Shown: one piece after another, positions 1 to 64,000 of the stretch
Layout: each line of letters begins with the position of its first letter
How positions within the stretch are numbered: the stretch's first letter is position 1
Assembly: GCA_027339055.1 (NCBI GenBank)
Contig: DAHWRK010000002.1
Location: 1-64,000 of the forward strand
DNA: 64,000 bases
Direction of reading: 5' to 3'
Source of the DNA: Microcaldota archaeon
GTDB lineage: Archaea > Micrarchaeota > Micrarchaeia > Micrarchaeales > Micrarchaeaceae
Notes under the pieces: model-generated
What the model was told of the DNA's origin: nothing
What the model saw: the letters and a program-made list of their open reading frames with translations, nothing else
Databases searched by the model: none
Translations under genes and position numbers: made by a program

Positions 1-510
1 ATTCATCAGCTCGATGTATTCGTCGGCAAACCTGGATTCCATTATTTCTTTGTCCTTGTAAAACATGTAGCTTCCGTCTGGAAGCTTTTTGTCGAATGCC
101 ACATACCTCGTTGATTTCTCTATGTACGAAGCGAATCTCCCATCTTCTATGACTTTTGCCAAAAGGTTAGATATGAATTCGCACGAAGCCGGAATGCCAC
201 CAGCCATTTCCTGTATAGAATCGTCTCCGTAATCCACGAGCCACGATTCAAAAAATTCCCTGCCTCGATTCGAATTCGGAAGAAATTCCTTAAGCAGTAG
301 CTCCCTTCCAGTAAATGATGTTCTGCTGTACCTTGAAAGCAGAGCCCCTGCCTGCTCCGGAGTGAAAGAGTCCCCTATTTTCCAGGCAAATATATTATCG
401 TCCGAATTTGTGACAAACTTTGCGAGTTTGCTCCCATCTTCTTCGGGAAGTTCCCCTACATTTATACCGGCATCGCCATCGTAAAATTTGAGGATTGTTT
501 TTATTGGCAT
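1..510 (-). CDS. thyX: FAD-dependent thymidylate synthase-like protein (ThyX/Thy1 family), partial, runs off window start
   Basis: Reverse translation from the ATG at 510: MPIKTILKFYDGDAGINVGELPEEDGSKLAKFVTNSDD...SRTSFTGRELL...FFESWLVDYGDDSIQEMAGGIPASCEFISNLLAKVIEDGRFASYIEKSTRYVAFDKK; the 'DYGDDSIQEM...EDGRFASYIEKSTRYV' pattern is Thy1-like. Confidence 0.75.
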   Translation of the reverse strand, partial: MPIKTILKFYDGDAGINVGELPEEDGSKLAKFVTNSDDNIFAWKIGDSFTPEQAGALLSRYSRTSFTGRELLLKEFLPNSNRGREFFESWLVDYGDDSIQEMAGGIPASCEFISNLLAKVIEDGRFASYIEKSTRYVAFDKKLPDGSYMFYKDKEIMESRFADEYIELMN

Positions 511-599
511 CGTGAATCACATACAATTGGCAATATAACTTTAAATTGCTTTTATGGGATGTGCAAAAGGCGCTCGCTTACCAGCATATATCTAGCGCC

Positions 600-1093
600 C
601 TATGCTGATTCCTGCGCTTGGAACAGGTAGGCACGTATCTTTGAATGCTTTGAGAAAAGGAAATATGACACTATTACGAAGTCGATGATTATGGCCCCGT
701 GCATTATCGTACAGTAGAGGCATATCGAGTGCACTACGAAAAATTCTAGGTAGACTAGATATGGGACTATTGCAAGACCAAAGAAGCGCCATACGAAAAG
801 CACATAGAATACGCGCTTGGCCAGGGGCTTGCCATGTAAGTTAGCATAAAAACAAGGGCTATGTTTATTATGAACCATAGAGAGGCAAGGAAATCCAGGG
901 AAACCCCAAAGACGCTAGAATAGCTGCTCGTGAGGACCTTCATGCAGTTGAATGGCGTGGAGGCAATGGTAGTGTTTATTACGCAGAAAGACGGCGGATG
1001 ATGTATCACGTAGAGCTCATATATTACTATTCCGGAAGCAATCAGCCCTATTATCGACATTATAGTAAGTATAGCCAAATCTCTGTTTGACAT
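600..1093 (-). pseudogene. VKOR (vitamin K epoxide reductase)-family protein split over two frames (767..1093 N-terminal part, 600..878 C-terminal part)
   Basis: The N-terminal frame has CVINTTIASTPFNCMKVLTSSYSSVFGVSL; the CxxC part (HSICLYCTIMHG) is in another frame. The intact paralog at 59649..60044 carries both parts in one frame. Confidence 0.7.
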
Positions 1094-1166
1094 GTTGTGC
1101 GTTTTGCCACCCGATTAAGATTTATAGATGGTTGCCTTTAGCCAAAAAATGAGTAATATTAAAAAT

Positions 1167-1190
1167 CATGCCGCGGAAATTCGCGGCATG
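1167..1190 (-). terminator. hairpin CATGCCGCG-6nt-CGCGGCATG followed (minus strand) by ATTTTTAATATT
   Basis: Perfect 9-bp inverted repeat just downstream of the minus-strand CDS ending at 1204. Confidence 0.55.
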
Positions 1191-1203
1191 AGAGTAAAAC
1201 CTT

Positions 1204-1812
1204 TCATGGAGGAGAAAGAAGGTGCGCGTATATAGCCGCATAGCCTATGAACAATGCAGCGAATGCTGCTATTATGAGGAGCGTTGCAATGAGATAATAG
1301 GCGTGCTTGCCGTTGTTGCTCTTGGGGTCCAGGTACACCAGCGGAGAAAGTATTGCTGATAGCCCTGAGAATACGTAGAGACCCATCGAGCTTATAAGGT
1401 CAACTCCTGTCTCCAGCTTGAAGTTTAGTATTGCAACTGCTTCGACCAAAATATATATCCCAAGGAAGAACCCGAATATCGAAAGGACTTTCAAGTTCAT
1501 GTTCTTATACAGCATATAGCCTCCCATCACCATAAGCAGCCCGAGGAAAAGCAATGGGTCTCCGAAAAGCATGTTGTATGCAGGAGGAAGCGGCCAGGCG
1601 AATGACATTAGAAAGCCGCTAGCTACATCAAACATCCCGAACCCGATTATAGGTATGGCGAGACTGTTTATTGTTTTCTTTTGCTTTACTGCATATAGTA
1701 AGTACATGGCCAAAAGAGAAGCGCTGGAGCCCAGCGCCAGCAACATTACAGCTAACGAATCCACAAACACTGCTGCCGTTAAATCACCTAAGATACGTGT
1801 GCTTGGAACCAT
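1204..1812 (-). CDS. polytopic membrane protein, DUF981-like
   Basis: ORF 1204..1878 with likely start MVPSTRILGD at 1812; about 7 hydrophobic segments. Confidence 0.6.
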   Translation of the reverse strand: MVPSTRILGDLTAAVFVDSLAVMLLALGSSASLLAMYLLYAVKQKKTINSLAIPIIGFGMFDVASGFLMSFAWPLPPAYNMLFGDPLLFLGLLMVMGGYMLYKNMNLKVLSIFGFFLGIYILVEAVAILNFKLETGVDLISSMGLYVFSGLSAILSPLVYLDPKSNNGKHAYYLIATLLIIAAFAALFIGYAAIYAHLLSPP

Positions 1813-1926
1813 TAATAACTTATCGCTACTGAATGCAATTATGCATAAAAAATGCAAAATATTGAATGCGAAAAGCATGTTATTAATAGTTTAAGTTGCA
1901 TTGGATATACTAAGTATGGCGATAAA

Positions 1927-2292
1927 ATGACCCAAGGCAAGACATCAGATAAAAAAGGGCGTGAAAACTTTTGCGTAATTCGTAGCATGCTGGATGAACA
2001 TGAACTGCAAGGCGAAACGCTGGAAAAGGTAATAAGATCGAATTGGCAAATTACCGTTACTTTTATACTGAATGCGAAAGCTGAAGGGATGTTTTTCAAT
2101 GAAATATTGTCGGAATCTGGGCTCACCGCAAGAACTCTTTCATCTATCCTTAAATCGCTGGAAGCGGAGAAAATGCTCAGCAGAAAAGTTGTTGATTCCC
2201 ATCCCGTAAGAGTGAAATACACACTAACCAGCACAGGAAAGAAACTGGCAAATTCCGGATGCCCCGTAATAGCTTTGGGCGTGCAGGGCTAG
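1927..2292 (+). CDS. winged helix-turn-helix transcriptional regulator (HxlR-like)
   Basis: WQITVTFILNAKAEGMFFNEILSESGLTARTLSSILKSLEAEKMLSRKVV...RVKYTLTSTGKKL. Confidence 0.65.
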   Translation: MTQGKTSDKKGRENFCVIRSMLDEHELQGETLEKVIRSNWQITVTFILNAKAEGMFFNEILSESGLTARTLSSILKSLEAEKMLSRKVVDSHPVRVKYTLTSTGKKLANSGCPVIALGVQG

Positions 2293-2333
2293 TTTCCACG
2301 CATATATTAACCTTTTTGTAGCATTAAGAAACA

Positions 2334-3725
2334 ATGATTCCGGAGCAGGCCAACGAAGGCGAAGAGGCATTTGACATAAACAAAAAACTAGAGGAGCTGC
2401 CGGTAGAAATAAGGCTTAGGGCCATAGACAGGCTCAAGGTTGCTAAGCTAAGGCACAACAGAAGCTTATGGACAAAAATACTGCTCGTAATAGCGCTAAT
2501 AGGCCCGGGAATATTGGTAATGGTGGCTGACAACGATGCAGGAGGCGTAATAACCTACGCTCAAACAGGCTCCATATTCGGGCTTGGATTTTTTATACCG
2601 CTTATGATACTGATGGTGCCCACTGCTTATCTCGTCCAGGAGATGACGGTAAGGCTCGCCGCAGTAACTAGGAGGGGACATGCCGAGATGATATGGAAAA
2701 GGTATGGGCCTTTCTGGGGGGCATTCTCGCTCGGCGATTTGGTAATAGCGAATTCGCTCACGCTCGTTACGGAATTTATAGGGATAACATTCGGCATGAG
2801 CATATTTGGAGTGAAGCCGCTGATTGCAGTCATAATAGGGATAGCTTTCATATCAACGGTAATGCTGACGCTCAGGTACCACAAGTGGGAGCGTGCCAGT
2901 CTGATAATCGCTTTCTTCAACATGATATTCATACCATTGGTATTCTTCGCGCACCCGGATTGGAGCCTTGTTGCAAAGAGCTTCCTGACGTGGCATATCA
3001 GCGGGGGCATAAGCACACTTTTCATATACGTGCTGCTTGCCAACATAGGCACTACGATAGCCCCATGGATGCTCTTCTTTCAGCAGAGCTCCGAAGTCGA
3101 CAAAGGCACGGTGCCTGAAGACATAGGTGCAGGAAAGAGGGATACGTTTGTGGGGGCGTGCATAATGGCCACAGTGGCAATCTGCATCCTTGTGCTGACC
3201 GGTACGCTAGTTTTCAGCACAGGCCACGTAGGAAGCACTACTTCTACTACAAGCTACAGCATAGCATCCATACTTAGCACAATATCAAAGAAGATAGGCA
3301 CGGTGCCTGTTGAGCTGTTTGCCCTTGGGCTTATTGACGCCGGCATAATAGCGGCGATAGCGCTTACGGCAAGCACCTCATGGGCGGTTGGAGAGGCCTT
3401 CAACTGGCCCAAGAGCATAAACTTGCCGTTTCTCGAGGGGAGAAAGTTTTACATTCCGGGCATAATAAGCATGCTCGTTGCCGCTGCCATAGTCTTGGTG
3501 CCCAATGTGCCCCTTGGCTTTCTCAACATAACTGTGCAGGTGATAGCTTCGATATTCATGCCTGCTGCGCTTCTTTTCCTTTTGCTATTGGTAAATGACA
3601 AGGAGGTTATGGGCAAGCGCGTAAACAAGAGATGGGAGAACGTTTCAATAATAACAATAATGGTCGTGTTGGTGAGCATGAGCAGCCTTTACGGGCTAAG
3701 CCTCGTGTTTCCGCACCTGCTGTAG
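2334..3725 (+). CDS. Nramp-family metal ion transporter-like protein
   Basis: 463 aa polytopic; GPGILVMVADNDAGGVITYAQTGSIFG (TM1-like) and ANIGTTIAPWMLFFQQSS (TM6-like). Confidence 0.8.
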   Translation: MIPEQANEGEEAFDINKKLEELPVEIRLRAIDRLKVAKLRHNRSLWTKILLVIALIGPGILVMVADNDAGGVITYAQTGSIFGLGFFIPLMILMVPTAYLVQEMTVRLAAVTRRGHAEMIWKRYGPFWGAFSLGDLVIANSLTLVTEFIGITFGMSIFGVKPLIAVIIGIAFISTVMLTLRYHKWERASLIIAFFNMIFIPLVFFAHPDWSLVAKSFLTWHISGGISTLFIYVLLANIGTTIAPWMLFFQQSSEVDKGTVPEDIGAGKRDTFVGACIMATVAICILVLTGTLVFSTGHVGSTTSTTSYSIASILSTISKKIGTVPVELFALGLIDAGIIAAIALTASTSWAVGEAFNWPKSINLPFLEGRKFYIPGIISMLVAAAIVLVPNVPLGFLNITVQVIASIFMPAALLFLLLLVNDKEVMGKRVNKRWENVSIITIMVVLVSMSSLYGLSLVFPHLL

Positions 3726-3733
3726 GTGATTGA

Positions 3734-3946
3734 ATGGATGCCTTTGACGGAAAAGAATTTGAATTCATAAAGAACGATAAGGATTGGGAAAACTTCCTTA
3801 AGAGGGAAAAGCTAAAGGACTATTCGAAGATACCAGTAAAGAGGGCCAAGGTAAGCGGATGGGTCAAGTTCGCCTTCGCTTTCCTTAGGATATATATAGT
3901 CATAATGCTTGTGCTCATAATCCTCGGATTCCTTAACATAATATGA
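3734..3946 (+). CDS. small protein with a single C-terminal TM helix, next to the Nramp-like gene
   Basis: 70 aa ORF starting 9 nt after the Nramp stop; WVKFAFAFLRIYIVIMLVLIILGFLNII. Confidence 0.5.
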   Translation: MDAFDGKEFEFIKNDKDWENFLKREKLKDYSKIPVKRAKVSGWVKFAFAFLRIYIVIMLVLIILGFLNII

Positions 3947-4087
3947 ATCACTTCTTTATCTCTGCAATATAGATATAGCTGGAATGTTGGAGTAGGCGTT
4001 GGCAAAACCATCAGGCACAATGCACTAGACAATAAAGCCAGAAAATAAAGTGTTCGGATAATGCCTTTATTAGAAGGCAACGCTTGT

Positions 4088-5530
4088 TCAACTTATTGTT
4101 TTTAGATCAACTCCTTTAGTCTCTTTAGAAAGAAGAGCAGAAGCAAGTATGAAAAGCTCGCCAATTATTACGAACACGCCCCACCATTCAAAAAAGCTAG
4201 CTGCTGCAAATCCGACTATTAAAAGCAGAAACACCGTACTCCAGTTCCCGATTATAAACCCTCCATTAAAGCCCAAGCCAGTACCGGTGCTCCTGATAGT
4301 TGTCGGAAATTTTTCAGCAAGGAAAGATGGTATTACGCCATATATTCCTGTGGTTATGAATGCCAATACACTTGCAAATGCAAGCGCGCCGTAAAATCCA
4401 AGTGAATGTGTGATTATAAGATACGTCATAGGTATCGCAAGTATTATGCCTATTATTGAGAATAGTATCATTACGTTTCTCCTGCCTATGAAGTCGCTAA
4501 AGTAGCCCGATGCAAAATAGCCAATCAGAGAAAGCAGTATTGCTATTATCACTACGTATATGTATGAAGGAAATGTCATGAAATTCCCGACAGACAGTAT
4601 CGTAGGATAAAATCCAAGAGTCAGGCCGTATACCCAAGCTATTCCTGTCATTGCAAGTATTCCGGTCATTACGCCCATTGTCGTCTTCCTGTCCTTAAAC
4701 AGTGCCGACAGCGGAGCCCTTGATACCTTTCTCTTTTTATGCAGCTCGGACCACATTGCAGATTCTGGCATTGTGACCCGTAGTATAAGCCCTATTATTA
4801 CAGGTATTATTCCTATCCAAAACATCCACCTCCATCCCGTTATTGCAAAAGAAGTTCCGGGAAAAGCGAAGTGCAGAAGAAGGAACACGACTGCTGCAAG
4901 CGTATACCCTATTGGATAGCCGCTTTGTATTGCTGCTCCCCACAAACCTCTCTTGTTGTTCTTTACTGTTTCCATTAGAATGGTAGCGCTGTTTCCATAT
5001 TCTCCACCTGCGAATATTCCAGTTATAATTCTGAAAAGGAAAAGCAGCAGCGGGGCCGCAATACCTATTGCAGCATACGTGGGGAGAAATCCAGTAAGGA
5101 ATATGATCGCGCCTAAGCCGCCTAGCGTTATCACCATTGCCGGCTTTCGGCCTATTTTGTCGCCGACTCTTCCGAATATTGCCCCGCCCACTGGCCTGAA
5201 TATGAAAGTGGTGGTATAAATGCTCCATGTGCCTATTATAGCCAACCCAAAATTAGCCGGGAAAAAGATATCAGCAAGGACAGGGACAAGAAGAAACATC
5301 ATGCTTAAATCGAAGGCATCGAGTATCCACCCTGCCAATGCACCAGGATAGACCGAAAAGGGTTTTGGCTTAACAAGACCTTTTTGAGATGATGCCATAA
5401 TGTCACTCACCATTGCCAAATAAAAGCTTAAATACTTTTTTATAAGCGGGTGAACCAAGGTCGCATTAGTATCTCCGGGATCTGCGTATGATAGTGCCTG
5501 TGCAAGTAGGGTCGGATCACTAAGCACCAA
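4088..5530 (-). CDS. MFS transporter (metabolite:H+ symporter type)
   Basis: 12-TM protein; RPVGGAIFGRVGDKIGRKPAMV, FRIITGIFAGGEYGNSATILMETV; true start possibly downstream of 5530. Confidence 0.8.
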   Translation of the reverse strand: MVLSDPTLLAQALSYADPGDTNATLVHPLIKKYLSFYLAMVSDIMASSQKGLVKPKPFSVYPGALAGWILDAFDLSMMFLLVPVLADIFFPANFGLAIIGTWSIYTTTFIFRPVGGAIFGRVGDKIGRKPAMVITLGGLGAIIFLTGFLPTYAAIGIAAPLLLFLFRIITGIFAGGEYGNSATILMETVKNNKRGLWGAAIQSGYPIGYTLAAVVFLLLHFAFPGTSFAITGWRWMFWIGIIPVIIGLILRVTMPESAMWSELHKKRKVSRAPLSALFKDRKTTMGVMTGILAMTGIAWVYGLTLGFYPTILSVGNFMTFPSYIYVVIIAILLSLIGYFASGYFSDFIGRRNVMILFSIIGIILAIPMTYLIITHSLGFYGALAFASVLAFITTGIYGVIPSFLAEKFPTTIRSTGTGLGFNGGFIIGNWSTVFLLLIVGFAAASFFEWWGVFVIIGELFILASALLSKETKGVDLKTIS

Positions 5531-5536
5531 TACAAA

Positions 5537-7243
5537 CTATTGCCTTATTTCAGATTCGGAAAGAACCAATATGCCATCCGTTTCGATTGCGGACTTGTAA
5601 AAGCTATATGCTTTTTCGTCCACTATGACGACTACGAATCCGTAATCTTTTATTCTTTTGTCCAGCATTTTTGACGTAGACGATGCCGACTTCTTTCCGG
5701 TTTCATATTCTAATGCCATTTTGTTGCCGTATGCATAAGCTACAACATCCGGTCCTTTGCTGTTGTCTATCACGTGGTTTTCTATCCCGTTGGCTGAAAG
5801 CCATGAGCAGATTGCGTTTACCCCTAGCTCGTGGCCTATGCTAAGGGATGGATTTTTGGCCATAATCCATTCGGAGCCAGAGGAGAAGCTGCTTGATATC
5901 TTTTGTGATTTTTTTAATGATTCTATCTGCTCTTCGGTAAAACCCATACCAATGGCTTCCTCCTTGCGCACAGGATGCCTCAAGGCGTTTTCGGAAGCAT
6001 GATTTTGATAGTCGGGATTTTTATTTCCTGCAGGCATTGCCTCCTTTATTGTTATTTTCACTGGAAGCGCGAATTCGGGGCACGACAGAAGAAAATAGTA
6101 TTTCTGCAGGAACGATATATCCCCGTAGAGAAACTTTTCCATTGCAGGGTTGCCATGCGCCATTACAGAAGCGACATATCTCCGCTCTGAGGGATCCGGA
6201 GAACCGAAAGTAATTATGCACGAAGAATTCTCCACCATGTCCTTTGGAAGGGATATTGCCATGTGCGTGGATACGATTATGCCTATGCCGTACTTTCTTC
6301 CCTCCCTTATTATCTTTTTTATTATTCCTGTCTGCGAATCGTAATCGGATATTACAAAGTCAAGCTCGTCTATGATTATGTAATTTGAAAGTTTGTGCGT
6401 TATTGGCATCGAATGCATCCTTGCGTATAGCCTTTGCAGAAGCTCGTGCATTATTATCCTCTTCGAATAAGGGCTTCTTATTTGCCTTAGCGGTATCGAT
6501 ACGACGCCTTCAAAAAGGTCGTTTATGCCTCCTGGTGCCGTTTCCCCGCGGCCGATGCTTAAAGAACTAAGCCTGTTGAGGATGCTGTAAAGCCTTGACT
6601 TCTCAGCGGCGGTGCGTGAGTTTGCAATGAACGTATTTATTACCCTAATCAACGTATCCATGCTTGGCACGTTTTCGATGCTTGCCTGGTATATGGAGCG
6701 CATGCCCGAAATGGAATAGGCATAGCGTATGCATGAATGCAATGAATTTGACTGCAAGTATCCGAAATTGAATATGTCTGAAAACAGGGATGTGAGCTCC
6801 TGTATGCGCTCTCCGGCACTCAGCCCGTCAAGAGCGAATATGTTTATGCCTTTGAGGGGATCTACGGTTTTCCCATTGACCGAGCTTATTATATCGTAAT
6901 GCTCGCTGTCTGAATCAAATAGAAGAATATTCGTACCTGAAGAGGCCAGCCCGCTTATGAGCTTTTTTAACAGTGTGCTCTTGCCGTTGCCGCTTGCGCC
7001 GGCTATTATTATGTGCGGGCTGTTGTATTCGTGCGGCTTTATGTATACGGTGCCATTGGCCGGTTTCCATGCAAAAGGGATTGCCTTTTGCTCCGCTCCG
7101 CGGAACATGAACGTATGGATGTATGGATAGCCCATTGCTTCCCCTACGCTTATTCCTTCAGCGATAGCCGAACTGCCGCTGCGCGGCTTCTTTTTCATAA
7201 TGTATCCAATGAGCCTTTCCAGGCTCTCGCTCATATTGTCCAT
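5537..7243 (-). CDS. HerA/VirB4-like ATPase with C-terminal restriction-endonuclease-like region
   Basis: Walker A HIIIAGASGNGKSTLLKKL, Walker B YIIIDELDFVI; C-term GHELG...GPDVVAYAYGNKMALEYETGKK. Confidence 0.7.
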   Translation of the reverse strand: MDNMSESLERLIGYIMKKKPRSGSSAIAEGISVGEAMGYPYIHTFMFRGAEQKAIPFAWKPANGTVYIKPHEYNSPHIIIAGASGNGKSTLLKKLISGLASSGTNILLFDSDSEHYDIISSVNGKTVDPLKGINIFALDGLSAGERIQELTSLFSDIFNFGYLQSNSLHSCIRYAYSISGMRSIYQASIENVPSMDTLIRVINTFIANSRTAAEKSRLYSILNRLSSLSIGRGETAPGGINDLFEGVVSIPLRQIRSPYSKRIIMHELLQRLYARMHSMPITHKLSNYIIIDELDFVISDYDSQTGIIKKIIREGRKYGIGIIVSTHMAISLPKDMVENSSCIITFGSPDPSERRYVASVMAHGNPAMEKFLYGDISFLQKYYFLLSCPEFALPVKITIKEAMPAGNKNPDYQNHASENALRHPVRKEEAIGMGFTEEQIESLKKSQKISSSFSSGSEWIMAKNPSLSIGHELGVNAICSWLSANGIENHVIDNSKGPDVVAYAYGNKMALEYETGKKSASSTSKMLDKRIKDYGFVVVIVDEKAYSFYKSAIETDGILVLSESEIRQ

Positions 7244-7387
7244 TTTAACACCATTTGCATAGCTTTAGAATAAGATGCCCTTGATGCATGCAGGAACAAG
7301 AAGTTTCGATTAGGATTAGGGCATCTTGGAACAGTTATTGAATGCTTTATATACTTTTTCAGCAAAACCTGTAATGCTTGTCAATAT

Positions 7388-7521
7388 GCCAGGGTGGCAG
7401 AATCTGGTAACGCGCCGGTCTTGAGTTTTCAAAACGTCAAGAGCTGATTTGTGATGCGAAAAGGCGCGACAGGTAAACCGGTGCCCTCACGGGCTTTAGG
7501 GTTCAAATCCCTACCCTGGCG
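7388..7521 (+). tRNA. tRNA-Ser(TGA) with ~50-nt intron (approx. 7426..7475, canonical 37/38)
   Basis: Acceptor GCCAGGG/CCCTGGC, G73, long variable arm (GTGCCCTCACGGGCTT), anticodon stem CCGGT/ACCGG, T-loop TTCAAAT. Confidence 0.8.
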
Positions 7522-7542
7522 AATCTATCCATAAGGAATCTA

Positions 7543-8133
7543 TCATATGTTTTTAGAAGCGCTTCTGCGGCGCGTATCGGAATCGCTATGCTCTCCCCTT
7601 AAAAGCGTTGCACTGTGGGTTGGCTGATCTTCGCCGCGGAGTTTGTCCAAAAGCCCATATATGGAGCCATGCTCGTTCTTGAGCTGAAGCTGCAGGCCAA
7701 GCACGACATTGTAAGGTATGTACCAGACCTCATCACATATGTCCTTCGTGCTGTGCCCGTATTTCTTAAGCTCTATCTTCAGTTTGTCCGGTTTCTTGGG
7801 CATCTTGTCTGTTATGAGTATAAGGTAGTACGGGGAGCTTACGGGATTATGCTTGAAAGAATTCATCTTTTCTATGAACCTTTTGTCTATGTACTTCTTG
7901 CCGTGGGTCTCTATGAGTACTGTTTTGTCGTTGTAAGTGTCTGCCAACACGAAATCAGGGGTGTAGGTTATGACCTCTTCGTTGCTGCTTATATAGAATT
8001 GAAGGCCTTTGTAGGCGAATCCAATGCCCATGAGGTCTAGGGCAGCCGCGACGTTTGCCTCGAAAGTAGAGGAAAATTTGAATTTATTTTTTTCCATTAT
8101 GTTTACTGCCATTTGTTCCCAAAGCTCCAACAA
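7543..8133 (-). CDS. PD-(D/E)XK nuclease-like protein of unknown function
   Basis: FEANVAAALDLMG...ITYTPDFVLADTYNDKTVLIETHGKKYIDKRF: E...PDF...(I)ETHGK arrangement. Confidence 0.5.
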   Translation of the reverse strand: MLELWEQMAVNIMEKNKFKFSSTFEANVAAALDLMGIGFAYKGLQFYISSNEEVITYTPDFVLADTYNDKTVLIETHGKKYIDKRFIEKMNSFKHNPVSSPYYLILITDKMPKKPDKLKIELKKYGHSTKDICDEVWYIPYNVVLGLQLQLKNEHGSIYGLLDKLRGEDQPTHSATLLRGEHSDSDTRRRSASKNI

Positions 8134-8248
8134 TACACCTCTGCAGAGCTAGCGCTAAGGATTAATCCGTACTTACGCGCAAGCAACTCATACCCTCAGT
8201 AGCTTTTTATTGCATCCTTTTTTATTGCTTGGCTTTTCTATAAAGTTG

Positions 8249-9295
8249 TTAGATTTGTCTATTCCCAAAAAGCATTTGGAGCTTGTCTTTTACGATAGCT
8301 TCGAATGCTGGATTGAAATGCGCGGCACCTACCATGCATACCCCTATGTCCGAATAGGTTTTTATAGAAAGTTTAGGCGCAGCCACTTTAGACACGGCAT
8401 GGGATTCCAGCTCCATTATGGAGTCTTTTAGCTGAACTACGAATCTGGCTATTAGGTCATAATCATACGGCTTGAGATATACTATTGCAAAATAGCTTGA
8501 GCTGTTCCTGAAACGCATTGCCATGCTTATATCGTTTCCCGAAATGGACCTTTCTATGGTTATCCTTGGCCATGAAGGGGTATCCTCGCTTGTTATATGT
8601 TCTGACGCTATCGAGGATGCGGCGCGCAGGATGGGCTCGTGGCCTTCGCCTATGCCTTTTTGCATTATTGACCTTATGCTTACTTCTTTTATGCCATCCT
8701 TTAGGGACACATATTCGTTTATGAAATCCGAAAGATTGTTTTTCACTTCTTCTGTTGCCGTAAGGACCTTTTCCACTACATGAGAAAAGTTCTGTATGTC
8801 GGACTGCTTCTGGATTGTAGCAGTTATTTCCTTTGCTGCAAATTTGGCTTCTTCTTTACTCATCTTTCCGTAAGATCTCCTGCTCACTTCAAGAAGCACT
8901 TTGGCAATCGGCCATGAATGTTCTGCTAGCTCGTCTTTTATCGATTCGAAAAGCCTGTTTTCATCAATGCATACCGAATACTGGTCGTTTTTGATTGGTG
9001 TGAGCCCAAGCTCTTCCCTGATATAATCTACTGCCAGTTTAAGGTCTGACGTGTCGTTTGCCACCGATGCGAGCTTCTGTATGTTGTAATAGGTATTTGA
9101 GTAGCAGTTTATTGCCTTGTTGAGGCTCTGTGCTGCGCTTATTGTAGTTTTGTCCTTGTCTCTAAGAAGATTGTATAGCACAACTCCGGAAAGCTTTGAC
9201 ATGAGTTCTAGCCTTTGGCCCTCTGCATTTTGTTCTGCCAAAGTATTGGATTCTGCCTTAGTCGGGTTTTTATTGTTTTTCTCCATGCAAAACAT
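8249..9295 (-). CDS. hypothetical protein, 348 aa
   Basis: Long ORF; no recognised motif. Confidence 0.6.
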   Translation of the reverse strand: MFCMEKNNKNPTKAESNTLAEQNAEGQRLELMSKLSGVVLYNLLRDKDKTTISAAQSLNKAINCYSNTYYNIQKLASVANDTSDLKLAVDYIREELGLTPIKNDQYSVCIDENRLFESIKDELAEHSWPIAKVLLEVSRRSYGKMSKEEAKFAAKEITATIQKQSDIQNFSHVVEKVLTATEEVKNNLSDFINEYVSLKDGIKEVSIRSIMQKGIGEGHEPILRAASSIASEHITSEDTPSWPRITIERSISGNDISMAMRFRNSSSYFAIVYLKPYDYDLIARFVVQLKDSIMELESHAVSKVAAPKLSIKTYSDIGVCMVGAAHFNPAFEAIVKDKLQMLFGNRQI

Positions 9296-9313
9296 TTTGT
9301 ATATTCTTAACCG

Positions 9314-9850
9314 TCAGTTTTTCGCTTCGGCGGCTTTGTAGCTTATTTTCATGTCGATAACCTTGTCCGAATCCCCAAAAAGGAAATGTGCGTCGACGAA
9401 TTTCCCGCCCAGCACGTATGGGAGCCAATATTTGTCGTCATCCCACATCATATCCAAGGGTATGGCGCTTATTTTGAACCATTCTGGCTTCATCTCCTCG
9501 CTTTCCGATATATTTCCTTCCCACTCCTCTGCTATATACACGTGAACCTTCTGGTTAAATTCGCTTTTTGGTTCGCTTCCCCCAAAATAAAAGCGCAGCA
9601 CGGCAGCCTTGTAATAGTTTTTTGGGGTAGCCCCGACCTCTTCGGCAGATTCCCTTATCATCGCATCTTCTACGGTTTCGCCAGGTTTAAGCTTTCCTCC
9701 TGCGCCATTCAGCTTCCCCTTGCCAAATCCTCGCTTTTTCATTGCAAGAAGCACTTTTGAAGCTTTTTTATCAACAAAATAGCAAAGAGTTACGTCCCTC
9801 AAAGAATCAGAGTACTTGTCAATATAGTCGCCTATTTTGTTGCCATCCAT
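9314..9850 (-). CDS. NUDIX hydrolase, MTH1/8-oxo-dGTPase-like
   Basis: Nudix box GGKLKPGETVEDAMIRESAEEVGA preceded by KRGFGKGKLNGAGGK. Confidence 0.85.
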   Translation of the reverse strand: MDGNKIGDYIDKYSDSLRDVTLCYFVDKKASKVLLAMKKRGFGKGKLNGAGGKLKPGETVEDAMIRESAEEVGATPKNYYKAAVLRFYFGGSEPKSEFNQKVHVYIAEEWEGNISESEEMKPEWFKISAIPLDMMWDDDKYWLPYVLGGKFVDAHFLFGDSDKVIDMKISYKAAEAKN

Positions 9851-9903
9851 AACATTTCGCCCCAGATAACAAATATAGGAATAGGTGATATAATATTTAT
9901 TTG

Positions 9904-10353
9904 TTAACTGCTAGAGTAGGTGCCCATATACTCGCAATGGACTATGATACTGGTTTTTAGTTTGTCGTCTATGGGCTTCCTGTGCATCCCCTTTGGCAGC
10001 TTTTCCAGTGATGTTGCGTATGCCTTAAAATAATACCTGTGCGGCTTTCCCTTCGGAGGGCATGGGCCGTTATAGCCTTCGTTGCCAAAATCGTTTATCC
10101 CGAAACTTATTTCCGAGTGCTTTGAAGCATGGTCTATCCTTCCGATATCTGGAGGTATGTTGTAGGCTATCCAGTGCGTGAATGTTCCCATAGGGGCATC
10201 CGGATCATCCATTATTAGGACTATGCTCTTGGTGCCTTCAGGTATATCGCTTATCTCTACGGTCGGCTGGGTGTCTATCCCTTTGCAGGTAAACTGATCT
10301 GGTATGCGCTCGCCCTGGCCGAATCCCTTTACCAGTATTTTCATGCTAATCAA
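9904..10353 (-). CDS. PEBP / YbhB-YbcL family protein
   Basis: VLIMDDPDAPMGTFTHWIAYNIP...GYNGPCPPKGKPHRYYFKAYA. Confidence 0.9.
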   Translation of the reverse strand: MISMKILVKGFGQGERIPDQFTCKGIDTQPTVEISDIPEGTKSIVLIMDDPDAPMGTFTHWIAYNIPPDIGRIDHASKHSEISFGINDFGNEGYNGPCPPKGKPHRYYFKAYATSLEKLPKGMHRKPIDDKLKTSIIVHCEYMGTYSSS

Positions 10354-10425
10354 ACTGTAATAAAAACTGCAATAAAAAGTATAAATTACTTTGTGGGAAA
10401 ATAGTGCCAGATTTGGTTAATTGGT

Positions 10426-10884
10426 TCAGCTTGATTGGCGCAGCAGGGGCTCGAGGCCATTTCCTGCCTCTTTTTGGACCGCATCCCTTATTTCTTTGAT
10501 TAGAAGAGCGATCTTGATTTCGGTTTCTTCTGAAGGATACATGAAAAGGCTCTTTATTTGCATATTTGCAGATTCATCGTCTTTTTTTAATGAAAACCAA
10601 TAATGTACTCCGCTTTTTATGCCAGAAAATTCACTGCGTGAGATTATTTTATCGGCTATCCTTTTTGCCTTTCCGATCATTTCAGGAATTATCTTTACCG
10701 AGCATTCGGTTTCCAGTTTGGTTTGCTGTACCTTGGCTTCATAAGCATAATCTTTCATTCGACTCACATACAATAGAGTATAATAGGAAACATTCCGCTT
10801 TAGATAATATTTATAGCTTTCTTTCTGTTTGGGTTTGTGTGTTGGGGTTTGTACCGTCACATGCTTAAATCCATTGCATGCCAT
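10426..10884 (-). CDS. hypothetical protein
   Basis: ORF only; start may be downstream near 10758 (MKDYAYEAKV). Confidence 0.45.
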   Translation of the reverse strand: MACNGFKHVTVQTPTHKPKQKESYKYYLKRNVSYYTLLYVSRMKDYAYEAKVQQTKLETECSVKIIPEMIGKAKRIADKIISRSEFSGIKSGVHYWFSLKKDDESANMQIKSLFMYPSEETEIKIALLIKEIRDAVQKEAGNGLEPLLRQSS

Positions 10885-10902
10885 TATTCAAGAGATTGTA
10901 GC

Positions 10903-11118
10903 ATGAACGACATAATATCCGCAGGGATTGGCTGGATTTTGGCAGGGATGGTATCTGGAGTCGTGTGGGTTGTGCTGCTTTATCGCGGAATAAACAACTA
11001 CGGGATGCTTGCCGTGACTATTGTAGTGCTTCTAACCGGCATCGGAATAATCGCAACAAAAAAGAGGATAGCGGCGATCAGGGATTCTATAATCGCAGGA
11101 AGCGTAAAGAACCAGTAA
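10903..11118 (+). CDS. small two-TM membrane protein
   Basis: MNDIISAGIGWILAGMVSGVVWVVLLYRGINNYGMLAVTIVVLLTGIGIIATKKR. Confidence 0.45.
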   Translation: MNDIISAGIGWILAGMVSGVVWVVLLYRGINNYGMLAVTIVVLLTGIGIIATKKRIAAIRDSIIAGSVKNQ

Positions 11119-11130
11119 AAAAAGAAAAAG

Positions 11131-11158
11131 GGCTTTTGGTTACTTATGCCCAAAAGCC
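11131..11158 (-). terminator. hairpin GGCTTTTGG/CCAAAAGCC followed on the minus strand by a T-rich tract (CTTTTTCTTTTTTT)
   Basis: 9-bp perfect inverted repeat at the 3' end of the 11140..11448 minus-strand ORF, between convergent genes. Confidence 0.5.
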
Positions 11159-11448
11159 AAAAAACTGAAGCCGGAAGGTGTTGTTTCGGAGTTGTGCTTG
11201 TAGACAAGCACTCTGTTCATTGTTCTTTTCGTTAGCTGTGCGGTCATGTCCTCTTCGGTAATCAAGGCTATCGCCCTGACAAGCTCGGATACAGTAGAAG
11301 TATTTACTTCCTCTGGATCTATTCCCATTAGACTATACTTGTAGTCCAAGAGCTTTTCTATGCCGTTCCTTATTTCCTGTTCGTACATGAACTCCCTTCG
11401 CAATTTTCCTTCGTTTGGCTCACGCTCACATTCTTCGTCTTTTTCCAT
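11140..11448 (-). CDS. hypothetical protein, 102 aa
   Basis: ORF only. Confidence 0.4.
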   Translation of the reverse strand: MEKDEECEREPNEGKLRREFMYEQEIRNGIEKLLDYKYSLMGIDPEEVNTSTVSELVRAIALITEEDMTAQLTKRTMNRVLVYKHNSETTPSGFSFLAFGHK

Positions 11449-11457
11449 TCTAACCCC

Positions 11458-11715
11458 TCGGACGCGCCTTTGCTACGCACAGGTTTAACCCCAGAAAAAG
11501 CTGTCTGCCATATTTGTATTGTGCATGGCTTGCGCACTGTCCAGTCAGGTTTTGCGGTTAAGTTATTTATACTTTGCTATAATTATTTTACTTTAATAAG
11601 CAATTAAGGAATTTAAGTAATATTTAAATACTTTTGTTGTGTATTTAATACTGCCAGGGAAACTTGGCAAAACCCCAGAGGACGCGCCTGCGCTATGCGC
11701 AGGCGCTGTCTTTAA
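11458..11715. repeat. two diverged copies of GGACGCGCCT..GCTA.GC.CAGG; the second copy forms a 10-bp perfect hairpin GCGCCTGCGC-TAT-GCGCAGGCGC (11684..11706)
   Basis: Direct inspection: 11460 GGACGCGCCTTTGCTACGCACAGG and 11680 GGACGCGCCTGCGCTATGCGCAGG. Confidence 0.6.
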
Positions 11716-11724
11716 ATAATAAGA

Positions 11725-12786
11725 TTATTCTACTCCTGGCTCGAGCATCTCCATTGTGCACTCCGAAGCATCCATCTTGACCCTTATGCCCATCGGTATT
11801 GTGGTTATGTACTTGCCGTGGCAACAAGCAAACTCTATGAACGCTGGCTTCTTGGGCATCTTGTTTGCGAACAGGTCCTGCAAAGTGCTGTGCATCGTGG
11901 CGTTTATGTAGTCTTCTACGAAAAGATGTTTCATCAGGTAGGAAGCGACTCCTTGCGATTCGGATATGTTTTCTATTCCATAGTTGGGCAGCTGTCCGAA
12001 GACTATCCCGTTGGCCTTTTTCAATACACCCTTTATCACAAGCGAAGTTAGCAGGTTGTCAAGCATCCATGGCTCAACATTTACGTCCTCGAAGAAAAGG
12101 ACCTTGCCGCGGGCATCGGGTATGTATTTTGTGCCTACGATTAATGAAAATACGGTGAGGTTGCCGCCCATTAGCTGGCCCTTGGTGGTGCCATCGTTTA
12201 TAGATTTGGCCCATCCGCTTTCCAGAGGGTTCTTTATCATTGCCTCTTCGCCCCTGCTTATTATTCCTATGAGATTGTTCCAGTTCGTTTGGAGCGCAGC
12301 TTCGTCCTCTTCGAAGAGGTCTATGAGCATGGGGCCTTGGAACGACGCCATGTGGGCCATCCTCATGAATGCCAGTTGCAAGAGCGTTATGTCGCTGTAT
12401 CCTACGAACACCTTGGGGTGGTCCTTTATTATGTCGTAGTCTATGCTGTTGAGTATGTCTATGGAGCCTGCTCCGCCCTGCAGCACCATTACTGCGTCGT
12501 ATTTGTCGCTCTTGAACGCATTCTCTATCTCGTTCTTTCTCGTTGCGTCTCCGGCGGTCAGGTAGCGCGTTGGAGATTCTCTTATCATGCTTGGCGCAAG
12601 GCTCACCTTGAAGCCCTGCCTTTCCAAAAACCTAACAGCCTTTGGCAGAGAGCTGGTAGATGTCGCCGCGCTTGACGGGGCTATTATCCTTATGGTTCCG
12701 CCCTTCCTTAGCCTAGGCGGCTTAACCGTAGGTTCGTACATGGTTGTAATTAGCCTGGCAAAGGATTTAACACTTGCCGCCCGCAT
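11725..12786 (-). CDS. LD-carboxypeptidase / MccF-like peptidase S66 family protein
   Basis: GTIRIIAPSSA...AVMVLQGGAGSIDILNSIDYDIIKDHPKVFVGYSDITLL...FQGPM. Confidence 0.85.
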   Translation of the reverse strand: MRAASVKSFARLITTMYEPTVKPPRLRKGGTIRIIAPSSAATSTSSLPKAVRFLERQGFKVSLAPSMIRESPTRYLTAGDATRKNEIENAFKSDKYDAVMVLQGGAGSIDILNSIDYDIIKDHPKVFVGYSDITLLQLAFMRMAHMASFQGPMLIDLFEEDEAALQTNWNNLIGIISRGEEAMIKNPLESGWAKSINDGTTKGQLMGGNLTVFSLIVGTKYIPDARGKVLFFEDVNVEPWMLDNLLTSLVIKGVLKKANGIVFGQLPNYGIENISESQGVASYLMKHLFVEDYINATMHSTLQDLFANKMPKKPAFIEFACCHGKYITTIPMGIRVKMDASECTMEMLEPGVE

Positions 12787-12827
12787 TAGATTATTATTTT
12801 ATTGCTGTCAAGTATGGGCGTGGTAGT

Positions 12828-12998
12828 ATGGCATATCTGGAGAGAATAGATGAGTTGATAGAGCACCATAGAAAGCTGGCAGAAAAGCTCGATGTAGGAA
12901 GGAATAAAAAACTTGCAAAAGAGATAGAGGACAAGTTCGAAACGGCCCAGATACTTATAAGAGATTATGAGTTCAAGCTTGTCAAAAAGGACAGATAA
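12828..12998 (+). CDS. small helical protein, 56 aa
   Basis: MAYLERIDELIEHHRKLAEKLDVGRNKKLAKEIEDKFETAQILIRDYEFKLVKKDR, directly upstream of tdk. Confidence 0.4.
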   Translation: MAYLERIDELIEHHRKLAEKLDVGRNKKLAKEIEDKFETAQILIRDYEFKLVKKDR

Positions 12999-13007
12999 AT
13001 ACCTTGG

Positions 13008-13598
13008 GTGCGGCATACGAAGAAATCTTTAGAGCTAGGGAGACTTGTAGTAATAACTGGGCCCATGTTCTCTGGAAAAACGTCCAGGCTTATAGAGCTT
13101 CTTGAGCGGGAACGCCTCTCTGGAAGGAAAGTTATACTTTTCAAGCCCGAAATTGACGTTCGTTCAAGCGAAAGCAAGGTCAAAACACATAAGGGCGTGG
13201 AGCTTGACGCCACCGTGGTGAGAACGGGCAAAGCAGGGATAAAGGCACTATTCGACGTGAGTTCGGACTACAATGTTGTCGGAATAGATGAAGCCCAGTT
13301 TTGGGATGACGATTCTAGACTGGAGGATACGCTCAACAAGCTAGCATCGATGAAAAAGATTGTGTATGTATCGACGCTCAATAAGGATTACAAGGGCGTT
13401 CCATTCAGCATATCGGAGAAACTGCTTGCCTATGCCGATTACATATATTCGCTTACTGCTGTTTGTACCAAGTGCGGGGAAGAGGCAGTATTCTCCCAAA
13501 GAATAATAGACGGTATTGCAAAATCAGGGCCGCGCATCGTAATAGGCGGCAGGGAGACTTACCAGCCAAGATGCCGAAACTGCTTCGTAACGCGTTAG
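13008..13598 (+). CDS. tdk: thymidine kinase
   Basis: VVITGPMFSGKTSRLIELLERE, GIDEAQFWDD, LNKDYKGVPF, CTKCGEEAVFSQR. Confidence 0.92.
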   Translation: MRHTKKSLELGRLVVITGPMFSGKTSRLIELLERERLSGRKVILFKPEIDVRSSESKVKTHKGVELDATVVRTGKAGIKALFDVSSDYNVVGIDEAQFWDDDSRLEDTLNKLASMKKIVYVSTLNKDYKGVPFSISEKLLAYADYIYSLTAVCTKCGEEAVFSQRIIDGIAKSGPRIVIGGRETYQPRCRNCFVTR

Positions 13599-16153
13599 GC
13601 TTCCAATACCAGTACTGTGGGGTTCTTGAGCCCGATTGCTGCGCTTATCCTTTTTGCGGCCTCTTTTGTGGATCCTACTACAACGACGTCTTCGTCTGCT
13701 CCAACCTTAATGCCAGAATTATTGTCGTTTACTGGCAGGAGGCGCTTTACCCCTAGCTTGTCTGACAGCAGCCTTGCTTGTACCAGGGCAGTGGGGTTCT
13801 CGTAGGCTATGGCCGATGGCTTGTGGCCTATTTCTGAGCAGAATTTGCCTATTTTCTTGTAAAAGCCCGAGTATTGGCCCTCCGGATGCGAGGCGAAATG
13901 CTTGCGCAGCGTAGGAAGCATTGCGGGATTTGCATTTTCGAATTCGGAGAGGGCCTCATTCATTTCGTAATCGAAAACCACCCAAGTTTCATCAGAAACC
14001 TCCTCGAAGTATATGTCTGGTTTTATCTTTGATCTTGGCTTTGCAAGCATAGTGCATGTTACAAACCTTTCCTTGCGGAATGTGGCGTGCAAGCGTTCCA
14101 TTACTGTGGCAAATGTTTTGCCAGTGTCAACCAGCTCGTCAACCACCAAAACATATCCTTCTCCGCTTGGGATTTTAATGGAATCTATGCCCCGCACAAA
14201 TACTTCCTTTGTTGGGGCACCTATGTCGTTATAATGGCTGGCTGATATGCCGTAAGTTTTTACGTTTCCAAGCCTAGGATAAAGCGCTGATGCCAGTATC
14301 ATTCCCCCTCTTTCTATGTATATCATGCATTTGGGCATGCCCGTAGGCTCCAGAGACGCGACCATCTTTGCCGCGCTTGCTTCGATATCGGCAATGGATT
14401 TGAAAACTATCTTTGTTTTTGATTTCAGAAAATTAAAAAACTCAAGCCATTCTCTTGCGCTTATCAGCGGTTCATCCATTAAGCCGGCATTTATCATGCT
14501 CTTTGACAGCCTTACTGATTGCGGCTCTGAAAGGGACGAAAGGCGGAGCACGTTTTCGTCCATGAAAAGAGCCTCTGGCGTTCCATCGAATATTATTGAG
14601 CCCTTGCTCATTACTATCGCCCTGCGGCAGTATTCAGCCACAAGCCGCATGTCGTGGGTTATCAGCAAAACGGTGACACCCTCTTTATTAAGGCCTTTTA
14701 TTATTTCCATTATTTCCATGGCCATTTTGTAGTCCTGGCCCGTGGTAGGCTCGTCGACTATAAGCACTTCAGGCTTTATTACTATGCTGCTTGCTACCGC
14801 AAGCCTGCGCTTCTGGCCCCTCCCCAAGAATACAGGATCCTCATTGGCTTTATCTGAAAGGCCTACGCGCTCGAGTATGCCAGCTATCTTTTCGTCTGCT
14901 GCCTTTCCCGTTATGCCCGCATTCTTAAGCGAATAGTTGACCTCTGAGGTGACACTCCTCGTAAATATCTGGTGGTCCGGGTTCTGGAAAACGTAGCTTA
15001 CGTGCAAGGGAAGCTTGAGCCTGTCCTTCTTTGAGCGCGGATTAAGCCCAGCAACATCTGCGGTGCCAGAGCCTGGGGCCAGTATTCCGGATATTATTTT
15101 CGACAGCGTGCTTTTTCCAGAGCCGTTCTGGCCCACCAGAGCCACCAGGGAGCCCTTTTCTATCTCTAGGTTTATGTCTTCGAGGGCTTTGGTCCCATCA
15201 TCGTATGAGAAGGATATCCCGTTTAGCCTTATTATCGGATTTGATATCGTGGGCTTTTTCCGCTCTATCTTGAATCCCGTTTTCGGTATTCCGAGCTTCG
15301 GGCTTTCATCTACGGAAAAATAATCGGAGAGCTCAGATACTTCAGGCGCATATATGTTGTATTTGGATATCAGCTCCTTGTCAGAGTATATTTCTTCTGG
15401 CCTGCCGGTTTTGACTATAGAACCTTCGTACAACAGGGCCAGCCTGTCGGCGAACCTCAGCATCACGTCGGGATTGTGTTCTACCAAAATTATAGTCATT
15501 CCCGATTCTTTCTTTATCCTTGCAATGGTTTCTATCACTTCCATTTTTCCCTTTGGGTCAAGATCCGAAGTGGGCTCGTCGAGTATCAGTATCCTGGGCC
15601 TCATTGCCAGGAAGCTTGCTATCACCAGCCTTTGCTTCTGACCCCCAGACAGTTCAGATGGATGAATCTTTTCTGCATAGTCATAAAGCTCCCCCAGGCC
15701 GACGAGCTCCAGCGCGTCCTTTATGCGTTTGAGCATTTCCTTCTTTTCAAGCCCCATGAGCTGCAGGCCCAAAGATACCTCGTTCATGACACTCATGCTT
15801 AGGAACTGGCTTTCGGGATCCTGCATTACGAGACCCACATCCGGGGCCGTGATGCCGGTCCCGGAAAGCTTGAGCTCCCCATTGATTATATCCGCCTTTG
15901 TTACGGTTTTGCCCAGGACGCTTATTTCCCCCTTTATCCCGTCCTGGAAATTTAACGGCAGCTTGAGCTGGTGAGGTATAAGTCCGGCTATAGAATAGCA
16001 AAGCGTCGTTTTTCCGGAGCCGCTTGGGCCCGTGATGCCAAGGAATTCGCCCTCTTTGACGTTAAGGTTTATTCCTTTCAGGGCATAGTTGCTCTTTATG
16101 CCGGTAAAATTGGGATATCTCCAATAGAAATCGCTTATGGTTATAGAATTCAT
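13595..16153 (-). CDS. ECF transporter tandem ATPase (EcfA-EcfA') fused to a Gpt/HPT-like phosphoribosyltransferase and an extra C-terminal domain
   Basis: 852 aa single ORF: GITGPSGSGKTTLCYS, LSGGQKQRLVIASFLAMRPRILILDEPTSDLDP; second GQNGSGKSTLSK and GRGQKRRLAVASSIVIKPEVLIVDEPTTGQD; then IERGGMILASALYPRLG and PRPP loop VLVVDELVDTGKT, RFVTCTMLAKPRSKIKPDIYFEEVSDETWVVFDYE. Confidence 0.9.
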   Translation of the reverse strand: MNSITISDFYWRYPNFTGIKSNYALKGINLNVKEGEFLGITGPSGSGKTTLCYSIAGLIPHQLKLPLNFQDGIKGEISVLGKTVTKADIINGELKLSGTGITAPDVGLVMQDPESQFLSMSVMNEVSLGLQLMGLEKKEMLKRIKDALELVGLGELYDYAEKIHPSELSGGQKQRLVIASFLAMRPRILILDEPTSDLDPKGKMEVIETIARIKKESGMTIILVEHNPDVMLRFADRLALLYEGSIVKTGRPEEIYSDKELISKYNIYAPEVSELSDYFSVDESPKLGIPKTGFKIERKKPTISNPIIRLNGISFSYDDGTKALEDINLEIEKGSLVALVGQNGSGKSTLSKIISGILAPGSGTADVAGLNPRSKKDRLKLPLHVSYVFQNPDHQIFTRSVTSEVNYSLKNAGITGKAADEKIAGILERVGLSDKANEDPVFLGRGQKRRLAVASSIVIKPEVLIVDEPTTGQDYKMAMEIMEIIKGLNKEGVTVLLITHDMRLVAEYCRRAIVMSKGSIIFDGTPEALFMDENVLRLSSLSEPQSVRLSKSMINAGLMDEPLISAREWLEFFNFLKSKTKIVFKSIADIEASAAKMVASLEPTGMPKCMIYIERGGMILASALYPRLGNVKTYGISASHYNDIGAPTKEVFVRGIDSIKIPSGEGYVLVVDELVDTGKTFATVMERLHATFRKERFVTCTMLAKPRSKIKPDIYFEEVSDETWVVFDYEMNEALSEFENANPAMLPTLRKHFASHPEGQYSGFYKKIGKFCSEIGHKPSAIAYENPTALVQARLLSDKLGVKRLLPVNDNNSGIKVGADEDVVVVGSTKEAAKRISAAIGLKNPTVLVLEA

Positions 16154-16165
16154 ATTTACACCGGT

Positions 16166-16990
16166 TCAGATGAAGGGAAGGGCCAGCATGAAAGCGCCAA
16201 ATGCCATTATAGCCGCATCGCTAGCACTAAAATTTTTTTCTGATATGAAGTCCGACATTCCCTTCGATTTGGAGAATCCCCTGGATTCTAGCGCAAACCC
16301 CATGTCGACGGAACGCTTTATCATTGATGTGGTAAGCGGTATTGAGAGCATTACGAATGATGTCACTTTCTTTATTATGTTTGTAGAGGTGCCGCCCGCG
16401 CCCCTGGCAAATTGGGCCTGCCTTATCGAATCCAGGTCGTCGGACATTATATTTAGGCTTCTGGCTATCAGCGATGCGAAGAACACGACCTTGAACGGTG
16501 CCCTGAGTTTTTTCAATGCAGATATTATGTCGGCATCCCTTGTACTCATTATCGTAAGCAAAGTCATGAAAGCCATAGACGCGTACCCGGATATCTTGCC
16601 TATGCCTACGTATATTGACAGGCTTGTTATCTTTAGCGTGGACCCAAGCAGAGTCATGCTGAAGAGAGTATTGGTTCCTATCTGATTGAAGACTATCCAC
16701 CAAACCATCATGACGAAAAGCGCAACTACTAGCAGTGCAAGATAACTCTTGACCAGATATTTTATGGTGCCGCTCTCAAACAGAAAGCCCAACGCGAATG
16801 CCAGGACCAGCAGATTGTAGGTTAGATCCGGAATCGGGCGTATCATCGATGCCACTACGCCGACAGAAAGGAATATTAGCAGCATAAACTTGGCTATCGG
16901 ATTCATGTTAACATAAAAGGAGTCGGAACGGGCAGAAAACAGTATTGTTTTTACTTTGCGTTTCTGCCCGCGGGAAGCCGACGCTTGCAT
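16166..16990 (-). CDS. ECF transporter transmembrane component (EcfT)
   Basis: Polytopic with two coupling motifs: QAQFARGAGG and ALESRGF. Confidence 0.85.
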   Translation of the reverse strand: MQASASRGQKRKVKTILFSARSDSFYVNMNPIAKFMLLIFLSVGVVASMIRPIPDLTYNLLVLAFALGFLFESGTIKYLVKSYLALLVVALFVMMVWWIVFNQIGTNTLFSMTLLGSTLKITSLSIYVGIGKISGYASMAFMTLLTIMSTRDADIISALKKLRAPFKVVFFASLIARSLNIMSDDLDSIRQAQFARGAGGTSTNIIKKVTSFVMLSIPLTTSMIKRSVDMGFALESRGFSKSKGMSDFISEKNFSASDAAIMAFGAFMLALPFI

Positions 16991-17644
16991 TTACGACACC
17001 CAGCCAGTATTCACCAATCCAAAGCGCTCCACGACCGGAGTAACATACTTGGCCAGGAAAGGCGCTATTAGAAGAACTATTGCGTCGCCAAGTATCCATA
17101 GCCCGGCACCCAGTAAATATGCGCTTGCTGGAACGAAACCGAGAAGCACGAGAATCCATACTCCCCAAAGGCCCCCAATTATGTTGGTGATTCCCATTAC
17201 CCATAATACAAACCACGCAGCGGATTTCTTGCTTTTCATTATATCCCTGCCGAGTGGGTCCACACCGTGTTTTCTCAGGTATCCCCTGTAGAGAAGGAAT
17301 ATTAGCAATGCAGGTATGAGGTCCCCTATGCTAAACCCTAGCGCGGGAAGTACTGGAAGCCCTGTAAGCAGCCCTGATCCGACAAATGCGCCGATCCACG
17401 CACCCAATATTCCCCATACTCCCCACCAGAGCGTGAAAACTACGAAGAAAGGATATGCCCAGTAAAGGAACCCTATCCCGGGGCCGACCACTGGAGTGGC
17501 TATCGCCCCAAGCCACGAAAGCAGTATTACCACAGCCATTTGTATCGCAAAAAGCGCGTATTGCGTAGTCGTTAGCTTTCCTCCCCTCCACTTGAGGGTG
17601 TATTGTGAAAACTTCTCGTTCAAACCTGCCGTAATTTCACCCAT
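16991..17644 (-). CDS. ECF transporter substrate-binding (S) component-like membrane protein
   Basis: Hydrophobic 217 aa, 6-TM-like, abuts EcfT; WGVWGILGAWIGAFVGSGLLTGLPVLPALGFSIGDLIPALL. Confidence 0.7.
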   Translation of the reverse strand: MGEITAGLNEKFSQYTLKWRGGKLTTTQYALFAIQMAVVILLSWLGAIATPVVGPGIGFLYWAYPFFVVFTLWWGVWGILGAWIGAFVGSGLLTGLPVLPALGFSIGDLIPALLIFLLYRGYLRKHGVDPLGRDIMKSKKSAAWFVLWVMGITNIIGGLWGVWILVLLGFVPASAYLLGAGLWILGDAIVLLIAPFLAKYVTPVVERFGLVNTGWVS

Positions 17645-17842
17645 GACATAACCCCAATTTAGATTTTTATGGATGATTTAAATAGGTTGGTTTATGTGGC
17701 TATAAAAAGTTTTGCGGTTCAGGATTTTTGCGCATTGTTTTTATAGTTTCGTTCACATTGATACAGTTTGGAACTGACGCTCTTTCTAGCGGAAAAAGCC
17801 AGTGATTGTAAATTGGCAAATAGGGAATACCCATATATGGAT

Positions 17843-18160
17843 TTAGAAACTTATGGGCGTGTATCCCTCATCTATGCTCTTCGTTATGTATTCGCCTGCC
17901 TTTACAAGATTAACCTTCTTCCCGAGCTTCTCCTCCACCTTGGCATTCTGCGCCACGAATATGCATGCCGATGGCTTTTCACTGCCAAAAGAGTCTCCGA
18001 TGAGCTTTGACAGTTCATCGTCGTTGGCTATGGTTACCTCGCTCTGGCCGAAGAAGAGTATTCTTACGTCGTGCCCTGCCTGCTTTTGCCTTGCGCTAAA
18101 GTTTATCCCCAGGCTTATCTTGTCCTTCTCCTTGCTCGATATTATTGACAGTATTTTAGT
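17843..18160 (-). CDS. DsrE-like small protein
   Basis: MTKILSIISSKEKDKISLGINFSARQKQAGHDVRILFFGQSEVTIANDDEL. Confidence 0.4.
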   Translation of the reverse strand, partial: TKILSIISSKEKDKISLGINFSARQKQAGHDVRILFFGQSEVTIANDDELSKLIGDSFGSEKPSACIFVAQNAKVEEKLGKKVNLVKAGEYITKSIDEGYTPISF

Positions 18161-18509
18161 CATCCTTATCACCATCATCAGGGAGCTTTTCTATTATCTC
18201 GCTCATTTCCGCGTAATGCTTTCTTATTACGGGATCCGCTTTAGGGCCAAGCATCTTCTTGGTGTTTATCCTGCACATATCCATGGCTTCTTTTAAGCCT
18301 TCTTTTGTGGGGTTCTTTATGTCGACGTTGCACTTCCTGAAAGCGTCGCCTACGAAGAGCTTTGCCCTTGCCTTGAGCTCCCTTTTGGGAATTTCCTGCC
18401 CCAGTGCCTTGTTTATTTCCTCGTTTGCAGTTTCAAAGCAGTTTATGAGGCGTTCTACCGCAATATCTGGCGTTATTTCGCCGTTGCGCTTTTTTGCCAT
18501 TCTGATCAC
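18156..18509 (-). CDS. hypothetical protein
   Basis: ORF of 117 aa overlapping the next gene by 5 nt (operon-like). Confidence 0.5.
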   Translation of the reverse strand: MIRMAKKRNGEITPDIAVERLINCFETANEEINKALGQEIPKRELKARAKLFVGDAFRKCNVDIKNPTKEGLKEAMDMCRINTKKMLGPKADPVIRKHYAEMSEIIEKLPDDGDKDD

Positions 18510-18571
18510 TAAGCATAAGCCATCCTGAATTAAATTATTTGCCTTAAAAGCCTTTTATATGAGGTAGATAT

Positions 18572-19339
18572 TTGCAAATCAAAGCCTTTTTAGATTTTAA
18601 AGGTCATGCTTATGTCTGCGTGATTGATATGGAAGAATTGGTTATATGCTGCATGAATAGGAGGCTTAATGATTTTTTGGAAGATAAATACGGTGGCGCG
18701 TTTGTTGTGAGGAATGCCGGAGCTAATGTGGCTCCATTGATGCCGTTGATAAAACAGGCAGTAAGAGAAAAGGGCATAGATACAATAACGCTGGTAACCC
18801 ACGATGATTGCGGCGCGATGGGAAAGACTTTTGCAGTTATAAAGAAAGGCGCAGAAGCCACCGATGAGCTTAAGGACGAGCTGATAAACCAGTTTAAAGC
18901 CGTGAAGTTTGAAACAAGGAACCAGCTTGAGGAGAAGAATACCGAACTTCAGCTCAGTGCGTTGAAAAGGGAATTCCCGAATATTACAGTACAGGCAAAG
19001 CCGGCGAAGATGTCCGATATAAAGGTCCCGGAAGACAATAAGGAGCACAAGCTGCTGGTATTGGGCCCCGGAAAACCGGAATATAGCAAGATATTCAAGG
19101 GCCTTGAATTAATGCATTCGCAATGCTACATAGTGCAGGCACCAATATACAATGCAATGCCGGATATAGAGCTCGCAGTAAAGGACCTGCATGCAAAAGA
19201 GGTCTTTTTTGTAGTAAGCGACAAGGACAACCCAAGAGATGTCAAGCGCGATGCCGATACTGCTTCGCTTAAGCTCACAAGGCTAGGCGCAGAAGTTAAA
19301 AGGTACGATACGCGTACCGTAAGGAAAAGCTTTGCATAG
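18572..19339 (+). CDS. beta-carbonic anhydrase-like fold protein with extra C-terminal region
   Basis: VICCMNRRLNDFL...FVVRNAGANVAP...TLVTHDDCGAMG: Cys / RNAGA / HxxCGA order of beta-CAs. Confidence 0.6.
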   Translation: MQIKAFLDFKGHAYVCVIDMEELVICCMNRRLNDFLEDKYGGAFVVRNAGANVAPLMPLIKQAVREKGIDTITLVTHDDCGAMGKTFAVIKKGAEATDELKDELINQFKAVKFETRNQLEEKNTELQLSALKREFPNITVQAKPAKMSDIKVPEDNKEHKLLVLGPGKPEYSKIFKGLELMHSQCYIVQAPIYNAMPDIELAVKDLHAKEVFFVVSDKDNPRDVKRDADTASLKLTRLGAEVKRYDTRTVRKSFA

Positions 19340-19554
19340 GCAGTTGCAGGAAGGTTGAATTATAAAGCTTCAGCTGGGCCTTGTAAATTCATCCTGGCAG
19401 AATGTAAAGAAATCTAATTCGCTTAACCCATTATGCCATCCGTTGATTTCACCACTTTATCTGCTCGTATTTTTATATCCTTAGTTTTGGATATTTGCTA
19501 TGCTGACTACTGGTTTTGTTGCTTTTGCAATGGAATATAGACAGCTACAGTTGT

Positions 19555-20475
19555 TTAGAACAAGGCCAGAAGAATAGCCGCTGCAACCATTATTCCGAAC
19601 CCGGTCCACTGCAATGGCCTTAGCTTATCATGATAGAAAAGCCTGCCAAGCAGCGCTACGAATATAGGGCTTATTGCAATTATGCCTGCGCCTATTGCTA
19701 CAAAACGGGTTGTGCTAACAAAACCGAAGGCGTCATTCCCCAATGCATCTACAATTCCTATTAGTGCTGCAATGGATATCGGAATGTAAAGAGACCTCAT
19801 GCCTGAGAAACGCTTTGTTGTTGGTGTATGCCTTACCATCTTTGAAGAGAGGGCAAAGAACACCACAACTGCCGCAGCTGCTACGATCCTGGCTATGAGC
19901 AGAGGTTCCGCAAAGCTTCCGGAAGTATGTATAACTTCTATCATCAGAACCCAGAAAAGGCCCCATGACACGTTGGCCAGCACCGCATACAAAAGGTTCT
20001 TGTTGAACTTGAGATTTTCGCTCAGCATTACTACAACCGAGCCGCAGAATATGATTATTATAAGAAGGAAGTTCACGATGCTTATGTGTTCGCCTAGGCC
20101 CAGTATCCCGAAAATTATTATTATGGCCGGAAGGATTTCGTTTATTACGAATGTGCTTGTTACGTTTTCTGTAGATACGGATTTGTATATCAGCATAAAG
20201 CCGGCACCCCAGAAAAGGCCTGCTATCGCCGAAAGCGCAATTCCAAAATATGTCATAGAAGAAGGATATAGCATTGCAACTATGGCAAAAGGCACCAGTC
20301 CCACTACAAGGATTATCGAAGTGGTTAGGCTTATGCCAAGCTTAGATACAGGCTTTTTGGAAAGTGCATCCTCGAAACCCCAAAGAAGCGACGCGGACAA
20401 TGCAGCTATTATCACGTACTGCATTATATCCATTTTACCGCCGAAGCCAACACGCTGGAAAGAAACTTCGCTCAA
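19555..20475 (-). CDS. EamA/DMT-superfamily transporter
   Basis: 10-TM two-repeat protein; internal start MDIMQYV at about 20433 likely. Confidence 0.7.
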   Translation of the reverse strand: MSEVSFQRVGFGGKMDIMQYVIIAALSASLLWGFEDALSKKPVSKLGISLTTSIILVVGLVPFAIVAMLYPSSMTYFGIALSAIAGLFWGAGFMLIYKSVSTENVTSTFVINEILPAIIIIFGILGLGEHISIVNFLLIIIIFCGSVVVMLSENLKFNKNLLYAVLANVSWGLFWVLMIEVIHTSGSFAEPLLIARIVAAAAVVVFFALSSKMVRHTPTTKRFSGMRSLYIPISIAALIGIVDALGNDAFGFVSTTRFVAIGAGIIAISPIFVALLGRLFYHDKLRPLQWTGFGIMVAAAILLALF

Positions 20476-20493
20476 CAGCCATATGCAAGGGCA

Positions 20494-20568
20494 TGGGCCT
20501 GGTGAGATTTGAACTCACGACCTACGGCTTATAAGACCGCCGCTCTGACCAGGCTGAGCTACAAGCCC
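20494..20568 (-). tRNA. tRNA-Ile(TAT)
   Basis: GGGCTTG TA GCTC AGCCTGGTCA GAGC G GCGGT CTTATAA GCCGT AGGTC GTGAG TTCAAAT CTCAC CAGGCCC A; full cloverleaf, anticodon TAT. Confidence 0.85.
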
Positions 20569-20626
20569 ATTGTTGCAGAAAGTTATGTTGAAAAGCATAT
20601 TTATTACTTTTGAATGCACCGGCCAG

Positions 20627-23600
20627 TTACTGCATCGTCAGATTGTTGTGGACGTAGCTGGGCTTCTGCGGGATCGGAGGAAGTCCGCCAGTGTAATTAG
20701 TTATTTCCAGTATCCTTAGAGGATATGTTCCATTTATGAGGTTTTCGCCAGGCGTAGTTGTTGCATTTGGATATACCTGCTTGAACCCTGGCAGCGTGCC
20801 GAACATGAAGCCCTTGTAGAAATTGGATATGTAGAACGATGACGGAGCGTCAGTTATTGTGTCGTTTGGGCCGTTTGGCATATATACCATAAGGTACTGG
20901 ACGAAGTCTATTCCGTCTATTCTAGTTACACCCAGATCATACGATAGAGGTATCATTGCGTTGAGCTTGGTGCCGTTGCTGTTGTAGAGCTGTATGTCGC
21001 CATTCTTCGTTGGTGACGTGCTGGCGCACACGGTAGTGTTTGAAAGCGCATCGCCTATCGCAGTGTATGCTTTTATGTAAAGGTTTGTGCTGTTCGAGAT
21101 TGAGCAGTAGTAGTTTATGTTCTGCGACGTGCTTGAGCTTGGAGGCTCGAGAGCTGCAAGAGGCAGGAATGCATATTCAGGATCGTGGCTTACCTCGCAA
21201 GGGGAAGTGCCAAGGACGTAAGGCGTTGGCGTGCTCTGTGCTGCTCCCTGCGCTATGGCGTACGCCCTTGAAGTCTCGTTTACATGAACACATGCCAGGA
21301 AGTCGAGAGCCTGCCATTTCTGTATTAATCCCTGGTCAAACACTATGTAGCGCGTCTGGTTTGTATTCATCATGTTCTGCAGCACTGCTGGTGTGTAATT
21401 GTCTTTCGGGCCCAATACGTAGCTTGCTGCGACAGCATAGTCTTCAGTAGGCACGGAATTGTCTCCGCGTATTACTGCATTGCTGTGCCCGAACCAGTTT
21501 ATCCAGTCGCCGTAGTCCCACCATGCCAGAACGCGAGGTGCGTTGGGGCCAACGTTCGCACGCATCCATGCAGTAGCTGAAAGCCAGTAGCTCGGCACAA
21601 CGTTGCAGAAGAGGTCGTATCCTATGCTTGACGTAGCAGCTATCGTACTGCAAGCAGTTGCAGGGTTTGAAGAGAATACCGAGCTAGAACTTAGCGCAGA
21701 CACCACCGGGCTTATCTCTCCGAGCATCAGGCTGCCGTTGAGCAGCGTGCCTGCTACGAATATTATCAGGAATATGCCAAAGACATACCATAGCTGCTTT
21801 TTGTACTCATCCATCTTGTGCATCAATATAAGCGCTATTATGAATATTAGAGCAAATATAGGAGATATGAAGAATATTCCAAGACTTATCGCCGCGGTTA
21901 TGTAGAACTCTGCGTTCTTTACGGGCTTTGCATCAAACATGTCAGTATATCTTGTATTTGTAGCAAGCTCATAGATGAAGCCGCCTGCTACACCCATTAT
22001 TATCGCCAATATTATGCCATAGAACGAGCCGAGTATTATGAGTATCGCGCCGAGGGCCACCAGTATGCCTATTATCGCAGCTTCGGCGTACTTGAGCTTG
22101 AACCCGTTCCTGAATAGGTATATGCCCTCTCCGAGCATTATACAGAACAGCATTATGTACACTGTGCCAAAGTGGGGCAGATATTTCACTTCTGAGAAAC
22201 CCGCGAACATCAGCGGAGTTGCTATCGAAAGGTAAAGTATTGACGTGTTGCTTTTTTTGTAGAATATGCTCAGGACTATCAGAACCATGGCCACTATGCT
22301 TATAACCCATATGAGAATGGGTATGCCTGCAATGTCCGCGCCTATGAACCCAAAGCCAGAAGCACCAAAGTTATACGTTGCCCCTGTCGGTATAAATTCT
22401 TCTACAGTCATGAACAGCGGAGTAGAGGGCGTTGTGAACCTCTTGCTGAGGTTTACATATGCGGTTATCGGCTTTCCGATAGGAGTAAAGGCTATTGCAA
22501 TAAAAGCGATTATTATTATTAGGGCTATCCATTCCAAGTATGTCTTTATATTGACTTCCTTGAAAAGGATATTGCGCTTTGCCAGCATTTCAGGTATAAA
22601 CTCTATTACCGCAACGAATATTAGCGCAAAGAGGGGTCCGCTAACAGTTATAGGTATGCCAAGAATTGAAGGAATCCTTCCTGACAGGGTTGCATGATAC
22701 GGGTTGTACATTGCCAGGAATATGGCTATTACTATTATGACTATCGCATTCATTTGGTAGAAGTACTTGCTTGTCTTGTTCTGAAGCACGTTGACTATGC
22801 CCTGAACTATTATGTATATTGTTAGCACGCCTGCATCTACTGTATAATAGTGCGCGCCGAGGAATGTAGTTACGAATGCAAGACCTGCAAGTATGGCAAG
22901 GCGCTTGCTCTTCATGTCCTTAATCGCCAGCGCATACGCGGCGAAGAAGAAGAAAAGAGTGAATATGCCCCACGGCTCCAGCAGCTGTTCGCCGGAAACG
23001 AAGGTAGTGTAGAGCACAGGCATTGTGGATGCAAGCGCTGCGCCTATGAGCGCTATCTTATTGCCGTATTCGTAATAAAGAAGTATAAATACCGAGAAAA
23101 CCAGCAGTGCTGCCGTTATCGGCGGGTATATTCCCCCAACATAGCTCATCAGCGTAGTGGAGAACGTTGTGTACTTAGGCCCGAAGGCATTCGAAAGGTC
23201 ATACCAATAGGCTTCCAGATACGGAACCACTGGCTGCATTCTCATGCTTGTGCCCTGCGGCACTACCGGCCAGGCGCTTGGCGAGAGATAAATTTGATAG
23301 CCGAACGTGAGTATCGACTCCGCGGAAAGCATGTCGAAGTACGGATCAAACTCGAAGAACTTCGGAGTTATGCCAACGCTCATCATGCGCGTTCCAAAAA
23401 CCAGAAGCATTAACAGGGCCAAAACCAGATAGGTCTTGTTTATCTGCATGCCGGATTTTGCCGCCACAGTCTTTGCTGCGTTGCTGGAAAGCTTGTTAAG
23501 CAGTATGCGCTCTTCCTGCTCGTGGTCCTTTATGAGCCTGTTTCTCTCGTCGGACTGGAGCGCGTTTATGCGTTGCTTATCCTGTTCTGACAGGTTTATG

Positions 23601-24085
23601 GCATTGAGCTCCCTGGTATGCCTTTCCGAAAGCACCTTCTCCTCTTCTATATGCTTTTCGATTATTGATTTGGCCGCGTCGAAGGACCTGAGCTGATGCC
23701 TCAGTTCCGAGAGCTCCATTGCTTCTCGCTGTTTCATGATGTCGAGCTCTGCTTCCTCGGCCTTTGCCTCGCTCTTTCTTGATGCTGGATTTGATAAATT
23801 AAGCTTGAATACCCCCTGCCACAGGCACAGTATTATGCCGACTATGGACAGGACTAAAGCGTTTACCTCTACAAGGGCAAGCGAGAAAGCGAAGAAATGT
23901 ACGTAATTCATTAGGTAGGACTCGAGCCAAGTGAGGGTCGGCACTGCAACGAGGCCGAATATGAATCCGATTATGGAGATCTCGAAAAGCCCGAGCTTTG
24001 TCTTCTTTAGCAGGGCTAATGCGAAGAGCTCTCCCGGTATCGTAAGCGTCAAAAACGCTATTATGCCAACAAGCAATATGTCCAT
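20627..24085 (-). CDS. aglB: AglB/STT3 oligosaccharyltransferase with N-terminal membrane + coiled-coil extension
   Basis: WWDYGDWINWFGHSNAVIRGDNS catalytic motif; FEFDPYFDM DxD-type loop; 1152 aa. Confidence 0.92.
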   Translation of the reverse strand: MDILLVGIIAFLTLTIPGELFALALLKKTKLGLFEISIIGFIFGLVAVPTLTWLESYLMNYVHFFAFSLALVEVNALVLSIVGIILCLWQGVFKLNLSNPASRKSEAKAEEAELDIMKQREAMELSELRHQLRSFDAAKSIIEKHIEEEKVLSERHTRELNAINLSEQDKQRINALQSDERNRLIKDHEQEERILLNKLSSNAAKTVAAKSGMQINKTYLVLALLMLLVFGTRMMSVGITPKFFEFDPYFDMLSAESILTFGYQIYLSPSAWPVVPQGTSMRMQPVVPYLEAYWYDLSNAFGPKYTTFSTTLMSYVGGIYPPITAALLVFSVFILLYYEYGNKIALIGAALASTMPVLYTTFVSGEQLLEPWGIFTLFFFFAAYALAIKDMKSKRLAILAGLAFVTTFLGAHYYTVDAGVLTIYIIVQGIVNVLQNKTSKYFYQMNAIVIIVIAIFLAMYNPYHATLSGRIPSILGIPITVSGPLFALIFVAVIEFIPEMLAKRNILFKEVNIKTYLEWIALIIIIAFIAIAFTPIGKPITAYVNLSKRFTTPSTPLFMTVEEFIPTGATYNFGASGFGFIGADIAGIPILIWVISIVAMVLIVLSIFYKKSNTSILYLSIATPLMFAGFSEVKYLPHFGTVYIMLFCIMLGEGIYLFRNGFKLKYAEAAIIGILVALGAILIILGSFYGIILAIIMGVAGGFIYELATNTRYTDMFDAKPVKNAEFYITAAISLGIFFISPIFALIFIIALILMHKMDEYKKQLWYVFGIFLIIFVAGTLLNGSLMLGEISPVVSALSSSSVFSSNPATACSTIAATSSIGYDLFCNVVPSYWLSATAWMRANVGPNAPRVLAWWDYGDWINWFGHSNAVIRGDNSVPTEDYAVAASYVLGPKDNYTPAVLQNMMNTNQTRYIVFDQGLIQKWQALDFLACVHVNETSRAYAIAQGAAQSTPTPYVLGTSPCEVSHDPEYAFLPLAALEPPSSSTSQNINYYCSISNSTNLYIKAYTAIGDALSNTTVCASTSPTKNGDIQLYNSNGTKLNAMIPLSYDLGVTRIDGIDFVQYLMVYMPNGPNDTITDAPSSFYISNFYKGFMFGTLPGFKQVYPNATTTPGENLINGTYPLRILEITNYTGGLPPIPQKPSYVHNNLTMQ

Positions 24086-24108
24086 TTAAGCTACCGTAAC
24101 TTCACAAT

Positions 24109-24735
24109 TCAGCTGTTAAGTATGGATTTTGGTATTTCTATCTTGCCAACCTGTCTGTCAGGAAATACAGTTCCCGGAGGCACTATCCTTACTCTTACGC
24201 CTATGGCGCCGTATTTAGGGTATGCGGTTGCATCGCCCACAAGCACAAGATTCGTGACGTCGCCGGCCTTTGGTATGTATCCGACGCTCTTTCTTACGGT
24301 TTTTGCCCTTGCGCCCTTTGCGGCCAGCTTGCCCCTTATTATTATCTCTGTGCCAAGAGCTCCGTTCTCCATTATGCTCTTCAGCGTGAACTGCATTATC
24401 TTCCTTGGGTTTATCGACCTTTCAAGCTTGAACGTTATGTCCTTTGCGACAAGCAGGGGCTCGAGCATCTTGTTCTGCACCTCTATCACGCTTATCTGCG
24501 GGTTGTTGACGTTGAAGTTCTTGTGTATCGATTCCGTAAGCTCGTTTATGCTCTTTCCCATCCTTCCTATGACCCTTCCCGGGTTCAGGACGTAAACGGT
24601 TATCCTTGTAAGCACTGGCGTCTTCTGTATCTCCACTCTCGAGAAGCCTGCCTTTGTCAGCTCCTTGCTCAGGAACTTTGAGATATTCATCTTTATTATT
24701 GCGTCGTCTATAAACTTCATTTCTATTGCCATCAA
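24109..24735 (-). CDS. rps3: 30S ribosomal protein uS3
   Basis: KH-domain GRVIGRMGKSINELTE; archaeal uS3 architecture; cluster context. Confidence 0.93.
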   Translation of the reverse strand: MMAIEMKFIDDAIIKMNISKFLSKELTKAGFSRVEIQKTPVLTRITVYVLNPGRVIGRMGKSINELTESIHKNFNVNNPQISVIEVQNKMLEPLLVAKDITFKLERSINPRKIMQFTLKSIMENGALGTEIIIRGKLAAKGARAKTVRKSVGYIPKAGDVTNLVLVGDATAYPKYGAIGVRVRIVPPGTVFPDRQVGKIEIPKSILNS

Positions 24736-24736
24736 A

Positions 24737-25387
24737 TCATACCTTTTGTGCTGCCACCTCGGCTTTCTGCTGGGGCTGCTGTTTTTCCTTTGCCGCCGGC
24801 TTTGGCTTTGGCGCAGTCTTTGGCGCTTGCTTCTTGGAAGCTTTCTTTGACAAAGCGCTGTTGAGGTTTAGCATCTTTGTTGCCTTTTCTCCCAGTTTTA
24901 CGTCCTCCGGGGCTGCTATCCCTATTTCTACCTTTGCAAATTCGACATCAGAATGCCTCATCGCAGCAAAGCCGTAGCTGTCACTGTGGTAAAGCATTCC
25001 CTTTGATGGAGTCCTCCTGTATATCTGCGTTTTGTTTGCAGACGCATGCACTACGAAAAGGTTGTCTGTTTCTATGCCCTTGCTCTTGGCGTTGCTTATT
25101 GCCATTTCCAGGACCTTCTTCACCACTGCAGCGCATTTTACAGGGTATCTGCCCTTGCGACCTCCGAGCTCATGTCTCGAGCCCATGCCCTTGTTGTGGT
25201 TCCTGTATGGCACCGGGGCAGAGGCCTTTATTACCTTCTCAAGCGCCTCGGCAGCCTGTGCGGCGTTCTTGTACCTCACGTAGTCGCATATGGCTCCCAG
25301 GTCCTTGAAGCTGGCGTTTATGTCCTTTGCGCCGGCGAAGATTACCTTTCCCTTTTCCATGTTGAAAGAATAGTTCAAAAAAATCAC
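24737..25387 (-). CDS. rpl22: 50S ribosomal protein uL22 with Lys/Ala/Pro/Gln-rich C-terminal tail
   Basis: YRNHNKGMGSRHELGGRKGRYPVKCAAVVKKVLEMA; tail KKASKKQAPKTAPKPKPAAKEKQQPQQKAEVAAQKV. Confidence 0.92.
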   Translation of the reverse strand: MIFLNYSFNMEKGKVIFAGAKDINASFKDLGAICDYVRYKNAAQAAEALEKVIKASAPVPYRNHNKGMGSRHELGGRKGRYPVKCAAVVKKVLEMAISNAKSKGIETDNLFVVHASANKTQIYRRTPSKGMLYHSDSYGFAAMRHSDVEFAKVEIGIAAPEDVKLGEKATKMLNLNSALSKKASKKQAPKTAPKPKPAAKEKQQPQQKAEVAAQKV

Positions 25388-25780
25388 TTATTTCTGCGAC
25401 AGGAACTTGCTTCCGCGCGTTGCCTTTATTCCAGGTGCAGAGTGCTGCACGCGCCTTGTCGAGTAGACGAATTCGCCGAGCCTGTGCCCGAGCATTGCCG
25501 GCTGAATCTCAACGTGCTGGTATTCCTTGCCGTTATAAATATCAAAAGAAAGGCCGATCCAGGACGGCATTATTAGGGCTTCCCTTGTCCTAGTCTTTAT
25601 AGGGCTTGTGGATCCCGAAGCCTTGGTATGCTCTATCTTCTCGTTCAGCTCTCTCAGCTGAAGCGAGTTTCTCTTGAGCCAGCGCCTCTGCCTTGACTTT
25701 ATCAGCTTCGAGTACTGTGCGGCATCTATGCCAGCTGCTTCCGCAGGGAGCATGCCCTTGAATGCTATCCTTTCGACCAT
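25388..25780 (-). CDS. rps19: 30S ribosomal protein uS19
   Basis: IQPAMLGHRLGEFVYSTRRVQHSAPGIKATRGSKFLSQK. Confidence 0.93.
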   Translation of the reverse strand: MVERIAFKGMLPAEAAGIDAAQYSKLIKSRQRRWLKRNSLQLRELNEKIEHTKASGSTSPIKTRTREALIMPSWIGLSFDIYNGKEYQHVEIQPAMLGHRLGEFVYSTRRVQHSAPGIKATRGSKFLSQK

Positions 25781-25811
25781 TTAAAAAACCTTCATCTATT
25801 TTTCTACGTTA

Positions 25812-26042
25812 TTATTTTGCAGCCTTCCTTCCGCGTGCCTGCTTTACCCTTGATACATAGCCGTTGCTGTCCACGAAGTAAAGGAAGCCCTTCTCTCTTT
25901 CTACTTTTTCGTTGCCTACCTTGGCCTTCCTTCCGGACTTGTTCGACCTAGTCGGATTCTGCCATACGTAGCCGTCCTTTCCGAGATAATACAGGTATCC
26001 CTCCTCTCTCTTTATTGCTTCTCTCGAAATTTTTTCTGCCAT
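25812..26042 (-). CDS. small basic protein with two internal repeats, inside the ribosomal cluster
   Basis: REEGYLYYLGKDGYVWQ... and REKGFLYFVDSNGYVSR...; between uL2 and uS19. Confidence 0.7.
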   Translation of the reverse strand: MAEKISREAIKREEGYLYYLGKDGYVWQNPTRSNKSGRKAKVGNEKVEREKGFLYFVDSNGYVSRVKQARGRKAAK

Positions 26043-26116
26043 GTCAACACCATTTAGTGTATTTTTATTTGTAAGCAAAGCTTTTAAACCACATCTTTTG
26101 TTTTGCTTTTAGAGGT

Positions 26117-26830
26117 TTACCTCTTTTTCCTGCCTACGCGGCGCGCCGCTATGTGGCCTACCTTCCTTCCTGGAGGTGCGTTCCTTGATGTCATGCTGCT
26201 CTTTCCCTTGTGGTGCTGCTTGCCTCCGAACGGGTGGTCCACGGGGTTCATCTTTACTCCACGGTTCCTCGGCCACGTCCTGTTTAAAGTGTGATACATG
26301 TAATGGCTCTTGCCTGCCTTTACTATTGGCTGATCCTTTACTCCAGCGCCTGCTATCATGCCCAGCTGGGCCCTGCAGGCGCTGTCTAGAGTTACTGTCT
26401 GCTTTGAAGGCAGCTGGAGCGTAACATTACGCTCGGACTTCGCGATTATAACTGCGAACGAGCCGGCTGCCCTGACGAGCTTGCCTCCGTCGCCTTTAAG
26501 CACCTCTAGGTTGTATACGGGAACCCCCTCTGGGACGTCACCGAGCCTGACTATGCTTCCGAGAACGGGCTTGGCATCAGGTCCCATGTAAATCTTGTCC
26601 CCTATCTTTATGCCTTCTGGCGCTACGTAAAAACCCCTGTTGAAGTCCTCGTACACAACGCACATAAGTGGCGCGCTGTGGCCGGTATGGTTGAATATGT
26701 CTATTACCTCTGCGCTCATGCTTACGTCAGGGGCCTTTTCATAAGCTACGCTTATGTCGAATGTGTTGGGCAGCTTGGTGTATACGTTGGAACCCTTGCC
26801 CCTTCTCTGCTGTCTGAGTTTCTTTCCCAT
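26117..26830 (-). CDS. rpl2: 50S ribosomal protein uL2
   Basis: MGKKLRQQRRGKGSNVYTKLPNT...MNPVDHPFGGKQHHKGK. Confidence 0.95.
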   Translation of the reverse strand: MGKKLRQQRRGKGSNVYTKLPNTFDISVAYEKAPDVSMSAEVIDIFNHTGHSAPLMCVVYEDFNRGFYVAPEGIKIGDKIYMGPDAKPVLGSIVRLGDVPEGVPVYNLEVLKGDGGKLVRAAGSFAVIIAKSERNVTLQLPSKQTVTLDSACRAQLGMIAGAGVKDQPIVKAGKSHYMYHTLNRTWPRNRGVKMNPVDHPFGGKQHHKGKSSMTSRNAPPGRKVGHIAARRVGRKKR

Positions 26831-26833
26831 ATG

Positions 26834-27094
26834 TCACACCAGCTTAAGCTTCATTGCTATGTCGCCTGCGTTGCTTTCCTTCGAAAGCTTTATGTATGCC
26901 CTCTTCACGTTGTTGGGCATGTTGACAGTGCGCACTGCGCTTACCTTTGCGTTGAAAACGCCTTGAAATTCCTGCTTTATTTGAGCCTTCGTGGCCCTGG
27001 AGTCCACCACATATACTATGGTGTTTCCTTTGGTTATTAGGCCTACGGCCTTTTCAGTAGCAAGTGGATATTTAAGCACTGACATTCTTTGCAC
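26834..27094 (-). CDS. rpl23: 50S ribosomal protein uL23
   Basis: LKYPLATEKAVGLI...VVDSRATKAQIKQEFQGVFNAKVSAVRTVNMPN. Confidence 0.94.
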   Translation of the reverse strand: MQRMSVLKYPLATEKAVGLITKGNTIVYVVDSRATKAQIKQEFQGVFNAKVSAVRTVNMPNNVKRAYIKLSKESNAGDIAMKLKLV

Positions 27095-27863
27095 CTTTCT
27101 TTATCAATACAGCTTTTTCGACAGCCGCGTCCAGGTTTTTTAGGGCTGATGCGCTCCACAGCACGGTCTTGACCGGGTTCCCCCCTGGGGCCACAGCGCT
27201 GACCTGAAGCTCCGAAAGCGTGCATGTAGTTACACCTTTGACGTTGCGGGAGGCCCTGAAAGAGCCTTCTTCATCAGAAGTTACAACCAGCATTTTGTGC
27301 TGTTGCTTGCTCCTCGTCTTCCTTACGCTCCTTATTGTCTTGACGCGTGCGGATTCTATTACCGAATAAAGCTTGTTTGTCTCAAGAAACTTCACGAAAT
27401 CCTTTGTTTTGGATATCTTTGCTATCCCATCAAAAACGGTGGGCTTTCCCGCATTGGATTTTACGGCCATTGCTATGGCGCTCTTAAGGGCGTTGACGTA
27501 TTCCCTGTTGTTGAGCCTCTCGACCAATGTTTTCTCCACCATGTGCGGGTGCGCCCTCTTTCCAGATACCGAAGATGGTATGCGCCTTACCCTTCCGAGC
27601 GAGCCTCCGCCGAGCTTTTCCCTCGGCCTTATGGCCCTTCCGACGTGCCTTCCTGCCCTGTAGGAGCCCATGGCTCCGAAATAAGCGGCAGTAGTCTGCA
27701 TTCCTGCCAGGACGTAATGGCCCTGTGGCTGCAGCTTCAGCGATGCTTCGGCGGCAACGGCTCTGTCGATAAGCCATTTTCTTGGCTCGGCCTCGAACGC
27801 TTTTGGAGCCTGCATTTTCGATACTGGCTTGCCTTCTATGTTGAATACTTCTATTTCCTGCAA
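27072..27863 (-). CDS. rpl4: 50S ribosomal protein uL4
   Basis: GSYRAGRHVGRAIRPREKLGGGSLGRVRRIPSSVSGKRAHPH. Confidence 0.94.
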   Translation of the reverse strand: MQEIEVFNIEGKPVSKMQAPKAFEAEPRKWLIDRAVAAEASLKLQPQGHYVLAGMQTTAAYFGAMGSYRAGRHVGRAIRPREKLGGGSLGRVRRIPSSVSGKRAHPHMVEKTLVERLNNREYVNALKSAIAMAVKSNAGKPTVFDGIAKISKTKDFVKFLETNKLYSVIESARVKTIRSVRKTRSKQQHKMLVVTSDEEGSFRASRNVKGVTTCTLSELQVSAVAPGGNPVKTVLWSASALKNLDAAVEKAVLIKKGAKNVSA

Positions 27864-27867
27864 AATA

Positions 27868-28824
27868 TCATCCCTTTATGAAATTTACTTTGGCTTCGTT
27901 TATGCCCCTTGCGTTCCTGTTTTCCACTGATTTCTTTATCCTCACTATGCGCTTCACCGGTCCCGGGACCGAGCCTTCTATTATTACATAATCGTTCCTG
28001 ACAAGGCCGTAGTTCTTAAACCCGGATTTTGGATTTATTGTGGAAGCTTCTTCCTTTGTGCCAAGCTTTAGTATGCGCTTGTTGTGCTCCGTCCTGTAGT
28101 TGAAGCCCATCTGTCCTGCCATAGGCACAGTATACATTACCTTTCCCGGAGTGAATGCACCCAAAGTTCCAACGTGCCTTATTTTGCCCGTCGCCTTGTG
28201 GAACATCCTCGATACGCCGAAACGCTTTATCGGGCCCTGCCATCCCTTGCCCTTGGATATGCTGACTACGTCGACAAATTCTCCGTTTTTGAATATTTCA
28301 TTAGCCCTGAGCTCCTTGCCGAGCTTGGAAGTGGCAAACTCAAGCTTTTCCTTTATGTCCTTGCCAGTTATCTTCGCTTCGAACCTCTCATGGTGGTTTG
28401 TATTTGTTCCTGTGGTTTTCGGATCGGCAGCCACAAGCAATGCGACATCTGTTATTCCTTCAAGCTTTTCCCCTGATGGAATCTTGGATTCGTCGTTTTT
28501 GACGCTTTTGATGCCGAGCTTTTGCGAAGAGGCCTTGCTGAGTATGTCGACATGCGCTTTCTTGTAGCGCGTGGCCTCGTCAATTGAGTATAGCCTTATG
28601 CCGTAAACCTCCATCGCCGGAAGCTCCAGTACCGTGCACGCTTTGGAGACTTCCTGTCCCTTCGCCGGCGAATTGCTGTCGTCTGTAATCGACAGCGTCG
28701 TCATTCCGACCTTGTATGTAAGCAAATTCGAAAGCGATACCTCTTTTACAGAGCCTGCGCTCCTGATGCGCGGTAGACGCCTGCCCGCGCGCCTTCTGGG
28801 CCAATACTGCAATGAGCCTGCCAT
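27868..28824 (-). CDS. rpl3: 50S ribosomal protein uL3
   Basis: GKGWQGPIKRFGVSRMFHKATGKIRHVGTLGAFTPGKVMYTVPMAGQMGFNYRTEHNKRI. Confidence 0.95.
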   Translation of the reverse strand: MAGSLQYWPRRRAGRRLPRIRSAGSVKEVSLSNLLTYKVGMTTLSITDDSNSPAKGQEVSKACTVLELPAMEVYGIRLYSIDEATRYKKAHVDILSKASSQKLGIKSVKNDESKIPSGEKLEGITDVALLVAADPKTTGTNTNHHERFEAKITGKDIKEKLEFATSKLGKELRANEIFKNGEFVDVVSISKGKGWQGPIKRFGVSRMFHKATGKIRHVGTLGAFTPGKVMYTVPMAGQMGFNYRTEHNKRILKLGTKEEASTINPKSGFKNYGLVRNDYVIIEGSVPGPVKRIVRIKKSVENRNARGINEAKVNFIKG

Positions 28825-28910
28825 TTAAACACTTTGTAAACGTTAAAATTCAGTACTTGACGTAGGAATTGCCGCAAAGATTAAAGCGCTTTCATATTTA
28901 TTGTGTATAT

Positions 28911-29174
28911 TTATATATTTTTACTTTTCTGCTTTTTTGCGGAATTCTCGCTTATTGAAGCGATGTCGTCGACAAGCCTGATTTCCTTGAGCACCGAGTT
29001 GCACGCGGCGGTGAGCGCCACTATGTCCTCAGCTTCTACCTTTACGCTTATCCTTTTTGCGGACTCGCTTACGGATAGATCGCTTCTCGATGTATGGTAC
29101 TGCTGACGCAATTTTTGCGCGTATTTTATGTCGTGAAGTTTGGGTATGCTGATGGTTATTTTATAACCCATCAT
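28911..29174 (-). CDS. pcc1: KEOPS complex subunit Pcc1 (CTAG/Pcc1 family)
   Basis: KRISVKVEAEDIVALTAACNSVLKEIRLVDDI; adjacent to eL15. Confidence 0.7.
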   Translation of the reverse strand: MMGYKITISIPKLHDIKYAQKLRQQYHTSRSDLSVSESAKRISVKVEAEDIVALTAACNSVLKEIRLVDDIASISENSAKKQKSKNI

Positions 29175-29677
29175 AAGCCTCTCAACTTCTTTCCTGAAGA
29201 TGTGAGTGCCCTATTAGCCCTGCCGCTCTTGGCTGCTATAGGGGCATATACCGCATCCCTCTTTATGCCGTTGTCCTGCTTGGACACAAGTATGACCTCA
29301 TAGAATCTTGTGGTTCCGGTTTCACCCACAAAATATGAATTGAGCACCTCGTAGTTTGAGAATTTCTTTGACGCTCGCTCTTCTGCTATCATCTGCATAT
29401 TCTTATGCCTTGATATGAACCTCGCGCTCTTCGAAGGCTTTCTGCCGCCTCCGACCGTTTGCCTCTTTCTGTTTCCTTTCCTTACTGCAGTGCGCACTAC
29501 TACTATGCCCTGCTTGGCCTTGTAGCCGAGCTCTCTGGCCCTTGCCAGGTTCGAAGGCCTTTCCACTTTGGTTATGTTGCCTTGCTTGGACCATTCGGTC
29601 AGCCTGTTTTTGTATTCAGGGCTTCTCTCCTTGTATTCTTTTATGATTGTCTCCTTTATGTATTTACTCGCTCCCAT
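29171..29677 (-). CDS. rpl15e: 50S ribosomal protein eL15
   Basis: MGASKYIKETI...RARELGYKAKQGIVVVRTAVRKGNRKRQTVGGGRKPSKSARF. Confidence 0.94.
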   Translation of the reverse strand: MGASKYIKETIIKEYKERSPEYKNRLTEWSKQGNITKVERPSNLARARELGYKAKQGIVVVRTAVRKGNRKRQTVGGGRKPSKSARFISRHKNMQMIAEERASKKFSNYEVLNSYFVGETGTTRFYEVILVSKQDNGIKRDAVYAPIAAKSGRANRALTSSGKKLRGL

Positions 29678-30064
29678 GAAAATCACGATTACGGCACGTA
29701 AGGACGCGTCGTGGATGAATGTTCGCCTGATTATTTACCATAGAAAATTATTAAATACTATGCAGGCATTGGAGCATCACAGGAGCCGATTATAACATTA
29801 TTGTGTTTTTGTTTGATCCGTGTTTTTAGATATAGTACATTTGGTGAAGAGTCGCGGATACGCTGAACGGAGATGGGGAGACTCTGTTTATTACAAATAA
29901 GCCTGCAAACAGGGCCAAAACAGCAATGGAAATTTCTTCATTTGGCAAACGCTCGTTTCCCGCACATTTAAACACATTTTCACTGGATTTTTGGGATAGA
30001 TTTAAATAATATAAAAGCCATAATAAGTAAACGCTTGAACGTTAAACCCGTTACGGTGCTAATT

Positions 30065-30961
30065 ATGCAAAAAACCAACAAAAAAGCGACCCATGTTAAA
30101 GTCAAGGTTAAAAGCAAGGCAAGGACAAAACCTGCGCAGAAGCATAAGGCAATTCTGAAAGCAAGAATAAATCCAGCCAGTGCCAAATTTGCAGCAAAGC
30201 ATAAAACAAACGCCAAACCAGTGAAGAAAACAGTCGAAACGAAAAAGAATATAGCAGTGAAATCAGGCAAAAAAAATATTAAGGCGAAACAGCAGGAAAA
30301 GCCAAAATCAAAACAAACCCAGCACGTTGTAAAAGGCGCACCCGCAGAAGTAAAGGTGATAAGCGACAGGAAAGCGCAGTCTATCGAAAAAGCCAAGAAG
30401 CAGAAGGAGCTTGACGAAGCGACGTACACCGCAAATGCGATGAAATACATAGAAGCTCTTGTAGAAGACACCAGAATATCTGACTATCTCAACAAAAATG
30501 TCAGCAGGCATGCTTCAGAAGTAATTGACCTCCTTACAACCCCGAGAACCGACGAGGAGATAGCAGCTGCGCTTGACTTGAAAATAAATGCCGTAAGGCG
30601 CATACTCAACATAATGCAGGGCTACGGAATAACAAATTATAATGTTTCGAAGAACAACGAAGGATGGCTTTCGTTCGCGTGGTATATAAATACCAATAAG
30701 GTGCCGCAATTCTTCGATTACGTAAAAAACACAACTTCGGAAAAGGCAACGCTAAAAGACGACTGCAACGACTATTTTGTATGCAAGTCATGCTACGACG
30801 ACAATAAGTTCGTATTCACATTCGACGCAGCTTACGAATCAGTATTCAAATGCAACATATGCAGCAAGCAGCTTTCCAGAATAGACAGGGGAAAAGCTTC
30901 GGAGTTGCTTTCTGGAGCCATCCAAGAACAGGAGAAGCTAGCTTCTGCCGACCAACACTAA
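30065..30961 (+). CDS. tfe: transcription factor E alpha (TFE) with Lys-rich N-terminal extension
   Basis: wHTH (EIAAALDLKINAVRRILNIMQGYGI) plus zinc ribbon CKSCYDDNKFVFTFDAAYESVFKCNICSKQL. Confidence 0.8.
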   Translation: MQKTNKKATHVKVKVKSKARTKPAQKHKAILKARINPASAKFAAKHKTNAKPVKKTVETKKNIAVKSGKKNIKAKQQEKPKSKQTQHVVKGAPAEVKVISDRKAQSIEKAKKQKELDEATYTANAMKYIEALVEDTRISDYLNKNVSRHASEVIDLLTTPRTDEEIAAALDLKINAVRRILNIMQGYGITNYNVSKNNEGWLSFAWYINTNKVPQFFDYVKNTTSEKATLKDDCNDYFVCKSCYDDNKFVFTFDAAYESVFKCNICSKQLSRIDRGKASELLSGAIQEQEKLASADQH

Positions 30962-30996
30962 CCTATTTTAAGTTTCGTTGCGAAAACAATCACTAC

Positions 30997-31071
30997 AGCG
31001 AGGTAGGGTAGCCTGGAGTGCCCGCCGGGCTCATAACCCGGAGATCGGTGGTTCAAATCCACCCCTCGCTA
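30997..31071 (+). tRNA. initiator tRNA-Met(CAT)
   Basis: A1-U72 acceptor (AGCGAGG/CCTCGCT), anticodon stem with GGG/CCC pairs CGGGCTCATAACCCG. Confidence 0.9.
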
Positions 31072-31084
31072 CCTACACTCTCCG

Positions 31085-31223
31085 ACCCCACACTTCCGCT
31101 AATCGCATCGTTTTATTTATATATATAAGCTAATCAAAACAACATACAACTATACAGTATCGGACTTTTGAAATTAAAAATGTTTTTCTGGAAATATATA
31201 ACGGAATACTGGAAGTGTGGGGT
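31085..31223. repeat. 13-bp inverted repeat ACCCCACACTTCC (31085..31097) / GGAAGTGTGGGGT (31211..31223)
   Basis: Perfect complementarity; flanks the promoter region of the GINS gene. Confidence 0.6.
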
Positions 31224-31227
31224 TAGT

Positions 31228-31737
31228 ATGGTAGAGGGTGTAACTTATAATTTTTTATGGGAAGTATTGCAAAAAGAAAGGTCCAGCAATGCTCTGCAGC
31301 TTTTGCCTAAAAATTTTTATTCTGATGTAAGGGGATTTATAGAAGGAACAAAAAACGAGCTTCAGAAGAACGAAGGGGCTGAAATACAAGCAGGGAACAT
31401 AGAACGGCTTGTTTCTGAGATATTCGAAAAAAGGAAACAAAAAGTCGCTTTATATGTTGCGTACAAAAAACCGCTGCCGAGCCCAATAACAGAAATAGAA
31501 ACAGACCTTTATAATAAAATGATGGAGCTTTATGTCAACACCAAACTAACAGGCTCCAAAGAAACAAAAACACAGCAAGAAAGGCTCAGGGTAATAATAG
31601 AAAAGCTCCCTGAAGTGTTCTTGCCATCAGGATCCAAAATAGGCCCCCTAGAAAAAGGACAGTTTATAGAGGTACAGGACAAAAACGACAGCAAGTTCCT
31701 TATAGATAATTCTTTATGTGTTTACGAGAAATTATAA
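31228..31737 (+). CDS. GINS complex subunit (archaeal Gins51/15-like)
   Basis: LLPKNFYSDVRGFIEGTKNELQ... with C-terminal domain FIEVQDKNDSKFLIDNSL. Confidence 0.7.
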   Translation: MVEGVTYNFLWEVLQKERSSNALQLLPKNFYSDVRGFIEGTKNELQKNEGAEIQAGNIERLVSEIFEKRKQKVALYVAYKKPLPSPITEIETDLYNKMMELYVNTKLTGSKETKTQQERLRVIIEKLPEVFLPSGSKIGPLEKGQFIEVQDKNDSKFLIDNSLCVYEKL

Positions 31738-31760
31738 ACGCGAGCTTATAAAGTGATGTT

Positions 31761-32042
31761 ATGAAGATAGCTAGAGAACTCAACGTTTACTGCCCCAAAT
31801 GCGGTAAACACACTGAGCACAAGGTAGTGATATATTCCAAAAAGCAGGAAAGCGGGCTTAACGTCGGAAAAAGGCGCAGGGCCAGAAAGCTTAAAGGAAT
31901 AACCGGAAAGGTAAAAGGACAGGCAACGGTTGTCAAAGTGGCGAAGAGGCAGAAAGTGCTCCTCCAGTGCAAGGTGTGCAAATACGAGGTAGAGCGCGTT
32001 CTTGGCTCAAGGACCAAGAAGAAGCTGGAATTCGCCATATGA
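31761..32042 (+). CDS. rpl44e: 50S ribosomal protein eL42 (L44e)
   Basis: YCPKCGKHTEHKV...LLQCKVCKYEVERVLGSRTKKKLEF. Confidence 0.94.
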   Translation: MKIARELNVYCPKCGKHTEHKVVIYSKKQESGLNVGKRRRARKLKGITGKVKGQATVVKVAKRQKVLLQCKVCKYEVERVLGSRTKKKLEFAI

Positions 32043-32047
32043 TTTGA

Positions 32048-32854
32048 ATGACAGAACAAAAGCAACAGAGGAATTCGCCGAGGCCCGGAGAGCTGGTTAT
32101 AGCGCAGGTATCGAAGATAATGCAGTTCGGCGCATACTGCAAGCTGCTCGAATACAACGGAATAGAAGTTTTCATACCTATAAGAGAAGTATCTTCCGGA
32201 TGGATCAAGAACATACACGAGTTTCTGCACAACGGCCAAAAGCTGGTTTGCAAGATAACATACATAGACAACCAGAAGGGCACGATAGACGCATCCATCA
32301 AAAAAGTAATGCCTAAAGAGGCCAAGGACAAGCTGGGCACATACAACCTCGAAAAGCGCTTCTCCATACTTGTCGGAAAAATGATAAAGGAGACTGGCGA
32401 AGAGAAAAACAGGGAAAAAATAGATTATGATATAGTGTCGGAATTCGGGAGCTACGCGCAGCTTTATTTTGACCTTTCAGAAGGGACCAAGCGCTTCAAG
32501 GAATCCAAGATGCCTAAGAAGCTCAAGGACAGGCTCAGGGAATTCATAGACGAGCAAAACGCCAAGAAGAAGCACAGGGTCGCATACGTCCTGGAAATGG
32601 TCGTTGAGGATACTGAAAACGGGGTCACGATGATAAACGAGGCCCTTAAAGAAGCGGAAAAGTCCGGCGTGGAAATATCGTACATAAGCTCCCCAAAATA
32701 CCACATGGTGGCAGAGGGGGCCGATTACAAGGATTCGGAAGAAAAGGTAAAGTCCGCAGTAAGCACCATTGGTGCAAGGCTCAAGAACGTGGAGCTCAAG
32801 GTCGAAAAGGAGAAGTTAAGGAAGGACAAGGAAGGGATATTCGACAGCGATTGA
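32048..32854 (+). CDS. eif2a: translation initiation factor aIF2 alpha
   Basis: S1 domain GELVIAQVSKIMQFGAYCKLLEYNGIEVFIPIREVSSGWIKNI. Confidence 0.95.
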   Translation: MTEQKQQRNSPRPGELVIAQVSKIMQFGAYCKLLEYNGIEVFIPIREVSSGWIKNIHEFLHNGQKLVCKITYIDNQKGTIDASIKKVMPKEAKDKLGTYNLEKRFSILVGKMIKETGEEKNREKIDYDIVSEFGSYAQLYFDLSEGTKRFKESKMPKKLKDRLREFIDEQNAKKKHRVAYVLEMVVEDTENGVTMINEALKEAEKSGVEISYISSPKYHMVAEGADYKDSEEKVKSAVSTIGARLKNVELKVEKEKLRKDKEGIFDSD

Positions 32855-32861
32855 TGATTGC

Positions 32862-33641
32862 ATGGAGAAAACAGTTATAAGGTACAAGAAGAATCTCAAG
32901 CTCAAGAACCCTGTGCTCATAGTCGGCCTGCCCGGAATAGGCAACGTCGGCAAGCTAGTAGCAGAGCACCTGATAAGGGAGTTCAAGGCCGAGCGCATAG
33001 CCACCGTCTATTCGCCCCATTTTCCGCACGAAGTCTTCATGACAAAGAGCGGGGGCATAAGGATAGTGAGCAACAGGTTCTACCTCATAAGGCGCAAGGG
33101 CAAGCAGGACGTCGTAGTTCTCACTGGCGATGCCCAGGCCATAAGCCCGGAAGGCCAGTACGAAGTGAGCCACAAGCTCGTAAGATTTTTCAAGGAGAAG
33201 CTGGGCGGCAGCTTCATATACACCATAGGCGGCTATAATGTCAGCGGCAACGTAGTGTCTTCTCCAAAAGTTTTCGGCAACGCCACATCGAAAAAGACGA
33301 TAAAGGAATTTGAGAAAGAAAACGTCCTTTTCGGCAAGGCGCACACCGTCATAATAGGCGCGGCGGGGCTAATGCTCGCTTTTGCGAAGATGGAAGACCT
33401 AGAAGGCGTATGCCTTATGGGCGAATCGACTTTCTTTGACATGGATCCGGCAGCGGCCAAGGCAGTGCTTGAGCTGCTTACCAAGAAACTGGGCATGAAG
33501 ATAGACACCACGCACATGGATTCGATGATAAAGGAAACCGCAAAAGCCCTCAAAGAGCTCGAAAAGCAGCTCTCAGGCACGGCACAGCTGCCTCCGCCGA
33601 TAGGAGGAGAAAACAATCCGAAGCCCTCTTACATAAGATGA
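32862..33641 (+). CDS. PAC2-family proteasome assembly chaperone-like protein
   Basis: NPVLIVGLPGIGNVGKLVAEHLI...VVLTGDAQAISPEGQYEV...YTIGGY. Confidence 0.85.
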   Translation: MEKTVIRYKKNLKLKNPVLIVGLPGIGNVGKLVAEHLIREFKAERIATVYSPHFPHEVFMTKSGGIRIVSNRFYLIRRKGKQDVVVLTGDAQAISPEGQYEVSHKLVRFFKEKLGGSFIYTIGGYNVSGNVVSSPKVFGNATSKKTIKEFEKENVLFGKAHTVIIGAAGLMLAFAKMEDLEGVCLMGESTFFDMDPAAAKAVLELLTKKLGMKIDTTHMDSMIKETAKALKELEKQLSGTAQLPPPIGGENNPKPSYIR

Positions 33642-33669
33642 GCACGCAAGATTATGGGCCATTTCCCGC

Positions 33670-33757
33670 GCGCCAGTAATCTAGCCTGGTAGGATATCAG
33701 CTTCCCATACAAAACTGGAAAAAGCTGAATGCCCGGGTTCAAATCCCGGCTGGCGCA
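33670..33757 (+). tRNA. tRNA-Gly(CCC) with 15-nt intron (33708..33722, TACAAAACTGGAAAA)
   Basis: GCGCCAG/CTGGCGC acceptor, A73, anticodon stem TCAGC/GCTGA, loop TTCCCA|intron|A; TTCC(exon)/GGAA(intron) pairing fits a BHB motif. Confidence 0.85.
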
Positions 33758-33779
33758 AATCATACTAAAAGGTGGATGC

Positions 33780-34241
33780 ATGTCACAGGAAATAGTCTTC
33801 ACTGACAGGGTCAGGATTTACGATACGGACGCCCAGGGAATAGTGCATTATGCCGGATACTATAGGTTCTTTACCGATGCCGCAGAAAGCTTCATGCACG
33901 ACACCCTTGGCATAAGCTATCCCCTTCTTGATGAAAAGACGTGGTTCGTAGTGGTGGAATCAGAAGCCAAATACTACAAATCCGCAAAGCTCGGGGACGA
34001 GCTTTCCGTAATGCTAAAGCCAAAGCTTCTTTCCCAGAAAGCACTGAGGTTCGACTTTGAGATATTTGTAAGGGGCACAGCAATATGCGCAGGGCATATA
34101 ACACAGGTGTCGATAAACAAGCAGTACTGGAAGGCTTCTGCCATGCCACAAGCAATACAGAATAAAATAAAGATGCTTTCGGAATCGAAGAAACCGCAGA
34201 TCAAACTAAAAAGGCGAGCGCGGCAAGGCAAACGGCGCTAG
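33780..34241 (+). CDS. acyl-CoA thioesterase, 4HBT hotdog-fold
   Basis: RVRIYDTDAQGIVHYAGYYRFFTDAAESFM. Confidence 0.85.
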   Translation: MSQEIVFTDRVRIYDTDAQGIVHYAGYYRFFTDAAESFMHDTLGISYPLLDEKTWFVVVESEAKYYKSAKLGDELSVMLKPKLLSQKALRFDFEIFVRGTAICAGHITQVSINKQYWKASAMPQAIQNKIKMLSESKKPQIKLKRRARQGKRR

Positions 34242-34893
34242 CTCCAACCGCAGCTAAAAAGTTCGAAGTGAATTTGTTTCCTGTTCCTTTATCCTCGAAA
34301 TAGCCCAGCATAGAATCAAACACCGTTCCCAGGAACCCGGCGATCAAGACTATGAGGAAAATCGTGTACTTAGGAATAAAAACCCCAAACTGCGGTGCAG
34401 CGAAAACCGTCACGCTCGCAATAATGCTCCCGAAAAGCCCCATCGCAAGGCCGAAAACGGTAACGCCTCCGGACGTGCCCTTTTTCACCTTCTTGAAATT
34501 GAATATCATTCTCGGCTCCCCGTCCAAAACTCCAAGCTCGCTGCTGAACTTGTCTGCTGTTACTGCACTAACTGCGCTTATGAATCCTGCCAGCGCAAAC
34601 AGGTCCAGCAGACCATAATGATAGGCTCTTCCCAATGCGAAAACAGCAACAAAAATGAGTGGCAGAAGGCCGTTCGCAATGACGTTTTTTACGCCCCTTT
34701 GCTTTTCGTAAAGCCCTTTCTTCTTCTTGTATGTGGTGCCTGCGAAAGTAACGATTGCAGATATGGCAAGGAACCACAGCATGACAAGGAAGAAGAAGAT
34801 GCCGTAGCTAGGCCAAGCGAGCAGCAGCATAGCTAGCCCCATAGCGAGGGCCACTGCGGTCGCCTTGACGTTCAAGGTCAAAAAAGTTGCCAT
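34201..34893 (-). CDS. DUF92 family membrane protein
   Basis: ADKFSSELGVLDGEPRMIFNFKKVKKGTSGGVTVFGLAMGLFGS...GTVFDSMLGYFEDKGTG; likely start MATFLTLNVKATAVAL. Confidence 0.75.
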   Translation of the reverse strand: MATFLTLNVKATAVALAMGLAMLLLAWPSYGIFFFLVMLWFLAISAIVTFAGTTYKKKKGLYEKQRGVKNVIANGLLPLIFVAVFALGRAYHYGLLDLFALAGFISAVSAVTADKFSSELGVLDGEPRMIFNFKKVKKGTSGGVTVFGLAMGLFGSIIASVTVFAAPQFGVFIPKYTIFLIVLIAGFLGTVFDSMLGYFEDKGTGNKFTSNFLAAVGASAVCLAALAFLV

Positions 34894-35107
34894 TAAGATT
34901 CCGTTAGCTCCGCGGCGCAAAACTAGGGTCACATGCGCTGCGGCTTTACAAATACAAGGATATACTTTGAGCCAAAAAGATATAAAAGCCACGCTTCCGC
35001 GTGCCGCAGATGGCATAATCAGGCCTCGATGGGAGCAACAAACGTTTAAATTATAAATATTCCGCTATTTCAAAAGTTTTTTAAACTTATCTTTTTATAT
35101 TATATTA

Positions 35108-35190
35108 CGGGTTCTCTACTGTAGGAAGGTCGTGAAGAACTGGTCGCCTTGCCAGCGTGCATGTCACGCTGGCACTATTTCTATTTAATT
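35108..35190 (+). ncRNA. candidate small structured RNA upstream of radA
   Basis: AT-rich promoter-like CTTTTTATATTATATTA, then GGGTTCTC..., ending in perfect 10-bp hairpin TGCCAGCGTG-5nt-CACGCTGGCA (35150..35174) followed by CTATTTCTATTT. Confidence 0.35.
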
Positions 35191-35267
35191 TACGGTGTTT
35201 TTTGGGCCTAGCGAATAGTATAAATGGATAACGCAACAAATACCTATGCTAAGCTGGTGCTTATTGT

Positions 35268-36218
35268 ATGGCAAAGGAAAAAACCGTCAAGGAGCTCGAG
35301 GACCTGCCCGGAATAGGCCCTACTACTGCAGAGAAGCTCAGGGCCGCGGGCATAGACACCCTTGAAAAGGTTGCTGTTTCGGCCCCGCACGAGCTGGCGG
35401 AGCTTGCAGGCATAAACGCCGAAAAGGCCAAGGAAGCCATACAGGCGGCTCAGGAAGCCACAACCATAGATTACGAGACCGGGGGCCAGATACTCGAAAG
35501 GCGCAACGTGCTCGGCAAGATTACCACAGGTTCAAAGGATCTCAACGAGCTCATAGGCGGCGGTGTCGAAACCAACGCCATAACCGAGGTATATGGGAAA
35601 TTCGCCAGCGGCAAGAGCCAGCTCGGCTTTCAGCTTTCTGTCAACGTACAGCTCCCGAGAGACAAGGGAGGCCTGGAAGGCGCGGTGCTTTTCATTGACA
35701 CAGAGGGCACGTTCAGGCCGGAGCGCATAGCCGAAATGGCAAAGGCGCAGAAGATGGACGAGCAGCAGGTGCTTCAAAACATAATAGTCGTAAGGGCTAC
35801 CACAACGGAGAAGCAGATACTTACCGTAGAAAGGGCCGACAGCATAATACCAGAAAAAAACATAAAGCTCATAGTGGTAGACTCGCTCATGTCTCTTTTC
35901 AGATCAGAGTTTATAGGCAGGGGCGCTCTTGGCGAAAGGCAGCAGAAGCTCAACGTGCACATACACAAGCTTCAGGCACTCGCTGACAAATATTCGTTGG
36001 CCGTTTACATAACAAATCAGGTAATGGACAATCCCGGAATCCTTTTCGGTGACCCGACCACGCCCATTGGCGGAAACATACTCGCCCACGCAGCCACAAC
36101 CAGGCTGTACCTAAGGAAAAGCAAGGAAGACAAGCGCATAGTCAGGCTCGTTGACAGCCCGAGCATGCCTGACGGCGAATGCGTAATAAAGGTAACTCCG
36201 GAAGGCATAAAGGACTGA
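35268..36218 (+). CDS. radA: DNA repair and recombination protein RadA
   Basis: HhH LPGIGPTTAEKLRAAGI; Walker A GKFASGKSQLGFQ; GGNILAHAATTRLYLRK. Confidence 0.96.
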   Translation: MAKEKTVKELEDLPGIGPTTAEKLRAAGIDTLEKVAVSAPHELAELAGINAEKAKEAIQAAQEATTIDYETGGQILERRNVLGKITTGSKDLNELIGGGVETNAITEVYGKFASGKSQLGFQLSVNVQLPRDKGGLEGAVLFIDTEGTFRPERIAEMAKAQKMDEQQVLQNIIVVRATTTEKQILTVERADSIIPEKNIKLIVVDSLMSLFRSEFIGRGALGERQQKLNVHIHKLQALADKYSLAVYITNQVMDNPGILFGDPTTPIGGNILAHAATTRLYLRKSKEDKRIVRLVDSPSMPDGECVIKVTPEGIKD

Positions 36219-36245
36219 AAACACATCTCTTTGTATCTTGGATAT

Positions 36246-40690
<4,445 letters not shown>

Positions 40691-40936
40691 TTACGATATC
40701 TATTGGGATTTTATATTTAAAACCCTTTTGGTAAAGTCGACTTTTCCTGCAAAATCGGCCCAATCCGCACGTGCAGCGCTTTGCATGCCTAACATGCATA
40801 AACTATAAATACTTAATCTTAATAATATACGAATACATATATATGCAAAATGTTTTTGGATAACTGTTTGTATTGCAAAGTTCCGGAAATCAAATGCGAA
40901 ATGGCTAGGAAATAATACTAAAAACAAAGTGATAAC

Positions 40937-42586
40937 ATGGCAGAAAACAATCTAGGCGGACAGCAGGTATTGCTGCTCCCGGAAGGAGCATCCAGGCTTT
41001 TGGGCAGGGACGCACAAAGGACGAACATCGCAGTTGCGGTTGCAGTTGCAAATGCCGTAAAAACGACTCTGGGTCCAAAGGGAATGGACAAGATGCTGGT
41101 AAGCGACCTCGGAGACATAGTAATAACGAACGACGGCGCCACAATACTCGAGGAAATGAACGTCGAGCACCCGGTGGCAAAGATACTAGTCGATGTCGCA
41201 AAGACGCAGGACAGGGAGGTCGGAGACGGAACCACTAGCGTGATAATAACCGCAGGCGGATTGCTCAAGGGCGCGGAAGACCTTCTGGAACAGGGAATAC
41301 ATCCGACGATAATAATAAAGGGCTACAAAATGGCCGCAGGCAAAGCTGCCGAAATACTCTCCAAGTACTCGAAGAGCGTAGAAATAAGCGACGAGCAGAC
41401 GCTGCAGAAAATCGCAATGGTCTCCATGGGCTCAAAGAACATAGGCGACGACAGCACAAAGGCCCAGATATCAAAGCTAGTCATAAAAGCCGTGAAGCAG
41501 GTTATGGAAAAGGGCCAGGACGGCAAATACCACATAGATCACGACTTCATAAAAGTGGAGAAGAAAGCCGGAGGCAGCATAGCAGACACGGCATTGATAA
41601 ACGGCGTGCTGATAGACAAGGAGGTGGCGCACCCTGGAATGCCAAAGACGATTACCAACGCAAAGATAGCACTTCTTGACGTGGCCCTGGAAATTGAGAA
41701 GACAGAAACCGATGCCAAGATAGAAATAACGTCGCCAGACCAGATACAGTCCTACCTGCAGCAGGAGGAGCGCATGCTCAAGGAAATGGTCGAAAAGGTC
41801 AAGAAGAGCGGCGCAAACTTCATCGTAACGCAGAAGGGAATAGACGACATGGCCCAGCACTATCTCGCAAAGGCGGGAATAATGGCCGTAAGGAGGGTCA
41901 AGAAGAGCGACATAGAGAAGCTTTCGAAGGCAACAGGCGCCAAGATAATAACGAGCCTGGACGACCTAAACTCAGAGGACCTGGGCCATGCTGGAATAGT
42001 CGAGGAGCGCAAGATAGCCGGAGAACAGATGGTTTTCGTCGAAAAGTGCAAGGACCCGAAGAGCGTAACTATATTCGTAAGGGGGGGAACACAGCAGGTA
42101 ATAGACGAGGCAGAGCGCTCGCTCAACGACGTAATAGGCGCGGTATCTGCCACTATCGAAAATGACGGAAGGTACGTCATCGGAGGCGGCAGCATAGAAA
42201 TAGACCTTGCCGATGAGCTCAGAAACTATTCGGGCCAGGTCGGAGGCAGGGAGCAGCTTGCGATACAGAAATTCGCAGATGCGCTTGAAGGCATACCGAA
42301 AACCCTTGCGGAAAGCGCCGGGATAGATGCCATAGACACGCTGGTGCAGCTCAGGAGCAAGCACAAGGCGAAGGATGGCAAGATATACGGCGTGGACGTA
42401 TACAGGAACGCGATAGGCGACATGAGCAAGGCGGGAGTATTCGAGCCGGAAAAGATGAAAGTGCAATCCATATACAGCGCGAGCGAGGCAGCAGAGATGA
42501 TTCTGAGGATAGACGACATAATCAGCTCCAGGGGAAGGTCCCCAGGAGGCCCGGGCGGAGCACCGGGAATGCCACCGATGGAATAA
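40937..42586 (+). CDS. ths: thermosome subunit (group II chaperonin)
   Basis: [40 protein letters not shown]; Gly/Met-rich C-terminus. Confidence 0.97.
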
Positions 42587-42602
42587 CCGCACTCGATAGG
42601 TA

Positions 42603-42632
42603 ACGGGCTCTAAGCCCGTGCCTTTTATTTTT
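42603..42632 (+). terminator. hairpin ACGGGCT-CTA-AGCCCGT followed by T-rich tract
   Basis: 7-bp stem 42603..42619 then GCCTTTTATTTTTCTTTTTT, directly after the thermosome gene. Confidence 0.65.
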
Positions 42633-42647
42633 CTTTTTTAAGCTTGT

Positions 42648-43316
42648 GTGGACCTCCACGCAAAACATTTTAAATCCGAAACCCGAAACACAAATGTGCA
42701 TCCGATGGAGCAGAATCCCGAAAACATAATAATACTCGTTCTTGGTTCTCCGGGAGCAGGAAAAACAACCCTTATAAACAGCGTCAACGCCGAAATCCAG
42801 AACTTCGAAGTCGTAAACATGGGCACGCTGATGGCCGAAGAGGTAAAATCGCAAAACATACCTAGGGACAGGCTTAGGTATCTACCTACAGAAAAGATAA
42901 GGGAGCTCAGAAAGGCGGCATTCGGCAGAATAGCAAAAATGAGGGGCACAGTAATAGTCGATACACACGCCACTGTAGAAAAAGGAAATAAATTTATATT
43001 TGGACTGCCAATAAATGATTTGCAGTATATGGGAAGCATACGCGGCATAATATATGTCGACGCCAGTCCTGAGGAGCTCATAAAGCGCCGCCTGACAGAC
43101 ACGGTAAGGAAAAGAGAAAACGACGACGAGGAGATATTGAACCTTCAACGCCATCTCAACCTCTCCGTAGTGACGCTCTATGGATCGACATACGATATAC
43201 CAGTTTACATACTGCACAACAAGGAAGGCAAGCTCGAGGACGCAAAAGCGGACTTCAAGAGCTTCATAAAAGACATAACCGAAAATAGCGAATATCATGA
43301 CCGCAGTAACTCTTAA
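42648..43316 (+). CDS. adkA: archaeal-type adenylate kinase (AdkA); start may be 42705
   Basis: IIILVLGSPGAGKTTLINSV; VIVDTHATVEKG; conserved neighbours DUF106-L34e-Cmk-L14e. Confidence 0.85.
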   Translation: MDLHAKHFKSETRNTNVHPMEQNPENIIILVLGSPGAGKTTLINSVNAEIQNFEVVNMGTLMAEEVKSQNIPRDRLRYLPTEKIRELRKAAFGRIAKMRGTVIVDTHATVEKGNKFIFGLPINDLQYMGSIRGIIYVDASPEELIKRRLTDTVRKRENDDEEILNLQRHLNLSVVTLYGSTYDIPVYILHNKEGKLEDAKADFKSFIKDITENSEYHDRSNS

Positions 43317-43821
43317 CGCGCTGATGCCTATGGGCACAGTAATATTAATTATAGCCATAGGCATAGCCTATGTGGCTTTCTCTACGTTTGCGCAGCGCAA
43401 GGTGGGGAATCCAAAGAAGATGAGGGAGCTCCAGCAGCGCATGAATGCACTGTCAAAAGAGCTGAATCAGCTCGTAAAGTCGAATGCGCCGAAGGAGGAG
43501 ATTGCCAAGAAGCAGAGCGAGCTCATGCCACTCATGAGCGAGAACATGAAGACATCCATAAAGCCAATGCTGGTCATACTTCCGGTATTCTTCCTGCTTT
43601 ATTACCTTGTTCTGCCAACCACATTTCACTCAATAACAAACGAATATGTGCTTTTCCTCGGCTCGATGAAGCTCAACTATCTGGGAGTTTTCTTTGCCTG
43701 CGTTTTCGTCTTGGGAATAGCTACCTCCATAATAATAATGATATACGACAGAAAGAAAATGAAGCTGGAGCGGCAGGCAATAGCGGCCGCGGAAGCAGCG
43801 GAATCAGGTACAAACACATAA
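43297..43821 (+). CDS. DUF106 / EMC3-TMCO1 family membrane protein (YidC/Oxa1 superfamily)
   Basis: Position between adkA and rpl34e; MRELQQRMNALSKELNQLVKS coiled region and flanking TMs. Confidence 0.8.
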   Translation: MTAVTLNALMPMGTVILIIAIGIAYVAFSTFAQRKVGNPKKMRELQQRMNALSKELNQLVKSNAPKEEIAKKQSELMPLMSENMKTSIKPMLVILPVFFLLYYLVLPTTFHSITNEYVLFLGSMKLNYLGVFFACVFVLGIATSIIIMIYDRKKMKLERQAIAAAEAAESGTNT

Positions 43822-43868
43822 ATAGTTTTTCAATAAAATTTCCTTTACTCTATTAAGTTGCTTAAAAG

Positions 43869-44195
43869 GTGTTTAATTTGCCAAAGCCAATGCACAGGTC
43901 TCATAGTTTCAAAAAGGTACAAAGGGTAACAAGCTCGAAGAGAACCGTAACCCATTACAGGCGCGGAAAGGACATGATGCCACACTGCGCAATATGCGGC
44001 CAGGAGCTTAACGGCATATCCCAAAAGGGCCCAAAGACAAGGAGAACCAACAGCAGGCTCTTCGGAGGCGTTCTATGTGCTTCATGCACCGCCGAGGTGG
44101 TGAAGCTTAGGAGTAGGGTAGAGCAGGGAGACATGAAACTCAATGACATAGGAATAAGGCAAAGGTCCTACGTCCTGCAGCTTGTCGCCCACTGA
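43869..44195 (+). CDS. rpl34e: 50S ribosomal protein eL34
   Basis: PKPMHRSHSFKKVQRVTSSKRTVTHYRRGKDMMPHCAICGQELNGI. Confidence 0.92.
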   Translation: MFNLPKPMHRSHSFKKVQRVTSSKRTVTHYRRGKDMMPHCAICGQELNGISQKGPKTRRTNSRLFGGVLCASCTAEVVKLRSRVEQGDMKLNDIGIRQRSYVLQLVAH

Positions 44196-44715
44196 TGCTA
44201 TGATCAAAGTATGCATATCAGGTTTTACCTCAAGCGGAAAGACCACCGCAGCTGACCTGGTTTCAAAAAAGCTCGGAATAGCGCACATACACAAATCCTA
44301 CAAGGAATATGTGAAGAACGAGCTGGAAGTCGCAAAGTTCACAGACAGCGCATCCGACGAATTCGTGAAGGCTTTTGACGAAGAAATTAAAAAGCAGGCC
44401 GCAGCTGCAGGCTCGTGCGTTCTAAGCACCTGGCTGGCGCCGTGGTTCGTCGAAGATGCGACGCTCAGGGTATGGCTTTATGCCGATATAAAAATACGCT
44501 CCTCCAGATGGGCAAAAACGTACAATATTGACCTATCAGAAGCCGAAAAGCTGGTATTAGAAAAAGACCAGAGCGAGATAAAAAGCATAAAGCGCATATA
44601 TGGGATAGACCTGAATGACAGGTCCATATTCGACATGGTCATAAATACGGGAAAGATACCTCCCCAGGAATGCGCGGAAATAATATGCTTGGCCGCTAAG
44701 GCAAGCGAAAAGTAG
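44182..44715 (+). CDS. cmk: archaeal cytidylate kinase-like protein
   Basis: IKVCISGFTSSGKTTAADLVSKKLGIAHIHKSYKEY; position between eL34 and eL14. Confidence 0.8.
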   Translation: MSPTDAMIKVCISGFTSSGKTTAADLVSKKLGIAHIHKSYKEYVKNELEVAKFTDSASDEFVKAFDEEIKKQAAAAGSCVLSTWLAPWFVEDATLRVWLYADIKIRSSRWAKTYNIDLSEAEKLVLEKDQSEIKSIKRIYGIDLNDRSIFDMVINTGKIPPQECAEIICLAAKASEK

Positions 44716-44740
44716 TTGTGCTAACAATTAAAAGGGTTAA

Positions 44741-45019
44741 GTGGCAAATACAAGCAATATCGATTACAAAGTGATACAAATGTTGGTTGAACCAGGCAGA
44801 GTATGCATAAAGAAATTCGGAAGGGACGCTGGCAGCATGGCTGTAATAACTTCAGTAGGCAAAGACGGCTATGTGAACATAGTGACCTCCAAGCGGCAGA
44901 AGGAGCGCAAATGCAACACAAAACATCTGGAATTCATAAACGAGACTGTCGATCCGAAGAACAAGGACCAGGTAAACAAGATACTCGGGATTTCAGCTCA
45001 GGCCCAGAAACACAAATAA
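44741..45019 (+). CDS. rpl14e: 50S ribosomal protein eL14
   Basis: VEPGRVCIKKFGRDAGSMAVITSVGKDGYVNI...KERKCNTKHLEFI. Confidence 0.88.
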   Translation: MANTSNIDYKVIQMLVEPGRVCIKKFGRDAGSMAVITSVGKDGYVNIVTSKRQKERKCNTKHLEFINETVDPKNKDQVNKILGISAQAQKHK

Positions 45020-46228
45020 TCAGGGTTCCTCTTCCAGGAACTTCAGCGCGTTTTCTATTATCTTTTCCTTTTTTGAAGTTTTCTGATCTGAAAGAATCTC
45101 GAAGAGCTCTCCGACGTTGATTGCGTCCTTGAAGCCCAGCTCTTTCAGCCTGCTCCTTAGCAGCTGCATCCCTATATCCTTTATCCCTATGCTGTCTATG
45201 CTGTTTTCCCTTATCCCTTCTATGCTTTTTTCTATCTCAGGCTCCTTCAGTCCTGAAGTATCCATTTCTAAAATTGCATCCCCTGCGTGCTTCATTATCA
45301 GGGCTCTGAGGCCCAGCTCGCTGGAGCCTCCAAGCTCAAAGGTGCCTTCAAGGTAGAGCTTCACTATCGGCTTTTTCTCGCTTTTCTCGACGCATTCGGC
45401 TATCGCTTCGTCGCATTTTTTCCTTATCTCTGCAATCGATGCGTTTTTGAATTCCAGCCTTTTAACAATGAACGGCCTGCTTTCTATCTCGACAAATTTG
45501 TAGCTGTATTCCTGCGTGTCGAAAAGTATGAATCCCTTCTTTTCCTGCTCTCCTTCCTTGAGCTGCGTCAGTACAGTGCTTCCAGGTATAAGGAAAAGCT
45601 TTCCGTGCACTGTTGATTTTACTCTGCTATGTATGTGGCCGCACACGTACAGGTCAAATCCTTTTGGCAGATCGTCATAGTGCATGAAAGAGTTGTCGAA
45701 CGGCAGTATTTCGTATATGGACTGGTGCAGCATGAAAATGTTGAAGGCGTCGCCCACTGGCTTTGGATCAAGCTCTTTCAATTTTTCCACGACTCTTTCT
45801 TCGGACAAGCCTCCAAGCCCGTAAATTGCCACACGTTCGCCGTCTTTTTCAAGCAATACTTGCGATTCGCTTGCGTCTATAAGAAGCCCGGCAAGAGCTA
45901 GCAGGCCCAGTGGGTTTTCCTTTCCTGCGGCCGTCCTCTCGTGGGTTCCAGATATGGCAACTATCGGTGCCGAAGAAAAGGCCCTGCCCTGCCCCTTGAA
46001 CCATTCCACCTTCGTTTTCCATTCAATGCCATTGAGCTCCCTGAACAGGCTTAATGCCTGCGCAATGACCTCGGGTTTCGGGGCCCTTTTGTCAAATATG
46101 TCTCCCGGAAGCAATATTACATCCGCCATTTCTGCAGCTTTGGCTAGCGCTTCCCGCGCCTGTTCATAAGCGTCATCATAAAAACGCTCATAGCCTATGT
46201 GCATGTCCGAAACTACTGCTATTTTCAT
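45020..46228 (-). CDS. mre11: Mre11/SbcD-type nuclease
   Basis: MKIAVVSDMHIGYERF...VILLPGDIFDKRAP...ISGTHERT...VCGHIHSR. Confidence 0.88.
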   Translation of the reverse strand: MKIAVVSDMHIGYERFYDDAYEQAREALAKAAEMADVILLPGDIFDKRAPKPEVIAQALSLFRELNGIEWKTKVEWFKGQGRAFSSAPIVAISGTHERTAAGKENPLGLLALAGLLIDASESQVLLEKDGERVAIYGLGGLSEERVVEKLKELDPKPVGDAFNIFMLHQSIYEILPFDNSFMHYDDLPKGFDLYVCGHIHSRVKSTVHGKLFLIPGSTVLTQLKEGEQEKKGFILFDTQEYSYKFVEIESRPFIVKRLEFKNASIAEIRKKCDEAIAECVEKSEKKPIVKLYLEGTFELGGSSELGLRALIMKHAGDAILEMDTSGLKEPEIEKSIEGIRENSIDSIGIKDIGMQLLRSRLKELGFKDAINVGELFEILSDQKTSKKEKIIENALKFLEEEP

Positions 46229-47208
46229 TTTTGCTCCCCGAATACCTTATCATGAAAAGCCTTTATGAACGCTTCTCTTCCTTCCTTTTTTGGCCCATAA
46301 GCCCCTGCAGCGCAAGGATGGCCTCCGCCGGTGCCTTCTATTGTGTTGGAAATTGCCCTCATTATCCTGCCCAGGTGCATATTCATTTCGGTATCCAAAG
46401 TAGGCCTGCACCTCGCGGAGAACGATATTTCATTTTCCGACTCTGAATAAAAAAGGGCTATGTCTGCTCCTATCTTTATGGCATCGTCTGCCGCTATTGC
46501 CGCATGGACCGATGTGGCTCCGCTTACAAAAAGCCTGTTTCCGATAATCACGGTCTTGGAATCAAACAGCTCGTCCATTGTCCTCTCCCTGGCCTCCGCC
46601 GGTGCTATCTTCGAAAATTTCTCAAGCAGTTGCTGAAATCCAAGGCCCGAAATTTCGAGCAATTCGCCTATCTGTATGAAGCTCTTGGCCGTCGCGTTCC
46701 GAAACTCTGCGGAATCTGAATATATTCCCATCGCCAGAATCTCCGAAGTTGGCCGGTCAGGCCGTATTCCGAAGCTTTTGAGCAGTTCATACACTATGCT
46801 CGCCGTGGAATTATAATTTTCATCGTTGAATACAAAAGCTTTTCCAGCCTCCGGCGAAGCGTGATGGTCTATCACGACCACCTGTGCCGAAGATTCTTTT
46901 AGCCTTTTTTCAAAACGCCCGCAGTCTTCGAAATTGTTTACGTCTACAAGAACTATCAGCTCCGCGCTGTCGTCAAACCCACTGCCTATATCTGGCATGG
47001 CTATGCCTGCCTGCTCGATGGCGAAGCGGGCATTGGACGATATAAAGTCCGGCGCCCTTATCGACGAATTTTTCAGGATCTTCGTAATCCCGAAAGCAGA
47101 CGATACGCAGTCCATATCTCCTATGGAATGGAATGTTACCATTGTCCTTTTGTCCGCATTTCTTTTAAGAAATTCGACAAGTTCCTCAAGCTTCACGCAA
47201 CCGCTCAT
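46225..47208 (-). CDS. DHH/DHHA1 phosphoesterase
   Basis: HSIGDMDCVSSAFG...VVVIDHHASPE...GTGGGHPCAAGAYG. Confidence 0.88.
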   Translation of the reverse strand: MSGCVKLEELVEFLKRNADKRTMVTFHSIGDMDCVSSAFGITKILKNSSIRAPDFISSNARFAIEQAGIAMPDIGSGFDDSAELIVLVDVNNFEDCGRFEKRLKESSAQVVVIDHHASPEAGKAFVFNDENYNSTASIVYELLKSFGIRPDRPTSEILAMGIYSDSAEFRNATAKSFIQIGELLEISGLGFQQLLEKFSKIAPAEARERTMDELFDSKTVIIGNRLFVSGATSVHAAIAADDAIKIGADIALFYSESENEISFSARCRPTLDTEMNMHLGRIMRAISNTIEGTGGGHPCAAGAYGPKKEGREAFIKAFHDKVFGEQK

Positions 47209-47564
47209 TTGCCCTTCTGGCCGTTAACCATCGACATTACTTTTTCCCTGAGTTCCTGCTCTCTCTTTTTCAGCTCGTCTATCTGCTTCTTCAGCATTGT
47301 AAGGCGCATGTTGGTGAGCTCGCTCTTTTCGTTTATGTCCTCAAGCGCGGCTTCCTTGGTGGCTTCCACTATCGCTCCGCCAATCGAGGAGTATATCTTT
47401 CCCGATGAACCCTCTATCTGTTCTTTTGCATGGTTAAGCTCGTCCTTCTGCGCGGTAAACTGTTCCCTCTGCATAGAAAGTGCCTGAAGCTGCTCTTCGA
47501 CCTTTTGGTAATCCAGCGTCAGCTTCTCCAAATTGTTTTCTTCCATTTTGACCACTTGTATCAT
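47205..47564 (-). CDS. pfdB: prefoldin beta subunit
   Basis: YQKVEEQLQALSMQREQFTAQKDELNHAKEQIEG..KIYSSIGGAIVEATKEAALEDI. Confidence 0.88.
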   Translation of the reverse strand: MIQVVKMEENNLEKLTLDYQKVEEQLQALSMQREQFTAQKDELNHAKEQIEGSSGKIYSSIGGAIVEATKEAALEDINEKSELTNMRLTMLKKQIDELKKREQELREKVMSMVNGQKGK

Positions 47565-47627
47565 AAATCGTGATTTTCATTGAAATATGGCAAATAAAGC
47601 TTTTATGATTTCGTAATCCCAATATGG

Positions 47628-48725
47628 CTATTTGTCGATTTCTGCCATTATTACATCCAGGCTCCCCAATATTGAGAATATATCTGCAAACTTGTGGCCC
47701 TTGGCCAGATGTGATAGCAACGATAGGTTCATGTATGTCGGAGATCTCATGTATATGCGGTACGGTTTCTGCTTGTCTGGAATCATGTATATTATGCCTT
47801 CCCCTCTAGGCAATTCATGGCTTAGCAGCACTGGTTCAGGGTTGGCCTGAGGTCCTATGAGTTTTATTGGCATCCCAACTACGTCCTCGTTCGACGGAAA
47901 GTTGTCCAGCGCCTGCCTTATTATCGATATGCTCTGCTTCATCTCCTCGAATCTTACCTTGTATCTGGCATAAGAGTCGCCTTCGCTTCTCGTCGGCACA
48001 TTGAATTTGATTTTGTCATATATATAGTACGGCATCGCTTTTCTTACGTCGTATTCAAGCCCCGACGCTCGCAACGTGGGCCCAGCAGCTCCCATATTTA
48101 TTGCATCCTCAAGCTTCAGCTTTCCTATGTCCTTGGTCCTCTCGCTGAAAACGGGGTTCTTGTCAAGCACTTCCGGGTACTGGTCTATGTGCTCTTCTAT
48201 ATAATCGGTGAGCCTGTAAGCTCTTTCCTTAAAATCTTTCGGAAGCGGCTTCCAAAGGCCGCCAACCCTTATGTTCACGTAAAACATCCTGCTTCCGGAT
48301 ATGTCCTCGAGGAACTTTATTATCTCTGCTCTCTCCCTGAATGTCCACATGAATAGGGTGAACATTTGGCCTAGGTCATTGCAAAAAGTGCCAAGCCATA
48401 GCAAATGGCTTGCTATGCGCTGAAATTCATCAAGTACGACTCGCGCATATTGCGCTGCCTCCTTCACTTCCTTTCCCTGCGCAATCTCTACTGCGTGTAC
48501 GTAAAGATCGTCCCATGCAAGCGGAGCAACATAATCCATTTTTTCCGTATAAGAGGGATTTTGCATATACATTCTGGTTTCCATCAGCTTTTCTACACCC
48601 CTGTGCAAAAATCCGATGTGCGTGTTGACGTCTATTACAGTATCTCCATCTACGTCCACAACAAGCCTCAGCACTCCGTGTGTGCTTGGATGTATTGGCC
48701 CCACATTTATCCTCATTATGCTCAT
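47628..48725 (-). CDS. nuoD: NADH-quinone oxidoreductase subunit D-like (49 kDa)
   Basis: NVGPIHPSTHGVLRLVVDVDGDTV..IGFLHRGVEKLME...GAAGPTLRASGLEYDVRK. Confidence 0.95.
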   Translation of the reverse strand: MSIMRINVGPIHPSTHGVLRLVVDVDGDTVIDVNTHIGFLHRGVEKLMETRMYMQNPSYTEKMDYVAPLAWDDLYVHAVEIAQGKEVKEAAQYARVVLDEFQRIASHLLWLGTFCNDLGQMFTLFMWTFRERAEIIKFLEDISGSRMFYVNIRVGGLWKPLPKDFKERAYRLTDYIEEHIDQYPEVLDKNPVFSERTKDIGKLKLEDAINMGAAGPTLRASGLEYDVRKAMPYYIYDKIKFNVPTRSEGDSYARYKVRFEEMKQSISIIRQALDNFPSNEDVVGMPIKLIGPQANPEPVLLSHELPRGEGIIYMIPDKQKPYRIYMRSPTYMNLSLLSHLAKGHKFADIFSILGSLDVIMAEIDK

Positions 48726-49093
48726 TACTGCTGCCTCTTGTAATCCTCATTCCCCCAAGCGAAGCTTTTTCTCAACGGCGCCTCAGTCCCGTTCCACTTC
48801 TCCAAAAGAAGCCGGGGTGCATCCCTTCCGATTATCTTTATGCTAAACATCTCAGACAATTCTCTTTCCAGCCAGTCCGCTGATTTGTAAAGCATTATAA
48901 CTGTGTGTATGGATTCGTCGTCCTTAAGGTTTACACCTAGAATCTCTTGCTTTTTTTGTTCCGTATTATACAATATATACACTACCTCTAAGTGGTCTTT
49001 GTAGTCGACCGCAGTTATCCCTTTTAGGTAATCAAACCCCTCTTTTTTCATATCTTCTAGGGTTGTCAGTAATGCTTCTTTCTGTATCTCCAT
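48725..49093 (-). CDS. nuoC: NADH-quinone oxidoreductase subunit C-like
   Basis: FDYLKGITAVDYKDHLEVVYILYN...SADWLERELSEMFSIKIIGRDAPRLLLEKW. Confidence 0.88.
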   Translation of the reverse strand: MEIQKEALLTTLEDMKKEGFDYLKGITAVDYKDHLEVVYILYNTEQKKQEILGVNLKDDESIHTVIMLYKSADWLERELSEMFSIKIIGRDAPRLLLEKWNGTEAPLRKSFAWGNEDYKRQQ

Positions 49094-49664
49094 CTATTTT
49101 TCCACCTATTTTGTCCTGAAGGCGCATAAGCGCTCCAAAAAGGTTTTCCGGTTTTGGCGGGCAGCCTATCGCATAAACGTCTACAGGCAAAACCTGATCT
49201 ATTCCTTTTATTATATTATAGCTTTCCCACCACGGGCCGCCAGAAGTTGCACATTCGCCATACGCTATAACATACCTGGGCTCTGACATTTGTTCATAAA
49301 GCCTTTTTATCCTCGGAACCATAGATTTGGTTACCCAGCCTGCAACTATCATCACGTCGCACTGCCTTGGGGTTCCCCTAAAAAGCAAGAAACCCTTTCT
49401 CTCTGCATCTATCCTTGCCGCGCCAAAATCCATGAGCTCCATTGCGCAACACGCCAAACCAAACTGCAAAGGCCAAAGCGATTTTTCCATGCTCCACTTT
49501 ACCAATCCGGACGCCCGCGCCTTTACAAAATCGCCCAGTTTCAAAAACATTGCGTTTATCGGGACCTCTTTCCCTTTCAAGCTACTCTGCAGGAGCTCGT
49601 TCATCTCCTGTTCCGCATTTTCAAATTCCTGCTCGCTGTACGGCACATCATTCTCCACTGCCAT
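49032..49664 (-). CDS. nuoB: NADH-quinone oxidoreductase subunit B-like
   Basis: FGLACCAMELMDFGAARID...FRGTPRQCDVMIVAGWVTKSM...GECATSGGPWWESYN...VYAIGCPPKPE: ligands for [4Fe-4S] retained. Confidence 0.95.
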   Translation of the reverse strand: MAVENDVPYSEQEFENAEQEMNELLQSSLKGKEVPINAMFLKLGDFVKARASGLVKWSMEKSLWPLQFGLACCAMELMDFGAARIDAERKGFLLFRGTPRQCDVMIVAGWVTKSMVPRIKRLYEQMSEPRYVIAYGECATSGGPWWESYNIIKGIDQVLPVDVYAIGCPPKPENLFGALMRLQDKIGGKIDGDTERSITDNPRRYEKRGV

Positions 49665-50007
49665 CGCCTATTACTTTATATCCTATCACAGAGAAAACCG
49701 TCGCAGAAACGAGCAAAAGAACCATGTAAAGCCCGGAATATCTGCTCATTATATTGGAAGCGTACGCCCATACCAGCGCAAGAATTGCTATGACTTCGAA
49801 CGGCAGGAAAATCATTATGAAGGGAAAGTATTCGCTGTCTATGTCTCTGCTGTTTCCCACTGTCTTTTCTCCGCTTTCATAGGGTGCATCCTTTACATCG
49901 TTTGGCTTATACCTCCTGCCCAATATCTTGGCAGTCATTAAGAATGATACAGGTATAAATATGCCGAGAAGGGCAAAAAGAACCAATGCGATGTAGTTGT
50001 AAAGCAT
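49648..50007 (-). CDS. nuoA: NADH-quinone oxidoreductase subunit A-like
   Basis: KDAPYESGEKTVGNSRDIDSEYFPFIMIFLPFEVIAILALVWA. Confidence 0.9.
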   Translation of the reverse strand: MLYNYIALVLFALLGIFIPVSFLMTAKILGRRYKPNDVKDAPYESGEKTVGNSRDIDSEYFPFIMIFLPFEVIAILALVWAYASNIMSRYSGLYMVLLLVSATVFSVIGYKVIGDGSGE

Positions 50008-50069
50008 TACATCTACCTAGTACGCTTTATGTTGCCAATGCTAAATATGTTTTGCTTGCCTCAAAGGCT

Positions 50070-50372
50070 TTAGCTCCCAGAACTAAGGGCCCCCAGAACA
50101 TCAGCAGAATCATCAGGCGAAGCTTTTACCTTCTTTTTCATCCCACATTTGAGGCAGATATAACTTATAGTAAACGTTCCGTATCTGTCCGATATTGCGC
50201 CAACCGGCTCCATTTTTCCACCACAATCACATTCCCTGTCTCCGGGCTTTATATCTACGTGCAATCCATACAGGCATTTCGGACAGTGATCCGTATAGCC
50301 GTTGCCTTTTACCTTAAAACCGCAATTATAGCATGTGAAATCTTCTATGTTCCTTGCAAATTTCTTTCCCAT
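50070..50372 (-). CDS. RNHCP-domain zinc-binding protein
   Basis: FTCYNCGFKVKGNGYTDHCPKCLYGLHVDIKPGDRECDCGGKMEPVG. Confidence 0.75.
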   Translation of the reverse strand: MGKKFARNIEDFTCYNCGFKVKGNGYTDHCPKCLYGLHVDIKPGDRECDCGGKMEPVGAISDRYGTFTISYICLKCGMKKKVKASPDDSADVLGALSSGS

Positions 50373-50428
50373 GTAACCATATCAAAAACGCTAAATAAAC
50401 GAATCTGTTATTACTATCTGTGTAAGTT

Positions 50429-51178
50429 ATGGTTTCAATAATATATAACGATATCGACCCAGTCTCAAGAAATTCCCACGCTTATATTGCAAGGGAATAC
50501 GAAAACCAGGAAATGCCGTTCGGATTGGTAAAGGTGCAAACCGAATTGATAAACACTGCTCTCCCCGAATCCATATCAGAACCAGCTATATTTATGAGCA
50601 AGCATTCGAGCAGCAAGAGCATAGGCTCGTTCACCGTCCATTCTGAAGGCAACTGGTCGTCCAAAGCAGAGCTTGGGGGAATCCCAAACATGCTTAGCAT
50701 GGCCTCCCCAATAGAAATGCTTAACACGCTGATACAAATGTCAAAGATAAACGTTAAGGGCGTGGAAGTCACATATGAGGCAACGCACCACGGTCCCCAC
50801 ACATACAAAAAATCATTTTTTGCAGAGGTAGGGGGCAATGCCGAAGTAGTCGGAAGCCCAGGAATGGCAGAACTTCTTGCGAAATCGATAATAAATTCGT
50901 TGGATATGGGCAACGGCTCCAATAGGATAGTCATCGGCATAGGTGGAAACCATTATGCATCTAAGTTTACCAAGCTGGCACTTGAAAAAGGTTATGCCTT
51001 TGCGCACATAATGCCAAGATATTACGCAAACGAGACCGTGATGCTAAACCAAGCGTTTGAAATGTCGAATCCAAAGCCGGACGTTGCAGTTATGGAGTGG
51101 AAAAGCCTTTCGGCAAAGGAAAGAGAGCCAATACTTAAAAAATTGAACGAAATAGGTATTGATTATGAGAGGGTTTGA
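50429..51178 (+). CDS. dtdA: D-aminoacyl-tRNA deacylase (DtdA/DTD2, GEK1-like)
   Basis: YEATHHGPHTYKKSFFAEVGG; VIGIGGNHYASKFTKLALEKGYAFAHIMPRY. Confidence 0.9.
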   Translation: MVSIIYNDIDPVSRNSHAYIAREYENQEMPFGLVKVQTELINTALPESISEPAIFMSKHSSSKSIGSFTVHSEGNWSSKAELGGIPNMLSMASPIEMLNTLIQMSKINVKGVEVTYEATHHGPHTYKKSFFAEVGGNAEVVGSPGMAELLAKSIINSLDMGNGSNRIVIGIGGNHYASKFTKLALEKGYAFAHIMPRYYANETVMLNQAFEMSNPKPDVAVMEWKSLSAKEREPILKKLNEIGIDYERV

Positions 51179-53150
51179 AATCTTTTTGTCTATAGTGCTG
51201 CTTTCGTTATTGCTGCTACTTGGAACCACAAACGCGCAGTACTGGTTTCAAAGCGGGGTAAGGTCATCCCAAAATTATTCTTTCAATAATGGCGCATCAG
51301 TAAGTATAGAAACAGTATATCCCCAGCAGCTTCAATATGGCTCCTTTGGCTTCTGGGTCGGAGAAATACTCGGCAACGGCGCCTTCATACAAGTAGGATA
51401 TGAAATTCCCAACCAAACCGGATATTACCCTACTGGCTGTTCTCCTAACGCTGCATGCACTGGAAAGGTCATAGTTAAAAAGGGCCAACCCTCATGGTTT
51501 TGGGAATATTTCCCTGCTGGGAACAATTCAAATGGCTTCTACGGCTCGGTTGGGACAAACGACAGCGTCGGCCCAAATGGGGCCTTTAACACCTACTCAT
51601 TCAAATATGTAAACGGCGAATGGAACATATACTTAAATAATGAGCTGATAGGCTCAGTGTCCCTTGGCACATCAAACTCTGGGCAGAACGTACCTACGGT
51701 ATTCGGAGAATATGCAAACTCCAACAACAATGACACCTATATGAAACCAGTAATATTTTCCAACCTGACGGTATACAAAAACGGCATTCCGGAAAAAGTT
51801 TCTACAGGGTATTCATACATAGGCTATGGCACCGGAAGTTTGCAAAACCTAAGGAACAACTATGGCGTTGAAGAGGTTGCCCCGTACGTAAATGTGTTTG
51901 AAGTGGGTTCGGGCCTTCCGACTCCAGCAAATTTTACTACATTATGGTCATACGGCTACTATCTTAAAGTAAATTCCGATTATGGGTATAGGGGCAATGC
52001 ACAGTATTCACCATACGCCAATTTCAATCTCACAGAACCAGAATATATCTATTTAAGCAATAACACAAGGGAGCGCTTCGTCGAGTGGCAAGGCTCCGGA
52101 ATCGGATCATACACCGGCGTTTCGAACAACACCAAAATAAAAATATCATCCAACATCACCGAAACGGCAATGTGGCAGACGCAATATCTTGTAAATATTT
52201 CTAGCAGTTTTGGCAGCGCAACTGGTTCAGGCTGGTATACTAACGGAACCGTTGCAACAATACGCATATCGCCTCTGAATGTTAGCGCCGGTCCTGGATC
52301 GCGATATCGCTTTTATGGTTTCGGCAATATAAGCACCAAACCAGAAATTCACATTTCCGTAACAAGTCCAATAAATATAATGGCGCTGTGGAAAAAGCAA
52401 TACTTGATAAGCGGTACGACGCCATACGGAAACGTAACCGGCTCAGGGTGGTACAATTCGAATGCTACTGCATATTTATCATTGTCAAAAACTTCACAGC
52501 AAATAAACACAACAACAGAAAAGATATTCGTTTCATGGAGCAATATATACGACAACAGCACAATAAAAATAAATGCCACGCAAAGCTACAATCTGACTGC
52601 AATATTCGGCACGGCGTTTAAAGAAACCGTTGTCCCGGAATCCATAAACGGCAACGGCCTCAAACCGTCATTGTTTTATCTCAACGGCAAACCTTACAAA
52701 AATCTTACGTTATTCATGCTAGAAGGCAATGGCAAAATCGGCCCTTTTTACATAAGTGGAGTAAATGTCACTCCAACAAATAGTACGATAGATGTTTCAG
52801 CTCCTGGAGACATTGACGTACTGCTTCCAGTTTACAACATTACAATATATGCACGTAACATATTCGGTGCCCCGATAAGCGGCACCGTAGAGGCACGCTT
52901 CCAAAACGGGACTGTTTTGCAAAAACGCCTGAACCAAAACGGTTCCGCGGTATTTGCAGGTGTGCCATATGGAAACGTATCCGGAGAAATAACATATTCT
53001 GGCTTCACTGAAAAGTTTGCCTCGTCTTATTCCGATGGGGTCAATGTGGAGATGGTAACGCCGGCAATAATAATGGCAATAGTGGTAGTAACGATTGCTA
53101 TTGCATCCTTCTGGTTCTATATGCAGTTCAAGCGCAAGAAAAAATGGTAA
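51165..53150 (+). CDS. large sequon-rich surface protein: N-terminal signal, C-terminal TM, repeated beta domains
   Basis: Repeats GSATGSGWYTNGTVATI / GNVTGSGWYNSNATAYL; more than 25 N-X-S/T sites by hand count; C-term VTPAIIMAIVVVTIAIASFWFYMQFKRKKKW. Confidence 0.75.
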   Translation: MRGFEIFLSIVLLSLLLLLGTTNAQYWFQSGVRSSQNYSFNNGASVSIETVYPQQLQYGSFGFWVGEILGNGAFIQVGYEIPNQTGYYPTGCSPNAACTGKVIVKKGQPSWFWEYFPAGNNSNGFYGSVGTNDSVGPNGAFNTYSFKYVNGEWNIYLNNELIGSVSLGTSNSGQNVPTVFGEYANSNNNDTYMKPVIFSNLTVYKNGIPEKVSTGYSYIGYGTGSLQNLRNNYGVEEVAPYVNVFEVGSGLPTPANFTTLWSYGYYLKVNSDYGYRGNAQYSPYANFNLTEPEYIYLSNNTRERFVEWQGSGIGSYTGVSNNTKIKISSNITETAMWQTQYLVNISSSFGSATGSGWYTNGTVATIRISPLNVSAGPGSRYRFYGFGNISTKPEIHISVTSPINIMALWKKQYLISGTTPYGNVTGSGWYNSNATAYLSLSKTSQQINTTTEKIFVSWSNIYDNSTIKINATQSYNLTAIFGTAFKETVVPESINGNGLKPSLFYLNGKPYKNLTLFMLEGNGKIGPFYISGVNVTPTNSTIDVSAPGDIDVLLPVYNITIYARNIFGAPISGTVEARFQNGTVLQKRLNQNGSAVFAGVPYGNVSGEITYSGFTEKFASSYSDGVNVEMVTPAIIMAIVVVTIAIASFWFYMQFKRKKKW

Positions 53151-53156
53151 GGACAA

Positions 53157-55910
53157 ATGGACGTATACTCTTATTTTCTAAAAAGCCACGAGTCGTTCAC
53201 AAAGATACAGAAGCTGGCATTTCCCGTAATAAAAAGCAAATCCAACGCACTTATAGTCGCTCCCACAGGTTCAGGAAAGACAGAGTCTGCATTTCTTCCT
53301 ATTCTTAACGACATTGTCAAAAATCACGCAGCAGCAATAACATTGCTCTACATAACGCCATTGCGAGCCCTCAACAGGGACATGCTGCTTAGGCTGGAAG
53401 GCATATGTGCGGAATTCGGCGTATCGATGGGGGTAAGGCACGGCGACACTAGCGTCAGCGAAAAATCCAAGCAGACAAGAAAGCCGCCTACAATAATGAT
53501 TACTACCCCAGAAACGCTGCAAAGCATACTGCCCACAAAATACCTCGGGCCTGCACTGAAGAACCTGAAGTATGTGATCGTAGATGAAATCCACGAGCTC
53601 TACTATAACAAGCGCGGCGCGCAGCTATCTCTCGCATTGGAAAGGCTCGAGGAGCTTTCGCCCGGATTCGTACGTGTAGGGTTAAGCGCTACGGTGGGGA
53701 ATACCGAAACAATATCCAAATTCTTGTGTGGCTCGAGACAGTGCAAAGTAATAAACTCTGACGAATCAAAGCAGACGGAAATAAACGTGCTATTTCCAGA
53801 TAAGATAAAGCGCCCTAACAAAGACCTAATGGAAAAATTTGGCCTTGACGCAGCGTCTGCTGCAAGATTGGAGGTAATATCAGAAGAGATAAAATCCGGA
53901 ACCTCAACCCTGATATTTGCAAACACTAGGCAAATAGTCGAAGCGCTAGGCAACAGGCTAACATACATGCAGAAAATAAGGCCTTTCGGCGGCATAGGGG
54001 TTCATCATAGCTCCATAGAAAAATCCGAAAGAATAAAGATGGAATTGGATTTCAAGAACGGCGAGATAAAAGGTCTTTTGGCAACTAGTTCGCTTGAGCT
54101 TGGCATAGATATCGGCACAATAAACAAGGTCATACAATACGGCTCTCCCAGGCAGGCGCTGAGGCTGATACAGCGCGTGGGCAGGAGCGGTCATACATCA
54201 CACGGCAAGCCTGTGGGCAAAATACTTGCTACGGGTATCATGGACGCAATAGAATCTACTGCAGTGACAATGAACGCAGCAGACAGCTTAATAGAAAACT
54301 ATTCGTGCCAGTTTGGTTCTCTGGATGTCCTAGCCAACCAGATATGCGGGATTGCATTGGACAAGGGCACCATCAGATTCGAAGCCCTGCTTGGGGTTAT
54401 AAACAGGTCTTACATATACAGTGGAATAAAGAAGGAAGAACTATCATACCTGCTGGCTTTCATGTCTAAGCAGCGCATGCTTGGCTTCGATGGCGTTACA
54501 ATAAGCGCAGGCAAGTCTACAAGGATGTACTATTACGAGCACCTTAGCGTCATACCAGACACAAAACGCTTCATGGTAAAGAACATAGCAACAAGCAAGA
54601 TAATATCGAGCCTGGACGAAAGGTTTGTAGCAGGCAAGCTAGAAGAGGGCATCATATTCATAACTAAAGGCTTGCCCTGGAAGGTTATAAGCATAGAGGA
54701 TGATATCATATATGCGGAACCTTCAACCGATATAGAAGGGGCTGTCCCTGACTGGTCAGGCGAGGACATACCTGTGAGCAGGGAAGTAGCTGCGCGCGTA
54801 TCTTCAATAATAAGCAATCCCTCCTCAATAAGAAAATACAAAGCAAACGACGAACCATCTGAAAAGAGGATACACGAATTTTCAACCGAATGCTCCGAAT
54901 ACTCGCTGAATGACAGGTCTTTCGTCATCGAGAAGCACCCAGAATATGTGGCAGTCTACACGTTCTTGGGAACCCTAGGGAATGAAGCCCTTTCTAGGAT
55001 AATGGGCCATCTGCTTAGCATACGCTTCGGCAGAAGCATAAACATACGCTCATCTCCCTACATGATTTTTATAGAGCTAAATCAGAAAGTGGAGATCGAA
55101 AATCTCTTGAGGGCTATAAATCCAGATTCTATAGCAGAAACGATAGACGAATTTCTCGAAAAATCAGAAATTTTTTCCTACCATTTTGTCTATGTGGCGA
55201 AAATGTTCGGAATAATAGACAGGGAAGCCAAGGTTTCGAAATCCCTTACGCGCAGGCTTATATCAATTTTCAAGGATAGCCCGGTATACAAAGAGGCAAG
55301 GAGGGAGCTGATGCAAAACTACTTTGATATCGAAGGCCTTTCCTCATTCCTTAAGCTGCTTAGAAAAAATGAACTGCGACCCAGGCTCTTTGAAGTAGAC
55401 ACAATAACAAAAATGACAAAAGCCATAATGGATTCCGCATACTACACCAAGGAGCTCATAATGCCGCTGACGCCAAGCAACGAGCTTCTCAATTCATTCG
55501 TAGAATACACTACCTCAAAAAGCATAAAGCTGTTATGCACATACTGCGGTTTCTATTTCACCGAAAAAATATCCGACCTCAAGGAAAAGCAAAAAATAGT
55601 ATGCCCAAACTGCTCGAGCCCGATGATAGCAGTATACAAAGACGACCTCAAATCGATAGTTGACAAAAGGAAGAAAGGTATAAAGCTTGAAAGGCCAGAA
55701 AAGAAAAAGCTCAACGAAGCTATGGCCGAAGCAGATCTGTTTTCCGCGTATGGGTGGAAAGCAGCTGCGGCTCTGGCAACTTATGGAGTAGGCCCACGCT
55801 CCGCGGCAAGGGCACTTATGATGTTGAGGCGCGAGGATAAACTATTCTATATAGATTTAATAGAGGCGCAGAAGCAGTTCATAAAGAATAAAAAATATTG
55901 GTCGATATAG
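53157..55910 (+). CDS. lhr: Lhr-family ATP-dependent helicase
   Basis: VAPTGSGKTESAFLPIL; VIVDEIHELYYNKRGAQLSLALERL; RVGRSGHT; C-terminal CxxC pairs CTYCGFYF...CPNCSSPM. Confidence 0.92.
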   Translation: MDVYSYFLKSHESFTKIQKLAFPVIKSKSNALIVAPTGSGKTESAFLPILNDIVKNHAAAITLLYITPLRALNRDMLLRLEGICAEFGVSMGVRHGDTSVSEKSKQTRKPPTIMITTPETLQSILPTKYLGPALKNLKYVIVDEIHELYYNKRGAQLSLALERLEELSPGFVRVGLSATVGNTETISKFLCGSRQCKVINSDESKQTEINVLFPDKIKRPNKDLMEKFGLDAASAARLEVISEEIKSGTSTLIFANTRQIVEALGNRLTYMQKIRPFGGIGVHHSSIEKSERIKMELDFKNGEIKGLLATSSLELGIDIGTINKVIQYGSPRQALRLIQRVGRSGHTSHGKPVGKILATGIMDAIESTAVTMNAADSLIENYSCQFGSLDVLANQICGIALDKGTIRFEALLGVINRSYIYSGIKKEELSYLLAFMSKQRMLGFDGVTISAGKSTRMYYYEHLSVIPDTKRFMVKNIATSKIISSLDERFVAGKLEEGIIFITKGLPWKVISIEDDIIYAEPSTDIEGAVPDWSGEDIPVSREVAARVSSIISNPSSIRKYKANDEPSEKRIHEFSTECSEYSLNDRSFVIEKHPEYVAVYTFLGTLGNEALSRIMGHLLSIRFGRSINIRSSPYMIFIELNQKVEIENLLRAINPDSIAETIDEFLEKSEIFSYHFVYVAKMFGIIDREAKVSKSLTRRLISIFKDSPVYKEARRELMQNYFDIEGLSSFLKLLRKNELRPRLFEVDTITKMTKAIMDSAYYTKELIMPLTPSNELLNSFVEYTTSKSIKLLCTYCGFYFTEKISDLKEKQKIVCPNCSSPMIAVYKDDLKSIVDKRKKGIKLERPEKKKLNEAMAEADLFSAYGWKAAAALATYGVGPRSAARALMMLRREDKLFYIDLIEAQKQFIKNKKYWSI

Positions 55911-55917
55911 TGGTAAT

Positions 55918-56679
55918 ATGCTTTATCTAATAGGGCTCGGCATAGGGGAACGCGACATAACGCAGGCTGGAATTGAGGCAATAAAGAATTCCGAAGTAAT
56001 AATTCTAGACGGATACACTGCATTCGTGGATCCAAAAAAGCTAGAATTTATCGGTTCAATCTCAAAAAGGGAGATACAGCGCGTGGGCAGGAGCGAGCTT
56101 GAGGAGGGGGTATCTAAAATAATCTCGGAAGCGAAGTTGAGGAACGTTTCGATAATAACTAATGGAGATCCGATGCTTGCCACAACACACAAAACCATAG
56201 TGGTGGAAGCAGTAAAACAGGGCCTGGAATTCAAGGTGATACATTCAACAAGCATATTTTCGGTGGCTATAGCAGAAAGCGGGCTGGACTTTTACAGGTT
56301 CGGCCCTATCTGTACCGTACCGAGATGGTCCGAACACTACAAACCCGTTTCCTTCTACGAAACAGTATCCGCAAACGTTTCTGGGAACAGGCACAGCATG
56401 ATACTGCTCGACTACGACAATGAAAAGGGCATGTCTATAAGGATTGAGGAAGCAATAGCAATAATGTCAAAGGCCGAGGAGCATTACAAGCTTGGCGTCT
56501 TCGCCAAAGACAGGGAAATAATGGCTCTGTGCGACGTTGGCACAGGAAAGCAGAAAATCGTATTCAAAAAAATTGCTGATATCAAAACGGATGCGGATTA
56601 TAGGATGGCCACCCTCATAATGCCGGCAAAGCTCAGCGAAATAGAAACAGAATATATCAAACAGGTAAGCATGGTGTAA
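55918..56679 (+). CDS. dphB: diphthine synthase
   Basis: MLYLIGLGIGERDITQAGIEAIKNSEVIILDGYT...NGDPMLATTHKTIV...FYRFGPICTVPRW. Confidence 0.93.
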   Translation: MLYLIGLGIGERDITQAGIEAIKNSEVIILDGYTAFVDPKKLEFIGSISKREIQRVGRSELEEGVSKIISEAKLRNVSIITNGDPMLATTHKTIVVEAVKQGLEFKVIHSTSIFSVAIAESGLDFYRFGPICTVPRWSEHYKPVSFYETVSANVSGNRHSMILLDYDNEKGMSIRIEEAIAIMSKAEEHYKLGVFAKDREIMALCDVGTGKQKIVFKKIADIKTDADYRMATLIMPAKLSEIETEYIKQVSMV

Positions 56680-56681
56680 AT

Positions 56682-57854
56682 TTGGCATTGGAGATAGTTT
56701 ACGACAAGCACAAAAAGGCAATATACTGCAAGGACCAATCTACAATAGATACACTAAGGTCCGGGAACATAGGCACCATGTCCAACGGAACGCTAAAACT
56801 GGCTCCCGAAGAGGCTCTTTACGTATTGGACGTCAGGAAGGCAGTGTGCAAATCGTCTGATTCAGACGACGAGATAACTTTTAACGGTCTTGCATCGTAT
56901 TTTTCAAAAAATAAGAAGTTCATGGCCAGGTACTTCACGTACAAAGATTGGCGCGACAGAGGTTTAATGATCAGAAGCCCAAAGGAGGAGCACGTTGCCA
57001 CGAAGAACGCGCAAATGCAGATTAAGCGTTATCCTTCTTCTTCGATAAACATATCAAAATACTCGATGAACGGCGTATTTTTCGAGGACGATCTTACGTC
57101 GGTTGTAGACGATCCGGAGATGGGAAAGCAGATATACGAGCAGTATTGGTTCGGCCAGTATGGGACATACAAGCTAAGCAATCATGGAACGCTGAACAAG
57201 TTCGACCTTTACGAAACCCTATTTCTGGTAGAATCTGGCTCTCTAAAGATAGAAGGCTATCCGTTCAATGAAATATTGAAGATAGCTTCCAAAGTCAGGC
57301 CAGATGCCCAAAAGCTCTACGAAGTCTACAAGGATTGGAGATCCAGAGGCTATGTAATAAAATCCGGATTCAAGTTCGGCACGCATTTCAGGGTCTATTT
57401 TCCCGGGGCAAAGCCCATAAAGGACGATCCATCATGGATCCATTCAAAGCACGTGCTGCACGTATTCCCAAGGGATTCAAAACTTTTGACATCTGAATGG
57501 GCAAGGGTAATAAGGGTGGCACATTCTGTGAAGAAAACCTTCATACTTGGAATACCCGGAAAAACAAGGCAGAAAAAGGTGAACATGGATTTTATACTCT
57601 ACCACAGAAAGCACGACGGGATAGAAATTCCAGGAAAAGACGCGCCGCACTTCGGCATGCTTTCACTCGGCGAGAACGAATATATAGGCGGAAGCGAGCT
57701 TTCAGCCATGATAAATGAGGCCAACAGCGAACACATGGAGCTGATAATAGCAATAGCCGACAGGGAAACTGCTGTTACATACTACCGCGTGAAAAAAATA
57801 GAGCTGCCCACCAGCGAATACGAATATTACGAGATAGACTGGATGCAGCCATAG
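56682..57854 (+). CDS. endA: tRNA-splicing endonuclease, three-unit (epsilon2-like) architecture
   Basis: 390 aa; catalytic unit YEVYKDWRSRGYVIKSGFKFGTHFRVYFPGAKP..WIHSKHVLHVFP flanked by N-terminal degenerate unit (YFTYKDWRDRGLMIRSPKEE) and C-terminal structural unit. Confidence 0.88.
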   Translation: MALEIVYDKHKKAIYCKDQSTIDTLRSGNIGTMSNGTLKLAPEEALYVLDVRKAVCKSSDSDDEITFNGLASYFSKNKKFMARYFTYKDWRDRGLMIRSPKEEHVATKNAQMQIKRYPSSSINISKYSMNGVFFEDDLTSVVDDPEMGKQIYEQYWFGQYGTYKLSNHGTLNKFDLYETLFLVESGSLKIEGYPFNEILKIASKVRPDAQKLYEVYKDWRSRGYVIKSGFKFGTHFRVYFPGAKPIKDDPSWIHSKHVLHVFPRDSKLLTSEWARVIRVAHSVKKTFILGIPGKTRQKKVNMDFILYHRKHDGIEIPGKDAPHFGMLSLGENEYIGGSELSAMINEANSEHMELIIAIADRETAVTYYRVKKIELPTSEYEYYEIDWMQP

Positions 57855-57939
57855 CAGTACAAAAAATTTTTATATCTGCCGTTCGTTAGTAATCTGTGAT
57901 TGGACGACCACGTACATAAAAAGTGCAGTCCAGATAAAA

Positions 57940-58386
57940 ATGGACATAGACGAAAAGGTCGAATTCTATCTTTCCGAGGATGGCTCTTCGGTAAAATCGC
58001 TTCTAAGAAAGCTTGACAGAAGTATGGCAGAGATTCCCATATATGCTAATAGGGGATTCGTAAGCGGGATCAAAGTTGGATTCTGTTCTGACGAACGAAT
58101 GTTCGGAAAAATATTCAGGGTTGAAACCAACATAGAAAGAAACAACATCCAGTTGGGCCCATACATAGTAAAAAACCCAATATCAATGCTCGAAATGTTT
58201 AATTCAAAATCATACGGCAGCGAGATAACATATATGCTTAAAGAGGAAAAGGAGAATATGGACCCGAGTCTGTTCCTCATCCCTAGCAAAATAGTAATAA
58301 CTAGCGGTCCAGATAGTATAGGCCCAAAATTTACCATAATGGCAAAGGAGGATCCGACGATGCGCCTTAGCAAAGGCGTGCAATAA
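57940..58386 (+). CDS. hypothetical protein
   Basis: 148-aa ORF without recognised motif. Confidence 0.5.
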   Translation: MDIDEKVEFYLSEDGSSVKSLLRKLDRSMAEIPIYANRGFVSGIKVGFCSDERMFGKIFRVETNIERNNIQLGPYIVKNPISMLEMFNSKSYGSEITYMLKEEKENMDPSLFLIPSKIVITSGPDSIGPKFTIMAKEDPTMRLSKGVQ

Positions 58387-58392
58387 TGGGAG

Positions 58393-58466
58393 CGGGCCCA
58401 GAGGGATTTGGACCCTCGACCTACTGGTTAAGAGCCAGCCGCTCTACCAAACTGAGCTATGGGCCC
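58393..58466 (-). tRNA. tRNA-Lys(CTT)
   Basis: GGGCCCA TA GCTC AGTTTGGTA GAGC G GCTGG CTCTTAA CCAGT AGGTC GAGGG TCCAAAT CCCTC TGGGCCC G. Confidence 0.88.
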
Positions 58467-58497
58467 ACAAATAACGCATCCTCTTTTTGTTTGCATA

Positions 58498-59640
58498 TTA
58501 TAAAGCTTTTTCTATCATCGCTCCGAGCTTCTTGGAATGCTTCTGGTCGCATGCAACTATTGCAATCCTGCGCTTCTGCAACACCTCTGTCAATATTTTG
58601 AATATGTCTGAAATGTCATTAAGGTTGCCTATCTCCTTCTTGTCCTTGGACAATACTTTTATCCTGTCCTCGTTGCCCTTCAAGTGGTGTATCTCCGCAA
58701 TGTATTCGCTTTCGTCAAGCCCGGCCTTTTGTGCTATCTCTCCAAGCTCTTCTTCGGTGATGTCGCTATGTAGGTTTGGATTGTAGTAAGCCCTTTTGAA
58801 CAGTTTCCTATCAATAACCCTTTCTATGAGCGCGGATGAGTCCTCAATACCCTTCAGTTCTGTCATTGCTTCCTGGTCGTTGCGGTACATAAAAGCTTTT
58901 GGATCCAAATCCCCAGATTCCAAAGCAATCCTCAGTGCCTTCCTGTACATCGCATTTGCTGTGAGAACTGCGTGGTGCAGGTATACTGAAGAATACATAT
59001 AATATCTTGCTATGAAAAACGATTCGACTGCGTCAACGCCGCTGGCATAGGCCGCAGGCTCGTCCATGTAAAGCGTAAGAAGATTCCTGACCCTGTAATA
59101 ATCTATCATCCCATAAGCCACTCCGGTGTAATAGGCGTCGCGTATCAGGTAATCAACCCTGTCGCTCCCCAAGGGCCCGGTAACTATTTTGCCCTTGCCT
59201 ATACCGTCAAAATACTTTAATATCTCCTTTTTTGACATCCCGTAATCCTCTACATTATCGAGTATGCCGCTCTTCTCCAGTATGCGTTTTCCAGCCTCTT
59301 CATGCATTATCTTTATATACGGATAGAGCGGTCTTTCCGATTCGTGTGACAACGGCATGTGGCCTATATCATGCAGCAGCCCTGCCACGCAAAGCTCCCT
59401 GTCTTCCGAGCCCAAGACTCTTGAGGAAATGTCCTTGGTAACGTTCCACGTTCCCAAAGAATGTTCAAACCTGGTGTGGTGTGCACCTGGAAATACAAGG
59501 TAAGAAAATCCCAGCTGTTTGACATACCTGAGCCTTTGGAATTCCGGGGCTTCTATTATCCTTGCAACTGCATCATCAATCTGCAAATCTCCGGAAACTG
59601 GATCCCTTATATAAAAGTGCTTTTTGCGTTTTCCAGGCAT
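58498..59640 (-). CDS. HD-domain phosphohydrolase (SAMHD1/dNTPase-like)
   Basis: IRDPVSGDLQIDDAVARIIEAPEFQRLRYVKQLGFSYLVFPGAHHTRFEHSLG...GLLHDIGHMPLSHESE; start MPGKRKKHFYIRDP at 59640. Confidence 0.88.
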   Translation of the reverse strand: MPGKRKKHFYIRDPVSGDLQIDDAVARIIEAPEFQRLRYVKQLGFSYLVFPGAHHTRFEHSLGTWNVTKDISSRVLGSEDRELCVAGLLHDIGHMPLSHESERPLYPYIKIMHEEAGKRILEKSGILDNVEDYGMSKKEILKYFDGIGKGKIVTGPLGSDRVDYLIRDAYYTGVAYGMIDYYRVRNLLTLYMDEPAAYASGVDAVESFFIARYYMYSSVYLHHAVLTANAMYRKALRIALESGDLDPKAFMYRNDQEAMTELKGIEDSSALIERVIDRKLFKRAYYNPNLHSDITEEELGEIAQKAGLDESEYIAEIHHLKGNEDRIKVLSKDKKEIGNLNDISDIFKILTEVLQKRRIAIVACDQKHSKKLGAMIEKAL

Positions 59641-59648
59641 ACCACAAC

Positions 59649-60044
59649 CTATTTTCTCTCGTGCAATTTCAATGCAAATATGCCAATAGACACCAGTACT
59701 ATTATGGATATATCGAGTGTCGTGCAATATATGCATATCTTGCCTATCAGGTACTGCGCGCTGAAAGAATACACGACCGCAAGGATTCCTGCCATGTACC
59801 ATATCGGAGCCAAGAACTCGCTCGCCGCATTTCTTTTGGCAAATATGAAAAGCAGCACAACAGACCATATAAGCCCCAACAATGCCAGCGGTACCCCAAA
59901 GACGCTAGAATAGCCGCTAGTAAGAACAGTGGCACAATCTATTATTCCAGTGTTTGGACATGCAAGCACTCCAGGGTAAAAATGCTCTACGCTGAGGTAA
60001 GCGCTATCTACGAGAGCCACAAACGCAAATATAAGAAATACCAA
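59649..60044 (-). CDS. VKOR-family thiol oxidoreductase (intact paralog)
   Basis: ACPNTGIIDCATVLTSGYSSVFGVPLALLGL...IGKICIYCTTLDI. Confidence 0.85.
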   Translation of the reverse strand: MVFLIFAFVALVDSAYLSVEHFYPGVLACPNTGIIDCATVLTSGYSSVFGVPLALLGLIWSVVLLFIFAKRNAASEFLAPIWYMAGILAVVYSFSAQYLIGKICIYCTTLDISIIVLVSIGIFALKLHERK

Positions 60045-60157
60045 TGTACTAATCTTTATGCTATCACCGCTGTAAATTGTAAATGCAGGAAAGTATTAAT
60101 AAAACGAAGCATAATAAAACTATTTCAAGTTTTACTTTAACCTTTATAAATGAGAGC

Positions 60158-61111
60158 ATGATTAACCTTAACCTTTTCAACCCTACTAATGTGGGTTTTA
60201 TAACTGCGATAATACTCTCATACCTATTGGGCATAATCCACGGGATAACCCCTGACGAGCATACGTGGCCGATAACTTTTTCGTATGCCGTTGGAAGCTA
60301 TAGCAGCAAGGAGGGAATGAAAGCGGGGATGATATTCTCTTCCGGATTCACGCTGCAGCGCGCCCTCGTTTCCGAGCTTGCATATTTCGCTCTTGTGGGA
60401 ATCCTTACTACATCATTTATCTTCGGGATAACCTACATGTTTGTCGGACTGGCAATGCTGCTTGCCGGGCTCTACATAAAGGAGAGGGGCGTGTACCTCC
60501 ACTGGCACTGGATTGAGAAAAAGTTGGGCGTCATGGTTCATCTTCACAAACCAAAAAGCCATGATCAGGAACTAGAATTCGAGCATAAAAAGAACCCGCT
60601 GACTTCTGACGATGAAGGCATAGGCCTAAAGAAGGTTCCATCGAAGATGGCGTTCCTTCACGGCCTCATAGCGGGCTTCGGCTTCGGCGCTTTCGCCCTT
60701 ATAATATACACTGTCCTTTCACCTTCCATGCCGAGCCCATGGCTAGGGTGGGTTCCTGGCGCACTTTTCGGCCTTGGGACGATGACAATGCAAATAATAT
60801 TCGGGGCAGCGTTCGGAAAATGGATAACTAAGGTAAAGAAACTTACGAAAAAGGGGATAGCCTTCCTTGCAAGAAGCATAAGCTCCGACGTACTGCTGTA
60901 CGGCGGAATAACGTTTGTGGTAGCCGGAATACTGGTAGAAATATTTCCAAACATACTGCAATACGGAATTATAACCCCGCTGAAGATCCACAATCTGCAC
61001 GATTTAGGCATAGGGTTTTTCATAGTGATAGCTGTGGTCGTAATAATAGGTGCGGTATCGTACAAGCTTTCCGTGAGGAAGGCGATAAAACTTGGGTATA
61101 CCTATCAATAA
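60158..61111 (+). CDS. polytopic membrane protein, possible NicO/HupE-like metal transporter
   Basis: LLGIIHGITPDEHTWPITFSYAVG: His/Asp-containing first TM; 6+ TMs with His-rich loop. Confidence 0.5.
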   Translation: MINLNLFNPTNVGFITAIILSYLLGIIHGITPDEHTWPITFSYAVGSYSSKEGMKAGMIFSSGFTLQRALVSELAYFALVGILTTSFIFGITYMFVGLAMLLAGLYIKERGVYLHWHWIEKKLGVMVHLHKPKSHDQELEFEHKKNPLTSDDEGIGLKKVPSKMAFLHGLIAGFGFGAFALIIYTVLSPSMPSPWLGWVPGALFGLGTMTMQIIFGAAFGKWITKVKKLTKKGIAFLARSISSDVLLYGGITFVVAGILVEIFPNILQYGIITPLKIHNLHDLGIGFFIVIAVVVIIGAVSYKLSVRKAIKLGYTYQ

Positions 61112-61116
61112 AGCGT

Positions 61117-62169
61117 TCAATAAATGCTCCTTATGTTTCTGTGGCTTATCCTTTTCGGCATTCTGCCAGCGATCTTTATTTTTTCTCCGCAGTATTGGCA
61201 TTCGTTTTTCTCAGACAATCTGTTGTCCAGTATATCGAAACCAAGCCTTTCTATCACCATGCGGCCGCATGAAGGGCAGAAAGTGCTTTCCCTCAAGTTC
61301 CCAGGCACATTGCCTATGTAAACATATTTCAATCCTGCCTTCTTCGCTATTTTATAATGTTTTTCCAAAGTTGACAGGGGAGTGCTGCTTAGGTAATCCA
61401 TTTTGTAGTCTGGATGGAATCTGGTAAAATGCACTGGAACATCGTTTCCAAGATTCGAGGCAATCCACGTACACAGCTCGGCGCAGGCATTCTCATCATC
61501 TCCTACTTCGGGTATCACCAGATCCGTTATCTCAACATGTATTCCGGCGTTTTTCAGCGCTATCAATGCCTCTTTTATCGGTTCCGGAGAATAGAGCGCC
61601 ATATACTTATTGGCAAATACCCTTTCCCCATTTCCCTTGAAATCCACCACAACAGCATCTATGCTGCCCTTCATCAATTCTACGGCTTCCTTGGTCATGT
61701 AGCCGTTGCTTACGAATACAGTATACAATCCTGCCTTGTGCGCGATTTTTGCAACGTCGAGCGCATATTCTATGAATATTGTCGGCTCGTTGTAAGTAAA
61801 TGCTATTCCGTCAGCTCCGTTGCGCACTGCCATATCGACCAGTTCCTCAGGCCCAACGTATGTTCCCTCTATATCCTTCTCTTTCGATATGTTGTGGTTC
61901 TGGCAGAAAAGGCATCCGAAATTGCATGACGATGTTCCCACTCCCAAAACAGTTGTGCCTGGCATGAAGTGGTTGAATGGCTTCTTCTCTATCGGGTCTA
62001 TCTGTATCGCGTCAAGCACTCCATAATTCGCAAGGAAAAGCTTGCTGCCTAGGTTCTTCCTTACATAGCAAAAGCCGTGCCCTCCTTCAGGAATCAAGCA
62101 CCTCCTCGAGCAGGCATTGCACCTGACCTTGCCGCCAGCGGCTTCCCACAAAACTGCGTCCTTAAGCAT
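61117..62169 (-). CDS. amrS: AmmeMemoRadiSam-system radical SAM enzyme (AmrS family)
   Basis: CNACSRRCLIPEGGHGFC; GTSSCNFGCLFCQNHNIS; FCPSCGRMVIER...CQYCGEKI. Confidence 0.9.
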   Translation of the reverse strand: MLKDAVLWEAAGGKVRCNACSRRCLIPEGGHGFCYVRKNLGSKLFLANYGVLDAIQIDPIEKKPFNHFMPGTTVLGVGTSSCNFGCLFCQNHNISKEKDIEGTYVGPEELVDMAVRNGADGIAFTYNEPTIFIEYALDVAKIAHKAGLYTVFVSNGYMTKEAVELMKGSIDAVVVDFKGNGERVFANKYMALYSPEPIKEALIALKNAGIHVEITDLVIPEVGDDENACAELCTWIASNLGNDVPVHFTRFHPDYKMDYLSSTPLSTLEKHYKIAKKAGLKYVYIGNVPGNLRESTFCPSCGRMVIERLGFDILDNRLSEKNECQYCGEKIKIAGRMPKRISHRNIRSIY

Positions 62170-62210
62170 AATGCTCCAATATATAATGCCAGCAGAAATA
62201 CTTATTTCTT

Positions 62211-62988
62211 TCAGGCTACTCGCTCGGCTATAGCTTTAAACTCTTCGAATACCGTTTCGTCCTCCAAAACCGGTATCTTTCCCTCATCCTCAAGCTTGGA
62301 TATCCTTTTGTTGAGGCTTATCTTTCCTATTACTTCGGTATCAAGCGCCTTGGCCACATACTCCGCCTGTTCTGTCGTTCCGTCTGACATGTTTTCCACA
62401 ACGCCCAGGACTGCTTTTCCTAGCCTTTTGGCCATGAGCCCAGAGCGCACGGAATTCACTGCGGCTATTCTTGCTGGAGTGGTAACTAGCACGAAACCCT
62501 TCATGTCAAGGAGCTGCATTATCGAAAGCGGCGCATCTGATGTTCCTGGAGGCAGGTCTATTATCAAATAGTCGAGCTGTCCCCAGTCCGTGTTCTCAAA
62601 AAAGTCGCCGAGCATTTTAGCTATAAGGGCCCCCCTCCATATTATCGGCTTTTTTGCATCGTCAACTATCATTGCGGTGGAAGCCACCTTTATGCCCTGC
62701 CTCTCAAGCGGCTTTAGCGGGAAATGGCTTATGTCCATGCGGTCCTCTATTCCCATGAACATTGGCACGTTCGGGCAGTCTATGTCGGCGTCAAGCAGCC
62801 CTACTCTTTTTCCCATTTTTGCAAGCGCAATAGCAAGGTTCACAGCCACAGTAGTCTTTCCGACCCCTCCTTTGGCGCTGTAAACTCCTATCTTGTTCTT
62901 TATGCCTGCAAGCTTGGCCTTTACTTCCTGCTTCTGCCTTATTACCCCTGCAAAAGAGGGGTGCACATGCTGGGCTTGTTCTTCCGCC
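62211..62988 (-). CDS. Mrp/NBP35-family Fe-S carrier ATPase
   Basis: IGVYSAKGGVGKTTVAVNLAIALAKMGKRVGLLDADIDCPNVPMFMG; LIIDLPPGTSDAPLSIMQ; start MAEEQAQHVHPS. Confidence 0.9.
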
Positions 62989-63125
62989 ATTTTATCGCAG
63001 TATTTATGCTGGAAGCCTTTTTTATAGCTTATCTGAGCCAAAGAGGGAACCAGCTACAATAGCGGCACTTGGGGCAAAGGTTAAATAAGCTTTTTATAAA
63101 AATAAACATAAACTCAGGTGTTCTA

Positions 63126-63485
63126 ATGAAGATAAGCGATCTAAAGGCAGGCACGGGAAACGTTAACATTACAGCCACGATAGTACAAAAGGAAGAACCT
63201 AGGGAGGTTGTCAATAAGTTTGGCAAGAGGCTAATGGTTGCAAACATAACGCTCAAGGATGACAGCGGAACGATAAACATGTCCCTTTGGGGCAATGATA
63301 TAAACTCTGTCAAAGTAGGAGACAAGGTAGAGCTTTCAAACTGCTATGTCAACGAATTCCGCGGCACGCCGCAGCTTTCAACTGGCAAGTTCGGAAAGAT
63401 ACAGGTTCTAGGCGGATCAAGCGGCAAGGACGAAGAAGAATCCCTTGACGACGCACTGGACGAGCCGGATGCCTTGGATGTGTAA
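63126..63485 (+). CDS. single-stranded DNA-binding protein-like OB-fold protein with acidic C-terminal tail
   Basis: MKISDLKAGTGNVNITATIVQKEEPREVVNKFGKRLMVANITLKDDSGTINMSLWGNDI...; tail DEEESLDDALDEPDALDV. Confidence 0.85.
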   Translation: MKISDLKAGTGNVNITATIVQKEEPREVVNKFGKRLMVANITLKDDSGTINMSLWGNDINSVKVGDKVELSNCYVNEFRGTPQLSTGKFGKIQVLGGSSGKDEEESLDDALDEPDALDV

Positions 63486-63493
63486 GCGTTCCC

Positions 63494-64000
63494 TCATTCT
63501 TTTCTGACTCTCTTTTTGGTGCGCTTTGCACCTCTTCTTGTTCTTTTTGACAGGTTTTCAGTCCAATACCTGAAGCTGTAAAGAAGAGTAGCTCCGCCAA
63601 GCAGAACGCCGAACCACAGCGTTGCAAACCTTGTCATTATCGTTAATGCAGACGAAGTCGCAAAGGTGGTATTGAAAATGGTTCCTATCAGCGCAACCAG
63701 GGATCCGTCAGTAACTCCTATGTTCCCAGGTATGCCAGTTATCATGCCGAAAACGTTGCTGGAGGACTCTATGAAAGCACTGGCAACTACGTGCGGGGCA
63801 AGGCCTATGGAAAGAAGTGCAAAGAACAGGGCCATGGCGTTCAGAAATGCTGCAGGTATCGTCACTGCGAGCGAGACCAGGTATGTCTTCGGCGTGTTAA
63901 GCACGCTCTGCGAAGCGAAATATTCGTCCCCGTAAAGCGTGAATGTTTCAATGAACCTTCTTTTCTTGAAAATCTTTTTCATGAAATTGTAGAACCAGTC
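63494..64000 (-). CDS. LPG_synthase_TM / flippase-like membrane protein (PF03706-type), partial, runs off window end
   Basis: FGMITGIPGNIGVTDGSLVALIG pattern; ORF open at the window edge. Confidence 0.65.
   Translation of the reverse strand, partial: DWFYNFMKKIFKKRRFIETFTLYGDEYFASQSVLNTPKTYLVSLAVTIPAAFLNAMALFFALLSIGLAPHVVASAFIESSSNVFGMITGIPGNIGVTDGSLVALIGTIFNTTFATSSALTIMTRFATLWFGVLLGGATLLYSFRYWTENLSKRTRRGAKRTKKRVRKE

What the first reader, a model, noticed from the sequence alone, without database searches (positions are those of the whole stretch)
25812..26042. Uncharacterised two-repeat basic mini-protein embedded between uL2 and uS19
A ~76-aa protein contains two copies of a REEGYLYYLGKDGYVW / REKGFLYFVDSNGYVSR motif and a basic tail, inside the S10-type cluster where no gene is normally present. 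Candidate lineage-specific ribosomal protein or ribosome-associated factor.
Basis: partly seen in the sequence, partly recalled or inferred. Interest (0 to 1): 0.6.

Follow-up and report, generated by a model that had tools for sequence, protein, structure and literature searches.

The report
Widespread unnamed two-repeat basic mini-protein
The small gene lodged among ribosomal protein genes is real, but it is a relocated duplicate of a tiny basic protein found in most small symbiont-like archaea and in several bacterial phyla, which nobody has named, and which most likely binds nucleic acid rather than being a part of this one lineage's ribosome.

Summary
An ATG-started 76-aa gene (minus strand, 25812-26042) lies between uL2 and uS19, with two clearly homologous ~35-aa repeats and pI 10. 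It is under strong purifying selection (dN/dS about 0.03-0.1).

The gene is one paralogue (copy B). The main copy (A) sits elsewhere, next to a PAC2 gene in two families, and the family occurs in 243/295 genomes of the phylum. Outside it: 96/119 (Woesearchaeota's phylum), 59/60 Elusimicrobiota, 29/60 Marinimicrobia, 36/78 Omnitrophota, 18/115 Myxococcota, 12/98 Thermoplasmatota and some viral contigs. So it is not lineage-specific.

The S10-cluster position is seen in only two genera, and copy B has its own conserved TATA-like box. No Pfam or NCBIfam model matches above its cut-off. AlphaFold2 gives a confident small beta domain (pLDDT 85-88) with no PDB match. Many members carry H1-like Lys/Arg tails, and the domain is also fused to other domains (HIT, nitroreductase, TIR).

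Best guess (0.45): a nucleic-acid-binding module, nucleoid- or RNA-associated; copy B is a tail-less paralogue. A ribosomal role is neither shown nor excluded. The family, an uncharacterised near-core protein in both prokaryotic domains, matters more than its position here.

The parts
25812..26042 (-). Gene of the 76-aa two-repeat basic mini-protein (copy B), ATG start, TAA stop
   Evidence: 8 orthologues in the genus with dN/dS about 0.03-0.1; relatives
25932..26036 (-). Repeat unit 1 (residues 3-37), EKISREAIKREEGYLYYLGKDGYVWQNPTRSNKSG; predicted hairpin strands 16-20 and 26-30
   Evidence: half-versus-half alignment; AlphaFold2
25824..25925 (-). Repeat unit 2 (residues 40-73), AKVGNEKVEREKGFLYFVDSNGYVSRVKQARGRK; predicted hairpin strands 53-57 and 63-67
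   Evidence: half-versus-half alignment; AlphaFold2
26081..26088 (-). TATA-like box TTTAAAAG, 39-46 nt before the start codon
   Evidence: Conserved in 7 of 8 species, and as TTTAAAGG in the eighth, where the upstream gene is not uL2. Promoter function is inferred, not shown
26048..26051 (-). Possible ribosome binding site GGTG, 6-9 nt before the start codon
   Evidence: invariant in all 8 species
26117..26830 (-). uL2, upstream neighbour (not part of the feature)
   Evidence: NF007180, 276.8 bits over cut-off 265
25388..25780 (-). uS19, downstream neighbour (not part of the feature)
   Evidence: PF00203, 78.8 bits over cut-off 27

Best explanation
The gene is copy B, a tail-less paralogue of a widespread, unnamed family of small basic proteins. 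Each consists of two copies of a ~36-aa unit (KVxKxGVKKExGYLYFVDKxGDVSRAKMARGGKK) that is predicted to fold into a compact all-beta domain. It most likely works as a nucleic-acid-binding module: aromatic (YLYF) and basic (SRxKMxR) residues of the repeated hairpins would form the binding face, and in many members a flexible Lys/Arg-rich tail adds non-specific affinity, as in bacterial H1-like and HU-tail proteins. Whether the target is DNA (nucleoid) or RNA/ribonucleoprotein is open. In the window's genus and some sister genera the gene was duplicated. The ordinary copy A stays beside a PAC2 gene, and copy B was placed between uL2 and uS19, where it is expressed from its own promoter and possibly also by read-through from the ribosomal operon. 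SHOWN: the gene, the repeat, selection, the family and its distribution, two paralogues, different locations, domain fusions, and the absence of a curated family. PREDICTED: the fold, the promoter. INFERRED: nucleic-acid binding and its mechanism.
For: Median pI 10.4 over 185 family proteins. Basic tails of at least 15 residues in 36 of 184 two-motif proteins, among both archaea and bacteria (sequences). Conserved G/Y/F/K/R pattern in both repeats across phyla. AlphaFold2 pLDDT 84.7 (window protein) and 88.4 (Elusimicrobiota relative), all beta. C2H2-type finger fusion, with sub-threshold Pfam hits, and Cys-rich Zn-ribbon-like N-termini in L208 and L209 (no Pfam hit). In Endomicrobia and a few other bacteria the gene lies near an HTH excisionase-type ORF (class assigned by eye). 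Copy A and copy B form separate clades (copy B of g1, g10, g17 and g18 together 97/89), and all other genus-g1 genomes have both copies. Conserved TATA-like boxes of both copies.
Against: No binding data of any kind. No homology to a known nucleic-acid-binding fold by sequence or by structure. Most members have no long tail, and the tail could simply be a generic basic tail. Fusions to a HIT hydrolase, nitroreductase, TIR and membrane segments fit a protein- or ligand-binding module equally well.
Confidence: 0.45

Rival explanations
1. It is a ribosome-associated factor (a supernumerary ribosomal protein, assembly factor or hibernation-like factor) whose S10-cluster copy reflects stoichiometric co-expression with uL2 and uS19.
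For: Small and basic; embedded between uL2 and uS19 in two genera; near-universal or common in several reduced-genome phyla; adjacent to aspS in L110 and L117, and uL3 lies about 4 kb downstream in L121 and L178.
Against: The position is not shown to be ancestral and is not conserved. Copy B lies outside the cluster in sister genera g10, g17 and g18. It has its own conserved promoter-like element. Distribution is patchy in Myxococcota, Omnitrophota and Thermoplasmatota, unlike a ribosomal protein. No match among all PDB chains, which include archaeal and bacterial ribosomes. The domain is fused to enzymes and membrane segments.
Confidence: 0.2
2. The domain is a portable protein- or ligand-binding (targeting) module. 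The stand-alone protein is a small adaptor, comparable in manner of work (not in ancestry) to WW or SH3-like domains.
For: Fusions to HIT, nitroreductase, TIR, NOV_C, coiled-coil and transmembrane regions; aromatic GYLYY...W..P pattern in the first repeat of this phylum.
Against: Very high basicity and H1-like tails in stand-alone members are unusual for an adaptor. WW membership is not supported (Pfam E 0.3, below cut-off).
Confidence: 0.2
3. It is a cargo or accessory gene spread by viruses and mobile elements, with no housekeeping role; its core-like distribution comes from repeated transfer.
For: Relatives on 6 of 7 recovered viral contigs confirmed by profile, up to a 430-kb contig; patchy distribution in several bacterial phyla.
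Against: No match in 50,697 phage or 72,556 plasmid records. 59 of 60 Elusimicrobiota and 84 of 96 good genomes of this phylum carry it, mostly one or two copies. In two families of the window's phylum it sits in a conserved neighbourhood beside PAC2.
Confidence: 0.08

Closest known systems
Unannotated proteins of Woesearchaeota, Elusimicrobiota (Endomicrobia), Omnitrophota, Marinimicrobia and Myxococcota (this same family)
   Same: Two GYLYFVDKxGDVSRxKM repeats, same length and basicity; 573 or more loci in one capped scan
   Different: Those members keep the KVAKVGVKKE and MARGG blocks. This phylum's version has GKDGYVW..P in repeat 1 and IxxEKI in place of VAKVGV; copy B also replaces KMNR with KQARGR
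Histone H1-like nucleoprotein HC2 (Pfam PF07382) and other Lys/Ala-tailed nucleoid proteins
   Same: KKAAKK- or RRKTARKK-type basic tail in many relatives
   Different: Mostly the low-complexity tail resembles it (E 0.48, below cut-off); no long tail in copy B
Short-blade beta-propeller repeats (designed Cake and Bagel proteins, PDB 6tjh, 8prj)
   Same: DGYLYxID-G hairpin pattern, repeat period about 40 aa
   Different: Single-repeat scores are only 8-10 bits; no hit with the window protein or with the profile; only two repeats; no fold match, TM at most about 0.33
WW domain (PF00397)
   Same: G-x-x-YY-x-D hairpin with a W and P downstream in repeat 1
   Different: Pfam E 0.3 in one relative, below cut-off; repeat arrangement and first W not matched
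PHROG 9154 (phage protein, 70 aa, unknown function)
   Same: Matches residues 2-26 of a relative, E 1.2e-5
   Different: Only E 0.0044 for the window protein; partial; function unknown

Membership tests
Ribosomal protein (lineage-specific) | Conserved position in a ribosomal protein cluster across the lineage | tested here: not met
   11 of about 100 same-phylum loci, in two genera only
Ribosomal protein (lineage-specific) | Restricted to, and universal in, the lineage | tested here: not met
   Nearly universal in the phylum (84 of 96 good genomes) but also in at least six other phyla of both domains
Ribosomal protein (lineage-specific) | Physical presence in purified ribosomes | not testable with these tools
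   No sequence match to any solved chain; no ribosome structure from these phyla was examined
Cross-domain two-repeat GYLYFVDKxGDVSRxKM family | Two copies of the unit with the shared invariant positions | tested here: met
   Alignments A1 and A3, 37-55% identity to other-phylum members, nine invariant columns; iterated profile links the window protein with L110-L189
WW domain | Score above the Pfam cut-off, two signature Trp, three-stranded sheet | tested here: not met
   E 0.3 in one relative only; none for the window protein
Beta-propeller blade proteins | Fold match or significant profile match | tested here: not met
   Foldseek best E 0.38, TM at most about 0.33; profile against PDB best E 0.26, not a propeller
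Nucleoid-associated or RNA-binding protein (works like) | Binds nucleic acid | not testable with these tools
   Only basicity, tails and fusions

The most novel reading that the evidence does not exclude
An unrecognised core nucleic-acid- or ribosome-binding protein family with its own small fold, shared by DPANN-type archaea and several bacterial phyla, near-universal in Elusimicrobiota and this phylum and common in the Woesearchaeota-containing phylum, with copy B recruited into ribosomal protein expression.
Probability: 0.3. Interest if true: 0.75.

Novelty: new variant of a known kind. Interest (0 to 1): 0.5.

Why it matters
A protein of under 80 residues that is present in 59 of 60 sampled Elusimicrobiota and in most DPANN-type genomes, in both prokaryotic domains, yet has no curated family, no solved relative and no proposed function that I could find, is an obvious gap in what counts as a core prokaryotic gene. 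It is small, probably soluble, and occurs in a phylum with cultured members (Elusimicrobium, Endomicrobium; own knowledge), so its binding target can be tested directly. If it is nucleoid- or ribosome-associated, it would be a shared component of very reduced genomes in both domains.

Tried and rejected
Pfam, NCBIfam and PHROG scans: nothing above a curated cut-off for the window protein. PDB sequence hits to designed propellers rejected: repeated 8-10-bit matches, no support from the profile, the window protein or fold searches. Foldseek against PDB with two models and against viral structures: no hit better than E 0.38. First viral scan with the single protein: no relative; with a profile, 7 loci. 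Phage and plasmid collections: none. A weak match in G085 (E 0.27) was read, looked like chance next to a tRNA-like stretch, and was dropped. Sigma-70 and terminator scan and Rfam: nothing relevant. Missing copy A in the window's own genome: its whole neighbourhood (PAC2, DUF192, aldehyde dehydrogenase) is absent from the assembly, which is 54% complete, so this is best explained by incompleteness. Paper searches for the family or its peptide: nothing. Whether candidate phyla radiation bacteria carry it could not be tested; no such genome appeared among the 80 loci returned.

Full report
WHAT IS THERE. On the minus strand, 25812-26042 encodes a 76-aa protein with an ATG start: MAEKISREAIKREEGYLYYLGKDGYVWQNPTRSNKSGRKAKVGNEKVEREKGFLYFVDSNGYVSRVKQARGRKAAK. 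Its neighbours are archaeal-type uL2 (74 bp upstream) and uS19 (31 bp downstream), within uL3-uL4-uL23-uL2-[gene]-uS19-uL22-uS3. The two halves align far better than shuffled halves (68 against a maximum of 45 in 20,000). Eight species of the genus show dN/dS of about 0.03-0.10 for well-diverged pairs, so the protein is selected.

NOT LINEAGE-SPECIFIC. Of 60 relatives, 57 carry a relative of the protein, as do 243 of 295 genomes sampled across the phylum (84 of 96 good-quality ones). A genome scan with a degenerate alignment found at least 573 loci. The first row of that alignment was a consensus I recalled for non-Micrarchaeota members; it served only as bait. The best 80 loci belong to Woesearchaeota and related DPANN, Elusimicrobia/Endomicrobia, Omnitrophota, Marinimicrobia, Myxococcota and 'Deltaproteobacteria', Nitrospirae-labelled bins, Auribacterota, an Acidobacteria bin and a Marine Group III archaeon. 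Translation confirmed two-repeat proteins of the same design in all of them. Profile surveys by phylum: 96/119 (phylum of a Woesearchaeota locus; some of these are partial, single-repeat matches), 59/60 Elusimicrobiota, 36/78 Omnitrophota, 29/60 Marinimicrobia, 18/115 Myxococcota, 12/98 Thermoplasmatota.

TWO PARALOGUES. All seven other genomes of the window's genus have two copies. Copy B is the S10-cluster gene. Copy A lies elsewhere, divergent from a PAC2-family gene (PF09754), and in this genus carries a long Lys/Arg/Ser tail. A PAC2 gene was found beside 55 of 85 copy-A loci, all in the two nearest families. Copy B of g1 groups with extra copies of genera g10, g17 and g18 (97/89), apart from copy A; those extra copies are not in the S10 cluster. 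The g21 copies, in the S10 cluster, have an unstable place next to the outgroup in this short alignment, so one insertion followed by loss and two insertions cannot be told apart. In one genus member (G005, L008) the cluster itself is broken upstream of copy B. The window's own genome lacks copy A together with its neighbourhood, which is explained by 54% completeness.

OWN PROMOTER. The 70 bp before copy B are 85-92% identical between species whose synonymous divergence in the gene is about 0.8-0.95, and contain TTTAAAAGCTTTGC (TATA-like) and GGTG before the ATG. The TATA-like box persists as TTTAAAGG in L008, where the upstream gene is not uL2. Copy A has its own conserved box, GATAGTTATTTAAA. 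Copy B therefore need not depend on the ribosomal operon; this is inference from sequence.

STRUCTURE AND ARCHITECTURE. AlphaFold2 with cross-phylum alignments gives pLDDT 84.7, pTM 0.68 for the window protein and pLDDT 88.4, pTM 0.72 for an Endomicrobia relative: all beta, two or three strands per repeat. No solved or viral structure matches (best E 0.38). No Pfam or NCBIfam model passes its cut-off. Of 184 two-motif proteins, 36 carry a basic tail of at least 15 residues. The domain is also found within larger proteins: HIT hydrolase (L202, L207), nitroreductase (L204, L214), TIR (L211), NOV_C (L213), C2H2-like finger (L040, sub-threshold), Cys-rich N-termini (L208, L209), coiled-coil-like and membrane regions. 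Single-repeat versions occur in small DPANN-type genomes and on viral contigs L226 and L227.

HOW IT MOST LIKELY WORKS. High basicity, repeated aromatic-plus-basic hairpins, H1-like tails and zinc-finger-like fusions point to nucleic acid binding; enzyme, TIR and membrane fusions show that it is a portable module. Genome context outside this phylum is not ribosomal (aspS, ackA, KamA with an HTH excisionase-type ORF, a Hef-like helicase, UvrA; several of these names are assigned by eye). I put 0.45 on a nucleic-acid-binding protein, 0.2 on a ribosome factor, 0.2 on a protein- or ligand-binding adaptor. None of these is shown.

VERDICT. Observation confirmed; 'uncharacterised' confirmed; 'lineage-specific ribosomal protein' not supported. 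The valuable part is the family itself.

Noticed in passing
L202, L204, L207, L211, L213, L214, L203, L208, L209, L040, L041, L218: The same repeat domain is fused to HIT hydrolase, nitroreductase, TIR, NOV_C, zinc-finger-like, coiled-coil and membrane regions; the TIR and NOV_C fusions in Myxococcota resemble defence proteins.
   Followed up: partly
L221-L224, L226, L227: Viral contigs (up to 430 kb) carry the domain; L226 and L227 encode a 45-aa single-repeat version.
   Followed up: partly
L110, L117: In two Nitrospirae-labelled bins the gene lies directly downstream of aspS, and L182 (Elusimicrobia) also has aspS nearby.
   Followed up: no
L121, L178: In two DPANN loci uL3 lies about 4 kb downstream of the gene; in L121 a Hef-like helicase ORF lies in between.
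   Followed up: no
Window 26043-26116: The copy B leader holds a possible stem AAGCAAA...TTTGCTT around the TATA-like box, intact in L001-L005, weaker in L006-L007 and absent in L008; possible operator.
   Followed up: no
L008 (G005): The S10 cluster is broken directly upstream of copy B, with a KaiC/RadA-like ATPase ORF in place of uL2.
   Followed up: no
Window 20627-24085: A 1152-aa multi-membrane-span ORF with a WWDYGDWI motif, resembling an oligosaccharyltransferase (AglB/STT3) by eye, follows uS3 on the same strand.
   Followed up: no
G085, G088, G091, G092, G074 (same class): Several fairly complete genomes of other families in the class lack a detectable copy, so the protein may be dispensable in some lineages.
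   Followed up: partly
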